A stretch of DNA of 64,000 bases from the NCBI GenBank assembly GCA_009996515.1, contig JAACZV010000003.1:62001-126000 (forward strand). The letters run 5' to 3'. The notes beneath the pieces were generated by a model. The model did not search any database. It saw only the letters and a list, made by a program, of their open reading frames with translations, and was not told the origin of the DNA. Below are positions 1 through 64,000 of the stretch, one piece after another; positions within the stretch are counted from its first letter, which is position 1; each line of letters starts with the position of its first letter. The translations under genes and the position numbers were made by a program. The DNA is from Comamonadaceae bacterium. Its GTDB lineage: Bacteria > Pseudomonadota > Gammaproteobacteria > Burkholderiales > Burkholderiaceae_C.

Positions 1-2
1 AG

Positions 3-227
3 CTGGCCGCCATCCGCGCCGAGGCGCAGCGGGTGCAGGACTGGGCCCGGCGGCAGTTTCCGCAAGGGCAGGGCCCGGTGGAGGAGGGCGGACTGTGGGA
101 CGAGGAGCTGCTGGAGCAGGCCGAGGCCGGTGGCTGGACCACGCTGGCGCTGACGCTGTCCGCCGCCCCCCTGTTCGTCGAGGCCTTCCTGGCCGCCTTC
201 GGCTCCGGTGACGAGGATTCGGCCTAG
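3..227 (+). CDS. C-terminal part of an unidentified protein (5' end outside window)
   Basis: The frame is open from the first bases of the window (codons from position 3 read LAAIRAEAQR) to a TAG at 225-227, so this is the tail of a gene that starts upstream. The 74 visible codons give an acidic, Glu/Ala-rich helical segment with a short hydrophobic stretch (TLSAAPLFVEAFLAAF) close to the end. I do not recognise a family. The stop codon overlaps the stop of the convergent serine hydrolase gene by three bases, which supports both ends as real. Confidence 0.55.
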   Translation: MAAIRAEAQRVQDWARRQFPQGQGPVEEGGLWDEELLEQAEAGGWTTLALTLSAAPLFVEAFLAAFGSGDEDSA

Positions 228-1378
228 TCCACGAACGCCAGGCCGCCGTACTCCCAGCGCCAGGGCACACCCGTCTCGCCGAGGATGAAGCGCACCAGCG
301 CCGGGAAGGCGCGCTCGGCGCGCACGTCGTTGGCGAGGATGACGACGCAGCGCTGCGCCGGCTTCACGCAGACCCAGGTGTTGCCGGTGCTGTCGTTGTG
401 CCCGCCCTTGAAGAAGCCCGGCCCCTGCGGGCCCAGGAAGGTGACGACGCCCAGGCCCGCGGCCAGGTCGGCGCGGCGCTCGGTCGGCGGCAGCTCGGGC
501 TGCAGCGTGGGGAACTGCGAGGCCGTCGTGATGGGCAGGCCCGGCGCGCTCAGCGCGGCAGCCCCCTGGCGCGACAGGCCCTCGCCCTTGATGACGCCGG
601 CCGCCAGCATCGCCATGTCGGCGATGGTGGTGTCCATGGAGCCGGCCGCGCGCACCGTGCTGCGCTCGTCGTGCGGCTCGGCGCGGCCGTCGGCCGTCCA
701 TCCGTCGGCCAGGTTGGCGGCGAAGTCTGGGCGCCAGGTCATGCTGGTGCGACCCATGCCGAAGCGGTCGAACACGCGGCGCTGCATCTCGGCGCCCATG
801 TCCAGCCCCAGGCCGCGCTCCAGCACGAACTGCAGCAGGATCAGGCCCTCGCCGGAGTAGGCGTAGCGCGCGCCGGGATCGAAATGCATGCGCAGCCGGC
901 GGTCGGGCTCCAGGAAGGCGAAGTTGGCGAAGCCGCCGCTGTGCATCAGCAGCCTGCGCGCGGTCAGCTGGCGCCAGCGTTCGTCGCCGGCCAGGCCCGA
1001 CCAGGGGCCGTAGCGGCGCTGGTCCGGGTAGTCGGGCAGCGGCCGGGCGAGGTAGGCGGCCAGCGGCCTGTCCAGGTCCAGCAGGCCGTCGTCGACCAGC
1101 TGCAGCACGGTATAGGCGAACGCCGTCTTGGTCAGCGAGGCGCCGTACATGACGGTGTCGGTACGCAGCGGCTCGCCCGCCGCGTTGCGGTGGCCATAGG
1201 CGCGCACATGCCGCACCTGGCCGGCGTCGATGACGGCGACCGCCAGGCCGCGGGCCTGCGTCGCGGCCATCAGCCGCGCGGCCTCGGCATCGATGGCGGC
1301 GGCGGTCGGGATGGCCTGCTGGGCCCAGGCCAGCAGGGGCAGCACGGCCAGCAGGCCGGCGAATCGGGTCAGGCGCAT
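224..1378 (-). CDS. Serine hydrolase of the beta-lactamase (class C/PBP) fold
   Basis: A 384-residue exported protein. Residues 1-19 form a signal peptide ending near AWA. The active-site signature is visible: SLTK at 81-84 gives the SxxK nucleophile and general base, YSG at 174-176 takes the place of the YxN motif, and KGGH towards the C-terminus takes the place of the KTG/HxG triad. This places it in the PF00144 family, which covers class C beta-lactamases, esterases and D-amino peptidases. The substrate cannot be told from sequence, and a resistance role should not be assumed. It is a stand-alone gene, convergent with the gene before it. Confidence 0.85.
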   Translation of the reverse strand: MRLTRFAGLLAVLPLLAWAQQAIPTAAAIDAEAARLMAATQARGLAVAVIDAGQVRHVRAYGHRNAAGEPLRTDTVMYGASLTKTAFAYTVLQLVDDGLLDLDRPLAAYLARPLPDYPDQRRYGPWSGLAGDERWRQLTARRLLMHSGGFANFAFLEPDRRLRMHFDPGARYAYSGEGLILLQFVLERGLGLDMGAEMQRRVFDRFGMGRTSMTWRPDFAANLADGWTADGRAEPHDERSTVRAAGSMDTTIADMAMLAAGVIKGEGLSRQGAAALSAPGLPITTASQFPTLQPELPPTERRADLAAGLGVVTFLGPQGPGFFKGGHNDSTGNTWVCVKPAQRCVVILANDVRAERAFPALVRFILGETGVPWRWEYGGLAFVD

Positions 1379-1424
1379 GGTTCCTCCGGCGCCGCAGCCT
1401 AACGGCGTGACGCCGGCGGGGCAA

Positions 1425-2288
1425 TCAGAGCGGCGGCAGCTGCAGCAGCGCCGCGCCGACCACGCGCGCCAGCGGCGCAGTGCGCGGGTCGGTGGTCTCG
1501 GCCGACAGCGTGAAGAACAGCGGCCAGAGGAATTCGCGCAGGTTGTGGACGTCGGTCAGTGCGGTCTCGTCCAGCGTGCGCGCGGCGAGCACGGGGGCCA
1601 GCAGGCCCGCCAGCCAGCGTTGCCAGCCTGCCGCGTCGGTGCCGGCCTTCAACTGGATGACCTGCGCCGCACGGGCCAGCCGTGCGCCTTCGCCGAAGCG
1701 GTAGGCGTGCCGGTGGTCCGCCAGCACCTGCCGGTTGATGGCGCCCAAGAGGCGCTCGCGCTGGGCCCCGGTCAGCGCGTCGTTGGCGCCCAACTGCAGC
1801 GCTAGATCGGCGCCATGGGCCACGCCGTGCCGCCAGCCCTCACCGGGCACGAAGCCGCGGTAGTCGCGCACGCCGCTCAGGAAGCGCACCGCTTGCACGA
1901 CCAGTTCCTCTCGCTCGGCGGGTGACAGGAACGGCGTCTTGCGGTCCACCCGGGCCACCTCGGCCAGCGCCAGCGCGGCGAAGGGCTGGTGCACGCCGGC
2001 GGCATCCGGCGGCCCGTCCAGCACGGCCATCAGCTCGGTGCGCAGGCGCTGCAGCGTGTCGGGCCGCAGCCGGCCGCTGCGGGCCCAGATCTGTAGCCAC
2101 TGCAGGCCCGTCGCATCGCGCAGCAGCGGGTCGGGGCTGGCCAGGCAGGGCAGCAGCGCAAGCGCCAGCTGCTGGATGCGCGCTGGATCTTGCTCGGCCG
2201 GCAGGTTGGCCGGCGGCGCGCAGCCCTGGGCGGTGGCGCCCAGGCACAGGGAGAGCAGCAGCGGCAGCAGAGCGGTGGCGGGCTTCAT
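1425..2288 (-). CDS. DUF2785 domain protein, exported
   Basis: A 287-residue protein starting at the internal ATG at 2288, because the next residues (MKPATALLPLLLSLCLGATAQ) form a good signal peptide, unlike the longer upstream reading. The block DYRGFVPGEGWRHGVAHGAD near the middle is the signature I associate with DUF2785, a helical family of unknown biochemical function. There is one Cys just after the signal region and one more at LLPC. It lies between the serine hydrolase and lldD-like genes on the same strand with short gaps, so co-transcription is possible. Confidence 0.7.
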   Translation of the reverse strand: MKPATALLPLLLSLCLGATAQGCAPPANLPAEQDPARIQQLALALLPCLASPDPLLRDATGLQWLQIWARSGRLRPDTLQRLRTELMAVLDGPPDAAGVHQPFAALALAEVARVDRKTPFLSPAEREELVVQAVRFLSGVRDYRGFVPGEGWRHGVAHGADLALQLGANDALTGAQRERLLGAINRQVLADHRHAYRFGEGARLARAAQVIQLKAGTDAAGWQRWLAGLLAPVLAARTLDETALTDVHNLREFLWPLFFTLSAETTDPRTAPLARVVGAALLQLPPL

Positions 2289-2367
2289 GTGAGCGAGTAG
2301 CGCACGCGCGCCGCGCGCGGGCAACAGCAATCGCCCCGATGGCGGCCCGCGCCAACGGACGGTGGAT

Positions 2368-3522
2368 TCAGGTGCTGGGGTAGCTGCCCGGCACCAGGAT
2401 GTCGCGCGTCACGTCGGTCAGCTGCCGGTGGCCGCAGAAGGCCATGGTCACGTCCAGCTCCTTGTGCAGGATGGCCAGCGCCTTGCTCACGCCTTCCTCG
2501 CCCATGGCGCCCAGGCCATAGACCATCGCGCGGCCGATCATGGTGCCGCGCGCGCCCAGCGCCCAGGCCTTGAGCACGTCCTGGCCGGAGCGTATGCCGC
2601 CGTCCATCCAGACCTCGATCTGCGAGCCGACCTCGGCCACGATGGCCGGCAGCGCGTGGATGCTGCTGGGCGCGCCATCGAGCTGGCGGCCACCGTGGTT
2701 GCTGACGACGAGGGCGTCGGCGCCGGCCTGCACGGCCAGCTTGGCGTCCTCCACGTCCATGATGCCCTTCAGGATCAGCTTGCCGCCCCATTGCTCCTTG
2801 ACCCAGGCGATGTCGGCCCAGGAGAGGCGCGGGTCGAACTGCTCGTTGGTCCAGGCCGACAGCGAGCGCATGTCGCTGACGCCTTTCACATGGCCCACCA
2901 GGTTGCGGAAGGTGTGGCGGCGCGTGCCGGCCATGCCCAGGCACCAGCGCGGCTTGGTGGCGAGGTTGACGAGGTTGGCCAGCGTGGGCCGCGGCGGCGC
3001 GGTGAGGCCGTTCTTCAGGTCTTTGTGGCGCTGGCCGATGACCTGCAGGTCCAGCGTCAGCACCAGGGCCGAACACTTCGCGGCCTTGCAGCGCTGGATC
3101 ATGCGCGCCATCGCATCGCGGTCGCGCATCATGTAGAGCTGGAACCAGAACGGCGCCGAGGTGTGCTCGGCGATGTCCTCGATGGAGCAGATGCTCATCG
3201 TCGACAGCGTGAACGGGATGCCGAACTTCTCGGCCGCGCGGGCGGCGTGGATCTCACCATCGGCATGCTGCATGCCGGTCAGGCCCACGGGCGCGATGGC
3301 CACCGGCATCTTGGCGTCCTGGCCCACCATCTTGACGGCCGTGCTGCGGCCTTCCATGTTGACGGCGACGCGCTGGCGCAGCTTGATGGCCTGGAAGTCG
3401 CTCTCGTTGGCGCGGTAGGTGGTCTCGGTCCACGAGCCGGAGTCGGCGTAGTCGTAGAACATGCGCGGCACGCGCTTCTGGGCGAGTTGGCGCAGGTCTT
3501 CGATGCAGGTGATGACGGGCAT
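2368..3522 (-). CDS. lldD: FMN-dependent alpha-hydroxy-acid oxidase, L-lactate dehydrogenase type
   Basis: A 384-residue protein of the (S)-2-hydroxy-acid oxidase family, the expected full length. The catalytic block SNHGGRQLD is at 274-282 with the proton-abstracting His at 276. A typical FMN phosphate-binding segment (WMDGGIRSG) follows near residue 307. The N-terminal MFYDYADSGSW block (21-31) is also typical. Members oxidise L-lactate, glycolate or mandelate and pass electrons to quinone or oxygen. L-lactate is the most likely substrate by resemblance to LldD, but glycolate or mandelate is not excluded. No lactate permease or lldR is adjacent; the LysR gene upstream is on the same strand and not obviously linked. 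Confidence 0.85.
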   Translation of the reverse strand: MPVITCIEDLRQLAQKRVPRMFYDYADSGSWTETTYRANESDFQAIKLRQRVAVNMEGRSTAVKMVGQDAKMPVAIAPVGLTGMQHADGEIHAARAAEKFGIPFTLSTMSICSIEDIAEHTSAPFWFQLYMMRDRDAMARMIQRCKAAKCSALVLTLDLQVIGQRHKDLKNGLTAPPRPTLANLVNLATKPRWCLGMAGTRRHTFRNLVGHVKGVSDMRSLSAWTNEQFDPRLSWADIAWVKEQWGGKLILKGIMDVEDAKLAVQAGADALVVSNHGGRQLDGAPSSIHALPAIVAEVGSQIEVWMDGGIRSGQDVLKAWALGARGTMIGRAMVYGLGAMGEEGVSKALAILHKELDVTMAFCGHRQLTDVTRDILVPGSYPST

Positions 3523-3594
3523 GGCGTTGCGGCGGCGGTTGGGGTCAGGCCGCGATGCTAGGCCCGCGCCGCTGCGGCCGCGCCGGAAAAAACC

Positions 3595-4521
3595 TCAGCC
3601 GGGGCGGGAAGAGTTTTCCGCCGGCGCCGCTTCCAGCGCGCGGCAATGCCCGTGCAGCCAGGCGGCGAAGGCCTCGGCCGCCGGGCTGGCGCGGTGCACC
3701 ACCAGGCCGTAGTGGCGCTCGGCCGGCACGGTCAGCGCGAAGGGCTGCACGAGGCGGCCCTCGGCCAGTTCGTGGCGGGCCAGGCTGAGCCGGGCCAGCG
3801 CCACGCCCTGGCCGGCCAGCGCGGCGGCCAGCGTCAGGCCCAGGTCCACGAAGCGCGGGCCGGCCTCGGGCTCGGCCGCGTCGGGCAGGCCGGCGGCGCG
3901 CAGCCAGGGGGCCCAGGGCTGCAGTGGCGTGCGCAGCAGCGGCAGGGCCAGCAGCCCGGCCGGCGCGCGCAGCGGGGCGTGGCGGGCCAGCAGCGCCGGC
4001 GCGGCCAGCGGCGTCAGGCGGTCGTGCAGCAGCACGGCGTCGGTGGCGATGTCGTCCGGCACCGCGCCGTGGCGGATCTCCAGGTCGGCCCCGGCATCGC
4101 CCTCGGCCAGCAGCGGCACCGACAGCGTCAGCTCCAGCTCGATCTGCGGATGGGCCGCCGTGAAGCCGGGCAGGGCCGGCACCAGCAGCTGGCGCGCGAA
4201 GGTGGGCGTGGACGTCACGCGCAGCCGCTCGCGCCGCGGGCCGGCACGCTGGTGCAGCGGCATGGCCTGCAGCAGCGCCAGTGCCTGGCGCACCTGGGGC
4301 AGGTATTCGTGGCCGGCCGGCGTCAGGCTCAGGCCGCGCGCCGGCTGGCGCAGGAACAGCGGCTGGTCCAGCCGCTCCTCCAGCCCGGCCACGCGCTTGG
4401 CGACGGCGCTGGCCGTCAGCGCCAGCTCGGCCGCGGCGGCCTCGAAGCTGCCCGCGCGCGCCACCGCCTCGAAGGCCAGCAAGGCGTCGAGGGAGGGCAG
4501 GCGTACGGGACGTTCGGGCAT
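3595..4521 (-). CDS. LysR-family transcriptional regulator
   Basis: A 308-residue regulator, the normal LysR length. The N-terminal winged helix-turn-helix spans about residues 9-68 (LPSLDALLAFEAVARAGSFE, then SAVAKRVAGLEERL), followed by a two-lobed effector-binding domain. The wing is the GcvA/AmpR-like form (RGLSLTPAGHEYLP). The ATG at 4519-4521 shares its A with the TGA of the upstream Sel1 gene (TGATG), which fixes the start and implies translational coupling. Target genes and ligand are unknown. Confidence 0.85.
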   Translation of the reverse strand: MPERPVRLPSLDALLAFEAVARAGSFEAAAAELALTASAVAKRVAGLEERLDQPLFLRQPARGLSLTPAGHEYLPQVRQALALLQAMPLHQRAGPRRERLRVTSTPTFARQLLVPALPGFTAAHPQIELELTLSVPLLAEGDAGADLEIRHGAVPDDIATDAVLLHDRLTPLAAPALLARHAPLRAPAGLLALPLLRTPLQPWAPWLRAAGLPDAAEPEAGPRFVDLGLTLAAALAGQGVALARLSLARHELAEGRLVQPFALTVPAERHYGLVVHRASPAAEAFAAWLHGHCRALEAAPAENSSRPG

Positions 4522-5294
4522 CAGAAGTTGATCGTCGTCGGTCCGGCGTCGCGGGACGCGGGACGCAGATAGTGCCCCAGCGTACCGGCCATGGCCGCCA
4601 CCACGCCGGCGGCCAGCCGCCAGGGCCTGAGCCTGGCCTCGCCGGACGTGCGCGGGCTGGGCTGTCGCCGCTGCGCGAGGGCTTGCAGCAGGGCCAGTTC
4701 CTGCTGGCGCTCGCGCACCAGGTAGAGCAGCCGGTCGGGGGCGGCGAAGCGCTGGGCCAGCGTGCGCACGGCCTTCAGCTCGCGCCGCTGCACCAGCACG
4801 CCCTGCGGGCGCAGCGGGCAGCCCAGCGCGCGGCTGCGCAGGTACAAGGCCTTGGCGGCGAGGCGGTCGGGCAGGCAGCCCACGCCCGCGTAGAGGCAGT
4901 TGGCGAGATTGAAGCAGGCCTCGGCATGGCCTTGCGCCGCCGCGGCCACATAGGCCCACAGGCCGCGCTCCTCGTCGCCGGGCCCGCCGCGCGCGGTCAG
5001 CAGCGCCCGCCCGAGCTGGAAATGCCCCATGGCGCTGCCGCGCGCCGCCGCCAGTTCCAGCAACGAACGCGCCTGCACCGGGTCGGCCGCCAGGCCCAGG
5101 CCTTCCAGCAGGCACAGCCCCAGCATGGCCAGGCCGTCGGCGTCGCCCGCGTCGGCCGCGGCGCGGAACCAGGCGGCGGCGCGCGCGGGGTCCGGCGGCG
5201 TGGCCTGGAACAGGGCCAGCCCCTGCTGCAAGGGGTCGATGGCGGGCGGCGCGGCGGGCGGGGCCGGTTCGGCGGCCAGGTCTTGGGACTTCAT
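4521..5294 (-). CDS. Sel1-repeat (SLR/TPR-like) protein with C-terminal membrane segment
   Basis: A 257-residue protein starting at the ATG at 5294 (MKSQDLAAEP). It contains at least three Sel1-like repeats of about 36 residues, seen as AWFRAAADAGDADGLAMLG, SLLELAAARGSAMGHFQLG and YVAAAAQGHAEACFNLA. A hydrophobic stretch near residues 228-243 (LAAGVVAAMAGTLGHYL) may be a single membrane anchor. Such repeats are protein-protein scaffolds. It is coupled to the downstream LysR gene by a TGATG overlap, an unusual pairing that suggests joint expression, but no function can be assigned. Confidence 0.75.
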   Translation of the reverse strand: MKSQDLAAEPAPPAAPPAIDPLQQGLALFQATPPDPARAAAWFRAAADAGDADGLAMLGLCLLEGLGLAADPVQARSLLELAAARGSAMGHFQLGRALLTARGGPGDEERGLWAYVAAAAQGHAEACFNLANCLYAGVGCLPDRLAAKALYLRSRALGCPLRPQGVLVQRRELKAVRTLAQRFAAPDRLLYLVRERQQELALLQALAQRRQPSPRTSGEARLRPWRLAAGVVAAMAGTLGHYLRPASRDAGPTTINF

Positions 5295-5473
5295 CCGGCG
5301 GGCAGATCGTGACGGGCGCGGCGCGCCGGGCTCTACGAGGCGTGACGGGCGATTCTCTGGCAGCCCCGCCGCGCAGCCCGCCGCCGCCGGTCGATTGCCT
5401 CGGCCGGGCGGCGCCGGCGTGACAAACTTGGCAGATGCCGCCCGGGTCCGCGCCAGGCCCGCCGCAGAGCGGC

Positions 5474-5785
5474 TCAGCCCGCGCTCCAGCGGCTGGGAAT
5501 GGACCAGAAGATCAGCAGCCCCAGCAGCGTTGCCGCGGCCAGCAGATGCGGCCCGTCCAGCGGCCCGGCCGCGCCGGACAGCAGCGCGGCCGCGCCCCAG
5601 GCCGCCAGGCTGGCCGCCAGCCATTGCGACCAGCGCAGCCAGCGGGCCCGGCGGCGCTGGCCTGGCGTCAGCTGCGGCGGCAGCGCCGCCATCACGCGCA
5701 GGCTGAAGCCGGCGTCGTCGGGCTCCTGCCGCAGGTGCTGCCGCAGCGCGGCGTGCAGCATCGGGTCGTCGTCGAGTTCGTTCAT
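5474..5785 (-). CDS. Small membrane protein coupled to ECF sigma factor, possible anti-sigma factor
   Basis: A 103-residue protein read from the ATG at 5785, which overlaps the end of the sigma factor gene by four bases (ATGA). The soluble N-terminal 45 residues are acidic and helical (MNELDDDPMLHAALRQHLRQ). Two hydrophobic helices follow, around residues 53-72 and 80-96, so both ends probably face one side of the inner membrane. Position and architecture fit a membrane anti-sigma factor, but the zinc-binding HxxxCxxC motif of the ZAS class is absent, so the role is inferred from context alone. Confidence 0.65.
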   Translation of the reverse strand: MNELDDDPMLHAALRQHLRQEPDDAGFSLRVMAALPPQLTPGQRRRARWLRWSQWLAASLAAWGAAALLSGAAGPLDGPHLLAAATLLGLLIFWSIPSRWSAG

Positions 5786-6342
5786 GGCGTGGGTTCCCAT
5801 GCGTGCAGTTGCGTGCGCAGCCTGGCCTTGGCGCGCAGCAGCTGTGTCTTGACGGTGCCCAGCGGCCAGCCCAGCACCTGGGCGGCCTCGGCGTGGCTGA
5901 GGTCGGCGCCGTAGCACAGCAGCAGCGCGTGGCGCTGGGCCTCGCTCAGGCCGGCCAGCGCACGGTCGAGGTCGATGCGCCAGTCGGCGCCGGGCGCGAA
6001 ATCGGCCTGGGCCTCGGCGTCGGGGGGCGCTTCGTCCACCCTGGGCAGGGCCGGGCGCTCGGCCGACAGCGCGGAGTAGGCCAGCCGCGTCAGCCAGGTG
6101 CGAAAGCGCGCCTCGCCGCGGAACTGGGGCAGCGCGCGCCAGGCGCGCACGAAGGCCTCCTGCGCGAGGTCGTCGGCGCGGGCCTGGTCGCCGCGGCAGA
6201 TGCGGCCCAGCAGCTTGCGCAGATAGCCCTGGTGGGCCTGCACCAGCGCGGCAAAGGCCGCACGGTCGCCGGCGGCAGCGCGGGCCACCAGGCGGGCCTC
6301 GTCGGCCGCGCCGGACGGCGTGGCGGGGACGCCGGAGGTCAC
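5782..6342 (-). CDS. ECF-type RNA polymerase sigma factor
   Basis: A 186-residue sigma-70 family factor. Region 2 is visible as DDLAQEAFVRAWRALPQFRG with the following RFRTWL block, and region 4 as SEAQRHALLLCYGADLSHAEAA...GTVKTQLLRAKARLR. The start is taken as GTG at 6342 because it overlaps the TGA of the upstream DUF6249 gene (GTGA) and gives the normal ECF length; no ATG lies nearby in frame. It probably directs a small stress or envelope regulon. The coupled genes on either side (DUF6249 upstream, small membrane protein downstream) suggest a signalling unit. Confidence 0.85.
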   Translation of the reverse strand: MTSGVPATPSGAADEARLVARAAAGDRAAFAALVQAHQGYLRKLLGRICRGDQARADDLAQEAFVRAWRALPQFRGEARFRTWLTRLAYSALSAERPALPRVDEAPPDAEAQADFAPGADWRIDLDRALAGLSEAQRHALLLCYGADLSHAEAAQVLGWPLGTVKTQLLRAKARLRTQLHAWEPTP

Positions 6343-6746
6343 GGCTGCAGCGGCTGCTTGCGCTCGACCAGCCAGTACAGCGCCAGGCCGACGCCGACGC
6401 ACAGCGGCAGCAGGCCTATGCTCCACAGCCAGGCGCCCGGCATCATGGTGGCGAACATGCCCATCAGGCCCAGGCCCACGCCGACGTTGACGAGGGCCGC
6501 CGCCAGGATGCGGTTGGGGTTGGCCTGGGTGTTCCGGGCGCGCTGCCAGTCGCTGTCCTGCAGGTCGGCCAGCAGCTCCGGCGGGATGGGCTGGCCGGCC
6601 CGAGCCAGCTCGCGGATGGTCTCGTGGCGCTGGCGTTCGCTGTGGGCCTTGCCCAGGTAATGGGCAAGGATGGCGATGATGGGAATCAGCAGCGCCAGGA
6701 TGGGGATCAGCAGCGGGCTGATGACCTCGATGTGGTCGAAGAACAT
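6339..6746 (-). CDS. DUF6249-type small membrane protein
   Basis: A 135-residue protein from the ATG at 6746. It has an N-terminal membrane helix (residues 10-30, LLIPILALLIPIIAILAHYL), a charged linker with a predicted helix (SERQRHETIRELARAGQPIP), and two C-terminal membrane helices around 81-101 and 106-126. The linker plus the terminal helices match what I know as DUF6249, often found beside ECF sigma genes. It is coupled to the sigma factor by a GTGA overlap, so it may sense membrane state or feed the sigma pathway. Function unproven. Confidence 0.7.
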   Translation of the reverse strand: MFFDHIEVISPLLIPILALLIPIIAILAHYLGKAHSERQRHETIRELARAGQPIPPELLADLQDSDWQRARNTQANPNRILAAALVNVGVGLGLMGMFATMMPGAWLWSIGLLPLCVGVGLALYWLVERKQPLQP

Positions 6747-6822
6747 GGGCGGCTCCAGGCAAAACAGGTGAATGGTGCTGCCTTGGAGCGCCCGGGCGCG
6801 GCGTTTGGATTCAGCCGCGCGC

Positions 6823-6864
6823 AAAAAAAGCCTGAGCCCCGCTGTGCCGGCCCGCACGCGGCTC
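6823..6864 (-). terminator. Probable Rho-independent terminator after the CAP-domain gene
   Basis: On the minus strand a GC-rich stem (outer arms GAGCC/GGCTC, inner arms GTGC/GCAC) is followed within a few bases by seven consecutive T (A-run at 6823-6829 on the plus strand). It lies about 30 bases past the stop of the CAP-domain lipoprotein gene and before the DUF6249 start, so it would separate that gene from the sigma unit. Confidence 0.5.
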
Positions 6865-6892
6865 CCGCGGCGTACGCTGGCAGCGGCCGCGT

Positions 6893-7489
6893 TCAGCGCG
6901 GCGTGCCGAAGTCCTGCGTCCAGTAGCTGCGGTAGCTGGTGCCGGCGTTGCCCGCCACACAGGCCGCGCCGAGGTCGCGAAAGGCCGCATTCATCAGGTT
7001 GGCGCAATGGCCGTCGCTGCGCATCCAGCCGTCCACCACCTCGGCCATGCCGGCCTGGCCGGCGGCGATGTTCTCGCCCAGGCGGCTCCAGGCGTAGCCG
7101 GCGGCGGTCGCGCGGCTGCCCAGCGTGCTGCCGTCGCTGCCGGTGTGGCTGAACAGGTCGTGGCTGACCATGTCGTCGCTGTGCGCCGCGGCGGCCTGGG
7201 TGAGGGCGGCGCTCCAGCTCAGGTCGGGAGCCGGGGGGAAGACACCCTGGGCGCCACAGGTGGCGCCCGCACGGCGACGGGCGTTCACGGCGGCCAGCAT
7301 CTCGGCCTCGAAGTTGGGCAGGCCGCAGGTGATGCGGGTGCCGGCCGTCCCCGTGGATGGCGGCGTGGCCGTGGGAGGCGTGGCCGGCGTGGCGGCCGAC
7401 GGATCGGAGCCGCCGCCGCCGCAGCCGGTCAGGGCAAACAGGGTGGCGAGCGCGAGAAGGGTACAGAGGCGGGCAGGGGCATGTTGCAT
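6893..7489 (-). CDS. CAP/SCP-domain lipoprotein
   Basis: A 198-residue protein from the ATG at 7489. A lipoprotein signal peptide ends at LTGC (Cys23), followed by a glycine/serine/proline-threonine spacer. The CAP (cysteine-rich secretory, PR-1-like) domain spans about residues 58-195. Visible hallmarks are EMLAAVNARRRAGATC, SWSAALTQAAAAHSDDM, the SHTGSDGST block and GENIAAGQ. Bacterial CAP proteins are extracytoplasmic with mostly unknown function. It has its own likely terminator and no obvious operon partner. Confidence 0.82.
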   Translation of the reverse strand: MQHAPARLCTLLALATLFALTGCGGGGSDPSAATPATPPTATPPSTGTAGTRITCGLPNFEAEMLAAVNARRRAGATCGAQGVFPPAPDLSWSAALTQAAAAHSDDMVSHDLFSHTGSDGSTLGSRATAAGYAWSRLGENIAAGQAGMAEVVDGWMRSDGHCANLMNAAFRDLGAACVAGNAGTSYRSYWTQDFGTPR

Positions 7490-7581
7490 AGCCCGCCAGC
7501 CTGGCATGCCTGGCGCCGGCCGCGGTTACCGGGTGCAGCCGCATCGGCCGGCCGGCAACATCCCCAAACAAAGAGGCGCTG

Positions 7582-7959
7582 TCAGGCCTCGGCCGCGTGG
7601 CAGACCGCTTCGATGTTGTGCCCGTCCGGGGCGATGACGAAGGCGGCGTAATAGTTGGCGTGGTAGACGGGGCGCAGGCCCGGAGCGCCGTTGTCGGTGG
7701 CGCCGGCCGCCAGCGCTGCGCGGTGGAAGGCGTCGACCTGCTGACGGGTCTGCGCCACGAAGGCCAGGTGCAGATGCGCCGGCTTCTCCGCGGTCTGGAA
7801 CAGGCACAGGCTGGCCAGCTGGCCGGGGGCGACCAGCTCGATGCCGTAGGACGGATCGCCTTGCGCGCCCGCGGTGATGCCCAGCGGCGCGAGGGCCTGG
7901 AGGTAGAAGGCCTTGCTTGCGGCGAAGTCGCTGACGCCGAACTTGACGTGATCAAACAT
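7582..7959 (-). CDS. VOC-family (glyoxalase/bleomycin-resistance fold) protein
   Basis: A 125-residue protein with paired beta-alpha-beta-beta-beta modules typical of the vicinal oxygen chelate superfamily: MFDHVKFGVSDFAASKAFY at the start and YYAAFVIAPDGHNIEAVCH at the end. Possible metal ligands are His4, the HLHL His residues near 62-64 and Glu117. Family members include isomerases, dioxygenases and binding proteins, and the reaction cannot be predicted. It stands alone with a 24-base gap to the upstream helicase gene. Confidence 0.8.
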   Translation of the reverse strand: MFDHVKFGVSDFAASKAFYLQALAPLGITAGAQGDPSYGIELVAPGQLASLCLFQTAEKPAHLHLAFVAQTRQQVDAFHRAALAAGATDNGAPGLRPVYHANYYAAFVIAPDGHNIEAVCHAAEA

Positions 7960-7983
7960 GGGTTCTCCTGAACGGGGGGCAAT

Positions 7984-10320
7984 CTATCCCGGCTGGAGCC
8001 GCCACCAGGCCGGCAGCAGCGCCCTCACCTCGGGGCGGCGGTAGCGCTGGTCCAGCAGCCAGACCCAGCCGCGGTCGTCCACCGAGCGCAGCACGCGGCC
8101 GGCGGCCTGCACGACCTTCTGCATGCCGGGCACGAGGTCGGCGTAGCCGTGATCGGCGCCGAACATCGCGTCCAGCCGCTCGCGGATCTGGTCCTGCAGC
8201 GGCGACACGGGCGGCAGGCCCAGCGTGGCGATGAAGGCGCCGATGAGCCGCGTGCCGGGCAGGTCCACCCCTTCCGCGAAGGCGCCGCCCAGCACGGCGA
8301 AGCCGATGCCGCGGCCGTCCGCCACGAAACGCTCCAGGAAGGCGCGGCGTGCGGCCTCGCCCATGCTGCGCGACTGGCTCCACTGCGGCAGCCCGGGGTG
8401 GCGCAGCGCCAGCCGCGCGGCGGCCTTGTCCAGGTAGTCGAAGCTGCTGAAGAAGGCCAGGTAGTTGCCGGGATGCTGCTCGTACTGCGCGGCGAGCAGG
8501 TCCACCAGCGCGTCCAGCGAGCGCTCGCGGTGCTCGTAGCGCGTGGACAGCGGCGCCACGCGCACGCTGAGGTGCTCGGGCGGGAAGGGCGCCGGCACGT
8601 CGATCCAGGCGCAGTCCTGCGGCAGGCCCAGCAGGTCGCGCGGATAGTCGGGCGGGCCCAGCGTGGCGGAGAACAGCGTGACGCTGCCCAAGCCCTCGAA
8701 GCGCTCCTTCAGAAAGTGCCCCGGCACGATGTTGCGCACCGACAGCAGCACGTCGCGCACCGCGCCGGTGTCCACCGGGTCGCCGTTCTCATCCGGCTCC
8801 AGCAGCGACAGGTTCAGCGGCGCGTCGGGCAGCGCGACGCGGCCGGCGCTGCGCTGCAGGTCGCACAGCGAATGCGAGTCCAGCCGGTCCAGCAGCCGCT
8901 GCAGCGCCAGCACCTCGAAGTAGAAGTCCAGCAGGGCGCCCACCTCCAGCGGGTGGTTCTGCACATGCTCGCCCAGCGCGGTGTTGACGCGCTGCAGCGC
9001 CTCGGCCAGCGGCTCGGGCAGCTGGGGCAGGGGCTGGTAGTCCTCGACCTGGTCGCGGCCCAGGCCGGCCAGCTCGCCGGCCAGGCGGCGCAGCGCTGGC
9101 TGCAAGGCCTTGGGCGCGGCGGCCAAGGCCTCGCGCACGCGGGCCAGGCTCAGCGCCGCGCTGTACATGTCGCGGGCACGGTCGACGAGGTTATGCGCCT
9201 CGTCCACCAGCAGCGCCAGCTTCCAGCCCTGCGACTGCGCCAGGCCATAGAGCTGGCCATGGGGGTCGAAGGCATGGTGCACATCGCCCACCACCACGTC
9301 GGCCCAGCGCAGCAGCTCCTGGCCCAGGTAGTAGGGGCAGATGCCGTGGCGCAGTGCGATGCGGCGCTGGGCGGGGGCGTCCAGCCAGCCCGTCTGCACG
9401 GCCTCGGCGCGCGCGGCGGGCAGGCGGTCGTAGAAGTCCAGCGCCAGCGGGCAGGCGTCGCCGTGGCAGGCCTTGTCGGGGTGCTCGCAGGCTTGCGCCT
9501 TGGCCACCAGCGTCAGCACGCGCAGCTGGCGCCCGGGCGTCGCGTCGCGCAGCGTCCGCAGCGCGTCCTGCGCCATGAAGCGGCCCGTGCCCTTGCAGGT
9601 CAGGTAGGCGATCTTGTCCAGCCCTTGGCGCGGCATGGCGCGCAGCAGCGGGTACAGCGTGCCCAGCGTCTTGCCGATGCCGGTGGGGGCCTGGGCTAGC
9701 AGGCAGCGGCCATGGGTGGCTGCGCGGTAGACGGCCTCGGCCAGCAGGCGCTGGCCCGGGCGCAGCTCGCCCAGCGGGAAGGGCAGGCCGGTCAGGGCGG
9801 CGTCGCGCGCCGCGCGATGCGCGGCTTCCTGTGCGGCCCAGGCCTCGAAGGCGCGGCAGCGCGCCTCGAACGCGGCCTGCAGCGCGGCGGCCGTGGCGGT
9901 CTCGCGCAGCACGGTCTCGTGCTGGGTGTCGGCGTCCACATAGACCAGCGCCAGCTCCAGCTCGGCCAGGCCGCGGTCGGCGGCGATCAGCGCGCCATAG
10001 GTCTGCAGCTGCGCCCAATGCAGCGCGCGGCGGTTCTCCGGGATCAGCGCCACCGGGCCGCGGATGGTCTTGATCTCCTCCAGCCGCTTCACGTCGGCCT
10101 CGTAGCCGTCGGCCCGGCCGCGCACGCGCAGCGCGCCGAACCGCCCCTCCAGCGGCAGCTCGGTCTCGTAGCCCTCGCTGCGCCGCGCGATGACGGCCAG
10201 CTGCACCGCCTGCCCCTCCAGCGCGGTGGCCGAGGGCGTGAAGCGGCGGTCCAGGCTGCCCTGCTTGGCGGTGAACTCGCAGAGGCTGCGCACCGAGACG
10301 GTGTAGGCCCAGTCGCTCAA
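7984..10320 (-). CDS. PD-(D/E)XK nuclease fused to a DinG/XPD-like superfamily 2 helicase
   Basis: A 778-residue protein. The N-terminal part carries a PD-(D/E)XK-type nuclease signature: GRADGY with Asp71 followed by EEIKT with Glu82 and Lys84. The helicase part has Walker A APTGIGKT at about 211-218, the DEAH box VDEAHNL, and four cysteines between motifs (CEH, ACHGDACP, GICPYY) spaced like the iron-sulfur cluster of XPD/DinG/YoaA enzymes. Motif VI-like QAAGRVLRS lies near the C-terminus. It probably unwinds and cuts branched or damaged DNA. The start overlaps the dinB stop (ATGA), so the two are one operon, likely damage-inducible through the palindrome at 11577-11596. Confidence 0.85.
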   Translation of the reverse strand: MSDWAYTVSVRSLCEFTAKQGSLDRRFTPSATALEGQAVQLAVIARRSEGYETELPLEGRFGALRVRGRADGYEADVKRLEEIKTIRGPVALIPENRRALHWAQLQTYGALIAADRGLAELELALVYVDADTQHETVLRETATAAALQAAFEARCRAFEAWAAQEAAHRAARDAALTGLPFPLGELRPGQRLLAEAVYRAATHGRCLLAQAPTGIGKTLGTLYPLLRAMPRQGLDKIAYLTCKGTGRFMAQDALRTLRDATPGRQLRVLTLVAKAQACEHPDKACHGDACPLALDFYDRLPAARAEAVQTGWLDAPAQRRIALRHGICPYYLGQELLRWADVVVGDVHHAFDPHGQLYGLAQSQGWKLALLVDEAHNLVDRARDMYSAALSLARVREALAAAPKALQPALRRLAGELAGLGRDQVEDYQPLPQLPEPLAEALQRVNTALGEHVQNHPLEVGALLDFYFEVLALQRLLDRLDSHSLCDLQRSAGRVALPDAPLNLSLLEPDENGDPVDTGAVRDVLLSVRNIVPGHFLKERFEGLGSVTLFSATLGPPDYPRDLLGLPQDCAWIDVPAPFPPEHLSVRVAPLSTRYEHRERSLDALVDLLAAQYEQHPGNYLAFFSSFDYLDKAAARLALRHPGLPQWSQSRSMGEAARRAFLERFVADGRGIGFAVLGGAFAEGVDLPGTRLIGAFIATLGLPPVSPLQDQIRERLDAMFGADHGYADLVPGMQKVVQAAGRVLRSVDDRGWVWLLDQRYRRPEVRALLPAWWRLQPG

Positions 10321-11525
10321 AACAGGCTCAGGTTGTCGGGCGCCGGCCCGGGCTCGGCGCGGGCTGCCGCGGGCAGGGCCTGCAGCTCGCCGGCGTGCAC
10401 CAGGTTGCCGATGCGCACGCCCATCAGGCGCAGCCGCTTGTCGAACTTGACACGTTTCAGGCAGGAGCCCACGGCGGCGCGGATGTCGGCGGCGCTGGCG
10501 ATGGGGGTCTTCAGCGTCTGGTCGCGCGTGACGGTGACGAAGCCCTCGAAGCGCAGCTTGATGCCCACCGTCTTGCCCGCGTAGCGCTTGCGCGCCAGAT
10601 CGCCCGCCAGGCGCTCGCAGAGCTCATCCATGATGCTGCCCAGCAAGGCCTTGTCATGCACGGCGTGCAGGTCGCGCTCGAAGGTGGTCTCGCGGCTGAT
10701 GGACACCGGCTCGCTGTGCGTGACGACGGGGCGGTGGTCGCGGCCGTGGGCGGCGTTGTGCAGCCATTGGCCATAGCTCTCGCCGAACTGCTCGACCAGC
10801 CAGGCGGGCGCGGCGGCGGCGATGTCGCCCACGGTGGCCAGGCCCAGCTTGACGAGCTTGTCGCCGGCCTTGGGGCCGATGCCGTTGATCTTGCGCACGG
10901 CGAGCGGCCAGATGCGCGTGGGCAGGTCGTCCATGGTCAGCACGGTGATGCCGTCGGGCTTGTCCAGCTCGCTGGCGATCTTGCTGAGCAGCTTGTTGGG
11001 CGTGATGCCGATGGAGCAGGTCAGGCCCGTCGCCCGGCCCACCGAGTTCTTGATCTCGCGCGCCACCGCCTTCACGCCGCCCAGCGGGTCGTGGCCCACG
11101 GCGTCGCGCACGCCGGGCACGTCGCTGAGGTCGATGTAGATCTCGTCGATGCCGCGGTCCTCGATGACGGGCGCCACTTCGGCCACCGCCGCCTTGAACA
11201 GGCGCGAGTACTTGCGGTACGAGTCGAAGTCGGCCGGCAGCAGGATGGCGTCGGGCGCGCGCAGCGCCGCCTTCATCAGCCCCATGGCCGAGAACACGCC
11301 CAGGTCGCGGGCGGCATAGGTGCTGGTGGTGACGACGCCGCGGCCGGTGTAGTCGCGCAGCCGCGCGTACTGCCAGGAGCCGTCCTGCAGCTGGCGCGGC
11401 GCGTCGGCCCGGCGGCCGCCTATGACCACCGCCTCGCCCTTGAGCTGCGGATAGCGCAGCAACTCGACGGACGCGTAGAAGGCGTCCATGTCGAGGTGGG
11501 CGATCCAGCGCTCGGGTTGCAGCAT
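10317..11525 (-). CDS. dinB: DNA polymerase IV (Y-family translesion polymerase)
   Basis: A 402-residue Y-family polymerase. The metal-binding motif LDMDAFYASVE is at 11-21 (Asp12, Asp14), and the catalytic pair Asp127-Glu128 sits in RGIDEIYIDL. The little-finger region ends in a long C-terminal tail whose last residues (NLSLF) resemble a beta-clamp binding motif (QLSLF-like). An extra segment of about 20 residues (41-61) follows VIGGRRA compared with E. coli Pol IV. It is the first gene of the pair with the downstream nuclease-helicase. Confidence 0.92.
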   Translation of the reverse strand: MLQPERWIAHLDMDAFYASVELLRYPQLKGEAVVIGGRRADAPRQLQDGSWQYARLRDYTGRGVVTTSTYAARDLGVFSAMGLMKAALRAPDAILLPADFDSYRKYSRLFKAAVAEVAPVIEDRGIDEIYIDLSDVPGVRDAVGHDPLGGVKAVAREIKNSVGRATGLTCSIGITPNKLLSKIASELDKPDGITVLTMDDLPTRIWPLAVRKINGIGPKAGDKLVKLGLATVGDIAAAAPAWLVEQFGESYGQWLHNAAHGRDHRPVVTHSEPVSISRETTFERDLHAVHDKALLGSIMDELCERLAGDLARKRYAGKTVGIKLRFEGFVTVTRDQTLKTPIASAADIRAAVGSCLKRVKFDKRLRLMGVRIGNLVHAGELQALPAAARAEPGPAPDNLSLF

Positions 11526-11576
11526 GTCAGCGGCGCCGGCGCCAGCGGAGGTGGGAGCGGTTCATGCCTCGATTGT

Positions 11577-11596
11577 CACTGGGAAAAATGCCAGTG
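11577..11596. promoter_or_regulatory. LexA-like palindromic operator upstream of dinB
   Basis: A perfect inverted repeat, CACTGG, eight bases, CCAGTG, lies about 50 bases upstream of the dinB start. The shape (CTGG-N8-CCAG) is close to the LexA box CTGT-N8-ACAG of E. coli and betaproteobacteria. A second small palindrome, GCCAGTGTCTGGC, overlaps it at 11590-11602. Given that the downstream operon encodes Pol IV and a repair helicase, SOS control is a reasonable inference. No biochemical proof. Confidence 0.45.
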
Positions 11597-11756
11597 TCTG
11601 GCAGCAGCGCCGGCCGGATGTGGTGCGGGTGCGGCTCGGCCCATGGCGCTGGTTCTCGAGGGATGGCCTCCGCATGACCGCCCGCTGGTTTTTACGCGCC
11701 CTGCGCACGCGTGGCCCTAGACTGGAAGCCTCCGGATCATTGCATGGGAGATGGCG

Positions 11757-12191
11757 ATGGGACTTCTGGATCAAGTGCTAGGTGCGGCCACGCAGGCGCT
11801 GGGCGGCTCGGGGCAGCCCGGCGGCCAGCCTGACTGGGCGGCGTTGGTGGCCGGCCTGCTGGACAACGGCTCGGCCCATGGCGGGCTCGCGGGGCTGCTG
11901 CAACAGCTGCAGGCCGGGGGCCTGGGCGAGCAGGTGCAGAGCTGGATTTCCACCGGCGCCAACCAGCCGGTGTCCGGCAGCCAGCTGGCCGACGCGCTGG
12001 GCGGCGCCGGCGGCTTGCTGGGCCAACTGGCGCAGCAGGCCGGCGTGTCTCATGCCGAGGCGGGGGAGCAGCTCAGCCAGTTGCTGCCGCAGATCGTCGA
12101 CCGGCTGAGCCCGCAGGGCCAGCTGCCGCAGGGCGGCGCTGGCGGCCTGGGCGACATTGCCGGCCTGCTGGGCGGGCTGCTGAACCGCTGA
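11757..12191 (+). CDS. YidB-like DUF937 protein
   Basis: A 144-residue Gly/Gln/Leu-rich protein with the DUF937/YidB pattern: MGLLDQVLG at the start, LLQQLQAGGLGEQVQSWISTG in the middle, and QLAQQAGVSHAEAGEQLSQLLPQIVDRL near the end. The ATG at 11757 is preferred to the in-frame ATG at 11751 because GGGAG at 11746-11750 sits six bases ahead of it but touches the other. The function of the family is not established. Single gene, convergent with phoH. Confidence 0.82.
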   Translation: MGLLDQVLGAATQALGGSGQPGGQPDWAALVAGLLDNGSAHGGLAGLLQQLQAGGLGEQVQSWISTGANQPVSGSQLADALGGAGGLLGQLAQQAGVSHAEAGEQLSQLLPQIVDRLSPQGQLPQGGAGGLGDIAGLLGGLLNR

Positions 12192-12227
12192 GCCCCAAAA
12201 GCCAGCGGCCCCGGTGACGGGGCCGCT
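12191..12227 (-). terminator. Rho-independent terminator of the PhoH-family gene
   Basis: A 10-bp perfect stem (AGCGGCCCCG, loop GTGA, CGGGGCCGCT at 12204-12227) is followed on the minus strand by GGCTTTTGGGG. It lies in the convergent gap between the YidB-like and PhoH genes. The T-run is only on the minus-strand side, so it mainly ends the PhoH transcript. Confidence 0.65.
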
Positions 12228-12262
12228 CGGCGTGCCGGCCCGCCGTCAGGCGGGCTCCGGGA

Positions 12263-13936
12263 TCAAAGCACTTCGGACGCGAAGTCGGCCAGCCGCGAGC
12301 GCTCGCCGCGCGCCAGCGTCACATGGCCGCTGTGGGCCCAGCCCTTGAAGCGGTCCACCGCGAAGGTCAGGCCCGAGCTGCCCTCGGTGAGGTAGGGCGT
12401 GTCGATCTGCGCCAGGTTGCCCAGGCAGACGATCTTGGTGCCGGGGCCGGCGCGCGTGATCAGCGTCTTCATCTGCTTGGGCGTCAGGTTCTGGGCCTCG
12501 TCGATGATGACGAACTTGTTCAGGAAGGTGCGCCCGCGCATGAAGTTCAGGCTCTTGATCTTGATCTTGCTGCGCACCAGGTCGTTGGTGGCCGCGCGCC
12601 CCCATTCGCCGGCGCTGGAGTCACCCTTGGCCAGCACCTCGAGGTTATCGTCCAGCGCGCCCATCCAGGGGCCCATCTTTTCCTCCTCGGTGCCGGGCAG
12701 GAAGCCGATGTCCTCGCCCACCGGTACGGTCACGCGGGTCACGATGATCTCGCTGTAGCGGCGCTCGTCCAGCACCTGGGACAGGCCGGCGGCCAGCGTC
12801 ATCAGCGTCTTGCCGGTGCCGGCCGTGCCGGTCAGCGTGACGAAGTCGCACTCGGGGTCCATCAGCAGGTTGAGCGCGAAGTTCTGCTCGCGGTTGCGCG
12901 CGGCCACGCCCCAGACGGAATGCTTCTGGTTGCCGTAGTCCTTCAGCGTCTTCAGCACCGCCGTCTTGCCGGTGATCTCGGTGACCTTGGCGTACAGCGG
13001 CGTGGCGCCGGGCGCTTCCAGGTAGACCAGCTCGTTGACCAGCAGCGTGGGCACCAGCGGCCCGCTGATGCGGTAGAAGGTGGTGCCGCCCTGCTGCCAG
13101 CTCTCCATGGTCTTGCCATGGCGCTCCCAGAAGTCGGCCGGCAGGGCCTGGACGCCGGTGTAGAGCAGGTCGGAGTCTTCCAGCGTCTTGTCGTTGCGGT
13201 AGTCCTCCGCGGGCAGGCCCAGCGCGCGGGCCTTGATGCGCATGTTGATGTCCTTGGACACCAGCACCACCTCGCGGCCCGGATGCTGGCGCTTGAGCGC
13301 CTGCACCACGCCCAGGATCTGGTTGTCCGCCTTGCCCTGCGGCAGCCCTTGCGGCAGCGGTGCATCGAACATCTGGGTCTGGAAGAACAGCTTGCCCTCG
13401 GCCTCGCGGTGGCCGGTGCCGGCCAGCGACAGGCCCTTGGACATCTCCTCCACGCTGCTGCTCTGCAGGCTGGCGGCCAGCTGGTCCAGCTCGCGGCTGA
13501 CCTGGCGCACGTTGCGGGCGACCTCGGTCATGCCCTTCTTGTGCCCGTCCAGCTCTTCCAGCGTGATCATGGGCAGGTAGATGTCGTGCTCCTCGAAGCG
13601 GAACAGCGACATCGGGTCGTGCATCAGCACGTTGGTGTCGAGCACGAAAAGCTTGGGGGCCTCGGCCGGCTTGCGCGTGCGCTTGGCCTTGGGCGCGGCG
13701 GATTTGGCCGGCGGCGCCTTGCTCGCGGCCTTGGCGGGCAGGGCCGGCCTGGTGGCGGCCGGGCTGGCGGCGGGGGTGGGAAGGCGCAGGACTTCGGCGG
13801 TCGCCGCCGCGGCCACGGCGGCGGCAGGCGCGACGGCCGGAGGCGTCGCGCGGGGTTTGCTGGGGGTCAGAGTGGCCGAGTAAGCAGTGGCATCGAGGCG
13901 GCTGGCGCGTTGCGCAGGGGGCTTGGGCAGTGGCAT
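12263..13936 (-). CDS. PIN-PhoH fusion protein (PhoH2-type ATPase/RNase)
   Basis: A 557-residue protein starting at the ATG at 13936. A low-complexity Ala/Pro/Lys-rich tail (residues 1-90) precedes a PIN nuclease domain starting at FVLDTNVLMHDP (Asp100). A PhoH ATPase domain follows with Walker A GTAGTGKT at about 370-377 and Walker B VIIDEAQN further on, then the PGTKIVCLGNLAQID block. PIN-PhoH proteins couple ATP-driven RNA unwinding to RNA cleavage in characterised mycobacterial members; the target here is unknown. It has its own terminator, and the Bcp terminator lies just upstream. Confidence 0.88.
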   Translation of the reverse strand: MPLPKPPAQRASRLDATAYSATLTPSKPRATPPAVAPAAAVAAAATAEVLRLPTPAASPAATRPALPAKAASKAPPAKSAAPKAKRTRKPAEAPKLFVLDTNVLMHDPMSLFRFEEHDIYLPMITLEELDGHKKGMTEVARNVRQVSRELDQLAASLQSSSVEEMSKGLSLAGTGHREAEGKLFFQTQMFDAPLPQGLPQGKADNQILGVVQALKRQHPGREVVLVSKDINMRIKARALGLPAEDYRNDKTLEDSDLLYTGVQALPADFWERHGKTMESWQQGGTTFYRISGPLVPTLLVNELVYLEAPGATPLYAKVTEITGKTAVLKTLKDYGNQKHSVWGVAARNREQNFALNLLMDPECDFVTLTGTAGTGKTLMTLAAGLSQVLDERRYSEIIVTRVTVPVGEDIGFLPGTEEEKMGPWMGALDDNLEVLAKGDSSAGEWGRAATNDLVRSKIKIKSLNFMRGRTFLNKFVIIDEAQNLTPKQMKTLITRAGPGTKIVCLGNLAQIDTPYLTEGSSGLTFAVDRFKGWAHSGHVTLARGERSRLADFASEVL

Positions 13937-13986
13937 GTACGGCGGTTCGACGGCAGGTGAACCCCATGCGAGCCTGGCTCCAGAAA

Positions 13987-14017
13987 GCAAAAAGCCGCAC
14001 AGGATGAGTGCGGCTTT
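13987..14017 (-). terminator. Rho-independent terminator of bcp
   Basis: A perfect 10-bp stem (AAAGCCGCAC with GTGCGGCTTT, 7-base loop) runs straight into TTTTTGC on the minus strand. It is about 85 bases beyond the bcp stop and just ahead of the PhoH gene, so it closes the bcp transcript. Confidence 0.75.
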
Positions 14018-14102
14018 GCAGTCTGAGACATGGATTCGACCCGGGGCATGGGCCGATTATGCACATCCCGCGGGGCTGGGCGATGTCAGCACGCCATGGG
14101 CT

Positions 14103-14582
14103 TCAGGCGGCTTCCTTCTTCAGGCCCTTGACGGCCTTCAGCACCTCGTCGACATGGCCGGCGACCTTGATGCCGCGCCATTCACCCACCAGGATGCCGG
14201 TGGGGCTGATCAGGAAGGTGGAGCGCTCGATGCCCTTGACCTTCTTGCCGTACATGATCTTGTTCTTGACCACGCCGAACATGTGGCACAGCTTCTCTTC
14301 CGTGTCGGCGATCAGCTCGAAGGGCAGCTCCAGGGCCTGCTTGAACTTCTCGTGCGAGGCCATGTTGTCGCGCGAGACGCCCAGCACCACGGCGCCGGCC
14401 TTCACGAAGTCCTTGTGACGATCGCGGAATTGCATCGCCTCGGTGGTACAACCGGGCGTGTTGTCTTTCGGGTAGAAATACAGCACGACCGACTTGCCCA
14501 GAAAGGTGTTGGCAGTGAACTTCACGCCGCCGGTGGCTTGAGCCTCAATTTCCGGCAGGGGTTTGTTGAGCGCAGGCGTCAT
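14103..14582 (-). CDS. bcp: Thioredoxin-dependent peroxiredoxin, Bcp/PrxQ family
   Basis: A 159-residue peroxiredoxin that reduces peroxides in the cytoplasm. The peroxidatic Cys is Cys45 in the TPGCTTEAM block, with Thr42 and Pro43 before it and the FYPKDNTPG lead-in typical of PrxQ. Position 50, where E. coli Bcp has its resolving Cys, is Met here. Another Cys at 118 (KLCHMF) could serve, or the enzyme may use one-Cys chemistry with an external thiol. A TATAAT at 14690-14695 (minus) about 110 bases upstream is a plausible -10 element. Confidence 0.9.
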   Translation of the reverse strand: MTPALNKPLPEIEAQATGGVKFTANTFLGKSVVLYFYPKDNTPGCTTEAMQFRDRHKDFVKAGAVVLGVSRDNMASHEKFKQALELPFELIADTEEKLCHMFGVVKNKIMYGKKVKGIERSTFLISPTGILVGEWRGIKVAGHVDEVLKAVKGLKKEAA

Positions 14583-14689
14583 TGGGGGGGTGCGGCAGAG
14601 TTGTGCTCACGGGGTCCCCGGTTCGTGATTGCTCTGTGAAGCCCTTCACGGAAGCAATCGACGCGGGCGCCCGCAAGCAATAGCTCGTG

Positions 14690-14695
14690 ATTATA
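14690..14695 (-). promoter_or_regulatory. Possible -10 element for bcp
   Basis: A perfect TATAAT on the minus strand, rare in such GC-rich DNA, between the Mth938-like gene and bcp. No clear TTGACA-like -35 is visible at 16-18 bases, so strength or activator dependence is uncertain. The leader would be about 100 bases and includes a small GTGAAG/CTTCAC hairpin (GTGAA, GCCC, TTCAC). Confidence 0.35.
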
Positions 14696-14726
14696 AAGCC
14701 TCGCCCCGGCTTCCCGCCGGCAGAGG

Positions 14727-15101
14727 TCACGCCTCGATGAGCAGGGCCGCCAGCACGTTGCGGCCTTCGCTGGCCAGCACGTTGTAGGTGCGGCAGGCGG
14801 CGGCAATGTCCATGACCTCGAAGCCTATGCGTGCCTGCACCAGCCCGCGCCACAGCTCGGGGCGGGGAAAACGCAGCCGTGCGCCGCTGCCGAAGATGAC
14901 CAGCTCGGGATTCAGCGCCAGGATCGCTTCGAAATGCACAGGCTGAAGTTCCTCGAAGCGCGAAGGCGACCAGGCGGCGACCTCGCCTTTCCAGGGCACC
15001 AGGACGCTGGCCGTGTGGGGCTGGCCATTGACCCAGACGCCCTGGCTGTCATGGCGGGAAATGCTGTTGCCGCCTTGCGGCTCGTCGAGCTGGAACTTCA
15101 T
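14727..15101 (-). CDS. Mth938-like (DUF498) domain protein
   Basis: A 124-residue protein with the compact Mth938/NDUFAF3-like fold. The hallmark segments are VLVPWKGEVAAW, NPELVIFGSGARLRFP and the C-terminal FEVMDIAAACRTYNVLASEG, which resembles the GIgvevMdt-AArTYNvL pattern of the family. Function in bacteria is unknown; the human homologue is a complex I assembly factor, but no nuo genes lie here. It is divergent from alaA, with about 130 bases between starts. Confidence 0.8.
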   Translation of the reverse strand: MKFQLDEPQGGNSISRHDSQGVWVNGQPHTASVLVPWKGEVAAWSPSRFEELQPVHFEAILALNPELVIFGSGARLRFPRPELWRGLVQARIGFEVMDIAAACRTYNVLASEGRNVLAALLIEA

Positions 15102-15232
15102 CGGAAATGGGGCGAAAAGCGAGTCGCAGTGTCGCCCAGAACGGCGGGGCGCGTGCCTGGGGCTTGCTTAAACTCCGAGATCGCCTTTTCGCCCCATCTT
15201 GCACTGCAGCAACCGCTGCGCCGGAGCCCCTC

Positions 15233-16456
15233 GTGAAGCCCATCGCCAAGTCCAGCAAGCTCGCCAGCGTCAGCTACGACATCCGCGGCCCCGTGCTGGA
15301 CAAGGCACGCCAGATGGAGGAGGAGGGGCAGAAGATCATCAAGCTCAACATCGGCAACACGGCCGTGTTCGGGCTGACGCCGCCCGACGAGATCGTGCAG
15401 GACATGATCCGCAACCTCGGCGACGCTGGCGGCTACACCGACAGCAAGGGCCTGTTCGCGCCGCGCAAGGCGGTGGTGCACTACACGCAGGAGAAGGGCA
15501 TCAAGGGCGTCACGGTGGATGACGTGTATCTCGGCAACGGCGCCTCCGAGCTGATCCAGATGGCCATCAACGCGCTGGTCAACGACGGCGACGAGATCCT
15601 CATCCCCAGCCCCGACTTCCCGCTGTACACGGCCGTCGTGGGCCTGGCGGGCGGCCGCCCGGTGCATTACCGCTGCGACGAGGGCGCCGGCTGGCTGCCC
15701 GACCTGGCCGACATCGAGGCCAAGATCACGCCGCGCACCCGCGGCATCATGGTCTGCAACCCCAACAACCCGACCGGCGCGCTGTACCCGACGGACCTGC
15801 TGCTGGGCATCATCGAGCTGGCGCGCCAGCACCAGCTCGTCGTCTTCGCCGACGAGATCTACGACAAGACGCTGTACGACGGCAACCAGCATGTCAGCAT
15901 GGCCTCGCTCGCCGACGACGTGCTGTTCATCACCTTCAACGGCCTGTCCAAGAACTACCGCAGCTGCGGCTACCGGGCCGGCTGGATGATCGTCAGCGGC
16001 GAGAAGCGCCATGCCCGCGACTACATCGAGGGCCTGAACATGCTGGCCTCGCTGCGCCTGTGCTCCAACACGCCGGGCCAGCTCGCCATCCAGACGGCGC
16101 TGGGCGGCTACCAGAGCATCAAGGACCTGGTCGCGCCCACCGGGCGGCTGTGCCACCAGCGCGACCTGGCCTACGAGCTGCTGACGCAGATCCCTGGCGT
16201 CAGCGTCGTGAAGCCGAAGGCCGCGCTCTACATGTTCCCGCGCCTGGATCCCAAGCTCTACCCCATCGCCGACGACCAGCAGTTCGCCTACGAGCTGCTG
16301 GCCGAGGAGAAGGTGCTCATCGTCCAGGGCACCGGCTTCAACTGGCCCGAGCACGACCATTTCCGCCTCGTCTTCCTGCCCAATGTGGACGACCTGCGCG
16401 AGGCCGTCGGCCGCATCGAACGTTTCCTGGCCGGCTACCGCCGCCGCCATTCCTGA
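15233..16456 (+). CDS. alaA: Alanine/pyruvate aminotransferase, AlaA-type
   Basis: A 407-residue class I PLP aminotransferase closely matching E. coli AlaA in pattern: KSSKLASVSYDIRGPVLDKA at the start, KLNIGNTAVFG, NPNNPTGA, the PLP-lysine block FNGLSKNYRSCGYRAGW, and IQTALGGYQSI. It probably makes alanine from pyruvate with glutamate as donor. The start is GTG at 15233, seven bases after GGAG, and reads VKPIAKSSK as expected. An upstream ATG at 15107 would add an unrelated segment overlapping the divergent promoter region. It is followed closely by hom and thrC. Confidence 0.9.
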   Translation: MKPIAKSSKLASVSYDIRGPVLDKARQMEEEGQKIIKLNIGNTAVFGLTPPDEIVQDMIRNLGDAGGYTDSKGLFAPRKAVVHYTQEKGIKGVTVDDVYLGNGASELIQMAINALVNDGDEILIPSPDFPLYTAVVGLAGGRPVHYRCDEGAGWLPDLADIEAKITPRTRGIMVCNPNNPTGALYPTDLLLGIIELARQHQLVVFADEIYDKTLYDGNQHVSMASLADDVLFITFNGLSKNYRSCGYRAGWMIVSGEKRHARDYIEGLNMLASLRLCSNTPGQLAIQTALGGYQSIKDLVAPTGRLCHQRDLAYELLTQIPGVSVVKPKAALYMFPRLDPKLYPIADDQQFAYELLAEEKVLIVQGTGFNWPEHDHFRLVFLPNVDDLREAVGRIERFLAGYRRRHS

Positions 16457-16486
16457 TCCCTGTCCTGAGAGATTTTTTTGACTTGC

Positions 16487-16524
16487 GGGACAGACCGCTC
16501 GAGCGCAGCGAGTAGCTCTGTCCC
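16487..16524 (+). promoter_or_regulatory. Stem-loop in the hom leader
   Basis: GGGACAGA (16487-16494) pairs with TCTGTCCC (16517-16524), with a smaller CTCG/CGAG stem inside. A third complementary copy, CTGTCC at about 16460-16465, could pair with GGACAG instead, and a run of seven T (about 16472-16479) lies between. The two foldings exclude each other, so this may be a regulatory leader, or the hairpin may end part of the alaA transcript. SD AAGGG is at 16534-16538. Confidence 0.35.
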
Positions 16525-16542
16525 CAACTGATCAAGGGTTTT

Positions 16543-17862
16543 ATGAAAGCGATCCAAGTCGGCCTGATCGGCCTCGGCACCGTCGGTGCCGGCACCTTCC
16601 ACGTCTTGCAGCGCAATCAGGCCGATATCCGTGGCCGCGCCGGCCGCGGCATCGAGATCGCGATGGTGGCGGCCCGCAATGCCGAGCGCGCCGAGGCCTT
16701 CCGGGCCGTCGTCGGCGACGGCGTGCGCGTCGTCGCGGATGCGAACGAACTGGTGAACGACGCCGGCATCGACATCGTCGTCGAGCTGATCGGCGGCATC
16801 GAGCCGGCGCGCTCGCTGGTGCTGCAGGCCATCGCGAACGGCAAGCATGTGGTCACGGCCAACAAGGCGCTGCTGGCGCTGCATGGCAGCGAGATCTTCG
16901 CCGCGGCCCGCGAGAAGGGCGTGGACGTCGCCTTCGAGGGCGCGGTGGCCGGCGGCATCCCCATCATCAAGGCCTTGCGCGAGGGCCTGGCGGCCAACCG
17001 CATCGAGTGGATCGCCGGCATCATCAACGGCACCACCAACTTCATCCTGTCGGAGATGCGCGGCAAGGGGCTGGACTTCGCCACCGTGCTGAAGGAGGCG
17101 CAGCGCCTGGGCTATGCCGAGAGCGACCCGACCTTCGACATCGAGGGCGTGGACGCGGCCCACAAGCTGACCATCATGAGCGCCATCGCCTTCGGCGTGC
17201 CGGTGCAGTTCGGCAAGGCCCATGTGGAAGGCATCTCCAGCCTGCAGGCCACCGACATCAAGTACGCCGAGCAGCTGGGCTACCGCATCAAGCTGCTGGG
17301 CATCACGCGCCGCCGCCCGGAGGGCATCGAGCTGCGCGTGCATCCGACGCTGATCCCCGCCAGCCGGCTGATCGCCAACGTCGAGGGCGCGATGAACGCC
17401 GTCGTCGTGCAGGCCGATGCGGTGGGCACGACGCTGTACTACGGCAAGGGCGCCGGCGCCGAGCCCACCGCTTCGGCCGTCGTCGCCGACCTGGTGGACG
17501 TGACCCGCCTGGCCACGGCCGACCCCGACCACCGCGTGCCCCACCTGGCCTTCCAGCCCGATGCGATGAGCGACACGCCCATCCTCGAGATGGCCGCGGT
17601 GCACACCGCCTTCTACCTGCGCCTGGTCGTGGCCGACCAGCCGGGCGTGCTGTCGCGCATCACCACCATCCTGGCCGAGCACGACATCTCCATCGACGCC
17701 GTGCTGCAGCGGGAGTCCGCCGAGGGCGAGCACCAGACCGACCTCATCATCCTGACCCACGACACCGTCGAGGGCCGCATGAGCGAGGCGCTGGCCAAGA
17801 TGCAGGCGCTGCCGACGGTGCTGGCCCCCATCGTCAAGCTGCGCAAGGAAGAACTGGCGTGA
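16543..17862 (+). CDS. hom: Homoserine dehydrogenase
   Basis: A 439-residue enzyme that reduces aspartate semialdehyde to homoserine in threonine/methionine synthesis. An N-terminal Rossmann motif LIGLGTVGAGT (8-18) binds NAD(P)H. The catalytic block EGAVAGGIPIIKALREGL follows, with GTTNFILSEM. A C-terminal ACT domain (about 355-430, VVADQPGVLSRITTILAEHD) is the likely site of threonine feedback. The stop overlaps the thrC start (GTGA). Confidence 0.95.
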   Translation: MKAIQVGLIGLGTVGAGTFHVLQRNQADIRGRAGRGIEIAMVAARNAERAEAFRAVVGDGVRVVADANELVNDAGIDIVVELIGGIEPARSLVLQAIANGKHVVTANKALLALHGSEIFAAAREKGVDVAFEGAVAGGIPIIKALREGLAANRIEWIAGIINGTTNFILSEMRGKGLDFATVLKEAQRLGYAESDPTFDIEGVDAAHKLTIMSAIAFGVPVQFGKAHVEGISSLQATDIKYAEQLGYRIKLLGITRRRPEGIELRVHPTLIPASRLIANVEGAMNAVVVQADAVGTTLYYGKGAGAEPTASAVVADLVDVTRLATADPDHRVPHLAFQPDAMSDTPILEMAAVHTAFYLRLVVADQPGVLSRITTILAEHDISIDAVLQRESAEGEHQTDLIILTHDTVEGRMSEALAKMQALPTVLAPIVKLRKEELA

Positions 17863-19250
17863 AGTACATCAGCACCCGCGGCGACCAGACCGAGCGCGGC
17901 TTCTCCGACATCCTGCTGGAAGGCCTGGCGCCGGACGGTGGCCTCTATCTGCCCAAGGCCTACCCGCGCGTCGATGCGGCAACGCTGGCGCGCTGGCGCG
18001 GGCTGGCCTATGCCGACCTGGCCTTCGAGATCCTGTCCCTCTATATCGATGACATCCCGGCCGACGACCTGCGTGCCATCACGCGCCGCGTCTACACGGC
18101 CGAGGTGTTCGGCACCGAGGCCATCACGCCGCTGACCTGGCTGGGTGAGCACATCGCGCTGCAAGGCCTGTCCAACGGCCCCACGCTGGCCTTCAAGGAC
18201 ATGGCCATGCAGCTGCTGGGCGCGCTGTTCGAGTACGAACTGGGCCGGCGCGGCGAGACGCTGAACATCCTGGGCGCCACCTCGGGCGACACCGGTAGCG
18301 CCGCCGAATACGCGATGCGCGGCAAGAAGGGCGTGTCCGTCTTCATGCTCAGCCCCAACGGCCGCATGAGCCCCTTCCAGCAGGCGCAGATGTTCAGCCT
18401 GCAGGATGCCAACATCCACAACATCGCCATCGAGGGCGTGTTCGACGACTGCCAGGACATCGTCAAGGCCGTGTCGGGCGACCTGGCTTTCAAGCGCGCG
18501 CACCGCATCGGCACCGTCAACTCCATCAACTGGGCGCGGCTGCTGGCGCAAGTCGTCTACTACTTCGCCGGCTATTTCCAGGCCACCAAGAGCAATGCCG
18601 AGAAGGTCAGCTTCACGGTGCCGAGCGGCAACTTCGGCAACGTCTGCGCCGGCCATGTCGCGCGCCAGATGGGCCTGCCCATAGACAAGCTGGTCGTCGC
18701 GACCAACGAGAACGACGTGCTGGACGAGTTCTTCCGCACCGGCGCCTACCGCCCGCGCGGCACGGCCGACACGCACGAGACCTCCAGCCCGTCCATGGAC
18801 ATCTCCAAGGCCAGCAACTTCGAGCGCTTCGTGTTCGACCTGCTGGGCCGCGACGGCGCCCGCGTGAAGCAGCATTTCACGTCGCCGGCCTTCGAGCTGA
18901 CGGCCGACGAGCATGGGGACATCGCCGGTTTCGGCTTCGCCTCCGGCCGCAGCACGCATGCCGACCGCATCGCCACCATACGCCGCTGCCATGCCGAGCA
19001 TGGCGTCGTCATCGACCCGCACACGGCCGATGGCCTCAAGGTGGCGCTGGAGCAGTGCGACCCCCAGGTCACCATGCTGGTGCTGGAGACGGCCCTGCCG
19101 GCCAAGTTTGCCGCCACCATCCACGAGGCCCTGGGCATCGAGCCGCCGCGGCCCGCGGGCCTGGAAGGCATCGAGCAACTCCCCAAGCGCGTCCAGGTCA
19201 TGGCGGCGGATGTGGACGCCGTGAAGGCCTACATTCACGCCCATGTCTGA
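17859..19250 (+). CDS. thrC: Threonine synthase
   Basis: A 463-residue PLP enzyme converting O-phosphohomoserine to threonine. The PLP lysine is Lys113 in LAFKDMAMQ, and the phosphate-binding loop SGDTGSAA and the substrate block VPSGNFGNV are present. The start is GTG at 17859, overlapping the hom TGA by GTGA, and gives the canonical MKYISTRG N-terminus. The last eight bases overlap moeA, so hom, thrC and moeA form one operon. Confidence 0.95.
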   Translation: MKYISTRGDQTERGFSDILLEGLAPDGGLYLPKAYPRVDAATLARWRGLAYADLAFEILSLYIDDIPADDLRAITRRVYTAEVFGTEAITPLTWLGEHIALQGLSNGPTLAFKDMAMQLLGALFEYELGRRGETLNILGATSGDTGSAAEYAMRGKKGVSVFMLSPNGRMSPFQQAQMFSLQDANIHNIAIEGVFDDCQDIVKAVSGDLAFKRAHRIGTVNSINWARLLAQVVYYFAGYFQATKSNAEKVSFTVPSGNFGNVCAGHVARQMGLPIDKLVVATNENDVLDEFFRTGAYRPRGTADTHETSSPSMDISKASNFERFVFDLLGRDGARVKQHFTSPAFELTADEHGDIAGFGFASGRSTHADRIATIRRCHAEHGVVIDPHTADGLKVALEQCDPQVTMLVLETALPAKFAATIHEALGIEPPRPAGLEGIEQLPKRVQVMAADVDAVKAYIHAHV

Positions 19251-20451
19251 TGCCAAGAAACCCGCCCTGATCCCGCTGGACGAGGCGCTGGCCCGGCTGC
19301 TGGCGCAGGCCCAGCCGCTGGCCGGGCGCGAGACGCTGGCCACCAGCGCCGCCGCCGGCCGCGTGCTGGCCGCCGATCTGGTCTCGCCCGTGGATGTGCC
19401 GCCCGCCGACAACTCGGCCATGGACGGCTATGCGCTGCGCGCGGCCGAGGCGGCGCTGGATCTGCCCGTCACGCAGCGCATTCCGGCCGGCAGCCTGCCG
19501 CGGCCGCTGCCGCCCGGCGAGGCCGCGCGCATCTTCACCGGCGCGCAGCTGCCGGCCGGCGCTGATGCGGTCGTCATGCAGGAGTTCACCGAACTGAGCG
19601 ACGAGCGCCTGCGCATCACGCAGCCGGTCAGCGCCGGCCAGCATGTGCGGCTGCGCGGCGAGGACGTGCGCGCCGGCAGCGTCGTGCTGCCGGCCGGCAC
19701 GCGGCTGGACGCCATCGCGCTGGGCCTGGCGGCCACGGCCGGGGCCGCCGAGCTGACCGTGAGTCGCCGCCCGCGCGTGGCGCTGTTCTCCACCGGCGAC
19801 GAGCTGGTCATGCCCGGCGAGCCGCTGCCGCCCGGCGCCATCTACAACTCCAACCGCTTCACGCTGCGTGCGCTGCTGGAAGGCCTGGGCTGCGAGGTCG
19901 TCGACCTGGGCATCGTGCCGGACAAGCTGGAGGCCACGCGCGCCGCGCTTCGCGAGGCGGCTTCCCGGGCCGACGTCATCCTGACCTCGGGCGGCGTGTC
20001 CGTCGGCGAGGAAGACCACCTGAGGCCGGCCGTCCAGGCCGAGGGCCGGCTGGACCTCTGGTCCATCGCCATCAAGCCGGGCAAGCCCTTCGCGTACGGC
20101 AAGGTCGGCGCGGCCCACTTCATCGGCCTGCCCGGCAACCCGGTGTCCAGCCTCGTGACCTTCCTGCTGCTGGTGCGGCCCTTCCTGCTGAAGCTGCAGG
20201 GCGCCACCCGCCTGGCCCCCCGGGGCTGCCGCATCGCCGCCGGCTTCGACTGGCCGCGGCCCGACAAGCGCCGCGAGTTCCTGCGCGTGCGCCTGGACGA
20301 GACGGGCGGCCTGGCCTTGTTCGCCAACCAGAGCAGCGGCGTGCTGACCTCGGCCTTCTGGGCCGACGGCCTGCTGGACAACCCCGCGGGCCAGGCCTTC
20401 GGCGCCGGCGACCTGGTGCGCTTCATCCCGTTCGCGGAGCTGCTGTCATGA
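19243..20451 (+). CDS. moeA: Molybdopterin molybdenumtransferase
   Basis: A 402-residue MoeA that inserts molybdate into adenylated molybdopterin. Visible are DNSAMDGYALR (the catalytic region), IFTGAQLPAGADAVVMQE, the MPT-binding TSGGVSVGEEDH and GLPGNPVSS. The length is normal. It overlaps thrC by eight bases and moaD by four (ATGA), so molybdenum cofactor genes ride on the threonine operon, as is usual in Burkholderiales. Confidence 0.95.
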   Translation: MSDAKKPALIPLDEALARLLAQAQPLAGRETLATSAAAGRVLAADLVSPVDVPPADNSAMDGYALRAAEAALDLPVTQRIPAGSLPRPLPPGEAARIFTGAQLPAGADAVVMQEFTELSDERLRITQPVSAGQHVRLRGEDVRAGSVVLPAGTRLDAIALGLAATAGAAELTVSRRPRVALFSTGDELVMPGEPLPPGAIYNSNRFTLRALLEGLGCEVVDLGIVPDKLEATRAALREAASRADVILTSGGVSVGEEDHLRPAVQAEGRLDLWSIAIKPGKPFAYGKVGAAHFIGLPGNPVSSLVTFLLLVRPFLLKLQGATRLAPRGCRIAAGFDWPRPDKRREFLRVRLDETGGLALFANQSSGVLTSAFWADGLLDNPAGQAFGAGDLVRFIPFAELLS

Positions 20452-20705
20452 GCATCACGGTGAAGCTGCGCTTCTTCGCGTCGCTGCGCGAGAAGCTGGG
20501 CGAGGGCGAGGCGCTGACGCTGCCCGAAGGCAGCACCGTCGCCTCGGCGCGCGAGGCCCTGCAGGCGCGCGGCGGCGTCCATGCCGAGGTGCTGGCCGGC
20601 GGCCGCGCCGTGCGTGCGGCGCTGAACCAGAAGATGTGTGCGGGGTCCGCCTTGCTGGCCGAGGGTGACGAGCTGGCCTTCTTCCCCCCGGTCACCGGCG
20701 GATGA
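20448..20705 (+). CDS. moaD: Molybdopterin synthase sulfur-carrier subunit
   Basis: An 85-residue ubiquitin-fold protein ending in the required Gly-Gly (84-85) that becomes the thiocarboxylate for molybdopterin synthesis. The pattern VKLRFFASLREKLG and the PPVTGG end are typical. Its partner MoaE is not next to it but 6.5 kb downstream at 27264, on the far side of the polyamine/membrane block. Its stop overlaps the speD start (ATGA). Confidence 0.93.
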   Translation: MSITVKLRFFASLREKLGEGEALTLPEGSTVASAREALQARGGVHAEVLAGGRAVRAALNQKMCAGSALLAEGDELAFFPPVTGG

Positions 20706-21067
20706 AGGGCCTGCACCTGACGGCCGATCTGCGCGGCTGTGATCCGGCCGCCGGTCGCATGTTCGATCCGGAGTTGCTGAGCCGCCTCTGCCGCGACGCG
20801 GTGGCGCGGTCCGGACTGACCGGCGTGGCCGAGCTGATGCACCGCTTCGGCCCGGTCGACGGCCAAAGCGGCGTTACGGGCGTCGTGCTGCTGGCCGAAT
20901 CGCATCTGGCCGTGCACACCTGGCCCGAGCTGGGCGCGGTGACGCTGGACGTCTATGTCTGCAACTATGGCGGCGACAACAGCGAGAAGGCGAGGACGCT
21001 GCTGGAGGCGCTGATCGACCTCTTCGAGCCTGCCGAGGTCAGCCGCCAGCAGCTGCTCAGAGGCTGA
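20702..21067 (+). CDS. speD: S-adenosylmethionine decarboxylase, pyruvoyl type
   Basis: A 121-residue class 1B AdoMetDC, the small form that self-cleaves to make a pyruvoyl group. The cleavage site is Glu66-Ser67-His68 in LLAESHLAVHTWPE; Ser67 would become pyruvoyl. His72 and the catalytic Cys87 (VYVCNYG) are also conserved. The product, decarboxylated AdoMet, is the aminopropyl donor for spermidine. It starts inside the moaD stop (ATGA), and its 3' end overlaps the convergent FAD oxidoreductase gene by 11 bases. The nearest user of its product is the spermidine-synthase-like gene at 22604-24157. Confidence 0.9.
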   Translation: MKGLHLTADLRGCDPAAGRMFDPELLSRLCRDAVARSGLTGVAELMHRFGPVDGQSGVTGVVLLAESHLAVHTWPELGAVTLDVYVCNYGGDNSEKARTLLEALIDLFEPAEVSRQQLLRG

Positions 21068-22607
21068 GCCGGCCCGCCGCCTGCACGCCGGCCGTGTAGG
21101 CTTCCTCGAACACCGAATAGCCGGCCAGGTCCGCATGCGCGAAGACGACGCGGCCGCGCGCCTCGTTCAGCGCCGCCAGCGCGGCCGAGCCGCGCAGCCC
21201 CGGCGTCGGGATGCTCATCGCATGGCCGAAGCGGCACAGGTCGATGCGCTCCAGCTTGGCGGGCAGGTCGGGGTGGGTCTGGGCCAGCTCGTCGACGACG
21301 ATGCGGGCCCAGTCCTGCCAGGGCCGCTGCAGCAGCTCGCCGCGCCGGGCCGCCGGCAGCGCGAGGTAGGCGGTCAGCAGCGGCGGGCGCGGCGTCGGGT
21401 CCAGCGCCTGGTGGCGCGCGTCGACATAGCCCAGCGCCGCGCCGCCGTAGCGCACGTTGTCCCAGGCCGGCGGTGCGCCGGGGCGGGTCAGCAGCGGCTC
21501 GCGCAGCAGCAGGTTGGCGGTCAGCCAGGGGGCGTAGCTCAGCCGGCCGGCGGCGGCGCGCAGCGCCTCGGGGGGAGCCGCCAGCAGGCGGTTGGCGATG
21601 AACAGCGGCGTGGCCATGACGACGGCGCCGGCCTGCCAGCGCTCGGGGGTGCCGGCGGCCTCGTTCCAGGCCAGCAGCTCGATGCCATGCCTGTGCTCCG
21701 TCACGCGCAGCACGCTGCGGCCGAGGTGGATGCGTTCGCGCAGCGGCTCCGCCATGCGGGCGCTGAGCCAGCCGTTGCCCTCGGCCCAGGTCAGCACCGG
21801 CTCGCGCTCGGCCGTCTCGTCGCCCGGCGCGTGGAAGCCGTGGCGGCTGGCGAAGTAATGCAGGCCGGCCCAGGCCGAGACGGTGGCGGCGGCGGCGCCG
21901 AAGTCGTCGCGGCAGCAATAGTCCAGGTACCAGCGCAGCCGCGCGTCGCGCAAGCCCTGGCCGTCCAGCCAGGCGGCAAAGGGCTGGGCGTCCAGCGCGG
22001 CATGGCCCGGCGTCCAGCGCGCCCGGCGCGTGGGCATCGCAAAGCCCAGCTCGCGCTGGGCCAGGGTGAGCAGGCCCGCGAAGCGCCGGTACTGCGCCAG
22101 CGTGGCGGCATCCTCGGCCGGCGGCAGCAGGCCCTCGTGCCATTCGCCGGCCATGAAGAGGCGCTCCTGCGGGCTGTGGCAGAGCTGGCGCTCATCCCAT
22201 TCGGTGCGGCCGAGATGGGAGCGGGCCAGGCCCAGCTCATGCAGCAGCTGGCTGACTTCGTGCGCCTGCTCGCCGGGCAGCGGCAGGTAATGGGCGCCCA
22301 GCGGGCAGGGCGAGCCGGCGACGCTGTGGCCGCGGCTGTTGCCGCCGGCCTGGTCTTCCAGATCCAGCAGCGCGAGGTCGTCGATGCCGCGCCGGGCCAG
22401 CTCGCGCGCGCAGGCCAGGCCGGCGATGCCGGCGCCGACGATGAGCACGCCGGTCTTCTTCAGCGGGCCGCCGGCCGCCGGCAGCGCGCCGCGCAGACGG
22501 TGGCCGCGCTCCGCATGCGTGCCCACCCAGCCGCCCTGCAGCGCGGGCGTGTCCGGCGTGCAACCCGCCGCCGCGAGGCCGGCCAGCAGCAGCTCGCGAC
22601 GCCTCAA
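21057..22607 (-). CDS. FAD-dependent amine-oxidase-like protein, predicted Tat lipoprotein
   Basis: A 516-residue protein. The TTG at 22607 is used because it overlaps the stop of the upstream spermidine-synthase-like gene (TTGA) and opens directly into a Tat-like lipoprotein signal MRRRELLLAGLAAAGC (lipobox Cys16). The dinucleotide-binding motif VGAGIAGLACAREL follows at about 57-70, then an acidic ribose-binding segment LLDLEDQAGG. The C-terminal FAVFAHADLAG-type segment (VVFAHADLAGYSVFEEAY) resembles the flavin-binding end of monoamine/polyamine oxidases. An envelope-located oxidation of an amine, perhaps an aminopropylated product, is an inference from context. It is the last gene of the minus-strand operon. 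Confidence 0.8.
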   Translation of the reverse strand: MRRRELLLAGLAAAGCTPDTPALQGGWVGTHAERGHRLRGALPAAGGPLKKTGVLIVGAGIAGLACARELARRGIDDLALLDLEDQAGGNSRGHSVAGSPCPLGAHYLPLPGEQAHEVSQLLHELGLARSHLGRTEWDERQLCHSPQERLFMAGEWHEGLLPPAEDAATLAQYRRFAGLLTLAQRELGFAMPTRRARWTPGHAALDAQPFAAWLDGQGLRDARLRWYLDYCCRDDFGAAAATVSAWAGLHYFASRHGFHAPGDETAEREPVLTWAEGNGWLSARMAEPLRERIHLGRSVLRVTEHRHGIELLAWNEAAGTPERWQAGAVVMATPLFIANRLLAAPPEALRAAAGRLSYAPWLTANLLLREPLLTRPGAPPAWDNVRYGGAALGYVDARHQALDPTPRPPLLTAYLALPAARRGELLQRPWQDWARIVVDELAQTHPDLPAKLERIDLCRFGHAMSIPTPGLRGSAALAALNEARGRVVFAHADLAGYSVFEEAYTAGVQAAGRLSL

Positions 22608-24157
22608 TGCACCTTGCCCCATTCGGCCTCGAACACCTGCACCAGCACCTGGTTGGACAGCCGGTTCACCTCGGTCGGCACGCGGGCCATGTCGGGCGGG
22701 AAGTCCAGCAGGGCCGGCAGACTGCCGGGGCTGATGAAGCGCAGGCCCGGCGGGAACTGCGTGGGCAGCCGGAAGGGCCGGCGCGACGCCAGCACGAAGC
22801 CCCATTCGCCGAACGACGGCACATGGGCGTGGTAGGGCGTGGCCGTCAGCCCGGTGGACTCGATGGTGGTGACGACGGTCCAGAAGCTGCGCCGCGCGAT
22901 CAGCGGCGAGGTGGTCTGCACGACGGCATAGCCGCCCGCGCTCAGGTGCTGGTCCACCAGCTCGTAGAAGCTGGCCGTGTACAGCTTGCCCAGCGCGAAG
23001 TTGGAGGGGTCGGGGAAGTCGATGACGATGACGTCGAAGCTGTCCTGCTGCCGCTCCAGCCAGCCGAAGGCATCGGCGTTGACGATGCGCAGCTTAGGGC
23101 TGGACAACGCATGGCCGTTCAGCGCCGCCAGCCGCGTGTTGTCGCGGAACAGCGTGGTCATCAGCGGGTCCAGCTCCACCAGCGTGACCTGCTCGACGCT
23201 GGCGTACTTGAGCACCTCGCGCACGGCCATGCCGTCGCCGCCGCCCAGCACCAGCACGCGCTTCGGAGCGCCGTGCGCCGCCATCGCGGGCTGCACCAGC
23301 GCCTCGTGGTAACGGTACTCGTCGCGGGAGTGGAACTGCAGGTTGCCGTTCAGGAACAGCCGCGTGCCGGCGTGGCCGTCGGTGACGACGATGCGCTGGT
23401 AGGCGCTGCTCTGCTTGAAGACGATCTGCTCGCCGTAGAAGCGGTCCTCGGCCCAGGTCGTCAAGCGATCGGCGCCGGCCAGCGCCGCAAGCAGCAGCGC
23501 CGCCGACAGCGCGCAGGCGGCCGTGTGGGCCCGCCGGGCGCGCAGCTCGGCGCGGAACAGCCACAGCGCCCAGATCGCGACGGCCACGTTCAGCAGGCCG
23601 AAGGCCAGGCCGGTGCGCACCAGGCCCAGCTGCGGCACCAGCACCAGCGGGAAGGCCAGCGCGACCAGCAGGGCGCCGAGGTAGTCGAAGGTCAGCACCT
23701 GGGAGACCAGGTCCTTCAAGCCGTAGCGGGCGCTGAAGTGGCGCTTCAGGATGCGCATGACCAGCGGGATCTCCAGCCCCACCAGCGTGCCGACGAGCAG
23801 CACCAGCGCATACAGCAGCACGCGAAACGGCGCTGCCTCGCCCGGCGGCAGCAGGCTGTGCACGATGAACAGCGTCGCCGGCATCAGCCCGCCGACGACG
23901 CCCACCAGCAGCTCCACCTGCAGGAACACGCCGACGATCTGCCGCTCGACGAAGCGCGACAGCCAGGAGCCCAGCCCCATCGCGAACAGGTAGACGCCGA
24001 TGACGGTGGAGAACTGCAGCACCGAGTCGCCGAGCAGATAGCTGGCCAGGGCCCCGGCCGCCAGCTCGTAGACCAGGCCGCAGGCGGCGATGACGAAGAC
24101 GCTGGCCAGCAGCAGCAGCTCGGCCAGCGTGGCGCGCGCGCGCGGCGGCGCGCTCAC
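22604..24157 (-). CDS. Membrane-anchored spermidine synthase-like aminopropyltransferase
   Basis: A 517-residue protein with two parts. Residues 12-230 contain about six or seven membrane helices (for example LLLLASVFVIAACGLVYELA, VLLYALVLLVGTLVG). Residues about 240-480 form a spermidine synthase fold: GGGDGMAVREVL at 305-316 binds (decarboxylated) AdoMet, VELD ends at 330, and VIDFPDPSNFALGKLY at about 378-393 supplies the catalytic-type Asp residues. Soluble SpeE lacks the membrane part. The acceptor may be a polyamine at the membrane or another amine. It sits in an operon with DUF350, DUF4178 and SPFH genes and faces speD. Confidence 0.87.
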   Translation of the reverse strand: MSAPPRARATLAELLLLASVFVIAACGLVYELAAGALASYLLGDSVLQFSTVIGVYLFAMGLGSWLSRFVERQIVGVFLQVELLVGVVGGLMPATLFIVHSLLPPGEAAPFRVLLYALVLLVGTLVGLEIPLVMRILKRHFSARYGLKDLVSQVLTFDYLGALLVALAFPLVLVPQLGLVRTGLAFGLLNVAVAIWALWLFRAELRARRAHTAACALSAALLLAALAGADRLTTWAEDRFYGEQIVFKQSSAYQRIVVTDGHAGTRLFLNGNLQFHSRDEYRYHEALVQPAMAAHGAPKRVLVLGGGDGMAVREVLKYASVEQVTLVELDPLMTTLFRDNTRLAALNGHALSSPKLRIVNADAFGWLERQQDSFDVIVIDFPDPSNFALGKLYTASFYELVDQHLSAGGYAVVQTTSPLIARRSFWTVVTTIESTGLTATPYHAHVPSFGEWGFVLASRRPFRLPTQFPPGLRFISPGSLPALLDFPPDMARVPTEVNRLSNQVLVQVFEAEWGKVH

Positions 24158-24292
24158 GGCTGGACGGGCGCGGCGGCGCAGGGCCGGGTCCGCGGCGCGC
24201 GGCGGCGGGTGGGCAAGAGCAGGGAGGCCATGGGGCGGCAGTCTAGAAGCACGGAGGCCGGGGCGGGCGCCGCCGGCCCGGCAGGGGCGGCC

Positions 24293-24514
24293 TCAGCCGT
24301 GAATGGCCGCCGCGACGATCTGGCCTATGGACAGGCACATCGCGCCGACGACGATGGCCAGCGCCACGTTCTTGTGCTCGACGATCTCCTCCCACAGCTT
24401 GTAGGGGGTGAGCTTGTCCACGATGACGAAGGACACCCAGAAAATGATGACGCCGATGATGGCGTACATCACCGAGCCGAGGATGATTTCGGGCCTGAGC
24501 CAGTCTAGGGTCAT
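24293..24514 (-). CDS. DUF350 family small membrane protein
   Basis: A 73-residue protein with two membrane helices (about 10-32 and 48-70, IILGSVMYAIIGVIIFWVSF and NVALAIVVGAMCLSIGQIVA). The segment between them, VDKLTPYKLWEEIVEHKN, carries the conserved DUF350 pattern. E. coli YjfL belongs to the same family and lies in the yjfIJKLMC cluster with a PspA-like protein and a glutathionylspermidine-synthase-like protein, so the link of DUF350 with polyamine chemistry and membrane-stress proteins recurs. A 135-base gap separates it from the spermidine-synthase-like gene. Confidence 0.85.
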   Translation of the reverse strand: MTLDWLRPEIILGSVMYAIIGVIIFWVSFVIVDKLTPYKLWEEIVEHKNVALAIVVGAMCLSIGQIVAAAIHG

Positions 24515-24538
24515 GGTGCGTGCTCCTGTGGGGTCGTC

Positions 24539-26122
24539 TTACTTGTGGCCGCCGCCACCGCTGCTGTAGCCGCCGTAGCTGCCGCCGCTGTTGCCGAGGT
24601 AGACGCCGCTGCCGCGTGCGCTGGCGCGGCATTGGCGGTATTCGTTGCTGTTCTCGCCGAAGTTGGCCTTGTACTGCTCGCAGTCATCGCTGGAGCAGGC
24701 GCGCAGCAGCGCGAACAGCAGCACGATGAGGAACAGGCCCACGACGATGTTGCGCAGCAGCGTGGCGCCGCTGTTCTTGAAGGCCGAGGCGTCGCGCGTG
24801 AACTGCGCGGCCGGTGCCGTCAGGCCGAAGGCCTTCTGCACCGTGTCGGCGGGCAGCGTGCGGCCGCCGCTCCAGGTGACCTCGGGGCCTTGGCTCTCGC
24901 GGCTGAGCAGGTGCTGCCCGTCACGGGTGGCGTAGTCGGCCACGCGCACGCGGTCGTCCAGCCGCACGGGCCAGTAAAACTCGCCCAGCACCCGCGTGGT
25001 CTTGGCGTCGTAGGTCCAGCGCTGCGCGTAGGCTCGGTCCTGCCAGGTCACGCCGTCGCGGGCGGGCGCGGGCGCGCCGGTCAGCGTGCGCACCAGGCTC
25101 CAGCCCTCGTTGGTGTCGACCAGGAAGGCGAATCCCGCCAGCCGGTTGTAGAGCAGGTATTCGCGCCAGAAGCTCTGCTCGTCGTCGCCGTCCTCGGGCA
25201 GGTCGCAGCGCTCCTGGTAGCCCACCACCTGCCAGGGCAGCGGCTTGTCGCCCTCCACGGCCAGCGTGCCGGTGCGGCCCAGCGGGATCAGCGGCGGCAG
25301 GCCGCGCTCCTGCGCGGTGAAGCCCAGGGCCTTGGCGTCGCCCTCGGGTAAGTCCACCACGGCCTGGCACTGGGCGCAGACCATGCTCTTGGTCTCGCTG
25401 AGCTTGGGCTCGAGCGGCGCGCCGCAGCTGGGGCAGGCGATCGATCTGCCCTTGAACTTGGCCTCGGCGATGGATTCGCCCTCGGCCGTCGTGCGCAGGC
25501 CTTGCAGGGCCAGCTCGGCCAGCTGCACGCCGCGGCCCACCGACCAGACCGGTGGCCCGTCGGCGCCGTACTCCAGCGTGCCGACCTCGTCCTGGGCGTT
25601 GCGCAGCTCGACGACGCGGCCGGGCTGCGGCGGGCGGGGCAGCTCGCCCTCGGCGGCGCGCACGGCGGCCTGCACGACGGCGGCCACCTGCCAGCGCTGG
25701 CCGGCCAGCGTCAGCGGCAGCCCCGGCTGCGGGTCCGGCGGCGGCGCGTCGGCCAGCGGTGCCTCCAGGCTGAGGACGAACTGGCCGTTGTCCTCGCTGA
25801 GCCAGCCCACGCGTTGCTGTTCGCCGGCCTCGAACAGCAGATGCCATTCGTTCCAGTTACCCAGCTCCGAGCCGCGCTGCACGCGGCCGACGACGGCAAA
25901 GCCGCTGCCCATCCAGCGCCCGGTGGCGCCCAGCTGCAGCGGCGAGTAGTCCTCGAAGATCTCGGCGCTCTGGCCGATGCGATTCAGGGTCTCGCCGTCA
26001 CGCAGCAGCGTGCTGCGGCAGAAGCCGCAGACGGCCGTGGACGACGCCGCGCTGGCGAACTCGACCGGCGCGCCGCAGTTGGGGCAGGCCGCGCGCCAGC
26101 GGCGCTGGGCCTGCTCAGCCAA
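24539..26122 (-). CDS. DUF4178 protein with two zinc ribbons and a C-terminal membrane anchor
   Basis: A 527-residue protein starting with TTG at 26122 inside the end of the SPFH gene (8-base overlap). It opens with a zinc ribbon (CPNCGAP at about 13-19, CGFC near 32-35). A DUF4178 domain follows (FEDYSPLQLGATGRWMGSGF, WNEWHLLFEAGEQQRVGWLS), then a second ribbon (CPSCGAPLE, CAQC) and a second DUF4178 copy (YQERCDLPEDGDDEQSFWRE, YNRLAGFAFLVDTNEGWSLV). A single membrane helix (about IVVGLFLIVLLFALL) and a Gly/Ser/Tyr-rich tail end it. The family has no known activity; coupling to SPFH and DUF350 genes suggests a membrane-surface role. Confidence 0.82.
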   Translation of the reverse strand: MAEQAQRRWRAACPNCGAPVEFASAASSTAVCGFCRSTLLRDGETLNRIGQSAEIFEDYSPLQLGATGRWMGSGFAVVGRVQRGSELGNWNEWHLLFEAGEQQRVGWLSEDNGQFVLSLEAPLADAPPPDPQPGLPLTLAGQRWQVAAVVQAAVRAAEGELPRPPQPGRVVELRNAQDEVGTLEYGADGPPVWSVGRGVQLAELALQGLRTTAEGESIAEAKFKGRSIACPSCGAPLEPKLSETKSMVCAQCQAVVDLPEGDAKALGFTAQERGLPPLIPLGRTGTLAVEGDKPLPWQVVGYQERCDLPEDGDDEQSFWREYLLYNRLAGFAFLVDTNEGWSLVRTLTGAPAPARDGVTWQDRAYAQRWTYDAKTTRVLGEFYWPVRLDDRVRVADYATRDGQHLLSRESQGPEVTWSGGRTLPADTVQKAFGLTAPAAQFTRDASAFKNSGATLLRNIVVGLFLIVLLFALLRACSSDDCEQYKANFGENSNEYRQCRASARGSGVYLGNSGGSYGGYSSGGGGHK

Positions 26123-27152
26123 GCTTCTTCAGGAGGTCCGCTTTTTTGGCGGCGAATTCCTCGTCGGTCAGGATGCCCTTGGCCTTGAGGTCGCCGAGCT
26201 TCTCCAGCAGGGCCACGATGTCGTCGGGCCTGCTGGCCGCCGGCGCGGGCGCCGCGGCGCCGACGCCGGCCAGGCCCTGGCCCAGCGTCTGTGCCAGCGT
26301 CTGGCCCAGCGCCACGCCGGCACCCAGGCCTATGGCCTCGCCGGCGATGCCGCTGCCGCTGCCGCCGCCCGCGGCGCCCTTGGCCATCTCGGGCAGGGCC
26401 TGGGCGGCCTGGTACTGCATGAACTGGCCCATGTTCTGGCCGATGATGCCCATGCCGATGCGCTGGTCGAGGATCTTCTGCAGCTCCTCGGGCAGCGAGA
26501 CGTTCTGCATCGTCACCGACAGCAGTTCCAGGCCCAGCGCAGCGAAGGCGGGGGCGGTGGCGTTCTTCAGCGCGGCGGCGAACTCGATCTGGTTGGCGGC
26601 CAGGTCCAGGAAGGGCGTGCCGCTGCCGGCCACGGCGTCGCTGATGTGCTGCAGCATCAGGCCGCGCAGCTGGCCTTCCAGGTCCTGCACCGTGTAGCGC
26701 TCGCGGGTGCCGGAGATCTGGCTGTGGAAGGTCTTGGCGTCCTGGATGCGGTAGGCGTAGTTGCCGAAGGCGCGCAGGCGCACGGCGCCGAAGTCCTTGT
26801 CGCGGATGGAGATGGGCTGGCTGGTGCCCCAGCGCTGGTCGATCTGCTGGCGGGTGCTGAAGAAGTAGACGTCGCTCTTGAAGGGCGACTCGAACAGCTT
26901 GTCCCAGTTCTTCAGATAGGTCAGCACCGGCAGCGTCTGGGTGGTGAGCTTGTGGGTGCCGGGGCCGAACACGTCGGCCACCTGGCCTTCGTTGACGAAG
27001 ACGGCGACCTGGGATTCGCGCACCACCAGCTGCCCGCCGTTCTGGATTTCCATGCCGGCCATCGGGAAGCGCCAGGCCAGCGTGCCGTCGCCGTCTTCCG
27101 TCCACTGGATGACGTCTATGAACTGTTTCTTGATGAAATCCATCAGGGCCAT
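26115..27152 (-). CDS. SPFH-domain protein with C-terminal SHOCT motif
   Basis: A 345-residue protein. The SPFH/band-7-like domain occupies about residues 20-230 (LVVRESQVAVFVNEGQVADV, FGPGTHKLTTQTLPVL). A helical, Gln/Met-rich stretch follows (NMGQFMQYQAAQALPEM), then a Gly/Ala/Pro linker, then a SHOCT helix pair at about 308-345 (LEKLGDLKAKGILTDEEFA). There is no N-terminal membrane helix, so it probably binds the membrane face or partner proteins. It is the first gene of the minus-strand operon that includes DUF4178, DUF350, SpeE-like and FAD genes, and its promoter region is shared with divergent moaE. Confidence 0.85.
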   Translation of the reverse strand: MALMDFIKKQFIDVIQWTEDGDGTLAWRFPMAGMEIQNGGQLVVRESQVAVFVNEGQVADVFGPGTHKLTTQTLPVLTYLKNWDKLFESPFKSDVYFFSTRQQIDQRWGTSQPISIRDKDFGAVRLRAFGNYAYRIQDAKTFHSQISGTRERYTVQDLEGQLRGLMLQHISDAVAGSGTPFLDLAANQIEFAAALKNATAPAFAALGLELLSVTMQNVSLPEELQKILDQRIGMGIIGQNMGQFMQYQAAQALPEMAKGAAGGGSGSGIAGEAIGLGAGVALGQTLAQTLGQGLAGVGAAAPAPAASRPDDIVALLEKLGDLKAKGILTDEEFAAKKADLLKKLG

Positions 27153-27225
27153 GTCGATTCCTGGCTGGGTTTGGGAAATAGGGGCCGAGTATCGGACGGT
27201 GCGCCGCCACTTCTGGCGTCAAACA

Positions 27226-27238
27226 GGTGAATCTCACC
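27226..27238. promoter_or_regulatory. Palindrome in the SPFH/moaE divergent promoter region
   Basis: GGTGA-ATC-TCACC is a perfect inverted repeat in the 111-base gap between the two divergent starts. A related half-site, GGTGAGAATC, follows at 27248-27257. The pair could be a repressor or activator site controlling the polyamine/SPFH operon, moaE, or both. The second half-site also overlaps the only Shine-Dalgarno-like sequence of moaE. Confidence 0.3.
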
Positions 27239-27263
27239 GCGACGCAGGGTGAGAATCCGTGAC

Positions 27264-27737
27264 ATGAGCAGAGTTTGCATCCAGTCCCAGGACTTTGACC
27301 TCAGTACGGAAACGGCCGCCTTGCGGGCGGCTGACGGCGGCGTCGGCGCCGTGGTCGCCTTCGTCGGCACGGTGCGCGAGCGTGACGGCGGCGTGGCCGT
27401 GTCGGCGCTGGAGCTGGAGCATTACCCGGGCATGACGGAGGCCGCCATTGAGGCCATGGTGGACCAGGCCTTCGCCCGCTTCGACATCCGTGCCGCCCGC
27501 GTCATCCACCGGGTGGGCCTGCTGCAGGCGCGCGAGCAGATCGTGGCGGTGCTGGTCGCCAGCGCCCACCGCGGCCAGGCCTTCCAGGCCTGCGAATTTC
27601 TGATGGACTACCTGAAGACCCAAGCACCGTTCTGGAAGAAGGAGTACGGGCCGGGCGGGGCGCGCTGGGTGGACGCCCGCGTGGCCGACGACGAGGCGCT
27701 GGCGCGCTGGGGCATTGCGGGAGGGAACGCCTCTTGA
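27264..27737 (+). CDS. moaE: Molybdopterin synthase catalytic subunit
   Basis: A 157-residue MoaE that, with MoaD thiocarboxylate, converts cyclic pyranopterin monophosphate to molybdopterin. Visible are GAVVAFVGTVRERD, LELEHYPGMTEAAIE, ASAHRGQAF and the catalytic Lys region TQAPFWKKEYG. The start ATG at 27264 gives the expected MSRVCIQSQDFDL. It is separated from moaD by the polyamine/SPFH block, which breaks the usual moaD-moaE adjacency, and its stop overlaps the crcB start (TTGA). Confidence 0.93.
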   Translation: MSRVCIQSQDFDLSTETAALRAADGGVGAVVAFVGTVRERDGGVAVSALELEHYPGMTEAAIEAMVDQAFARFDIRAARVIHRVGLLQAREQIVAVLVASAHRGQAFQACEFLMDYLKTQAPFWKKEYGPGGARWVDARVADDEALARWGIAGGNAS

Positions 27738-28099
27738 CCGCCCTGGCCGTGGCGGTGGGCGCAGCCCTGGGCGCGCTGGCGCGCTGGCAGGTCGGTGTCC
27801 TGTTCAACACCCGCTGGGCCGGCTTCCCGCTGGGCACGCTGCTGGTCAACCTGGTGGGCGGTCTGCTGATCGGCATCGCGCTGGAGTGGTTCGGCCGCCA
27901 GCCCAACGAGCTGCTGAAGCTGCTGCTGGTGACGGGCTTCCTGGGTGGGCTGACGACGTTCTCGGCCTTCTCGGGCGAGTCGCTGGCGCTGCTCAAGCAT
28001 GGCCAGCTGGGCATGGCGCTGGCTCACAGCCTGGCCCATGTGCTGGGCTCCCTGCTGGCGGCCTGGCTGGGCATGAGACTGGTGCAGGCGTTGATCTGA
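27734..28099 (+). CDS. crcB: Fluoride ion channel CrcB/Fluc
   Basis: A 121-residue inner-membrane protein with four helices. Conserved segments are GALARWQVG near residues 13-21, GTLLVNLVGGLLIG (with the key Asn) and GFLGGLTTFSAFSGE (the TTFS stretch with the phenylalanine-box residues). Dimers export fluoride. TTG at 27734 is the start because it overlaps the moaE stop (TTGA). I see no fluoride riboswitch, as expected for an internal operon gene. Confidence 0.92.
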   Translation: MTALAVAVGAALGALARWQVGVLFNTRWAGFPLGTLLVNLVGGLLIGIALEWFGRQPNELLKLLLVTGFLGGLTTFSAFSGESLALLKHGQLGMALAHSLAHVLGSLLAAWLGMRLVQALI

Positions 28100-28104
28100 A
28101 TCAA

Positions 28105-28133
28105 CTTGAAAAGCGCCGATAGGCGCCCACTTG
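28105..28133 (+). promoter_or_regulatory. Sigma-32 (heat-shock) promoter of clpB
   Basis: CTTGAAA at 28105-28111 is a perfect sigma-32 -35 element. After 13 bases, GCCCACTT at 28125-28132 matches the CCCCATnT -10 at six of eight positions. Transcription would start about 20 bases ahead of the clpB ATG at 28159, leaving the strong SD GGAGG (28145-28149) in place. This fits ClpB as a classical heat-shock gene. Confidence 0.65.
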
Positions 28134-28158
28134 GCTACGCAACCGGAGGATTCATCCC

Positions 28159-30750
<2,592 letters not shown>

Positions 30751-30793
30751 GCAAGGGCGTCGGACAGTGCGCGGGCACTGTCCGACGCCTTGC
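30751..30793 (+). terminator. Strong hairpin after clpB
   Basis: Immediately after the stop, arms at 30751-30770 and 30775-30793 form a 19-bp stem with one bulged G and a four-base loop (GCGG). There is no T-run, so it may act as a Rho-aided terminator or as a 3'-end stabiliser of the clpB message. Confidence 0.55.
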
Positions 30794-30847
30794 GAAGGGC
30801 AGCCGGCCTGCAAGCCGGCTGGCGGCTGGCGGCTGGCATGATGAGGA

Positions 30848-31852
30848 TCACCAGCGCGAGCGGTGATCTTCGGTGACGCCGAGCAGATCGCGCACCTGCC
30901 GCGGCGGCTCGCCGGGCGCGGCGCGCACGCTGCCACTGAAGCTGCCGATGGGCTGCACATAGCGGCTGGCCGCGAAGCCGTAGTTCTTGTCGGCCGCCCG
31001 CGCGCCCTCGGGCGTGAAGACCAGGTCCAGCAGGCCGTCGTCGGTGCTCACCCGCCAGGGGGCCAGCGGCCGCGCGGCGTCGAACTCGAAGCGCGCGTTG
31101 CCCAGTGCGATGGGGCGGCTGTCCAGCCATAGCAGGTTCTCCCGGTCGCCGAAATAGCCCTGCTGCAGGTTGAAGCCGACATCGGGCCCATGGGCGCTGG
31201 CCCAGCGCCAGGCGGTGTCGCGGGCGAGCAGGCCGTTGGAGGCGTCCACCGCGGCCCAGGCGTCATCGAGGTCGAAGCGCTGCCCTGCGGCCTCGGCCCA
31301 GCCGCGCACGGGCAGGGCGGTGGTCTTCTGCGTTGCATGCGCAAGGCCGCCGGCGATGGGGCCTATGGCCAGCAGCGGCGGCGCCATGGCGGCCAGGGCC
31401 AGTTCGGCCTGCAGGCGCAGCACCGGGGTGGCGACGTCCAGCCGCAGCCGGTCGCCGGCCTCGTGGCACAGCGACAGCCGTGCGCCTGGGCCGCGGAACC
31501 AGGCCCGCGCGCCGGCCAGCGGCGCGTCCGACACGTGGGCCTGCAGGCCCGGCAGGCCGTCCTGGCTCCAGTCGGCCAGCAGGGTGTGCCGGCGGCGGTC
31601 GAACAGGTAGGCGAAGGCCGTGCAGGTCCAGCCGATGTCGACGATGGCCACGCCGATGAACAGCCGCTCATTGCCCAGGCCCACGTAATGCCAGCGCTTG
31701 TGGTGCAGCCGCCGCCATAGCCAGGAGCGGCGCTCGCGCAGCCCGCTCCAGTCGATGCGGTCTATGCGGCCGGCGTGGCGGCCGTGGGCGGGGGCGCCGT
31801 CGATGACGACGGCGCCGGGGGCGGTGGTGATCACGGGCGCAGCGTCGGCCAT
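30848..31852 (-). CDS. DUF2804 domain protein
   Basis: A 334-residue protein if the ATG at 31852 is used; a GTG at 31879 would add nine residues, and neither has a clear SD. The RSWLWRRLHHKRWHYVGL block, the FNLQQGYFGDRENLLW stretch and the ending GVTEDHRSRW are typical of DUF2804, a beta-rich family of unknown function. No signal peptide. It is convergent with clpB and divergent from the fatty-acid-hydroxylase-like gene. Confidence 0.75.
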   Translation of the reverse strand: MADAAPVITTAPGAVVIDGAPAHGRHAGRIDRIDWSGLRERRSWLWRRLHHKRWHYVGLGNERLFIGVAIVDIGWTCTAFAYLFDRRRHTLLADWSQDGLPGLQAHVSDAPLAGARAWFRGPGARLSLCHEAGDRLRLDVATPVLRLQAELALAAMAPPLLAIGPIAGGLAHATQKTTALPVRGWAEAAGQRFDLDDAWAAVDASNGLLARDTAWRWASAHGPDVGFNLQQGYFGDRENLLWLDSRPIALGNARFEFDAARPLAPWRVSTDDGLLDLVFTPEGARAADKNYGFAASRYVQPIGSFSGSVRAAPGEPPRQVRDLLGVTEDHRSRW

Positions 31853-31980
31853 GGCAGGCGCATCATGGGGCCGCGTCACCGCGTCGGCCCTGCGGGATCA
31901 CCCCAGCGCGGGCCGCTTCTGCCGAAAACCCTGAGGCCCGACCCGGCGCGGGTGCGGCGCGCAAGCCCCATCATGCGCCC

Positions 31981-32856
31981 ATGGACTGGCTGCTCGACCT
32001 CTACCAACGCCACTTCGACTGGCGCGACCTGACGCTGGTGATGCTGTCGCCGCTGTTCGCCGTCTTCATCGCGATGGAGGCCTGGCGCTTTCGCCGCACC
32101 GGTGTGTTCGACCTGCGCGACACGTTCGACAGCCTCAACAGCGGCGGCAGCTATCTGGTGGTCGACCTGCTGCTGCTGGTGGTGCTGGTGCTGCCGGCCA
32201 TGGGCTGGGTCTACGACCACCGGCTGTTCACGATAGACGTGACGCCCTGGCGCTTCCTGGGCCTGTTCCTGCTCGTCGAACTCCTCTATTACGGCTTCCA
32301 CCGCGCCAGCCACCGCATCCGCTGGTTCTGGTGCGCGCATGTCGTGCACCATGGCTCGGAGAAGATGAACTTCGGCACGGCGCTGCGGCAGAGCTGGTTC
32401 TACCCCATCGCTGGCAACTGGCTGTTCTACCTGCCGGCCGTGTGGCTGGGTTTCGAGCCGCGCTGGGTGCTGTTCGCGCTGTCGCTGAACCTGGGCTACC
32501 AGTTCTTCGTGCACACCACCTGGGTGGGCAAGCTGCCGGCCTGGTTCGAGTACGTCTTCAACACGCCCTCGCACCACCGTGCCCACCATGGCCGCAACCC
32601 GCAGTACATCGACAAGAACTTCGGCGGCATGCTCATCATCTTCGACCGCCTGTTCGGCAGCTTCGTGCCGGAGCAGGCGGCGGTGGACTACGGGCTGGAG
32701 CACCCGTTCCCCACCCACAACCTGTTCTGGCTGAATGCGCATGAGTGGCGGGCCATGTTCCGCGACATGGCCCATGAACGCAGCTGGGGCCTGCGGCTGG
32801 CGCATCTGTGGAAGCCGCCCGAGTGGCGGCGGCACGGCAACGGGTTCAAGGACTGA
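31981..32856 (+). CDS. Sterol desaturase/fatty acid hydroxylase family membrane di-iron enzyme
   Basis: A 291-residue membrane protein. Histidine clusters typical of the PF04116 superfamily are HRASH (107-111), HVVHH (120-124), His178 and HHRAHH (198-203), which would bind two irons on the cytoplasmic side. Four membrane helices are likely, at about 13-35, 58-76, 90-106 and 143-180. Bacterial members hydroxylate or desaturate fatty acids, carotenoids or hopanoids; the substrate here is unknown. Confidence 0.85.
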   Translation: MDWLLDLYQRHFDWRDLTLVMLSPLFAVFIAMEAWRFRRTGVFDLRDTFDSLNSGGSYLVVDLLLLVVLVLPAMGWVYDHRLFTIDVTPWRFLGLFLLVELLYYGFHRASHRIRWFWCAHVVHHGSEKMNFGTALRQSWFYPIAGNWLFYLPAVWLGFEPRWVLFALSLNLGYQFFVHTTWVGKLPAWFEYVFNTPSHHRAHHGRNPQYIDKNFGGMLIIFDRLFGSFVPEQAAVDYGLEHPFPTHNLFWLNAHEWRAMFRDMAHERSWGLRLAHLWKPPEWRRHGNGFKD

Positions 32857-33030
32857 CGGTCGCCGGCTTCGGCTGCTTGGCCGGGACGCACGCCGTCCGC
32901 TGCGCGAAGGCCGCCCGATTCTTCAAGGGCCGCGAGGCCGCGCCCGTCAGCTGGTCTGCAGGCGAGCTGCGCAAGCGGGCAATCCTCACCTGCCGGCACG
33001 CGAGGCCTGGCTGCAGGACAATCGCGCGCC

Positions 33031-34641
33031 ATGACTGCTGCCCCCCCAGACGCGCCCGTCGTCATCGTCGGCGCCGGCCTTGCCGGCCTCACCGTGGCCT
33101 TGCACCTGGCCGATACCGTGCCCGTGGTGGTGCTGGCCAAGCGCGCGCTGACCGAAGCCGCCACCGCCTGGGCGCAGGGCGGCATCGTCGGCGTGCTGGG
33201 CAGCGACGACAGCATCGACAGCCATGTACGCGACACCCGGGATGCCGGCGCCGGGCTGGTGGACGAGGCCGCGGCCCGCTTCATCGCCGAGCGCAGTGCT
33301 GCCGCGGTGGGCTGGCTGGTGCAGCAGGGCGTGCCGTTCACGCCGGACGACAGCGGCCCCATGGGGCTGCATCTCACGCGCGAGGGCGGCCATGCGGTGC
33401 GCCGCATCGCCCACGCGGCGGACGCCACCGGCAAGGCCATCCACGACCAGCTGCTGGCCGAGGCGCGCCGCCATCCGCGCATCGAGCTGCGCGAGCGCTC
33501 GATGGCGGTCGACCTGATCACGTCGCGCCATGTGCAGCGCGACGAGCCGCAGCGCGTCTACGGCGTCTACGCGCTGGACATCGATGCCCAGCGCGTCGAG
33601 ACGCTGGCGGCGCGGGCCGTCGTGCTGGCCACCGGCGGCGCCGGCAAGGTCTACCGCTACACGACCAACCCCGACACCTCCACCGGCGACGGCATCGCGA
33701 TGGCCTGGCGGGCCGGCTGCCGGGTCGCGAACATGGAGTTCATCCAGTTCCATCCGACCTGCCTCTACCACCCGCAGGAGCGCAGCTTCCTCATCACCGA
33801 GGCGCTGCGCGGCGAGGGCGCCTATCTGAAGCTGCCCGAACATCTCGGCGGCGGCCGCTTCATGGCCGCCCATGACGAGCGCATGGAGCTGGCGCCGCGC
33901 GACATCGTCGCCCGCGCCATCGACTTCGAGATGAAGAAGCATGGCCTGGACCATGTGTGGCTGGACGCCACCCACCTGGGCGAGGCCTTCCTCGTCGAGC
34001 ATTTCCCGACCATCCATGCCCGCTGCCTCAAGCTGGGCATCGACATCGCGAAGCAGCCCATCCCCGTCGTGCCGGCCGTTCACTTCACCTGCGGTGGCGC
34101 GGTGACGGACCTGTCCGGCCGCTGCGACCTGCCGGGCCTGTATGCCGTCGGCGAGACCGGCTACACCGGCCTGCACGGCGCCAACCGCCTGGCCAGCAAC
34201 TCGCTGCTGGAATGCGTGGTGCTGGGCCAGACCTGCGCGGCCGACATCCTGGGCCAGGCGCCGCAGCCGGCGGCACCGCTGCCGGCCTGGGACGAGAGCC
34301 AGGTCGAGAACGCCGACGAGCAGGTCGTCATCGCGCACAACTGGGACGAGTTGCGGCTGCTGATGTGGAACTACGTCGGCATCGTGCGCACCACCAAGCG
34401 GCTGGAGCGGGCCCTGCACCGCATCAAGCTGCTGCGCAGCGAGATCGACGACTACTACGCCAACTTCCGCGTCACGCGCGACCTGCTGGAGCTGCGCAAT
34501 CTGGTGGACTGCGCCGAGCTCATCGTGCGCTCGGCGCTGATGCGCCACGAGAGCCGCGGCCTGCACTACAGCCGCGACTACCCGCAGACGCTGCCGGTGA
34601 GTTTCCCGACGGTGCTGATCAGCGAGCGCCGGCGGCGCTGA
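33031..34641 (+). CDS. nadB: L-aspartate oxidase
   Basis: A 536-residue flavoenzyme making iminoaspartate, the first step of de novo NAD synthesis. The FAD site is [15 protein letters not shown] near residues 12-26. [36 protein letters not shown] and [15 protein letters not shown] are the expected succinate dehydrogenase/NadB motifs. The C-terminal helical domain is complete. NadA, which uses its product, is encoded in reverse orientation a few hundred bases away, with comFB-like between. Confidence 0.95.
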
Positions 34642-34691
34642 GTCGGGGCCGAGGACAGGCCACTGCGGCCGGTCCGACGCCCGACCAAGGA

Positions 34692-34713
34692 CCGCCGCCC
34701 TGCAGGGCGGCGG
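34692..34713. terminator. Palindromic hairpin between convergent nadB and comFB-like genes
   Basis: CCGCCGCCC-TGCA-GGGCGGCGG is a perfect 9-bp stem (11 with the loop bases) in the 85-base convergent gap. No T-run on either side. It likely ends transcripts from both directions. Confidence 0.45.
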
Positions 34714-34726
34714 GCATGAGCCGGCC

Positions 34727-35017
34727 TTACTTCCTCGCCCTCAGCGTCGTCCTGGCCTGCACGAAGTTGAAGGCATAGCCCACCGCCTCGACGATGGCGT
34801 TGTCGATCTCCAGGCGCTCCTGCTGGGTCAGGTAGAAGCTGAAGTCCACCGCATGGCGGATGTAGCGCGGCGGCAGGCGGTTCAGCGCCACGCAGGCCAC
34901 GTCGCACATCAGGTCGTTGCTGGCGGCGATGTCGGGAAAGTCCTTGGACGCTTCCAGCACCGCCGCGAACACCTCGCGCTCGTGATGGTTGTAGAGGGAG
35001 CTGAAGTCGGCATGCAT
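34727..35017 (-). CDS. ComFB-like late competence protein
   Basis: A 96-residue protein with the ComFB pattern HADFSSLYNHHEREVFAAVL at the start and DLMCDVACVALNRLPPRYI in the centre. ComFB-type proteins were named from Bacillus competence operons; cyanobacterial members have been reported to bind cyclic dinucleotides. The usual Cys pair before DVA is reduced to a single Cys (MCDVACV has Cys at two positions, but no CxxC ahead). No competence genes are near. It is sandwiched between nadB and nadA, 40 bases upstream of nadA on the same strand, so it may share a transcript with nadA. Confidence 0.75.
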   Translation of the reverse strand: MHADFSSLYNHHEREVFAAVLEASKDFPDIAASNDLMCDVACVALNRLPPRYIRHAVDFSFYLTQQERLEIDNAIVEAVGYAFNFVQARTTLRARK

Positions 35018-35056
35018 GGCGGGCTTTCCTGACGGGATGCCCGATTTATAGCCGCA

Positions 35057-36169
35057 TCAGGCCGCCCCGATGCCGGGCACCAGCCCCGCGGCGGGCCCGG
35101 TTGCGGGCTTCTTTCTCGCGGCGACGAAATCCAGCATGCGCGTGATGCAGCCCTGGGCCTTCACGCGGATGGCCTCGTCGACATGGATCTCCGGCCGGCC
35201 GCTTTCCAGGCAGTCCACCAGGTTGGCCAGGCCGTTCATCGCCATCCAGGGGCAGTGGGCGCAGCTCTTGCACGTGGCGCTGTTGCCGGCCGTGGGGGCC
35301 TCGATCAGCGTCTTGCCTGGCGCCAGCTGGCGCATGCGGTGCAGGATGCCGTTGTCGGTGGCGACGATGTACTCCTGCGCCTGGCCTTCGACCACCGCCT
35401 TGATCAGCGCCGACGTGGAGCCGACGACGTCGGCCTGTTCGACGACGCTCTTGGGCGACTCGGGATGCACCAGGATCTGCGCGCCCGGATGCCGCTCGCG
35501 CAGCAGTTCCAGCTCCAGCCCCTTGAACTCGTCGTGCACGATGCAGGCGCCGTTCCACATCAGCATGTCGGCGCCGGTCTGCTCCTGGATGTAGCGGCCC
35601 AGGTGGCGGTCGGGCGCCCACAGGATCTTCTGGCCCTTGGCGTGCAGGTCGGCCACGATCTCCAGCGCGCAGGAGCTGGTCACCATCCAGTCGGCGCGGG
35701 CCTTCACGGCGGCGCTGGTGTTGGCGTAGACGACCACCTGGCGGTCCGGGTGGGCGTCGCAGAAGGCGGCGAAGTCGTCGGCCGGGCAGCCCAGGTCCAG
35801 CGAGCAGGTGGCCTCCAGGTCGGGCATCAGCACGCGCTTCTCGGGGCTGAGGATCTTGGCCGTCTCGCCCATGAAGCGCACGCCGGCCACGACCAGCGTC
35901 TGCGCGGCATGGTCGCGGCCGAAGCGGGCCATCTCCAGCGAATCGGACACGATGCCGCCGGTCTCCAGCGCCAGGTCCTGCAGCGCGCCGTCCACGTAGT
36001 AGTGGGCGACGAGCACGGCGTTGTGCTGCTGCAGCAGCGCGCGGGCGCGCTCGGTCAGCGACTGGCGCTCGGCCGGCGCCAGCGGCGCCGGCGTGCGGGC
36101 CCAGGCGTGGGCGGTGGAGCAGGTGCCGGCGGCGTCCTGCTTGGTGTAGTCGAACAGCTGGGTGTCCAT
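35057..36169 (-). CDS. nadA: Quinolinate synthase
   Basis: A 370-residue [4Fe-4S] enzyme condensing iminoaspartate with dihydroxyacetone phosphate to quinolinate. The three cluster cysteines are likely in [23 protein letters not shown] and the late QGCITRML segments. [33 protein letters not shown] and [13 protein letters not shown] match the family's triplicated domain. It pairs functionally with nadB on the opposite strand. Confidence 0.95.
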
Positions 36170-36242
36170 GGCTAGGTCTAGGGAAACTCGGCGTCATTGT
36201 CGGCCCACCGGCGCCGGCGGGCGGCCATGGGGGCTTGCGGGC

Positions 36243-37187
36243 TCAGGGCAGGCGTATCCAGTCGCCTTCGTCCACGCGCACGGTGCTGGCGCGGCCGTTG
36301 TCGCGGCGGTAGGTCACGGTCAGCGTCTTGCGCTGGCCCGGTGCCGGGTCTATCCCCAGCAGCTCGTTGCTGACCTGGGCCTCCAGGCGGTCGCCGCGCA
36401 CCCGCGCGCGCAGCACCTCGCTGACGTCCGCGCGGCGGTTGCCGCTGCCGTAGCTGGCGTTGTCGATGACGAGGCGGCCGCTGCCCGGGCGCTGCGGGCC
36501 CCAGCCGTTGCCGTTGCCGCCCCAGTCGCCGCGGCCCCAGCCGACGAACTGGCTGCCGTCCACGGTCTGGTACTCGCGGTAGTCGAAGCTGCGCTGCTGG
36601 CCGGCCCGGTCGCGCGCGACGATGCGCAGCCGCTTGGTCTTGCCGGGGTCGGGGTCGATGCCGCCGAACGTGTCGTTGGTCAGGCGGAAGCGCTCGTCGC
36701 GCCGCGCCAGCTCGCGCAGCCGCCCGGTCACGTCCACCTCGCGGCGCTCCGTGCCATAGGTGGCGTAGAGGATGGTGAAGTCGCCGTCGTCGCGGCGCTC
36801 GCCGCGATCCCCGCGCTCGCCATGCCAGCCGCGCGACTCGCCGCCCCAGTTGCCGCCGCTCCAGCCGATGAACTGCGCGCCGTCCACCCAGTCGCGCTCG
36901 CGGTACTCGAACCAGCGCTCGCGCCCCTGGCGGTCGCGCGCATAGATGCGCAGCGTCTTGGTGCGGCCCGGATCGGGGTCGACGCCGAACAAGTCGTTGG
37001 TCAGCCGGAAGCGCTGGTCCTGGCGCGCCAGCTCGCGCAGCCGGCCGGTCACGTCCACCTGGCTGTTCTCGGTGCCGTAGCGGGCCTGCAGGATGAGGAA
37101 TTCGCCGTCATCCTGCGCGCGGGCGGGCAGGGTCAGGCCCGCCAGCAGGCTGCTGGCCAGGCCCAGGGTCAGGTGGCGACGTTGCAT
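36243..37187 (-). CDS. Exported protein with three tandem DUF3395-like domains
   Basis: A 314-residue protein with signal peptide 1-24 (cleavage after PARA). Three homologous repeats follow at about 27-109, 134-217 and 236-314. Each has an (I/L)xARYGT start, VDVTGRLRELAR, a RLTNDxFG centre, a (I/V)DPDPGxxKxLRI turn and an aromatic end (QFxGW in the first two). Repeats 1 and 2 are nearly identical in pattern; repeat 3 is diverged. They resemble the DUF3395 domain seen in some DnaJ-type proteins. Gly/Trp-rich linkers separate them. Envelope location likely, function unknown. Confidence 0.7.
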   Translation of the reverse strand: MQRRHLTLGLASSLLAGLTLPARAQDDGEFLILQARYGTENSQVDVTGRLRELARQDQRFRLTNDLFGVDPDPGRTKTLRIYARDRQGRERWFEYRERDWVDGAQFIGWSGGNWGGESRGWHGERGDRGERRDDGDFTILYATYGTERREVDVTGRLRELARRDERFRLTNDTFGGIDPDPGKTKRLRIVARDRAGQQRSFDYREYQTVDGSQFVGWGRGDWGGNGNGWGPQRPGSGRLVIDNASYGSGNRRADVSEVLRARVRGDRLEAQVSNELLGIDPAPGQRKTLTVTYRRDNGRASTVRVDEGDWIRLP

Positions 37188-37302
37188 GATGAAGCTCCGG
37201 GTTTGTCGTTGTTGCGACCCATCCTAAGGCGGGCGCCGTCGGTGCGCGTGTAGGCGCAGCCGAGGCCGCAGTCGTAAGGGGCGTAACCCGGTGTGACGCG
37301 CC

Positions 37303-38112
37303 TCAGGCCCGCTCGAAGAAGCGGCTGGGCGGCATGCCCACCGTGCGCGTGACCATGGCCGTGAAGGCGCTGGCGCTGGCATAGCCCAGCTCGGTAGCGA
37401 TATGGCTCATGGGCCGGCCTCGCGCGGCCAGCGTCAGCGCATGGGCCAGCAGCAGCTGCGAGCGCCATTGCGCGAAGCTGGTGCCCAGCTGCTCGCGGAA
37501 CAGCCGGCTCAGCGTGCGCGGGCTGGCGCCAGCCTCGGCCGCCCAGTCCTGCAGGCCGGCATGGCGGCCGGGCTCGCGCAGCATGGCCTCGCACAGCCTG
37601 CGCAGGCGGGCGTCCTGGGGCAGGGCCACGCCCAGGGCCAGCGGGCGGGCGCGGCGCAGCTCCATCAGCAGCAGCGCCTCGATGCCGCGGCGGCGCTCGG
37701 CCTCGTCGCGGCTCTCGGGCGGCGCGGGATCGGGCAGCGTCGGCAGGGCCAGTGCCAGCTCGCGCAGCAGCGGCGACACCTCCAGCACCCGCCCCACCTG
37801 CCAGGCCTCCCCGGCCAGCAGCGCGGGGCCCAGGTAGAGGGTGTGCAGCTCGCAGCGCTCGATGGCCGTCACCGCATGCACGATGCCGGGCGGAATCCAG
37901 ACCGCCCGTGACGGCGGCACGATGTAGGTCGACGCCTCCGTGTTGACGCGCACGGCCCCCGTCATCGAGAACACGAGCTGCGCCCAGTCGTGGCGGTGCG
38001 GCTGGATGTCGGCCAGGTGCTCCAGCAGGCGCGACTTGGCGCGCAGCGGGCGCTCGGGCGTGGGGGCGAAGCGCTCGGGCGTGAGCGCCGGGAAGCTGCG
38101 GCGGCCGTTCAT
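37303..38112 (-). CDS. AraC-family transcriptional regulator (cupin plus HTH)
   Basis: A 269-residue regulator from the ATG at 38112. The N-terminal cupin sensor (PHRHDWAQLVFSMTGAV, WIPPGIVHAV) is followed by two helix-turn-helix motifs at about 165-265 (WAAEAGASPRTLSRLFREQL and IATELGYASASAFTAMVTR). It is divergent from an MFS transporter gene with 69 bases between starts, the usual arrangement for a local regulator of an efflux gene. Confidence 0.88.
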   Translation of the reverse strand: MNGRRSFPALTPERFAPTPERPLRAKSRLLEHLADIQPHRHDWAQLVFSMTGAVRVNTEASTYIVPPSRAVWIPPGIVHAVTAIERCELHTLYLGPALLAGEAWQVGRVLEVSPLLRELALALPTLPDPAPPESRDEAERRRGIEALLLMELRRARPLALGVALPQDARLRRLCEAMLREPGRHAGLQDWAAEAGASPRTLSRLFREQLGTSFAQWRSQLLLAHALTLAARGRPMSHIATELGYASASAFTAMVTRTVGMPPSRFFERA

Positions 38113-38181
38113 GGCGGGATTTCGACAGAACTTGACGAACCATCGTAACCGTGCCGGCCCGGCGCTCACCAGAATGGCGCG

Positions 38182-39438
38182 ATGAACACCGCACTCGCTT
38201 CCGCCCTCGACGCCGGCCACCAGCGCCGGCGCGACATCGCGACGATCTCCACCATAGGCGTCGCCCACGGCAGCTCGCATTTCTTCCACATGCTGCTGCC
38301 GCCGCTGTTCCCGGCCTTCATCCAGGCCTTCGGCCTGAGCTATTCGGAGCTGGGCCTGCTGGTGACGACCTTCTTCGTCATCTCCGGCGCGGGCCAGGCG
38401 CTGTCGGGCTTCATCGTCGACCGCATCGGCGCGCGGCCGGTGCTGTTCGCGGCGATGGCGAGCTTCTTCCTCGCCTCGGTGGCGGCCGGCCTGGCCCAGG
38501 GCTTCGGCGGGCTGATGCTGGCCGCGGCGCTGGCCGGCGTGGGCAACGCGCCCTTCCACCCGGCGGACTTCACCATCCTGAACAAGCGCGTCTCGCAGCC
38601 GCGGCTGGGCCATGCGTTCTCGGTGCACGGCATCAGCGGCAACCTGGGCTGGGCGGTCGCGCCGGTGTTCTCCATCGGCATCGCCGAGGCCAGCGGCAAC
38701 TGGCGCTGGGCCTATGCCGGCACGGCGCTGGTCGCGCTGGCCGTCATGGCGCTGCTGTTCTGGCAGCGCTCGGCCATCGACGACCGCCAGGGCTCCTGGG
38801 GCCATGCCAAGCCGGCCGCCGGCGCCCAGGTCGAGCACCCCATGGCCTTCCTGAAGCTGCCGTCGGTGTGGCTGTGCTTCTCCTTCTTCTTCTGGACCAC
38901 GGCGGCGCTGTCGGCCATCCAGAGCTTCGCCAGCCCGGCCCTGCACCAGATCTACGGCCTGCCGCTGGCGCAGACGGCTTATGTCGTGACCGGCTACATG
39001 CTGGCGGGTGCGGCGGGCATGGTCTGCGGCGGCTTCCTGGTGGCCCGGGCCGAGCGGCTGGAGCGCACCATCGCCTGGGCCATGGCTTTCGCCGCGGCGC
39101 TGCTGCTGCTGACGGCCAGCGGCTGGCTGCCGGGCGGGCTGGCCGCCGGCGTGGCGGCGCTGGCCGGTTTCGGCACCGGCCTGGCCGGCCCGTCGCGCGA
39201 CATGCTGATCAAGCGCGCCGCGCCTCCCGGTGCGACGGGGCGGGTCTATGGCACGGTGTATTCGGGGCTGGACATCGGCTTCGCGCTGGCCGCGCCGGTG
39301 TTCGGCGCCATCCTGGACCAGGGCATGCCGCGCGGCGTGTTCGCGGGCTCGGCGGCGGCGCTGATGATGGGTATCGCGTCGGCGGGCCTGGTGGGCCTGG
39401 GCCTGACGCGCCGGACGGCCACCGCGGCGGCGGCCTGA
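38182..39438 (+). CDS. MFS transporter
   Basis: A 418-residue protein with twelve predicted membrane helices. The conserved loop DRIGARPVLF follows helix 2 and a similar VARAERLER segment follows helix 8. HGSSHFFHMLLPPLFPAFI in helix 1 resembles fosmidomycin-resistance (Fsr)-like exporters, a subfamily guess only. Divergent from the AraC regulator, which probably controls it. Confidence 0.87.
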   Translation: MNTALASALDAGHQRRRDIATISTIGVAHGSSHFFHMLLPPLFPAFIQAFGLSYSELGLLVTTFFVISGAGQALSGFIVDRIGARPVLFAAMASFFLASVAAGLAQGFGGLMLAAALAGVGNAPFHPADFTILNKRVSQPRLGHAFSVHGISGNLGWAVAPVFSIGIAEASGNWRWAYAGTALVALAVMALLFWQRSAIDDRQGSWGHAKPAAGAQVEHPMAFLKLPSVWLCFSFFFWTTAALSAIQSFASPALHQIYGLPLAQTAYVVTGYMLAGAAGMVCGGFLVARAERLERTIAWAMAFAAALLLLTASGWLPGGLAAGVAALAGFGTGLAGPSRDMLIKRAAPPGATGRVYGTVYSGLDIGFALAAPVFGAILDQGMPRGVFAGSAAALMMGIASAGLVGLGLTRRTATAAAA

Positions 39439-39508
39439 GCGCGGGCCGCGGGCCGGCAGGCCCTAGCATGCGCGACATCGCCCACCCCGGGCTGACCCGG
39501 CGCGCCCC

Positions 39509-40609
39509 ATGAGATTCAAGAGCTTCGTCACCTCGCCCGTCCTGGAGAACAACGCCTTCCTGGCGCTGCTGATCGTGGTCAGCCTGGCCATGGTGTGGAT
39601 CCTGCTGCCCTTCGGCGGCGCGGTGTTCTGGGGCACGGTGATCGCCATCGTCTTCATGCCGGTCTACAACCGGCTGCTGCGCCGCTGGAAGCAGCGGCGC
39701 ACGCTGGCCGCGCTGGCGACGCTGCTGCTGATCGTGCTGATGGTGGTGCTGCCGCTGATGCTGCTGACGGGCACGCTGGTGAAGGAGGGCGCGGCGCTCT
39801 ACCAGCGCGTGCAGTCGGGCGAGACCAACTTCGCGCGCTACTTCGAGCAGGTCATCGCCGTGCTGCCGGGCTGGGCGCACGACCTGCTGGAGCATTTCGG
39901 GCTGACCGACTTCAAGGAGCTGCAGGCACGCATCGCCGACGCCGTCACGCGTGGCAGCCAGATGATCGCGACCCGGGTCTACAGCATGGGCCAGGACGCG
40001 CTGGACCTCGTGGTCGGCTTCTTCGTCATGCTGTACCTGGCCTTCTTCCTGCTGCGCGACGGTGCGCAGCTGAGCCGGCGCATCCGCGCGGCCGTGCCGC
40101 TGGCGCCGGAACACCGCCGGCTGCTGGCAGCCAAGTTCATCACCGTGATCCGTGCCACCGTCAAGGGCAATGTGCTGGTGGCGGCGACCCAGGGCACGCT
40201 GGGCGGACTGGCGTTCTGGTTCCTGGGCATCAAGGGCGCGCTGCTGTGGGCCGTGCTGATGGCCTTCCTGTCGCTGCTGCCGGCCATAGGCGCGGGGCTG
40301 ATCTGGCTGCCGGTGGCCATCTACTTCATCGTCACCGGCGCCATCTGGCAGGGCGTGGCGCTGATCGCCTATGGCGTGCTGGTGATCGGCCTGGTGGACA
40401 ACGTGCTGCGCCCCATCCTGGTCGGCAAGGACACGCAGATGCCCGACTACCTGGTGCTGATCTCCACGATAGGCGGCATGGCCGTGTTCGGCATCAACGG
40501 CTTCGTCATCGGCCCGGCCATCGCGGCGATGTTCATGGCGGCCTGGGACCTGTTTGCCGCCGCGCGCGAAGAGGCCGAGCAGGCGCCGCCGCCCGACGGC
40601 CGGCACTGA
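39509..40609 (+). CDS. AI-2E family transporter (YdiK/PerM type)
   Basis: A 366-residue membrane protein with eight predicted helices. FFVMLYLAFFLLRDG, ATVKGNVLVAATQGTLGGLAF and GLVDNVLRPILVG are characteristic of the AI-2E/PerM family, some of which export signalling molecules or exchange Na+(Li+)/H+. The substrate is unknown. It is the last gene before the duplicated segment at 40636. Confidence 0.88.
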   Translation: MRFKSFVTSPVLENNAFLALLIVVSLAMVWILLPFGGAVFWGTVIAIVFMPVYNRLLRRWKQRRTLAALATLLLIVLMVVLPLMLLTGTLVKEGAALYQRVQSGETNFARYFEQVIAVLPGWAHDLLEHFGLTDFKELQARIADAVTRGSQMIATRVYSMGQDALDLVVGFFVMLYLAFFLLRDGAQLSRRIRAAVPLAPEHRRLLAAKFITVIRATVKGNVLVAATQGTLGGLAFWFLGIKGALLWAVLMAFLSLLPAIGAGLIWLPVAIYFIVTGAIWQGVALIAYGVLVIGLVDNVLRPILVGKDTQMPDYLVLISTIGGMAVFGINGFVIGPAIAAMFMAAWDLFAAAREEAEQAPPPDGRH

Positions 40610-40635
40610 GCCGCGCCGCCGGGGCACGGCGGGTT

Positions 40636-40774
40636 ATGGCCGACGCGCTTGTGGCAATGGCTCTTGCGGGCTGGGCGGCGGCTACAGTTCCCGCATGACT
40701 AGACCCACAGAAACCTCTCGCCCGGCGGGCCATGCGCTGGGCGCCCTGGGCGTGGGGATGGCTTTTGGCGTGCC
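40636..40774 (+). repeat. Left copy of an imperfect direct repeat (thiamine-diphosphate enzyme promoter and 5' end)
   Basis: This segment matches 41969-42114 imperfectly. The identical core is CGGCGGCTACAGT just ahead of the start codons, and shared coding blocks include CATGCGCTGG/CACGCGCTGG and GC(T/C)TTTGGCGTGCC. The two copies bracket the lower-GC gene at 40870-41844, the pattern expected when foreign DNA replaces part of a tandem gene copy or when a partial duplication accompanies insertion. Confidence 0.7.
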
Positions 40775-40817
40775 GTGCGATATGGGATATCAACGAGCAA
40801 AAGGCTGGGCGCTGTGA
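40695..40817 (+). pseudogene. Truncated 5' remnant of a thiamine-diphosphate enzyme gene
   Basis: From the ATG at 40695 the reading frame gives MTRPTETSRPAGHALGALGV then MAFGVPCDM, matching the start of the intact enzyme at 42026 (RPAGHAL...VAFGVPGES) with a short internal deletion. After GVPC the similarity stops abruptly at about 40775, and the frame runs 14 more unrelated codons to a stop. Only about 27 codons of a roughly 570-codon gene remain, so it cannot be functional. The junction marks one edge of the foreign segment. Confidence 0.7.
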
Positions 40818-40824
40818 ACTTCGG

Positions 40825-40853
40825 TTGACCGTAGGATCTTGGACATATACACA
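40825..40853 (+). promoter_or_regulatory. Possible sigma-70 promoter of the HEPN-like gene
   Basis: TTGACC at 40825-40830 and TACACA at 40848-40853 (17-base spacing), or TATACA at 40846 (15 bases), form an AT-richer promoter-like pair 17 bases before the ATG at 40870. It lies within the foreign segment, so the gene may carry its own promoter. No strong SD is visible. Confidence 0.4.
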
Positions 40854-40869
40854 GGATCGCTAAACGGAC

Positions 40870-41844
40870 ATGCCCAAGCCCCGTGAGAAAACGCCCCAAG
40901 AGGAGCGCGCGTTAGTCCTGGTGGGTGATCACCGCAGAAAGTACGGGGCGAGGCTGATCTTTGAGGTTCGCCGGGCGGACGATATTGGCGGCTTGGAGCA
41001 TGTCAGCCTGCTCATGCCGAGCGGAAAGATCGTTGCGATTCGTCCTGCCCCACAGCTCTCATGGGAGGGCGGCAAGCGGTACGAAATGGAGATGACCGGA
41101 TTTCCAACCGCTGCCGATGCTGAAGAGGCTGGCATGAGGCTCGCTCAGAGCCTCCTGACCTGTGCAATTCGCCTTAACTTTGGCCTGCGTCTGAACTACG
41201 TGACCCATGAGCCGCCAAGCGTCTTTGATCGCACGGTTAGCTTGGGTGACACTTTCTCCGGTGAGCTCTACGGGGCCTGGGGGCAGGCGGCATTTCTGGA
41301 CGAGTTCGAGAAGGCGTATGCCGTGATGCCGGCGACCCGGCGACTGCTGCTTTCCATGGAATTGTTTGCGTCTGCATCGCTTGAGTCGAATGACCGCGCG
41401 CGATTCGTCATGGCTGTGTCGGCGCTTGAGCCGCTCGCAGAACAGCATGAGCTTGGCAGCGATGTCGCGGATGCGATAGCTGTACTTTGCTCGACGCTTG
41501 CCGGGCAAGAGAAGATTCCTGCCGACGTGCGCAGCATGCTTCGGGAGAGGCTTCTGCATTTGAAGCGTGAATCAGTGAGGCAGGCGCTTAAGCGAAAGGC
41601 CGCTCAGTGGTTCAAGGAGGCTTCGGATGCGACGGTGGCTTGGCGTGCGCTAGACCGCGCTTACGCGCTGAGGAGCGAGCTGTTGCACGAGGGGCGGCTC
41701 ACTGACATGGATGTACTGCTTGCGCACGAGACGGAAGCAATCAAGGGCTACCTGCGGCGTATTTATGAGTACGAGCTTGCGGGAAAAGCGCGTGTTCTCG
41801 CTACGGCGCTTGAGGTGATCAAGAGCTTCAGGCAGGCGCGATAG
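40870..41844 (+). CDS. Accessory protein, possible HEPN-domain (ApeA-like) protein
   Basis: A 324-residue cytoplasmic protein of unknown function. Its codon use is visibly lower in GC than every neighbour (many CTT, GAT, GCA, TCG codons), which points to transfer. The C-terminal half is helical and has two features typical of HEPN domains in the ApeA-like group: RFVMAVSALEPLAEQ at about 178-192, and R268-SELL-H273, an Rx4H motif that would be the catalytic RNase signature, in the context LRSELLHEGR. The N-terminal 110 residues are a mixed alpha/beta part I do not recognise. HEPN RNases act in toxin and anti-phage systems, but no antitoxin or second defence gene is next to it. Function therefore open. 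Confidence 0.7.
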   Translation: MPKPREKTPQEERALVLVGDHRRKYGARLIFEVRRADDIGGLEHVSLLMPSGKIVAIRPAPQLSWEGGKRYEMEMTGFPTAADAEEAGMRLAQSLLTCAIRLNFGLRLNYVTHEPPSVFDRTVSLGDTFSGELYGAWGQAAFLDEFEKAYAVMPATRRLLLSMELFASASLESNDRARFVMAVSALEPLAEQHELGSDVADAIAVLCSTLAGQEKIPADVRSMLRERLLHLKRESVRQALKRKAAQWFKEASDATVAWRALDRAYALRSELLHEGRLTDMDVLLAHETEAIKGYLRRIYEYELAGKARVLATALEVIKSFRQAR

Positions 41845-41968
41845 CCCTGCTTTCAAAGACCGACATCGGATGCGATCTAGGGCCGGTCAACGGCCCAGCG
41901 CACGGCCCTGCGGGTCTCGGATCGTGGCCATAGGCTCGAATGTCTGAAAAATCCTAGTCGCGCGGCTC

Positions 41969-42114
41969 ATGGCCTTCGCATGCAAGCTCATGGTCTGCCG
42001 CAGCAGCGGCGGCTACAGTGCCCCCATGAGTGCAACTACCTCCCTCCGCCCGGCCGGCCACGCGCTGGTTGAGGCCTTGATAGCTCAGAACGTTAGCGTA
42101 GCCTTTGGCGTGCC
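41969..42114 (+). repeat. Right copy of the imperfect direct repeat
   Basis: It covers about 57 bases of leader (from ATGGCC at 41969) and the first 29 codons of the intact thiamine-diphosphate enzyme gene, and is matched by 40636-40774. The 124 bases between the HEPN-like gene and this repeat (41845-41968) hold no gene or clear signal that I can see. Confidence 0.7.
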
Positions 42115-43738
42115 CGGCGAGTCCTATCTCGCCGTGCTGGACGGCTTCCACGAGCATGCCGACAAGATCCGCTTCGTCGCCTGCCGCCAGGAGGGCGGCG
42201 CGGCCTTCATGGCCGAGGCGCAAGGCAAGCTGAGCGGCCGTCCCGGCATCTGCTTCGTCACGCGTGGCCCCGGGGCGACGAACGCCAGCATCGGCCTGCA
42301 CACGGCCTTCCAGGACAGCACGCCGATGATCCTCTTCATCGGCCAGGTCGCCAGCGACCAGCGCGACCGCGAGGCCTTCCAGGAGGTGGACTACCGCCAG
42401 ATGTTCGGCCCCGGCACGCTGGGCATGGCCAAGTGGGTGGGCGAGGTGCATGAGGCCGAGCGCCTGCCCGAATACGTGGCGCGCGCCTTCCACACGGCCA
42501 TGCAGGGCCGCCCCGGCCCGGTGGTGCTGGTGCTGCCCGAGGACATGCTGACCAAGGCCATCAGCGCGCCCATCGTCGCGCCCGCGCGGCCGGCCGAGGC
42601 CGCGCCCACGCCGGCCGCGCTGGCCGAGGTGGCGCAGCGCCTGGCCGCGGCGAAGCGGCCGCTGGTCATCGCCGGCGGCGGCGGCTGGACGCCCGAGTCC
42701 ACGGCCGCGCTACAGGCCTTCGCCGAGACCTGGCATCTGCCGGTGGGCTGCGCCTTCCGCTTCCAGGACCTGTTCGACAACGCCCATGCGCTGTATGCCG
42801 GCGACGTGGGCATTGGCATCAATCCCAGGCTGGCGGCACGGGTCCGGGACGCCGACCTCATCCTCGCCATCGGCCCACGCCTGGGCGAGATGACCACCGG
42901 CGGCTACACGCTGCTGCAGGCGCCGCGCCCGGCGCAGCAGCTCATCCACATCCATGCCGGCGCCGAGGAGCTGGGCCGCGTCTACACGGCCGAGCTGCTG
43001 ATCAACGCCAGCATGAGCCAGGCGGCCCCGGCGCTGGCGGCGCTCACGCCCCCGGCCGACATCCCCTGGCGCGCCTGGACCGACGCCGCCCATGCCGACT
43101 ACGAGGCCAACCTGCAGCCCACGCCGGTCAGCCCGCTGGACATGGCCGAGGTCATCCGCCTCATCGACGCCAAGCTGCCCGAGGGCACGATCTTCACGAA
43201 CGGCGCCGGCAACTACAGCGGCTGGCTGCATCGCTTCCACCGCTACACGGGCCTGCACCGCTTCGGCAAGACCCAGCTCGCGCCCACCAGCGGCGCGATG
43301 GGTTATGGCGTGCCCGCCGCGGTGGCCGCCGCGCTGCTGCAGCCGCAGCGCTGGGTCGTCAACATCGCCGGTGACGGCGACTTCCTGATGACCGGCCAGG
43401 AACTGGCCACCGCCACCGGCTATGGCGCAAGCAAGCTGCTGATCGTCGTCGTCGACAACGGCACCTACGGCACCATCCGCATGCACCAGGAGCGCGAGTA
43501 CCCGGGCCGGGTGTCGGGCAGCGACCTCTTCAACCCCGACTTCGCCCGCTTCGCCGAGGCCTTCGGCTTCGCGGCCTTCAAGGCCGAGAGCACGGCCGAG
43601 GTGGACCCGGCGCTGGATGCGGCCATCGCGGCGGGGCGGCCGGCGCTGCTGCATCTGCGCCTGTCCAGCGACGTCAGCACCTCGCGCAGCACGCTGACGG
43701 CCATACGCGAGGCCGCGATGAAGGCGCAACATGCTTGA
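42026..43738 (+). CDS. Thiamine-diphosphate-dependent enzyme, acetolactate synthase large-subunit-like
   Basis: A 570-residue protein of the IlvB/benzoylformate decarboxylase/oxalyl-CoA group. The catalytic Glu56 is in ACRQEGGAAF, the central domain is an FAD/ADP-type fold, and the ThDP motif GDGDFLMTGQELATA starts at 449 with Asn478 at its end (NGTYG). No regulatory small subunit (IlvN) is adjacent, so this is probably not the biosynthetic acetolactate synthase. The substrate is unknown. The start at 42026 is supported by conservation with the truncated copy at 40695. It overlaps the S4-domain gene by eight bases. Confidence 0.85.
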   Translation: MSATTSLRPAGHALVEALIAQNVSVAFGVPGESYLAVLDGFHEHADKIRFVACRQEGGAAFMAEAQGKLSGRPGICFVTRGPGATNASIGLHTAFQDSTPMILFIGQVASDQRDREAFQEVDYRQMFGPGTLGMAKWVGEVHEAERLPEYVARAFHTAMQGRPGPVVLVLPEDMLTKAISAPIVAPARPAEAAPTPAALAEVAQRLAAAKRPLVIAGGGGWTPESTAALQAFAETWHLPVGCAFRFQDLFDNAHALYAGDVGIGINPRLAARVRDADLILAIGPRLGEMTTGGYTLLQAPRPAQQLIHIHAGAEELGRVYTAELLINASMSQAAPALAALTPPADIPWRAWTDAAHADYEANLQPTPVSPLDMAEVIRLIDAKLPEGTIFTNGAGNYSGWLHRFHRYTGLHRFGKTQLAPTSGAMGYGVPAAVAAALLQPQRWVVNIAGDGDFLMTGQELATATGYGASKLLIVVVDNGTYGTIRMHQEREYPGRVSGSDLFNPDFARFAEAFGFAAFKAESTAEVDPALDAAIAAGRPALLHLRLSSDVSTSRSTLTAIREAAMKAQHA

Positions 43739-43949
43739 GCTGACGCTGCGCGGTGAGTTCATCGAGCTCGACAAGCTGCTCAAGGCGACGGGCCTGGTCG
43801 AAAGCGGCGGCCGGGCGCGCCTGTTCATCGCCGCCGGCGAGGTCAAGGTCGACGGCAAGGTCGAGCTGCGCAAGACGGCCAAGCTGCGCGCCGGGCAGGT
43901 GGTGGAGTTCGGCGGCCAGCAGATCCGGGTGTTGCCGGCCGGGGGCTGA
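43731..43949 (+). CDS. S4-domain RNA-binding protein (YbcJ-like)
   Basis: A 72-residue protein that is essentially one S4 domain: FIELDKLLKATGLVESGGRA, GEVKVDGKVELRKTAKLRAG. Similar small proteins such as E. coli YbcJ bind RNA, and their targets are poorly defined. Its ATG lies inside the end of the preceding thiamine-diphosphate enzyme gene, implying coupling. Confidence 0.88.
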   Translation: MLELTLRGEFIELDKLLKATGLVESGGRARLFIAAGEVKVDGKVELRKTAKLRAGQVVEFGGQQIRVLPAGG

Positions 43950-44001
43950 GGGCCCGGCTGGCCGCCAAGGCCTTCGTCGGCGGGCCGAGGCCCGGCAGCG
44001 C

Positions 44002-44721
44002 TCAGCGATAGCGGGCGAGGATGCGCTCGATGCTGCCGTCGCGCACCAGGTCCTTCACGGCCTGGTCCAGCCGCGCCAGCGGCAGCGGGTGGGCCCGCGT
44101 GAAGGCGCAGTGCGTGCGAAAGCGCGCTGCCGGCAGCACCGATCTCAGGTCGTCGCCCGGGTGCAGCCTGTTGTGGTACTCCAGCGTGATCTGCTCGGTC
44201 AGCGCATAGTCCATGCGGCGGGCGGCGAGCTTGCGCAGGTTGATCAGCATGGTGGGCGCGTCGTCGCGCACGAAATCCGCACCCAGCTGCTGCTCGATCT
44301 GCGCATAGCGGTAGGCATGCACCGTGCCCAGCGGTCGGCCGGCCAGCTCGGCGACGGCCTTGATGGCCGGGGCGCGTGGATGGGCGGCGACCACGCCCAC
44401 ATGCTCCAGCACCGGCGGGCTCCAATGGAAGTCGCCGTCTATCCAGTCACGCGCGACGTAGCAGACGCCGTCGGCTTCGCCGGCCGCCAGCACCAGGGAG
44501 ACGCGGCGCGGCGGCACCAGCAGGAATTCAGCCCTGCGACCCAGCCGTTCGGCAATGGCGTCGCTGATGTTCTTGACGATGCCCGTCGTGAAGCGGTCGT
44601 GCTCGAAACCGCCAAAAGGCATGGCATGGTTCAGCGGTGCAATGAAGCGCAGCGGCGGCTCTGCCGCTTGCGCCTGCCAGGGCAGGGCGCAGGCCAGCAG
44701 CAGCAGCGCCGCCAGCCTCAT
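44002..44721 (-). CDS. Periplasmic solute-binding protein, family 3-like
   Basis: A 239-residue protein from the ATG at 44721, with signal peptide 1-19 (cleavage after QAQA). The type II periplasmic binding fold is visible in GIVKNISDAIAERLGRRAEF, LVLAAGEADGVCYVARD, ELAGRPLGTVHAYRYAQIE and the C-terminal AVKDLVRDGSIERILARY. No ABC transporter permease or ATPase gene is adjacent, so it may be an orphan receptor. Its start overlaps the serB stop by four bases (ATGA). Confidence 0.82.
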   Translation of the reverse strand: MRLAALLLLACALPWQAQAAEPPLRFIAPLNHAMPFGGFEHDRFTTGIVKNISDAIAERLGRRAEFLLVPPRRVSLVLAAGEADGVCYVARDWIDGDFHWSPPVLEHVGVVAAHPRAPAIKAVAELAGRPLGTVHAYRYAQIEQQLGADFVRDDAPTMLINLRKLAARRMDYALTEQITLEYHNRLHPGDDLRSVLPAARFRTHCAFTRAHPLPLARLDQAVKDLVRDGSIERILARYR

Positions 44722-45437
44722 GGCCGTACCAGCTCCAGCAGCCGGTCCAGGCCGCCGTCGTTGATCGCCACCATCGCCTGCTCGCGCACCCTGGGCTTGG
44801 CGTGATAGGCCACCGACAGGCCGGCCGCGCCCATCATGGGCAGGTCGTTGGCGCCGTCGCCCACGGCGATGGCCTGCGCGGGCGTGCAGGCTATGCGCGC
44901 GCAGCAGTCCAGCAGCATGCGCCGCTTCTGCTCGCCGTCGCAGATGTCGCCCCAGTCCTGCATGACGAGGCCGCCGGTGAGGGCGCCGTCGGCGATCTCC
45001 AGTTCGTTGCTGCGCACGAAGTCCATGCCCAGCTCGGCCGCGACGAAGCGGGTGAAGAAGGTGAAGCCGCCGGACACCAGCACCAGCTTCAGCCCGGCGG
45101 CCTTCAGTGCCGCGCACAGCTCGCGGGCGCCGGGGTTGAACGTCAGCCGCTCGGCCAGCACGCGGTCCAGCACGGCGGCCGGCGTACCGGCCAGCAGGGC
45201 CAGCCGCCGGCGCAGGCTGTCCTTGAAGTCGGTGATCTCGCCGCGCATCGCCGCCTCGGTGATGGCGGCCACCTCCTGCCCCTTGCCGGCCAGCGCGGCG
45301 ATCTCGTCGATGCACTCGATGCCGATCAGCGTCGAGTCCATGTCGAAGGCGGCGAGCTTGTAGTGGGACAGCGGCGGCAGCGCGGGGCCGTCGCGCAGCA
45401 CGAGGCCGGAAGCGGGGAGGGAGGCGGGCGAGGACAT
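44718..45437 (-). CDS. serB: Phosphoserine phosphatase
   Basis: A 239-residue HAD-family phosphatase performing the last step of serine synthesis. The nucleophile Asp32 and acid Asp34 are in FDMDSTLIGIECIDEIA. Motif II is LVSGGFTFF, and motif III is GDGANDLPM near residue 195. It lacks the N-terminal ACT-like extension of E. coli SerB. It is coupled to the downstream solute-binding protein gene, and mfd lies just upstream on the same strand. Confidence 0.93.
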   Translation of the reverse strand: MSSPASLPASGLVLRDGPALPPLSHYKLAAFDMDSTLIGIECIDEIAALAGKGQEVAAITEAAMRGEITDFKDSLRRRLALLAGTPAAVLDRVLAERLTFNPGARELCAALKAAGLKLVLVSGGFTFFTRFVAAELGMDFVRSNELEIADGALTGGLVMQDWGDICDGEQKRRMLLDCCARIACTPAQAIAVGDGANDLPMMGAAGLSVAYHAKPRVREQAMVAINDGGLDRLLELVRP

Positions 45438-45492
45438 GGTCGGGATTATCCGGGGCCGGGCGCCACCCCAAGCTGGCCCGCCGGAACAGGGG

Positions 45493-48400
45493 TCAGCTCT
45501 TCACCGGCTGCCCCAGCAGCCGCAGCACCTCGCGCACGGCCTGGGCCCGGTCCTGCGGGCTGGACAGCGCCTTCTCCACGCGCAGCTTCTCGTTGCCCAC
45601 CAGCTTGATGTTGCGGTTCTTCTGCACCAGCTCGATGACGCGCAGCGGGTCTATGGGCGGGTTGGGGCGGAAGTTGATGTTGATCAGGGCCGGCGAGGCA
45701 TCCACCTTGATGACGCCGAAGGGCTTGGCCAGCACGCGCAGCCGGTGCAGGTCGAACAGGTTCTGGCCCTGGCTGGGCAGCTTGCCGAAGCGGTCGGTGA
45801 TCTCCTCCAGCATCGCGTCGATCTGCTCGGGCTTCTCGGCCGTGGCCAGCCGCTTGTAGAGCGACAGCCGCACCTGCACGTCGCCGCAGTAGGCATCGGG
45901 CAGCAGCGCCGGGGCGTGCAGGTTGATCTCGGTGTTGGCGGAGAACGCGCCGGTGGGCGACAGCAGGTCGGGCTCGCGGCCGCTCTTGAGCGCGCGCACC
46001 GCTTCGCTGAGCATGTCGTTGTAGAGCTGGAAGCCCACCTCCATCATGTTGCCGCTCTGGTTGTCGCCCAGCACCTCGCCGGCGCCGCGTATCTCCAGGT
46101 CGTGCATGGCGAGGTAGAAGCCCGAGCCCAGTTCCTCCATGGCCTGGATGGCGTCCAGCCGCTGCGTGGCCTGCTTGGTCAGGCCCTGGATGTCCGGCAC
46201 CATCAGATAGGCATAGGCCTGGTGGTGGCTGCGGCCCACGCGGCCGCGCAGCTGGTGCAGCTGCGCCAGGCCGAACTTGTCGGCGCGGCTGATGACGATG
46301 GTGTTGGCCGAGGGCACGTCGATGCCGGTCTCGATGATGGTGGAGCACAACAGCAGGTTGTGCTTGCCGGCCACGAACTCGCGCATGACGCGCTCCAGCT
46401 CGCGCTCGGGCATCTGGCCGTGGGCGACGACGATGCGCGCCTCCGGCAGCAGCTCCTCCAGCTTCTGGCGCCGGTTCTCTATGGTCTCCACCTCGTTGTG
46501 CAGGAAGTAGACCTGGCCGCCGCGCTTCAACTCGCGCAGCACCGCCTCGCGGATGGTGCCGCTGCTCTCGGCGCGCACAAAAGTCTTGATCGCGAGGCGC
46601 CGCTGCGGTGCGGTGGCGATGACCGACAGGTCGCGCAGGCCTTCCAGCGCCATGCCGAGAGTCCGCGGGATGGGCGTGGCCGTCAGCGTCAGCACGTCCA
46701 CCTCGGCGCGCATGGCCTTCATGGCCTCCTTGTGGCGCACGCCGAAGCGGTGCTCCTCGTCGATGACCAAGAGGCCCAGGCGGTTGAACTTGACCTCGCT
46801 CGATAGCAGCTTGTGCGTGCCGACGACGATGTCGATGGACCCGTCGGCGATGCCCTCCATGGCCGCCTTGATCTCCTTGGCCGAGCGGAAGCGGCTCATC
46901 TCCGCCACCTTCACCGGCCAGGCGCCGAAGCGGTCGGAGATGTTCTGGTAGTGCTGCTCGGCCAGCAGCGTCGTGGGCGCCAGGATGGCCACCTGCTTGC
47001 CGCCCATGACGGCGACGAAGGCCGCGCGCAGCGCGACCTCCGTCTTGCCGAAGCCCACGTCGCCGCAGACCAGGCGGTCCATGGGCTTGGGCGAGATCAT
47101 GTCCTGGATGACCGCGTGGATGGCGGCGCGCTGGTCCGGCGTCTCCTCGAAGCCGAACGACGCGGCAAAGGCCTCGTAGTCATGGCCCGAGTAGCGGAAG
47201 GCATGGCCCTCGCGCGCGGCGCGGCGGGCGTACAGGTTGAGCAGCTCGGCGGCCGTGTCGCGCACCTGCTCGGCGGCCTTGCGCTTGGCCTTTTCCCACT
47301 GGCCCGAGCCCAGCTTGTGCAGCGGCGCCTCCTCGGGCGACACGCCGGTGTAGCGGCCGATCAGGTGCAGCTGCGCGACAGGCACGTACAGCGTGGCCTT
47401 GTCGGCGTATTCCAGATGCAGGAACTCGCTCTTCTGGCCGTCGCCGACATCGATGTTCACGAGGCCCTGGTAGCGGCCTATGCCGTGGTTGATGTGCACG
47501 ACCGGGTCGCCCACCTTCAGCTCGGACAGGTCCTTGATGAGTGCGTTGACGTCGCTGACCTGCTCCTGCTTGCGGCGCCGCCGCGTGGTGGGCGTCGTCG
47601 CGAACAGCTCGGTCTCGGTGATGAGCTGGACCGGCTGTGCCGGGTCGTTCCAGAAGAAGCCGCTCGCCAGCGGCGCGGCCGTGATGGCGTATTTCTCGTC
47701 GCTGTCCCAGAACTCGGCCAGGCTGGCGACCGACGGCGGGTTGATCTTGTGGTCGCGCAGCTGCTCCAGCAGGCTCTCGCGCCGGCCCTCGCTCTCGGCC
47801 AGCAGCAGCACGCGGTGCGGCGTGCTCTGCAGATGCGCCTCCAGCCGCGCCAGCGGCTCCTGCGCGCCGCGCTCCACGCTGACGTCGGGCAAGGGGCGGG
47901 CGAACTCCACCGGCTCGCTGCCGCGCACCGACAGCACCGCATGCGGCCGGGTCAGGCCGAAGAAGTCCTCGCTGGTGAGGAAAATCTCCTGCGGCGGCAG
48001 CAGCGGCCGCTCGGGGTCGTGCTGCAGGAAGCGGTGTCTCTCCTTGGTGTCGGTCCAGAAGCGCTGTATGGCCTCGTCCACCTCGCCGTGCAGGGCCAGC
48101 CCCGCCTCGGCGCCCAGGTAGTCGAACACGGTGGCGGTCTGCTCGAAGAAGATGGGCAGGTAGTACTCGATGCCGCCCGACGCAATGCCCTCGCCGATGT
48201 CGCGGTAGATGCGCGACTTGCTCGGGTCGCCGTCCATCTTCTCGCGCCAGCGGTTGCGGAAGGCCTTGCGCGCGGCCTCGTCCATCGGGAACTCGCGGCC
48301 CGGCAGCAGCCTCACCTCGGGCACCGGGTAGAGACTGCGCTGGCTGTCGGGGTCGAAGGTGCGGATGGAGTCCACCTCGTCGCCGAACAAGTCCACGCGG

Positions 48401-48957
48401 TAGGGCACGGCCGAGCCCATTGGGAACAGGTCGATGAGGCCGCCGCGCACCGCGTACTCGCCGGGCTGCACGACCTGGCTGACGTTCGTGTAGCCGGCCA
48501 GCGTCAGCTGCGCGCGCAGCGAGGCCTCGTCCAGGCGCTGCTTTTGCTTGAAGTTGAAGGTGGTGCCGGCCAGGAAGCTGGGCGGCGCCAGCCGGGCCAG
48601 GGCCGTGGAGGCGGGCATCAGCACGACGTCTATGCTTTTCGTCGTCCTGCTTTGCAGCAGCTCCCACAGCGTGGCCAGGCGCTCCGAGATCAGGTCCTGA
48701 TGCGGGCTGAAGCTGTCATAGGGCAGGGTCTCCCAGTCCGGGAACACGGCCACCTTCAGCTCCGGCGCGAAGAACTTCAGCTCGTCCTCCAGCCGCTGCG
48801 TGTCGCCGGGCTCGGCCGTGAAGATGGCGGCCAGGCGGCCGGCGTCGCGCTGCTGCTGCGCGAAGCGCGCGAGCAGCAGCGCGTCGGCCGAGCCCAGCGG
48901 GCGGGGATGGGTGAATTTCTTGCCCGGCTGGATGACCGGCAGCGAAGTGAGCGTCAT
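45493..48957 (-). CDS. mfd: Transcription-repair coupling factor
   Basis: A 1154-residue Mfd. The UvrB-like N-terminal module, the RNA polymerase interaction domain (about 470-560, DPVVHINHGIGRYQGL), and the translocase core are in order. Walker A GDVGFGKTEVALRA lies near residue 635 and the Walker B box is DEEHRFG. A C-terminal UvrA-binding/autoinhibitory part (PPIDPLRVIELVQ) ends it. It frees stalled RNA polymerase at lesions and recruits UvrAB. The length is normal. Confidence 0.97.
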   Translation of the reverse strand: MTLTSLPVIQPGKKFTHPRPLGSADALLLARFAQQQRDAGRLAAIFTAEPGDTQRLEDELKFFAPELKVAVFPDWETLPYDSFSPHQDLISERLATLWELLQSRTTKSIDVVLMPASTALARLAPPSFLAGTTFNFKQKQRLDEASLRAQLTLAGYTNVSQVVQPGEYAVRGGLIDLFPMGSAVPYRVDLFGDEVDSIRTFDPDSQRSLYPVPEVRLLPGREFPMDEAARKAFRNRWREKMDGDPSKSRIYRDIGEGIASGGIEYYLPIFFEQTATVFDYLGAEAGLALHGEVDEAIQRFWTDTKERHRFLQHDPERPLLPPQEIFLTSEDFFGLTRPHAVLSVRGSEPVEFARPLPDVSVERGAQEPLARLEAHLQSTPHRVLLLAESEGRRESLLEQLRDHKINPPSVASLAEFWDSDEKYAITAAPLASGFFWNDPAQPVQLITETELFATTPTTRRRRKQEQVSDVNALIKDLSELKVGDPVVHINHGIGRYQGLVNIDVGDGQKSEFLHLEYADKATLYVPVAQLHLIGRYTGVSPEEAPLHKLGSGQWEKAKRKAAEQVRDTAAELLNLYARRAAREGHAFRYSGHDYEAFAASFGFEETPDQRAAIHAVIQDMISPKPMDRLVCGDVGFGKTEVALRAAFVAVMGGKQVAILAPTTLLAEQHYQNISDRFGAWPVKVAEMSRFRSAKEIKAAMEGIADGSIDIVVGTHKLLSSEVKFNRLGLLVIDEEHRFGVRHKEAMKAMRAEVDVLTLTATPIPRTLGMALEGLRDLSVIATAPQRRLAIKTFVRAESSGTIREAVLRELKRGGQVYFLHNEVETIENRRQKLEELLPEARIVVAHGQMPERELERVMREFVAGKHNLLLCSTIIETGIDVPSANTIVISRADKFGLAQLHQLRGRVGRSHHQAYAYLMVPDIQGLTKQATQRLDAIQAMEELGSGFYLAMHDLEIRGAGEVLGDNQSGNMMEVGFQLYNDMLSEAVRALKSGREPDLLSPTGAFSANTEINLHAPALLPDAYCGDVQVRLSLYKRLATAEKPEQIDAMLEEITDRFGKLPSQGQNLFDLHRLRVLAKPFGVIKVDASPALININFRPNPPIDPLRVIELVQKNRNIKLVGNEKLRVEKALSSPQDRAQAVREVLRLLGQPVKS

Positions 48958-48977
48958 GCGGACCTACAAACGACAAC

Positions 48978-48995
48978 AGCCCCGGGAACGGGGCT
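48978..48995 (-). promoter_or_regulatory. Small hairpin in the mfd leader
   Basis: AGCCCCG-GGAA-CGGGGCT is a 7-bp stem about 20 bases upstream of the mfd start. There is no T-run on the minus strand. It may stabilise the leader or hinder initiation; the evidence is structural only. Confidence 0.3.
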
Positions 48996-49077
48996 TGGCA
49001 AGATTTTAGGGAGGGCATGCCCTTTGGCCGGAGGTCAGGGGCATCGCTAGCATCGCGGCCTTCCAACCGGAGACCCC

Positions 49078-50856
49078 ATGCGCCGTCGTCACGCCCTCAG
49101 CCTGCTCCCGATCTCACTCCTGCTGAGCCTGCCCGCCTGGGCCGCGCCCACCGAGAGCGAACGCTTCCATCAGTGGCTGGACGCCCAGTGGGAGCTGACG
49201 CTGCAGCGCCAGCCGGTGCTGGCCACCGCGCTGGGCGACCCGCGCTACAACGATCGCCTCGTCGACACGACGACGGCCGCCTACCGCGCCCAGGCCCGGC
49301 GCGAGCTGCTGCAGACGCTGAAGCAGCTGGCCGGCTTCGACCCGGCCAAGCTGGCGCCCAAGGACCGCGTCTCCTACAGCATCCTCAAGCTGGACCTGGA
49401 GCAGAGCCTGGCCGGCGAGCGCTTCCCCGACTGGATGCAGCCCATCAGCCAGATCGGCGGCCTGCCCAGCTTCCTGGCGCAGATGGGCTCGGGGCAGTCC
49501 ATCCAGCCGTTCAAGACGACCAAGGATTACGACGACTGGCTCAAGCGCCTGGCCCTGGCCGTGCCGGTCCTCGACGGCACCGTGGCCAATATGCGTGCCG
49601 GCCTCAAGGCCGGCGTGACCCAGCCCCGGGCCGTCATGGAGAAGGTGCTGCCGCAGCTGCAGGCGCTGGCCGTGAGCGATCCCGAGCAGAGCCTGTTCTG
49701 GGGGCCGATCAAGAGCTTCCCCGACGCCGTGCCGGCCGCGGACCGCGAGCGCATCACGGCCGCGATGCGCCAGCTGCTGTCGACCCGGGTGCTGCCCGCC
49801 TATGCCCGCCTGCTGGCCTTTGTGCGTGACGACTACATGCCCCAGGCGCGCAAGACGACGGCCTGGTCGGCCCTGCCGGACGGCAAGGCCTGGTACGCGC
49901 ACCGGGTGCAGCAGTCGACGACGCTGAAGCTGTCGCCCGACCAGATCCACGAGATCGGGCTGAAGGAGGTGGCGCGCATCCTGGGCGAGATGGAGGGCGT
50001 GCGAAAACAGGTCGGCTTCCCCGGCGACCTGAAGGCCTTCTTCAAGCATCTGCAGGACGACCCCAAGTTCTACTACACCAAGCCCGAGGACTTGCTGGCC
50101 GGCTACCGCGAGCTGCAGAAGAAGATCAACGGCCTGACGCCCAAGCTCTTCGACATTCAGCCCAAGGCCGACTACGAGGTGCGCGAGGTGGAGGCCTTCC
50201 GCGCCGAGAGCGCCGCCGGCGCCTCCTACCAGAGCCCGTCCAGCGACGGCTCGCGCCCCGGCGTGTTCTACGTCAACACCTTCAACCTGAAGGCCCAGCC
50301 CATCTTCGGCATGGAGACGCTGTCGCTGCACGAGGCCTCGCCGGGCCACCATTTCCAGATTGCCATCGCGCAGGAGGACAAGGACCTGCCCAAGTTCCGC
50401 CGCTTCGGCAGCAGCTACACGGCCTATGTGGAGGGCTGGGCGCTGTACGCCGAGAGCCTGGGGAAGGAGCTGGGCCTGTTCACCGACCCCTACCAGTGGT
50501 ACGGGCGGCTGTCCGACGAGCAGCTGCGTGCGATGCGCCTGGTGGTGGACACCGGCCTGCACCACAAGGGCTGGACGCGCGAGCAGGCCATACGCTACAT
50601 GCTGGACAACTCGTCCATGGCCGAGAGCGACGTGGTCTCCGAGGTGGAGCGCTACATCGTCTGGCCCGGCCAGGCGCTGGGCTACAAGATCGGCCAGCTG
50701 GAGATCACCAAGCTGCGTGCCGAGGCCGAGGCGGCGCTGGGGGCGAAGTTCGACGTCAAGGGCTTCCACCGCGTCGTGCTGACGGCCGGCCAGGTGCCGC
50801 TGCCGGTGCTGCGCGAACTGGTGCAGGACTGGGTGGCGGCGCGCAAGGCTGGCTGA
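49078..50856 (+). CDS. DUF885 family exported metallopeptidase-like protein
   Basis: A 592-residue protein with signal peptide 1-22 (LPAWA end). The zinc-binding block HEASPGHH begins at His418 with Glu419, matching the HExxPGHH signature of DUF885, and a downstream Glu (about YVEGWALYAE, near 455) would complete the site. The family includes putative carboxypeptidase-like hydrolases of the periplasm. Substrate unknown. Divergent from mfd. Confidence 0.87.
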   Translation: MRRRHALSLLPISLLLSLPAWAAPTESERFHQWLDAQWELTLQRQPVLATALGDPRYNDRLVDTTTAAYRAQARRELLQTLKQLAGFDPAKLAPKDRVSYSILKLDLEQSLAGERFPDWMQPISQIGGLPSFLAQMGSGQSIQPFKTTKDYDDWLKRLALAVPVLDGTVANMRAGLKAGVTQPRAVMEKVLPQLQALAVSDPEQSLFWGPIKSFPDAVPAADRERITAAMRQLLSTRVLPAYARLLAFVRDDYMPQARKTTAWSALPDGKAWYAHRVQQSTTLKLSPDQIHEIGLKEVARILGEMEGVRKQVGFPGDLKAFFKHLQDDPKFYYTKPEDLLAGYRELQKKINGLTPKLFDIQPKADYEVREVEAFRAESAAGASYQSPSSDGSRPGVFYVNTFNLKAQPIFGMETLSLHEASPGHHFQIAIAQEDKDLPKFRRFGSSYTAYVEGWALYAESLGKELGLFTDPYQWYGRLSDEQLRAMRLVVDTGLHHKGWTREQAIRYMLDNSSMAESDVVSEVERYIVWPGQALGYKIGQLEITKLRAEAEAALGAKFDVKGFHRVVLTAGQVPLPVLRELVQDWVAARKAG

Positions 50857-50977
50857 TGCGGCCGTCGGCGGCGGCTGCAGCCTGTCCCGCCCGGGCTGCG
50901 GTCCGTCGCGCCTGCCTGGCGCGCGGGTTTGGCGCTGCGTAGCGTCGACCCCTGACACCCACACTCAGGAGATCGAC

Positions 50978-51481
50978 ATGACCCAGCGCCGCCGCCTCGC
51001 CGCCCTGGCCCTCGTGCTGGCCGCGTCCAGCGCCGCCGCCGGCGAGCTGGACTTCAGCATGGGCCTGGAAGGCCATGGCCGCACCGAGGCCGCCGACCTG
51101 GGCCTGCCGGTCTATGACGGCGCCCGGCTCTTCAAGGAGGGCCAGGATGACAAGGCGGCCGTCACGCTGGGCGCCTGGGCCGGCCGGTTCGGCCTGAAGG
51201 TCGACGTGATGAAGTTCCGTGTCGCCGCCCCGCCCGAGCGCGTCGCCGCGTTCTACGCCCAGGCGCTGGGCCGCTACGGCGAGGTGCTGGACTGCCGCGA
51301 GCCGGCCGCCCGCGTGAAGCCGCCCAAGGACTCCGAGCGGCTCAGCTGCGACGGCCGCGAGCCCCGGGCCGGTGACTACGAGTACCGCGTCGGCACGGCG
51401 AAGAGCTTCCGCATCGTCAGCGTCAGGCGCGACGGCGAGGGTGCGCGCTTCGACATGGCGCGGGTCGATCTGCGCTTCTGA
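50978..51481 (+). CDS. Exported protein of unknown function
   Basis: A 167-residue protein with an N-terminal signal peptide (MTQRRRLAALALVLAASSAAAG). The mature part has VYDGARLFKEG and AAPPERVAAFYAQALGRYGE, which look like a small ligand-binding alpha/beta domain, but I do not recognise a family. One Cys pair (CREP, SCDG) could form a disulfide. An SD (AGGAG at about 50967) supports the start. Confidence 0.65.
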   Translation: MTQRRRLAALALVLAASSAAAGELDFSMGLEGHGRTEAADLGLPVYDGARLFKEGQDDKAAVTLGAWAGRFGLKVDVMKFRVAAPPERVAAFYAQALGRYGEVLDCREPAARVKPPKDSERLSCDGREPRAGDYEYRVGTAKSFRIVSVRRDGEGARFDMARVDLRF

Positions 51482-51604
51482 GCCCGGGTGGGTCGGCGGA
51501 TTGCCGCCGCCAGCTGCCGTGATTCCGCTGGATGTGGCGAGAACCCGCCGATCCCGCCAGCCGGGAAGCCCGCCCCAACCCGGGGCGGCGCCGCGCACGG
51601 ACTT

Positions 51605-51618
51605 GGCACGCAAGCTGC
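51605..51618 (+). promoter_or_regulatory. Sigma-54 (-24/-12) promoter of the kgtP-like gene
   Basis: TTGGCACG-CAAG-CTGCT at 51603-51619 matches the sigma-54 consensus TGGCACG-N4-TTGCW at all but one position, with invariant GG at 51605-51606 and GC at 51617-51618 exactly ten bases apart. Transcription would begin near 51630, just ahead of SD AGGAG (51641-51645) and the ATG at 51651. The sigma-54 activator encoded at 54915 is the obvious candidate activator. Confidence 0.75.
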
Positions 51619-51650
51619 TCATGCTGGGGCACACAAACCCAGGAGACAGC

Positions 51651-52982
51651 ATGTCTGCGATTCATCCCGGCAGCGCCGCGGGCCCCGCGCCCGATCCCAT
51701 AGAACTCAAGCGCGTCAAGGCCATCTTCGTCGGCTCCATCGGCAACCTCGTCGAGTGGTACGACTTCTACTGCTACGCGGCCTTCTCGCTGTACTTCTCG
51801 TCGGCCTTCTTCCCGTCCGAAGACCCGGTGGCGCAGTCCATGTCCACCGCGGCCATCTTCGCGCTGGGCTTCTTCATCCGCCCCATCGGCGGCCTGCTGT
51901 TCGGCTACATCGGCGACCGCCACGGCCGGCGCCTGGCGCTGATGACCTCGGTCACGCTGATGTGCGGCGGCTCGCTGATGATCGCCTGCTCGCCCACCTA
52001 TGCGTCCGCGGGCGTCTGGGCCCCGGCCATCCTGCTGATCGCGCGGCTGCTGCAAGGCCTGAGCCTGGGCGGCGAGTACGGCTCGAGTGCCACCTATCTG
52101 TCCGAGATGGCCACGTCCAAGCACCGCGGCTTCTATTCCAGCTTCCAGTACGTGACGCTGATCGGCGGCCAGCTGACGGCGCTGGTGGTGCTGCTGGTGC
52201 TGCAGAACTTCGTGCTGAACACGGCCGAACTCAAGGCCTGGGGCTGGCGCATCCCGTTCTTCATCGGCGCCGGCCTGGCCGTCGTCGCGCTGATCATGCG
52301 TTCCGACCTGCCCGAGACCAAGGCCTTCGAGACCCAGCGCAAGCAGGGCAAGGACCGCATGGGCGGCTTCAAGCTGCTGCTGCAGCACCCGCGCGAATGC
52401 CTGATCGTCATCGGCCTGACCATGGGCGGCACGCTGGCCTTCTACGTCTACACCACCTATATGCAGAAGTTCCTGAAGCTGTCGGTGGGCCTGACGGATG
52501 CGCAGACCACCGCCGTGTCCGCCGCCAGCCTGGTGTTCGCCGCGCTGCTGCAGCCGCTGTACGGCGCGCTGTCGGACCGCATCGGCCGCAAGCCGCTGCT
52601 GCTGGGCTTTGCCATCCTGGGCACGCTGTTCACGGTGCCGCTGCTGACCGCCATCCGCCATGCGCAAGGGCCCTGGGAGGCCTTCGGCCTGATCGCCTGC
52701 GCCTGGCTCATCGTCAGCGGCTACACCTCCATCAACGCCGTCGTGAAGGCCGAGCTGTTCCCGGCCTCCATCCGCGCCACCGGCGTGGGCGTGCCCTATG
52801 CGATCGCCGTGTCGGTGTTCGGCGGCAGTGCCGAGTACATCGCGTTGTGGTTCAAGCAGCAGGGCATCGAGAGCGGCTTCTATTGGTACGCGACCGCGGT
52901 GATCGCCTGCTCGCTGCTCGTCTATCTGCTGATGCGTGACACGCGTCGGCATTCGCGTATCGATGCCGAAGCTTTGGCCTGA
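51651..52982 (+). CDS. kgtP: Alpha-ketoglutarate permease, metabolite:H+ symporter family
   Basis: A 443-residue MFS protein with twelve helices, strongly matching E. coli KgtP in segments such as NLVEWYDFY, FFIRPIGGLLFG, GDRHGRR, RLLQGLSLGGEYG and YVTLIGGQL, then FGGSAEYIAL near the end. It should import 2-oxoglutarate with protons. The ATG at 51651 has a good SD and lies just after the sigma-54 promoter. The histidine kinase and response regulator genes follow directly, as in the P. aeruginosa MifS/MifR alpha-ketoglutarate system. Confidence 0.88.
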   Translation: MSAIHPGSAAGPAPDPIELKRVKAIFVGSIGNLVEWYDFYCYAAFSLYFSSAFFPSEDPVAQSMSTAAIFALGFFIRPIGGLLFGYIGDRHGRRLALMTSVTLMCGGSLMIACSPTYASAGVWAPAILLIARLLQGLSLGGEYGSSATYLSEMATSKHRGFYSSFQYVTLIGGQLTALVVLLVLQNFVLNTAELKAWGWRIPFFIGAGLAVVALIMRSDLPETKAFETQRKQGKDRMGGFKLLLQHPRECLIVIGLTMGGTLAFYVYTTYMQKFLKLSVGLTDAQTTAVSAASLVFAALLQPLYGALSDRIGRKPLLLGFAILGTLFTVPLLTAIRHAQGPWEAFGLIACAWLIVSGYTSINAVVKAELFPASIRATGVGVPYAIAVSVFGGSAEYIALWFKQQGIESGFYWYATAVIACSLLVYLLMRDTRRHSRIDAEALA

Positions 52983-52991
52983 AGCCCCCGG

Positions 52992-53009
52992 CCCAGCGGG
53001 TACGCTGGG
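52992..53009 (+). terminator. Hairpin after the kgtP-like gene
   Basis: CCCAGCG-GGTA-CGCTGGG is a perfect 7-bp stem about 10 bases past the stop, without a T-run. It may separate the inducible permease transcript from constitutive expression of the two-component genes. Confidence 0.4.
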
Positions 53010-53084
53010 TCGCCTTGCGGGCCGCGCCAAGACAGCGGCTTGGCTCTTCGCCAGGCCCGGCGCTCGGCCCGAATAAGCTGTCGC

Positions 53085-54899
53085 ATGGCTAGAACGTTGA
53101 AACGCCCCCGCTGGCAACGCAGCCTCGCGCTGCTGGCGCTGGCGTTGCTGGGCGGCGCGGCGGTGGCCTATGCCGCGTGGCGGCTGTCGCTGGACCTGGC
53201 GCTGGCCCAGACCCATGACGACGCCCAGCGCCATCTGCGCTTCGTGGCCCACGAGCTGAGCGGCGCGCTGGACAAGTACGAGGCCTTGCCGCAGGTGCTG
53301 GCCCGCCATCCGGCGCTGGCCGGCCTGCTGCAGCAGCCCGGCTCGCCGGCGCGCCGGGCCGAGGTCGACGCATTGCTGGAAGGCGTGGCCCGCGATGCCG
53401 CCGCCGCGGCCGTCTTCCTCATCGACGCCCGGGGCCAGGCGCTGGCGTCCAGCAACTGGCGCGACGCACAGAGCTTCGTTGGCCAGAACTACGCTTTCCG
53501 ACCCTATTTCCGCGACGCGCTGGCCCGCGGCAGCGGCCATTTCTATGCGCGTGGCTCCACCACCGGCACGCCGGGCTATTTCATCGCCCAGCGCCTGGCC
53601 GGCCCGGCCGCGGGCGTCGTCGTGCTCAAGGTCTCGCTGGACGAGATGGAGGCCAACTGGGCGCGCAGCGCCGGCGAGCTGATGCTGGCCGATGCGCGCG
53701 GCGTGGTGTTCCTGGCCAGCCGTCCCGAGTGGAAGTACCGCACGCTGCTGCCGCTGTCCGCCGTCGCGCGGGCCGAGCTGCGCGAGACCCAGCAGTACGG
53801 CGACCTGCCGCTGGCGCCGCTGGGGCGCCAGCTGGCCCGCCGCTCCGGCGAGCTGCGCGTGGAGCGCATCGCCACCGCGCCCGGCTGGCTGCGCGCGCTG
53901 ACCACCGAGCAGCCCGTCGAGGGCCGCGGCTGGACGCTGCTGTCCTTCACCGAGATCCGCGGCGCCGAGCAGATCGCCGCCGGCCGTGCCTGGGCCGCGG
54001 CGCTGGGCTGGGTGTCGCTGCTGCTGCTGCTGGCCTATCTGCAGCTGCGCCGCCGCCGCGCCCGCGAGCGCCTGGCCGCCCAGGGCGAGCTGCGCGCCGC
54101 CTACGACAGCCTGGAGGCGCGCATCGCGGCGCGCACGCGCGAACTGCAGGCACGCGTGGACGAGCTGCACCGCACCGAGCAGACGCTGCGCGCCACGCAG
54201 GACGAGCTGGTGCAGGCCGGCAAGCTGGCCGTGCTGGGCCAGCTGGCCGCCAGCATCACGCACGAGATCAACCAGCCGCTGGCGGCGCTGCGGGCGCTGA
54301 ACGACAACGCCCGCGTCTTCCTGGCGCGCGGCATGCAGGCCGATGCCGAGGGCAACCTGGACGCCATGGCCCAGCTCACGCAGCGCATCGCCGCCATCGT
54401 GGCCCAGCTCAAGGGTTTTGCGCGGCGCGACGAGCTGCGCGTGCAGCCCGTGCCGGTGGCCGCGGCCTTCGAGGCGGCGCTGGCCCTGGTGGGCGCCGAG
54501 GCCAGGCGCCGCCACGTCGGGCTGGACTGCCCGCCCGTGCCGCCGGGCCTGGCCGTGCTGGGCCAGCAGGTGCGCATCGAGCAGGTGCTGGTCAACCTGC
54601 TGCGCAACGGCATCGACGCCAGCGCCGAGGCCGGCGGCGGCACGGTGACGCTGCAAGCCGAGGTGGACGCCGGCGCCGGCCAGGCGCTGCTGCGCGTCAG
54701 CGACGACGGCCCCGGGCTCAGCGAGGACGTGCAGGCGCGCCTGTTCGAGCCCTTCTTCACGACCAAGCGCCGCGGCGAGGGCTTGGGCCTGGGGCTGTCC
54801 ATCTCCGCCTCCATCGCCAATGCGCTGGGCGGCTCGCTGCAGGGCGGCAACCGCGACGGCGGCGGCGCACAGTTCACGCTCAGGCTGCCGCTGGCCTGA
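53085..54899 (+). CDS. DctB/MifS-like sensor histidine kinase
   Basis: A 604-residue inner-membrane kinase. A first membrane helix at about 13-34 is followed by a periplasmic sensor region (35-300, with the PAS-like DARGQALASSNWRDAQSFVG and FRPYFRDALARGSGHFYARG blocks typical of DctB). A second helix lies near 305-325, then a coiled coil. The phosphorylated His is His393 in SITHEINQPLAALRAL, and HATPase motifs include NLLRNGIDAS, DDGPGLSED and GLGLGLSIS. It probably senses a dicarboxylate, most likely alpha-ketoglutarate from its position beside the kgtP-like gene. Confidence 0.88.
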   Translation: MARTLKRPRWQRSLALLALALLGGAAVAYAAWRLSLDLALAQTHDDAQRHLRFVAHELSGALDKYEALPQVLARHPALAGLLQQPGSPARRAEVDALLEGVARDAAAAAVFLIDARGQALASSNWRDAQSFVGQNYAFRPYFRDALARGSGHFYARGSTTGTPGYFIAQRLAGPAAGVVVLKVSLDEMEANWARSAGELMLADARGVVFLASRPEWKYRTLLPLSAVARAELRETQQYGDLPLAPLGRQLARRSGELRVERIATAPGWLRALTTEQPVEGRGWTLLSFTEIRGAEQIAAGRAWAAALGWVSLLLLLAYLQLRRRRARERLAAQGELRAAYDSLEARIAARTRELQARVDELHRTEQTLRATQDELVQAGKLAVLGQLAASITHEINQPLAALRALNDNARVFLARGMQADAEGNLDAMAQLTQRIAAIVAQLKGFARRDELRVQPVPVAAAFEAALALVGAEARRRHVGLDCPPVPPGLAVLGQQVRIEQVLVNLLRNGIDASAEAGGGTVTLQAEVDAGAGQALLRVSDDGPGLSEDVQARLFEPFFTTKRRGEGLGLGLSISASIANALGGSLQGGNRDGGGAQFTLRLPLA

Positions 54900-54914
54900 T
54901 CGCCCGACAATGCC

Positions 54915-56272
<1,358 letters not shown>

Positions 56273-56288
<16 letters not shown>

Positions 56289-57322
56289 GCCGCGCGCGCC
56301 ACGACGCGCACCGGGCGCCCCACCGCCTCGCGGGCGCGCAACTGCCCGCAGCCGCCCTCGACGTCCTGGCCGGCGGAGTCGCGCAGCTTGGTCAGCACGC
56401 CGCGACGGCTCAGCTCGGCGGCGATGGCCCGCGCCCGCTCCCAGCTCGGCCGCGTGAAGGGCAGGCCGGGGGCGCTGTTGAAGGGGATCATGTTCAAGAG
56501 GCCGTAGCGGCCCTGCAGCAGGCGCACGATGCCGTCCAGCTCCTCGGCGCCGTCGTTGACGCCGTCCAGCAGCGTCCATTGGTACTGGACTGGATAGCCG
56601 CTGGCGCGGCCATAGGCATCGGCGGCGTCAACGAGTTGCTCAGGCGTGAGCCGCGGCGCGCGCGGCAGCAGCTCGGCGCGCTTGGCGGCGTCCGTCGTGT
56701 GCAGCGACAGCGCCAGCGCCGGGCGCACCTCGGCCTGGTTCAGCGCCGCGAAGGCGCGCTCGTCGCCCACCGTGGAGAACACCAGCTGCTTGTGCGCGAA
56801 GCCGCCCTCGCGGCCCAGCAGCGTGATCGCGTCCAGCACGTTGGCCAGGTTGTGCGAGGGCTCGCCCATGCCCATGAACACCACCTTCTTCAGTCGCGGG
56901 TTCTTGCGCCGCGCGAGCACCACCTGGGCCACGATCTCCGCGCTGCCGACCTGGCGGATCAGGCCGTCCACGCCGGTCATGCAGAAGCGGCAGCCCACCG
57001 CGCAGCCCACCTGGCTGGACACGCAGACGCCGTCGCGCGGCAGCAGCACGGTCTCCACGGTCTGGCCGTCGGCCAGGCCCAGCAGCAGCCGGGCCGACGC
57101 GCCGTCGCCGCCGGCATGCTCGCTGCGCAGCGCCACGAGCCCTTCCAGCTCGGCCATCAGCCCCGGCAGCGCCTCGAACACGGCCTTGGGTAGCCAGCCC
57201 TGCAGCGGCTGCCTGCCGGCGTCCAGCGGCAAGGCCTGCACCCAGTGGCGCAGCACGCGGGACTCATGGGCGGGATTGGCGCCCAGCGCGCGCAGGCGCT
57301 GGCGGAAGTCGGAGATCAGCAT
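56273..57322 (-). CDS. Short RlmN-like radical SAM RNA methyltransferase
   Basis: A 349-residue protein from the ATG at 57322. The radical SAM cluster cysteines are Cys107, Cys111 and Cys114 in CVSSQVGCAVGCRFCMTG. FMGMGEPSHNLANVLDAI and ALSLHTTDAAKR match RlmN/Cfr, and the C-terminal DVEGGCGQL contains the Cys expected to be methylated in the mechanism. It is shorter than E. coli RlmN (384), mainly at the N-terminus. In Burkholderiales the housekeeping rlmN usually lies near ndk and ispG, so this may be a second, divergent enzyme with another RNA target. Confidence 0.78.
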
Positions 57323-57381
57323 GACCACGCGATTGTCCCCGCAGCCGCCCAGGCGACAGCGCGCGTCAGGCTGCGGGACTA

Positions 57382-57402
57382 TCCTGGAGCGAAACTCCAG
57401 GA
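57382..57402 (+). promoter_or_regulatory. Hairpin hiding the ribosome-binding site of the class II aldolase gene
   Basis: TCCTGGAG-CGAAA-CTCCAGGA is a perfect 8-bp stem. Its right arm contains most of the SD sequence AGGAG (57399-57403), which lies five bases ahead of the ATG at 57409. If formed in the mRNA it would limit translation, so a temperature, protein or small-RNA switch is possible. Confidence 0.5.
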
Positions 57403-57408
57403 GACAGC

Positions 57409-58158
57409 ATGGCCCGCCCCGCCCACATCGGCCCCGAGGAATGGGCCGTCCGCTGCGACCTCGCGGCGCTGTACCGCCTCGCCGCGCTGCACGGCTGGGA
57501 CGACCTCATCTTCACCCACATCTCGGCGCGCGTGCCGGGCCCCGAGCATCACTTCCTGATCAACCCCTACGGGATGATGTTCGAGGAGATCACGGCCAGC
57601 AGCCTCGTGAAGGTGGACAAGGCCGGCGAGAAGGTCCAGCCCAGCGACTACGACGTCAACCCGGCCGGCTTCATCATCCATAGCGCCGTGCACGAGGCGC
57701 GCGAGGACGCGCGCTTCGTCATGCACCTGCACACGGTGGCCGGCGTGGCCGTCAGCGCGCAGCGCGAGGGCCTGCTGCCGATCTCGCAGCACAGCCTGTT
57801 CCCGCTGGCCTCGCTGAGCTATCACGACTACGAAGGCGTGGCGCTCAACCCCGACGAGAAGGCCCGCCTCGTCGCCGACCTCGGCGCCACCTCGCTGATG
57901 CTGCTGCGCAACCACGGACTGCTGACGCTGGGCCGCAGCGCGGCCGACACCTTCCTGAAGATGTTCATGCTGCAGCGCGCCTGCGAGATCCAGATCGCGG
58001 CCCAGGCCGGCGGGGCCGAGCTGATCCGCATCCCCGCGCCCATCCTGGCCGGCGTGCGCGCGGCGGGCGAGAAGGTCATGCGCGGCAGCGGCGCCGAACT
58101 GGCCTGGCCGGGGCTGCTGCGGCGGCTGGCACGCAGGAATCCCGGCCACGACGGCTGA
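57409..58158 (+). CDS. Class II aldolase/adducin-family protein
   Basis: A 249-residue protein. The family zinc ligands are visible as MHLHTVAG (HxH near 105) and NHGLLTLG (His near 168). DLIFTHISARVPG and FLINPYGMMFEEITASSL are the N-terminal hallmark stretches. The set fits adducin-type class II aldolases, which include sugar-phosphate aldolases and decarboxylase-like enzymes. Substrate unknown. The leader carries a hairpin over its SD. Confidence 0.87.
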   Translation: MARPAHIGPEEWAVRCDLAALYRLAALHGWDDLIFTHISARVPGPEHHFLINPYGMMFEEITASSLVKVDKAGEKVQPSDYDVNPAGFIIHSAVHEAREDARFVMHLHTVAGVAVSAQREGLLPISQHSLFPLASLSYHDYEGVALNPDEKARLVADLGATSLMLLRNHGLLTLGRSAADTFLKMFMLQRACEIQIAAQAGGAELIRIPAPILAGVRAAGEKVMRGSGAELAWPGLLRRLARRNPGHDG

Positions 58159-58222
58159 GACGCCGGGCCGGCCGCGGCTCATGGGCTAAGCTTCAGGGTT
58201 TACCAGTATGCGCGCCCTGCCT

Positions 58223-59740
58223 ATGTCCGTCACCTCCCGCATCCAGCATGAAGGCCTGCGCCAGCGCCTGATGACCGCGGAGGCCGCGGCGGAGTTGATC
58301 CCGTCGGGTGCCAACGTCGGCATGAGCGGCTTCACCGGCGCCGGCTACCCCAAGGCCGTGCCGCAGGCGCTCGCCGCGCGCATCGGCCGCCTCCATGCCG
58401 AGGGCCGGGGCTTTCGCATCGGGCTGTGGACCGGCGCCTCGACGGCGCCCGAGCTCGACGGCGCACTGGCCCAGGTCGACGGCGTCGGCCTGCGCATGCC
58501 CTTCCAGAGCGACCCGGTCGGCCGTGCGCGCATCAACGCCGGCGAGATGGAGTACACCGACATCCACCTGGGCCAGGTGGCGCAGTACGTGTGGTTCGGC
58601 TACTTCGGCAAGCTGGACGTCGCGGTCGTCGAGGTGGCCGGCATCCTGCCGGACGGGCGGCTGATCCCGTCCACGTCGGTGGGCAACAACAAGACCTGGC
58701 TGGACCAGGCCGACAAGATCATCCTCGAGGTCAACCGCCGTGTGCCCGCCGCGATGGAGGGCATGCATGACGTCTACTACGGCACCGCGCTGCCGCCGCA
58801 CCGCAAGCCCATCCCGATCACGGCGCCCGACCAGCGCATCGGCGAGGCCTATCTGCACTGCGACCTGAGCAAGGTCGTCGCCGTCGTCGAGACCGACCAG
58901 CCCGACCGCAACTCCGCGTTCGCCGAGCCGGACGCCGTCTCGCAGGCCATTGCCGGCCACCTGCTCGAGTTCCTGCAGCACGAGGTCGCGCGCGGCCGGC
59001 TGTCGCCGGAGCTGCTGCCGCTGCAGTCTGGCGTGGGCAACACGGCCAACGCGGTGCTGGCCGGCCTCAACAAGGGCCCGTTCGAGCGCCTCACCGCCTT
59101 CACCGAGGTGCTGCAGGACGGCATGCTGGACATGCTGGCCAGCGGCAAGCTGGCGTCGGCATCGGCCACGGCGCTGTCGCTCAGCCCGGCGGCGCAGGCG
59201 CGTTTCGAGCGCGACCTGGATTTCTACCGCCAGCGCATCGTGCTGCGGCCGCAGGAGATCAGCAACCACCCGGAGCTGATCCGCCGGCTGGGCGTCATCG
59301 CGATGAACGCGATGATCGAGTGCGACATCTACGGCAACGTGAACTCCACGCACGTGATGGGCTCCAGCATCATGAACGGCATCGGCGGCTCGGGCGACTT
59401 CGCCCGCAACGCCTACCTGTCCATCTTCATGACGCCGTCGGTCGCCAAGGGCGGCGCGATCTCCTGCATCGTGCCCATGGTCAGCCACGTGGACAACACC
59501 GAGCACGACGTGCAGGTCATCGTCACCGAGCAGGGCCTGGCGGACCTGCGCGGCCTGTCGCCCAAGGCGCGCGCCGCGCTGGTCATCGAGCGCTGCGCCC
59601 ACCCCGACTACCGGCCGCTGCTGCGCGACTACTTCGAGCGCGCCCGCCGCGGCGCGCCGGGCCAGCACACGCCCCATCTGCTGGGCGAAGCCTTCGCCTG
59701 GCACCAGCGCTACCTGCAGCAGGGGCGCATGCTGCCGTGA
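58223..59740 (+). CDS. Acetyl-CoA hydrolase/succinyl-CoA:acetate CoA-transferase family protein
   Basis: A 505-residue protein; the ATG at 58223 (MSVTSRIQHEGL) is favoured, and one at 58208 would add five residues. NVGMSGFTGAGYPKAVP, SGVGNTANAVLAGLN and the TEVLQDGML block with the likely catalytic Glu are typical of the family that exchanges CoA between succinyl-CoA and acetate or propionate. SSIMNGIGGSGDFARNAY and HDVQVIVTEQGLADLRG near the end are also conserved. The gene stands alone, with no sbm/scp partners in view. Confidence 0.88.
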   Translation: MSVTSRIQHEGLRQRLMTAEAAAELIPSGANVGMSGFTGAGYPKAVPQALAARIGRLHAEGRGFRIGLWTGASTAPELDGALAQVDGVGLRMPFQSDPVGRARINAGEMEYTDIHLGQVAQYVWFGYFGKLDVAVVEVAGILPDGRLIPSTSVGNNKTWLDQADKIILEVNRRVPAAMEGMHDVYYGTALPPHRKPIPITAPDQRIGEAYLHCDLSKVVAVVETDQPDRNSAFAEPDAVSQAIAGHLLEFLQHEVARGRLSPELLPLQSGVGNTANAVLAGLNKGPFERLTAFTEVLQDGMLDMLASGKLASASATALSLSPAAQARFERDLDFYRQRIVLRPQEISNHPELIRRLGVIAMNAMIECDIYGNVNSTHVMGSSIMNGIGGSGDFARNAYLSIFMTPSVAKGGAISCIVPMVSHVDNTEHDVQVIVTEQGLADLRGLSPKARAALVIERCAHPDYRPLLRDYFERARRGAPGQHTPHLLGEAFAWHQRYLQQGRMLP

Positions 59741-59798
59741 ATGTCCGTGGCCGGCCCGGGGGCCGGCCGCCGTGCCGCTGCGTTTTCGCCTCACCGCC

Positions 59799-60746
59799 AT
59801 GATTCTTCGCGACAGGCCCTCCGGGGTCGAGCTCTTCTTCATCTTGCGCGGCTCCATCCTGGGGCGCATCCGCGGGGTGCTGCTCGCCAACATCCTGCTG
59901 GCCGTCGTCGTCACGCTGGCGCACCACGCGCTGGCCAGCCACAACGCGGTGCTGGTCTCGACCATCCCGTTCACGCTGATGGGCCTGCCGCTGGCCATCT
60001 TCCTGGGATTTCGCAACAGCGCCTGCTATGACCGCTTCTGGGAGGCGCGCAAGCTCTGGGGCGAGCTGCTGCTGCGCTCGCGCAGCCTGGCCCGCCAGGT
60101 GCTCCACCTGGGCGAGCATCCCACCGCGCTGGCCGATCCGCGCGACCTGAGCGACGTGCGCGTGCGCATGGTGCTGCGCGCGGCCGCCTTCTGCACCAGC
60201 CTCAAGCAGCTGCTGCGCGACCAGCCCGCCGACGACAGCGGGCTGGACGGCCTGCTGCGTACTACCGAGCGCGAAGGGCTGGCGAAGGCGCGCAACCGCC
60301 CGGCCGCGCTGATGATGAACATGGGCGCCGACCTCGCCCAGTGCCGCCGCGAGGGCCGCTACGACAGCCTGAGCACGATGCAGATCGACCACACGCTGTC
60401 GGCGCTGACGGCGGCGGCGGCCAGCTGCGAGCGCATCCGCAACACGCCGCTGCCGTTTTCGTACTCGCTGCTGCTGCACCGCACGGCCTATCTGTACTGC
60501 TTCCTGCTGCCGTTCGGCCTGGTGGATTCCATCGGCCTGATGACGCCGCTGGTCGTGGCCATCGTCGCCTACACCTTCTTCGGCCTGGACGCGCTGGGTG
60601 ACGAAATCGAGGAGCCGTTCGGCACCTCGGCCAACGACCTGGCGCTGGACGCCATCTGCCGCGGCATCGAAATCGACCTGCGCGAGGCGCTGGGCGACCC
60701 GGCGCCGCCGCCGGCGCTGCGGCCGGTGGACTACCTGCTGCTTTAA
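59799..60746 (+). CDS. Bestrophin-family channel (YneE-like)
   Basis: A 315-residue membrane protein starting at the ATG at 59799 (MILRDRPSGVELFFILRGS), which gives the family's usual beginning. FTLMGLPLAIFLGFRNSACYDRFWEARKLWG is the conserved core (the stretch around residues 58-88), and IRNTPLPFSYSLLLHRT follows in the second half. Bacterial members form pentameric ion channels. Partner unknown. Confidence 0.87.
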   Translation: MILRDRPSGVELFFILRGSILGRIRGVLLANILLAVVVTLAHHALASHNAVLVSTIPFTLMGLPLAIFLGFRNSACYDRFWEARKLWGELLLRSRSLARQVLHLGEHPTALADPRDLSDVRVRMVLRAAAFCTSLKQLLRDQPADDSGLDGLLRTTEREGLAKARNRPAALMMNMGADLAQCRREGRYDSLSTMQIDHTLSALTAAAASCERIRNTPLPFSYSLLLHRTAYLYCFLLPFGLVDSIGLMTPLVVAIVAYTFFGLDALGDEIEEPFGTSANDLALDAICRGIEIDLREALGDPAPPPALRPVDYLLL

Positions 60747-60753
60747 TGCCGCC

Positions 60754-61467
60754 ATGAACACAGACGCGCGCAGCCCGCGCTGCTATGCCCTGGTGCCGGC
60801 CGCCGGCATCGGCGAGCGCTCCGGGGCCGGCATTCCCAAGCAATATGTCGAGATCGCCGGCCGGCCCCTGCTGGCCCACACGCTGGCCGCGCTGGCGGCG
60901 GTGCCGCGCCTCGCGCAGACGCTGGTGGTGCTGTCGCCGGCCGACGACCGCTTCGAGGCGGCCCTGCCGGACTACACCGGCTGGGCGGCGCGCGTGGGCG
61001 GCGCCAGCCGCGCCGACAGTGTGCTGGGCGGCCTGGCCGAACTGCGCCGCCGCGGCGCGGGTGATGACGACTGGGTGCTGGTGCACGACGCCGCGCGCTG
61101 CCTGCTGCGGCCCGAGTGGGTGGATGCCCTCATCGACGCCTGCGAGCATGACGCCGTCGGCGGCCTGCTGGCCCAGCCCGTCGCCGACACGCTCAAGGCC
61201 GGCGATGCGGGCGGTCGTGTCACCGCCACCGTGGACCGCCGCGACAAATGGGCCGCGCAGACGCCGCAGATGTTCCGCCTGGGCCTGATCGAGCAGGCCT
61301 TGACGGCCATGGGTGCGGCCGCCACCGACGAGGCCAGCGCCGTCGAGGCGCTGGGCCTGGCGCCGCGGCTGGTGCGGGCCTCCATGGCCAATTTCAAGGT
61401 GACCTGGCCGGAGGACTTCGAGCTCGCGGGGCGCTGGCTTTACCAGGTGGGCCCCAGCAGCAGATAG
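60754..61467 (+). CDS. ispD: 2-C-methyl-D-erythritol 4-phosphate cytidylyltransferase
   Basis: A 237-residue MEP-pathway enzyme transferring CMP to methylerythritol phosphate. The CTP-binding [17 protein letters not shown] (15-31), [24 protein letters not shown] and [10 protein letters not shown] motifs are all present. Its last 28 bases overlap the 3' end of the patatin-like autotransporter gene on the opposite strand. ispF, normally next, is separated by that gene. Confidence 0.95.
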
Positions 61468-63626
61468 GCCGAGGTGTCGCCGCCGCGCGTGCTGCCCAGC
61501 GCCAGGAAGAAGGGGCCGAAGCGCGTGTCCACGCTGAGGAAGCCGCTGGCCGCCTGGCGCCAGCCGCTGCGCGGCAGGTTGGAGAGCTTGAGCCCCGCGC
61601 CGCTGCCGACCGCGCCCGTCTCCAGCGAGAAGCCGATGCGCACCGCGCCGCCCAGGCCCACGGGCATCTCGCCGATGCGCCGCGCCATGACGAGGCGGGT
61701 CAGCGCCATGTTCTCGCCCACCAGCGAGCCGTCCGGCGTGCCGGACAGGCGCAGATAGCCGCCCAGCGAGCGCGTCTGGCCGCGCTCGGCATGGGCCACC
61801 TCGCCGTACAGCTGGCCGGCCCATTCGCCCAGGCGGAAGGCCGCCAGGCCCAGCAGCGAGGCGTTGATGACGCGGGGCTCGCCGCGCGGATGCAGCCATT
61901 CGATGCGCGCCGTGGTCCACTGGCCGCGGCTGGGGAAGGCCAGCGAGTCCAGCGTGTCGGTGTGCAGCTCCAGGTATTGCTGGCCATAGGACTGCGAGCG
62001 CCGGCCGTTCTCGGGCGTGACGGGCAGCACCACCTCGTCGTTGGCGCGCAGCCGGCCCGCGCCGAGGCGCAGGTCGCCCAGGCCGGCGATGCGGTAGCCC
62101 AGCTCCAGCTGGGCGCTGGTCAGGCTGCTGGACAGGCGCAGCGCGCGCTGGCCCTGGTCGAAGACATCGTTGCTGCCGGCCGTGTAGGCCAGGCGGGCCG
62201 CGCCGAACCAGCGCGAGCCCGGGCCCAGCGGCTGGTAGAACTCGCTGTTGAGGCCGCGCGTGGAGCCGATGCGCGCGATGCTGCGCAGCTCGGCGCCCCA
62301 GGGGTTGAGCCAGTTCGCGACATGCATGGCGACCAGCGAATAGCTGCTGGCGTCGGCGAAGTTGCTGTAGAGCTCCAGGCCCAGCCGCACCCGGCTGGCG
62401 GCCCAGTCGGCCTCGGTGAGCCGGAAGCCGACGCTGCGCCGGCCGTCGCGGTCGTCGACGTCGGTCTCGATGCGCTCGAAGTCGCCCATGCCGTCCAGGC
62501 GCTCGACGGCGCGGTTCAGCTCCGCCCGGCCCACGGCGTCTCCCGGCCGCAGCGCCAGTTCGGCGCGCAAGGCCTCGGGGTTGACGCGCTGGGCGCCGCT
62601 GAACGTCAGCTCCGCCAGCGGCAGCGCGCCCAGCGCCGCCTCGGGCTGGCCCAGGCGGCGGGCCTGCAGCGTGGCTTGGGGCCCGGGGGCGGACAGCGCC
62701 GCCAGCCGCTCGCCGGCCGCCAGCGCGGCGCGGCGGCCGGTGGCGATGGCCTCGTCGGCGCGCTGGAAGTCCATGAAGCCCATGCCCGGCAGGTCGGGGT
62801 CGATGACGATGTCCCGCCGTTGCAGCTCGCGCAGCGAGCGCTGCACGTTCTGCTCGGTCAGGATCTGCAGCATCTGGTTGGCCACCGTGACGGCGCTGGT
62901 GATCTCGCGGTCTTCCAGCAGCGGCGTGCCGACGTTGACGGCGATGACGATGTCGGCGCCGAGCTGGCGCGCGATGTCTATGGGCAGGTTGCGCACCAGG
63001 CCGCCGTCCACGCGCGGCCGGCCGCCCACGCGCAGCGGCGCGAACACGCCGGGCACGGCCATGGAGGCGCGCAAGGCCTCGAACAGCGGCGTGTCGGCCT
63101 GGTCCAGCATGGCGCCGGACAACAGGTCCGTCGCGATGGCGCGGAAGGGGATGGGCAGCCGGCGCAGCGGGTCGTCGGTGCGCGTGGCGGGCAGCAGCGA
63201 GGACAGCGTGGCCTCCAGCTGGCCGTTGGCCGCCGCGCCGCCGGGCAGCATGACGCCGCGCTGCAGGTCGAAGCCGAACTCGATGCGCGAGGGCAGGCGT
63301 TCGTCGTCCTCGCGGCGGCGCACGGACAGGCGGTCGCGCGCCGGGCGGTCGGCCAGGATGGCGTTCCAGTTGGCGCTCTTGACCAGCGCTTCCAGCTCGT
63401 CGACGCTGCGCCCGGCGGCATAGGCCCCGCCGACCACGGCGCCCATGCTGGTGCCGACGATGAGGTCCACCGGCACCTGCATCTCCTCCAGCACGCGCAG
63501 CACGCCGATATGGGCCAGGCCGCGGGCGCCGCCGCCGGACAGCACCAGGCCGATCTTGGGGCGGGGCGGCTCGGCGGCCAGCGCGGCGCCGGTGACCAGG
63601 CACAGAAGCAGGAGCAGGCGTTTCAT
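61440..63626 (-). CDS. Patatin-like outer-membrane phospholipase, PlpD-type (type Vd) autotransporter
   Basis: A 728-residue protein from the ATG at 63626, with signal peptide 1-18. The patatin domain shows GGGARG (31-36), the nucleophile GTSMG with Ser60, and DGG with Asp207, completing a Ser-Asp dyad. A POTRA-like region follows at about 345-420 ([20 protein letters not shown]), then a C-terminal beta-barrel rich in alternating aromatic strands and ending in Trp, the typical outer-membrane signal. This is the architecture of PlpD of P. aeruginosa, which releases or displays a phospholipase A1-like domain. It sits between ispD and ispF on the opposite strand. Confidence 0.87.
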
Positions 63627-63662
63627 GGCGGGCGCACGATAGCAGGAGGCGACAATGCCGGC

Positions 63663-64000
63663 ATGACTCTTCCCGCGCTTCGAATCGGCGAGGGCTGGGA
63701 CACCCACCAGCTCGTCACCGGCCGGCCGCTGATCCTCGGCGGCGTCACCATCCCCCATACGCACGGCCTGCTGGGCCATTCGGACGCGGACGCGCTCGCG
63801 CATGCGATCACCGATGCGCTGCTGGGCGCCGCGGCGCTGGGCGACATCGGCAAGCTCTTTCCCGACACGGCGGCCGAGTTCAAGGGCGCGGACTCCATGC
63901 TGCTGCTGGACCAGGCCTACCGCCGCGTGCGCGAGGCGGGCTGGCGGCTGGTCAACCTGGACAGCACCATCGTCGCCCAGGCGCCCAAGATGGCGCCGCA
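63663..64000 (+). CDS. ispF: 2-C-methyl-D-erythritol 2,4-cyclodiphosphate synthase (3' end outside window)
   Basis: The frame from the ATG at 63663 is open to the window end (112 codons). It contains the metal-binding DTH motif (GEGWDTHQL), [31 protein letters not shown] and [11 protein letters not shown], all typical of IspF, which closes the MEP cyclodiphosphate. The C-terminal third lies beyond the window. The gene follows the divergent patatin-like gene by 36 bases. Confidence 0.93.

What the first reader, a model, noticed from the sequence alone, without database searches (positions are those of the whole stretch)
20702..27152. Polyamine and membrane-protein block inserted between moaD and moaE
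moaD (20448-20705) and moaE (27264-27737) are normally adjacent in the Burkholderiales hom-thrC-moeA-moaD-moaE-clpB run. Here six genes separate them: speD on the plus strand, and on the minus strand SPFH-SHOCT, DUF4178, DUF350, a membrane-embedded spermidine-synthase-like protein and a Tat-lipoprotein FAD oxidoreductase. Stop/start overlaps (SPFH/DUF4178, SpeE-like/FAD TTGA) show one operon. AdoMetDC supplies an aminopropyl donor, the SpeE-like protein would use it at the membrane, and the FAD enzyme could oxidise the product outside. E. coli yjfIJKLMC (PspA-like YjfJ, DUF350 YjfL, glutathionylspermidine-synthase-like YjfC) shows the same theme. A membrane-stress system built on polyamine modification is my inference.
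Basis: partly seen in the sequence, partly recalled or inferred. Interest (0 to 1): 0.75.

Follow-up and report, generated by a model that had tools for sequence, protein, structure and literature searches.

The report
Polyamine tagging of an envelope tail
A portable block of six bacterial genes appears to build a polyamine-type tag on the outer side of the inner membrane, probably on a lysine at the very end of a flexible protein tail; the gene family was known, but the outward-facing enzyme and the lysine tail seem not to have been noticed.

Summary
The block is real: speD, then on the other strand SPFH-SHOCT, DUF4178, DUF350, a 7-TM/spermidine-synthase fusion (SpdMFS) and a FAD enzyme with a Tat-lipoprotein-like start, between moaD and moaE. 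It is a conserved portable operon; the moaD/moaE site is a trait of one clade. Two things appear new. (1) SpdMFS has seven TM helices, a positive-inside pattern in 132 of 132 sequences and an aminopropyltransferase domain almost without cysteine (4 in 37,613 residues; SpeE 97 in 6,556), so its catalytic domain should face the periplasm. (2) A membrane-anchored or exported protein with a Gly/Ser-rich tail ending in lysine accompanies SpdMFS in 124 of 132 loci and, in a partly post-hoc check, 19 of 22 later ones. Here it is DUF4178's own end (...GGSYGGYSSGGGGHK). Partner tails of peptide-spermidine ligases end in Gly-Gly (5 read, a sixth not found). Best model: SpeD makes dcAdoMet and SpdMFS aminopropylates the terminal lysine outside the membrane. 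No substrate has been shown experimentally.

The parts
20702..21067 (+). speD, class 1b AdoMet decarboxylase (121 aa), start overlaps the moaD stop
   Evidence: PF02675 91 bits, TIGR03330 above cut-off; ESH..HTWPE and Cys aligned with T. maritima enzyme; the only AdoMet_dc match in the genome
21057..22607 (-). FAD amine-oxidase-fold protein with twin-Arg lipoprotein-like start; TTG start overlaps SpdMFS stop; 3' end overlaps speD by 11 bp
   Evidence: PF01593 88 bits; twin Arg before a lipobox-like Cys in 26 of 32 relatives printed, judged by eye; AF2 pLDDT 91
22604..24157 (-). SpdMFS: 7-TM domain fused to aminopropyltransferase (spermidine-synthase) domain
   Evidence: NF002956 676 bits; AF2 pLDDT 86.5, pTM 0.69, 7 helices then SpdSyn fold; conserved site residues
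23477..24127 (-). seven transmembrane helices (residues 11-227) of SpdMFS
22607..23428 (-). aminopropyltransferase domain (residues 244-517), Cys-free, predicted periplasmic
24293..24514 (-). DUF350 membrane protein, single two-helix repeat (73 aa)
   Evidence: PF03994 55 bits; two hydrophobic peaks
24539..26122 (-). DUF4178 protein: two Zn-ribbon-like Cys clusters, two DUF4178 stretches, one TM, Gly/Ser/Tyr tail ending His-Lys
   Evidence: PF13785 103 bits, 2 stretches; TM 455-473 and Cys positions
24542..24586 (-). C-terminal tail GGSYGGYSSGGGGHK, proposed aminopropyl acceptor (terminal Lys)
   Evidence: HK end in 101 of 107 DUF4178 proteins >=440 aa; only GG.HK-stop pattern match in the genome
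26115..27152 (-). SPFH/Band_7_1 protein with SHOCT C-terminus
   Evidence: PF13421 253 bits, PF09851 36 bits
20448..20705 (+). moaD, left flank
   Evidence: TIGR01682 above cut-off
27264..27737 (+). moaE, right flank
   Evidence: PF02391 123 bits

Best explanation
The block is a complete 'outside polyamination' operon. SpeD decarboxylates AdoMet in the cytoplasm. SpdMFS carries its spermidine-synthase domain on the periplasmic side of a seven-helix domain, which may also pass dcAdoMet across the membrane. The domain transfers the aminopropyl group to an amine outside. The most likely acceptor is the C-terminal lysine of the flexible Gly/Ser/Tyr tail that the DUF4178 protein projects into the periplasm: a lysine side chain is a butylamine like putrescine, the usual acceptor. 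The product would be Ne-(3-aminopropyl)lysine or a longer chain, a hypusine/silaffin-like mark. SPFH-SHOCT, the DUF4178 body and DUF350 would form the membrane platform that presents the tail. The FAD enzyme, present only in some variants, may oxidise or trim the product. Shown here: genes, conservation, co-occurrence, intact aminopropyl-transfer site, topology signals, Lys tails. Inferred: dcAdoMet export, the acceptor, the FAD step, the role in envelope stability.
For: Donor and enzyme: by genus, AdoMetDC in 13 of 15 SpdMFS genera against 4 of 26 others (p 1e-5); own genome has one AdoMetDC, an OKR-type amino-acid decarboxylase, and besides SpdMFS only a 32-bit spermine-synthase match. Of 155 SpdMFS sequences, 154 have G[GA]GDG (the truncated L255 does not) and all 154 have D330, D362, D380, D383; Y283 in 153. 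Outside location: 7 helices; K+R 10.7 on even-side loops against 2.0, even > odd in 132 of 132 sequences, loop limits set by me; C-domain Cys 4 in 37,613 residues, none in 128 of 132, against 97 in 6,556, none in 0 of 25 SpeE matches, two of them short pieces. Lys tail: 124 of 132 loci, and all 8 misses lack DUF4178 in the fetched stretch; 19 of 22 later loci including another phylum, Gemmatirosa; a scan ignoring the last residue gives 25 of 30 Lys ends against 9 of 216 other ORFs. Where a full-length DUF4178 lacks the tail (6 of 107), a free small TM protein in the locus has it, 6 of 6. Tail switch: partner tails of peptide-spermidine ligases end GG in the 5 read; in a sixth locus no partner was found.
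Against: No modified peptide has been seen. A periplasmic dcAdoMet-using enzyme needs an export route, which is not shown. L234, L240 and L241 have SpdMFS without a tail in range (L234 at a contig edge; the other two in unrelated surroundings, judged by eye). Lys is also the end of Braun's lipoprotein (recalled), so the tail could serve peptidoglycan attachment. Cys depletion and charge bias are indirect; 6 of 22 later homologs have one or two Cys in the last 285 residues. The automated tail test gave 18 hits, of which I judged nine real and nine noise, and missed L253 and the whole distant subfamily, recognised only after I widened the listing. Distant carriers have further Lys near the end, so the terminal one is not the sole amine there. 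Most loci are Burkholderiales, not independent, and at least five genomes occur twice. YjfC shows no export signal by eye, so the parallel with it is chemical, not topological.
Confidence: 0.5

Rival explanations
1. SpdMFS aminopropylates a lipid head group or another envelope amine; the Lys tail is only a targeting or assembly tag of the complex. Donor and outside location as in the best model.
For: Enzyme is membrane-embedded; [quoted passage not shown] DUF350 and SPFH families are in the block.
Against: Does not explain why the last residue is Lys on tails of unlike carriers (DUF4178 fusion, ~50-aa TM proteins, lipoproteins) nor the GG/Lys switch.
Confidence: 0.2
2. The Lys tail is a Braun-lipoprotein-like anchor joined to peptidoglycan by L,D-transpeptidases; polyamine enzymes do something separate or regulate that link.
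For: Lpp ends in Lys (recalled); carriers look membrane-anchored or lipoproteins with long flexible linkers.
Against: The own genome has the GG.HK-stop pattern once; the ligase variant has GG instead of Lys. Tails away from SpdMFS loci were not sought otherwise, and transpeptidases were not tested.
Confidence: 0.13
3. SpdMFS makes spermidine or another free polyamine at or across the membrane (export-coupled synthesis), and the FAD enzyme is a polyamine oxidase.
For: NCBIfam name 'polyamine aminopropyltransferase', 676 bits, and intact active site; PF01593 match.
Against: Li et al. 2019 report, as I recall the abstract (paper not held), that spermidine is absent in such bacteria and that the fusion or its domain does not complement a SpdSyn deletion. 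No conserved Lys in the FAD family.
Confidence: 0.12
4. The C-domain is cytoplasmic and acts on a cytoplasmic substrate; Cys depletion has another cause.
For: dcAdoMet is made in the cytoplasm and I know of no exporter for it.
Against: Seven helices plus charge bias in 132 of 132 and near-absence of Cys.
Confidence: 0.12

Closest known systems
PspA-CesT/Tir and band-7 polyamine operons (Ravi et al. 2024, PMC11237479; passages read)
   Same: 7TM-spermidine-synthase fusion, DUF350, DUF4178; a variant with band-7 + SHOCT, AdoMet decarboxylase and polyamine oxidase; link to membrane stress and aminopropylation of other substrates
   Different: 'periplasm' and 'lysine' occur 0 times in its main text by the find tool; neither the outward enzyme domain nor the Lys-ended tail is in the passages seen; it does list a lipoprotein (Ctha_1186 domain), which may be the tail carrier of some variants
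AdoMetDC / MFS-SpdSyn fusion / DUF350 clusters (Li et al. 2019, Biochem J 476:2579; not held, abstract recalled, citation seen)
   Same: Same donor enzyme, fusion and DUF350; proposal that a substrate other than putrescine is aminopropylated
E. coli YgiC/YjfC peptide-spermidine ligase operons (RefSeq names; Pederick 2023, title only in reference lists)
   Same: yjf operon: PspA, DUF2170, DUF350 partners; envelope protein with Gly/Ser-rich tail next to a polyamine enzyme
   Different: ATP-grasp ligase instead of aminopropyltransferase; tail ends Gly-Gly instead of Lys
Fungal NHMT, 7TM + SpdSyn-like methyltransferase (PMC10349129, passages read)
   Same: N-terminal 7TM plus C-terminal SpdSyn-fold domain modifying a terminal residue of secreted proteins
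   Different: Methylates N-terminal His with AdoMet; lacks the acidic residue of GxG(D/E)G that SpdMFS keeps
Hypusine and silaffin polyamine modification (PMC6356823 passages; PMC12270671 passages)
   Same: Polyamine units attached to a protein
   Different: Eukaryotic proteins (eIF5A, diatom silaffin); no sequence relation tested

Membership tests
AdoMetDC / MFS-SpdSyn / DUF350 operons (Li 2019; Ravi 2024 group with DUF4178) | MFS/7TM-spermidine synthase fusion | tested here: met
   NF002956 676 bits, NF037959 55 bits, AF2 7 helices + SpdSyn
AdoMetDC / MFS-SpdSyn / DUF350 operons (Li 2019; Ravi 2024 group with DUF4178) | AdoMet decarboxylase of class 1b | tested here: met
   PF02675, TIGR03330; ESH/H/Cys aligned
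AdoMetDC / MFS-SpdSyn / DUF350 operons (Li 2019; Ravi 2024 group with DUF4178) | DUF350 and DUF4178 proteins | tested here: met
   PF03994 55 bits, PF13785 103 bits
AdoMetDC / MFS-SpdSyn / DUF350 operons (Li 2019; Ravi 2024 group with DUF4178) | PspA-CesT/Tir dyad, or its replacement by band-7 + SHOCT | tested here: met
   Replacement form here; dyad form confirmed in L188
AdoMetDC / MFS-SpdSyn / DUF350 operons (Li 2019; Ravi 2024 group with DUF4178) | Does not make spermidine | not testable with these tools
   Needs polyamine profiling or complementation
Canonical spermidine synthase (SpeE) | TIGR00417 above cut-off, soluble protein | tested here: not met
   139 bits, cut-off 249.6; seven TM helices
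Canonical spermidine synthase (SpeE) | Aminopropyl-transfer site (GxG[DE]G, Asp pair, Tyr) | tested here: met
   154 of 155 have the motif; Asp pair 154 of 154, Tyr 153 of 154
Flavin polyamine oxidase | Amino_oxidase fold | tested here: met
   PF01593 88 bits; structure library search did not run
Flavin polyamine oxidase | Conserved active-site Lys (recalled hallmark of MAO/PAO/LSD1) | tested here: not met
   No Lys among invariant or >=90% columns of 52 sequences
Peptide-spermidine ligase system (YjfC/YgiC) | ATP-grasp ligase and GG-ended DUF1190 partner | tested here: not met
   Neither among the family matches of the block; tail ends HK
Mobile genetic element | Integrase, transposase or repeats at the block ends | not tested
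   The six genes identified between moaD and moaE include none; no dedicated scan for repeats or mobile genes

The most novel reading that the evidence does not exclude
A bacterial post-translational polyamination made outside the cytoplasm: a membrane-anchored aminopropyltransferase with its catalytic half in the periplasm builds aminopropyl units on the C-terminal lysine of a dedicated envelope tail, and a sister system uses a ligase on a Gly-Gly tail, so that the last residue of the tail matches the chemistry of the enzyme.
Probability: 0.5. Interest if true: 0.9.

Novelty: new variant of a known kind. Interest (0 to 1): 0.75.

Why it matters
The substrate of the widespread membrane spermidine-synthase fusions has been open since at least 2019. 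A Lys-ended tail in each main variant that I met (not in every locus), and Gly-Gly where the enzyme is a ligase, names a concrete acceptor that one mass-spectrometry experiment can test. If right, it adds a protein modification, an extracytoplasmic use of decarboxylated AdoMet, and a chemical link between polyamines and the PspA/SPFH envelope-stress systems. It would also correct the common label 'polyamine aminopropyltransferase' for these genes.

Tried and rejected
Insertion as a recent mobile element: in 17 of 17 genus loci with both flanks the block sits at the same place, so it is old in that clade.

SpeD as a neofunctionalised ornithine or arginine decarboxylase: unlikely; motif ESH..HTWPE in 48 of 56 relatives by a simple pattern (the other 8 were not matched by it), and the genome has an OKR-type decarboxylase (criterion from PMC10407285, passages).

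FAD enzyme as the tail's maker: rejected because L186-L189 have the tail without it.

Extra genes between DUF350 and SpdMFS in genus relatives (M48-peptidase-like, YciI-like, TolB-like; named by eye, no family search) vary and were left out of the core.

Pattern search was mis-designed (one residue short) and is ignored; one search replaces it.

Family searches of ten tail carriers gave no informative family.

Not in print: my claim that the tail and the outward domain are undescribed rests on paper searches and passages of PMC11237479; Li 2019 and Pederick 2023 were not readable here.
Full report
WHAT IS THERE. On the plus strand moeA, moaD and speD overlap start-to-stop. On the minus strand run SPFH-SHOCT, DUF4178, DUF350, SpdMFS (a seven-helix membrane domain fused to a spermidine-synthase domain) and a FAD enzyme with a twin-arginine lipoprotein-like start; moaE follows on the plus strand. 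SPFH/DUF4178 and SpdMFS/FAD overlap, and the 3' ends of FAD and speD overlap by 11 bp.

IS IT A BLOCK. Yes. In 17 of 17 genus loci with both flanks fetched and in two more genera the block lies between moaD-speD and moaE. By equal contig lengths four of these genomes are Pelomonas or Roseateles records. In 7 of 7 family genomes fetched with the block elsewhere, moaD and moaE are 0.05-2.1 kb apart, 6 of them with about 1 kb or more and other ORFs between. Across 62 named loci longer than 17 kb, FAD accompanies SpdMFS in 61, DUF350 in 57, DUF4178 in 56, SPFH in 50 and speD in 21. Over the same 60 genomes (own plus 59 relatives), full or contig-cut SpdMFS and DUF4178 are in the same 34. AdoMetDC is in 32 of those 34 and in 4 of the other 26, each beside a stand-alone SpeE-type gene. 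Only three SpdMFS genomes (G023, G029, G034) also have such a gene; the remaining PF01564 matches are weak. One genome (G035) has only SpdMFS fragments and neither DUF4178 nor AdoMetDC, which looks like joint loss. Counted by genus, AdoMetDC is in 13 of 15 against 4 of 26 (p 1e-5), DUF4178 in 15 of 15 against 0 of 26.

WHAT WAS KNOWN. Ravi et al. 2024 (PMC11237479, passages) describe operons with a 7TM-spermidine-synthase fusion, DUF350, DUF4178 and a lipoprotein, a band-7 + SHOCT variant with AdoMet decarboxylase and polyamine oxidase, and suggest polyamine sensing or aminopropylation of other substrates. They cite Li et al. 2019, whose paper is not held. From memory of its abstract, such AdoMetDCs are active, spermidine is absent and the fusion does not complement a spermidine-synthase deletion.

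THE ENZYME FACES OUTWARD. AlphaFold2 (51 sequences, pLDDT 86.5, pTM 0.69) gives seven membrane helices (11-42, 45-69, 74-102, 108-141, 147-177, 179-200, 208-227), then the spermidine-synthase fold from residue 244. With loop limits set by me, Lys+Arg average 10.7 on the N-terminus side against 2.0 on the other, in that direction in 132 of 132 sequences (window plus 131), so the C-terminal domain should be outside. It carries 4 Cys in 37,613 residues (none in 128 of 132), the seven-helix part 266 in 31,000. Twenty-five SpeE matches from the phylum carry 97 in 6,556 and none is Cys-free (two are short pieces). Of 22 later full-length homologs, 16 have no Cys in the last 285 residues and 6 have one or two. 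The aminopropyl site is intact: 154 of 155 sequences have G[GA]GDG (the truncated L255 lacks it), and of those 154 all have D330, D362, D380 and D383, and 153 have Y283 (compared with 13 of the 25 SpeE matches, the rest dropped by my motif rule). A fungal 7TM + SpdSyn-fold enzyme that methylates the N-terminus of secreted proteins is a precedent for the architecture (PMC10349129, passages); it lacks the acidic residue that binds decarboxylated AdoMet, which SpdMFS keeps.

THE LYSINE TAIL. The window's DUF4178 protein ends, after its single TM, in ...GGSYGGYSSGGGGHK. Of 107 DUF4178 proteins of 440 aa or more, 101 end in HK. In the six others (L090-L093, L182, L183) a separate 49-63 aa single-TM ORF in the locus ends in HK. 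Over 132 SpdMFS loci, 124 have such a tail: 105 fused to DUF4178, 17 small proteins, and the larger L185 and L191 carriers, which I found by reading on (the automatic hit in L185 was noise). The 8 without lack DUF4178 in the fetched stretch. At least five genomes occur twice among these loci (for example L069/L102 and L174/L200). Of 105 fused tails, 95 have no other Lys in the last 30 residues.

TEST ON NEW LOCI. After forming the idea I fetched 23 further loci. One SpdMFS is truncated (L255). Of the other 22, 19 have a Lys-ended tail, among them Gemmatirosa (another phylum), Tritonibacter, Ensifer, Novosphingobium (an annotated 48-aa 'hypothetical protein'), Burkholderia arboris and Alteromonas (a 510-aa lipoprotein). 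This test was not fully blind: my first automatic criterion gave 18 hits, of which I judged nine to be real tails and nine noise. The tenth close relative (L253) and nine of eleven distant ones (311-351 aa, lipobox by eye, ending RGK or GGK) were seen only when I listed all Lys-ended neighbours. L234, L240 and L241 have none. Some distant tails hold further Lys. A scan that ignores the last residue, with composition limits set after I had seen tails, gives in 40 system loci 30 Gly/Ser-tailed ORFs with a hydrophobic stretch, 25 ending in Lys; the other five look like noise. In 62 control loci, about half as many bases, it gives 3, none ending in Lys. Other ORFs of at least 100 aa in the L182-L201 loci end in Lys in 9 of 216 cases, at least two of these nine being tail carriers (L185, L191); small TM, Gly/Ser/Ala/Thr-rich ORFs in the 80 named loci, the DUF4178 tails left out, end in Lys in 2 of 82. 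In the own genome the GG.HK-stop pattern occurs once, at this tail.

THE SWITCH. E. coli yjfIJKLMC has PspA, DUF2170 and DUF350, as some SpdMFS loci do (DUF2170 confirmed in L185), but has YjfC, which RefSeq calls a peptide--spermidine ligase. The partners upstream of such ligases end in Gly-Gly in the 5 read: YgiB, YjfM, and those of Rhizobium, Klebsiella and Proteus; in Photobacterium (L260) my simple rule found no partner. The YgiB, Klebsiella and Proteus ones resemble one another, so these are not five independent cases. A ligase needs a carboxylate, an aminopropyltransferase an amine, and the tails end accordingly.

MECHANISM. SpeD makes dcAdoMet. SpdMFS uses it outside, either after export by its own membrane half or by an unknown route. 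The terminal lysine, a butylamine like putrescine, receives one or more aminopropyl groups. SPFH-SHOCT and the cytoplasmic DUF4178 body would hold the complex at the membrane. The FAD enzyme (model pLDDT 91) could act on the product; no Lys is invariant or >=90% conserved in 52 relatives, so I would not call it a polyamine oxidase. My confidence by step: outward domain about 0.8, terminal Lys as acceptor about 0.55, FAD acting on that product about 0.3, envelope stability as the role about 0.4.

RIVALS. Lipid or other envelope acceptor, Braun-type peptidoglycan attachment of the Lys tail, free polyamine synthesis at the membrane, and a cytoplasmic domain are weighed in their sections. None explains both the last-residue conservation on unlike carriers and the Lys/Gly-Gly switch, but none is excluded by experiment.

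VERDICT. The orientation of the enzyme and the Lys-ended tail are, as far as my searches show, undescribed, and make the substrate question directly testable.

Noticed in passing
L257:12388-13026 and L258:1745-2416 (E. coli yjfM, ygiB), L259, L261, L262: Partners of peptide-spermidine ligases end in Gly-Gly on Gly/Ser-rich tails (5 read; none found in L260); the C-terminus may be the ligase's substrate.
   Followed up: partly
window 20702-21067: speD overlaps moaD by ATGA; in seven relatives it starts about 2-5 bp after moaD. Whether AdoMetDC is co-regulated with molybdopterin synthase is unknown.
   Followed up: partly
window 21057-21067: The convergent speD and FAD genes overlap by 11 bp at their 3' ends.
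   Followed up: no
L062:9590-11323, L071:3214-10563, L074:9548-10910: Genus relatives carry varying extra genes inside the block (by eye M48-peptidase-like, YciI-like, TolB-like, a TonB-receptor-like ORF); the window has the compact form.
   Followed up: partly
G035:C79:13024-13463: Remnants of SpdMFS in a genome that also lacks DUF4178 and AdoMetDC: likely decay of the whole system.
   Followed up: partly
L253:9527-10633: In Alteromonas a protein annotated as toxic anion resistance protein sits in the operon where others have PspA or SPFH.
   Followed up: no
L190:10461-11171, L195:10252-11076: Uncharacterised ORFs upstream of SPFH in two loci of another class; the second matches DUF6694 weakly.
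   Followed up: no
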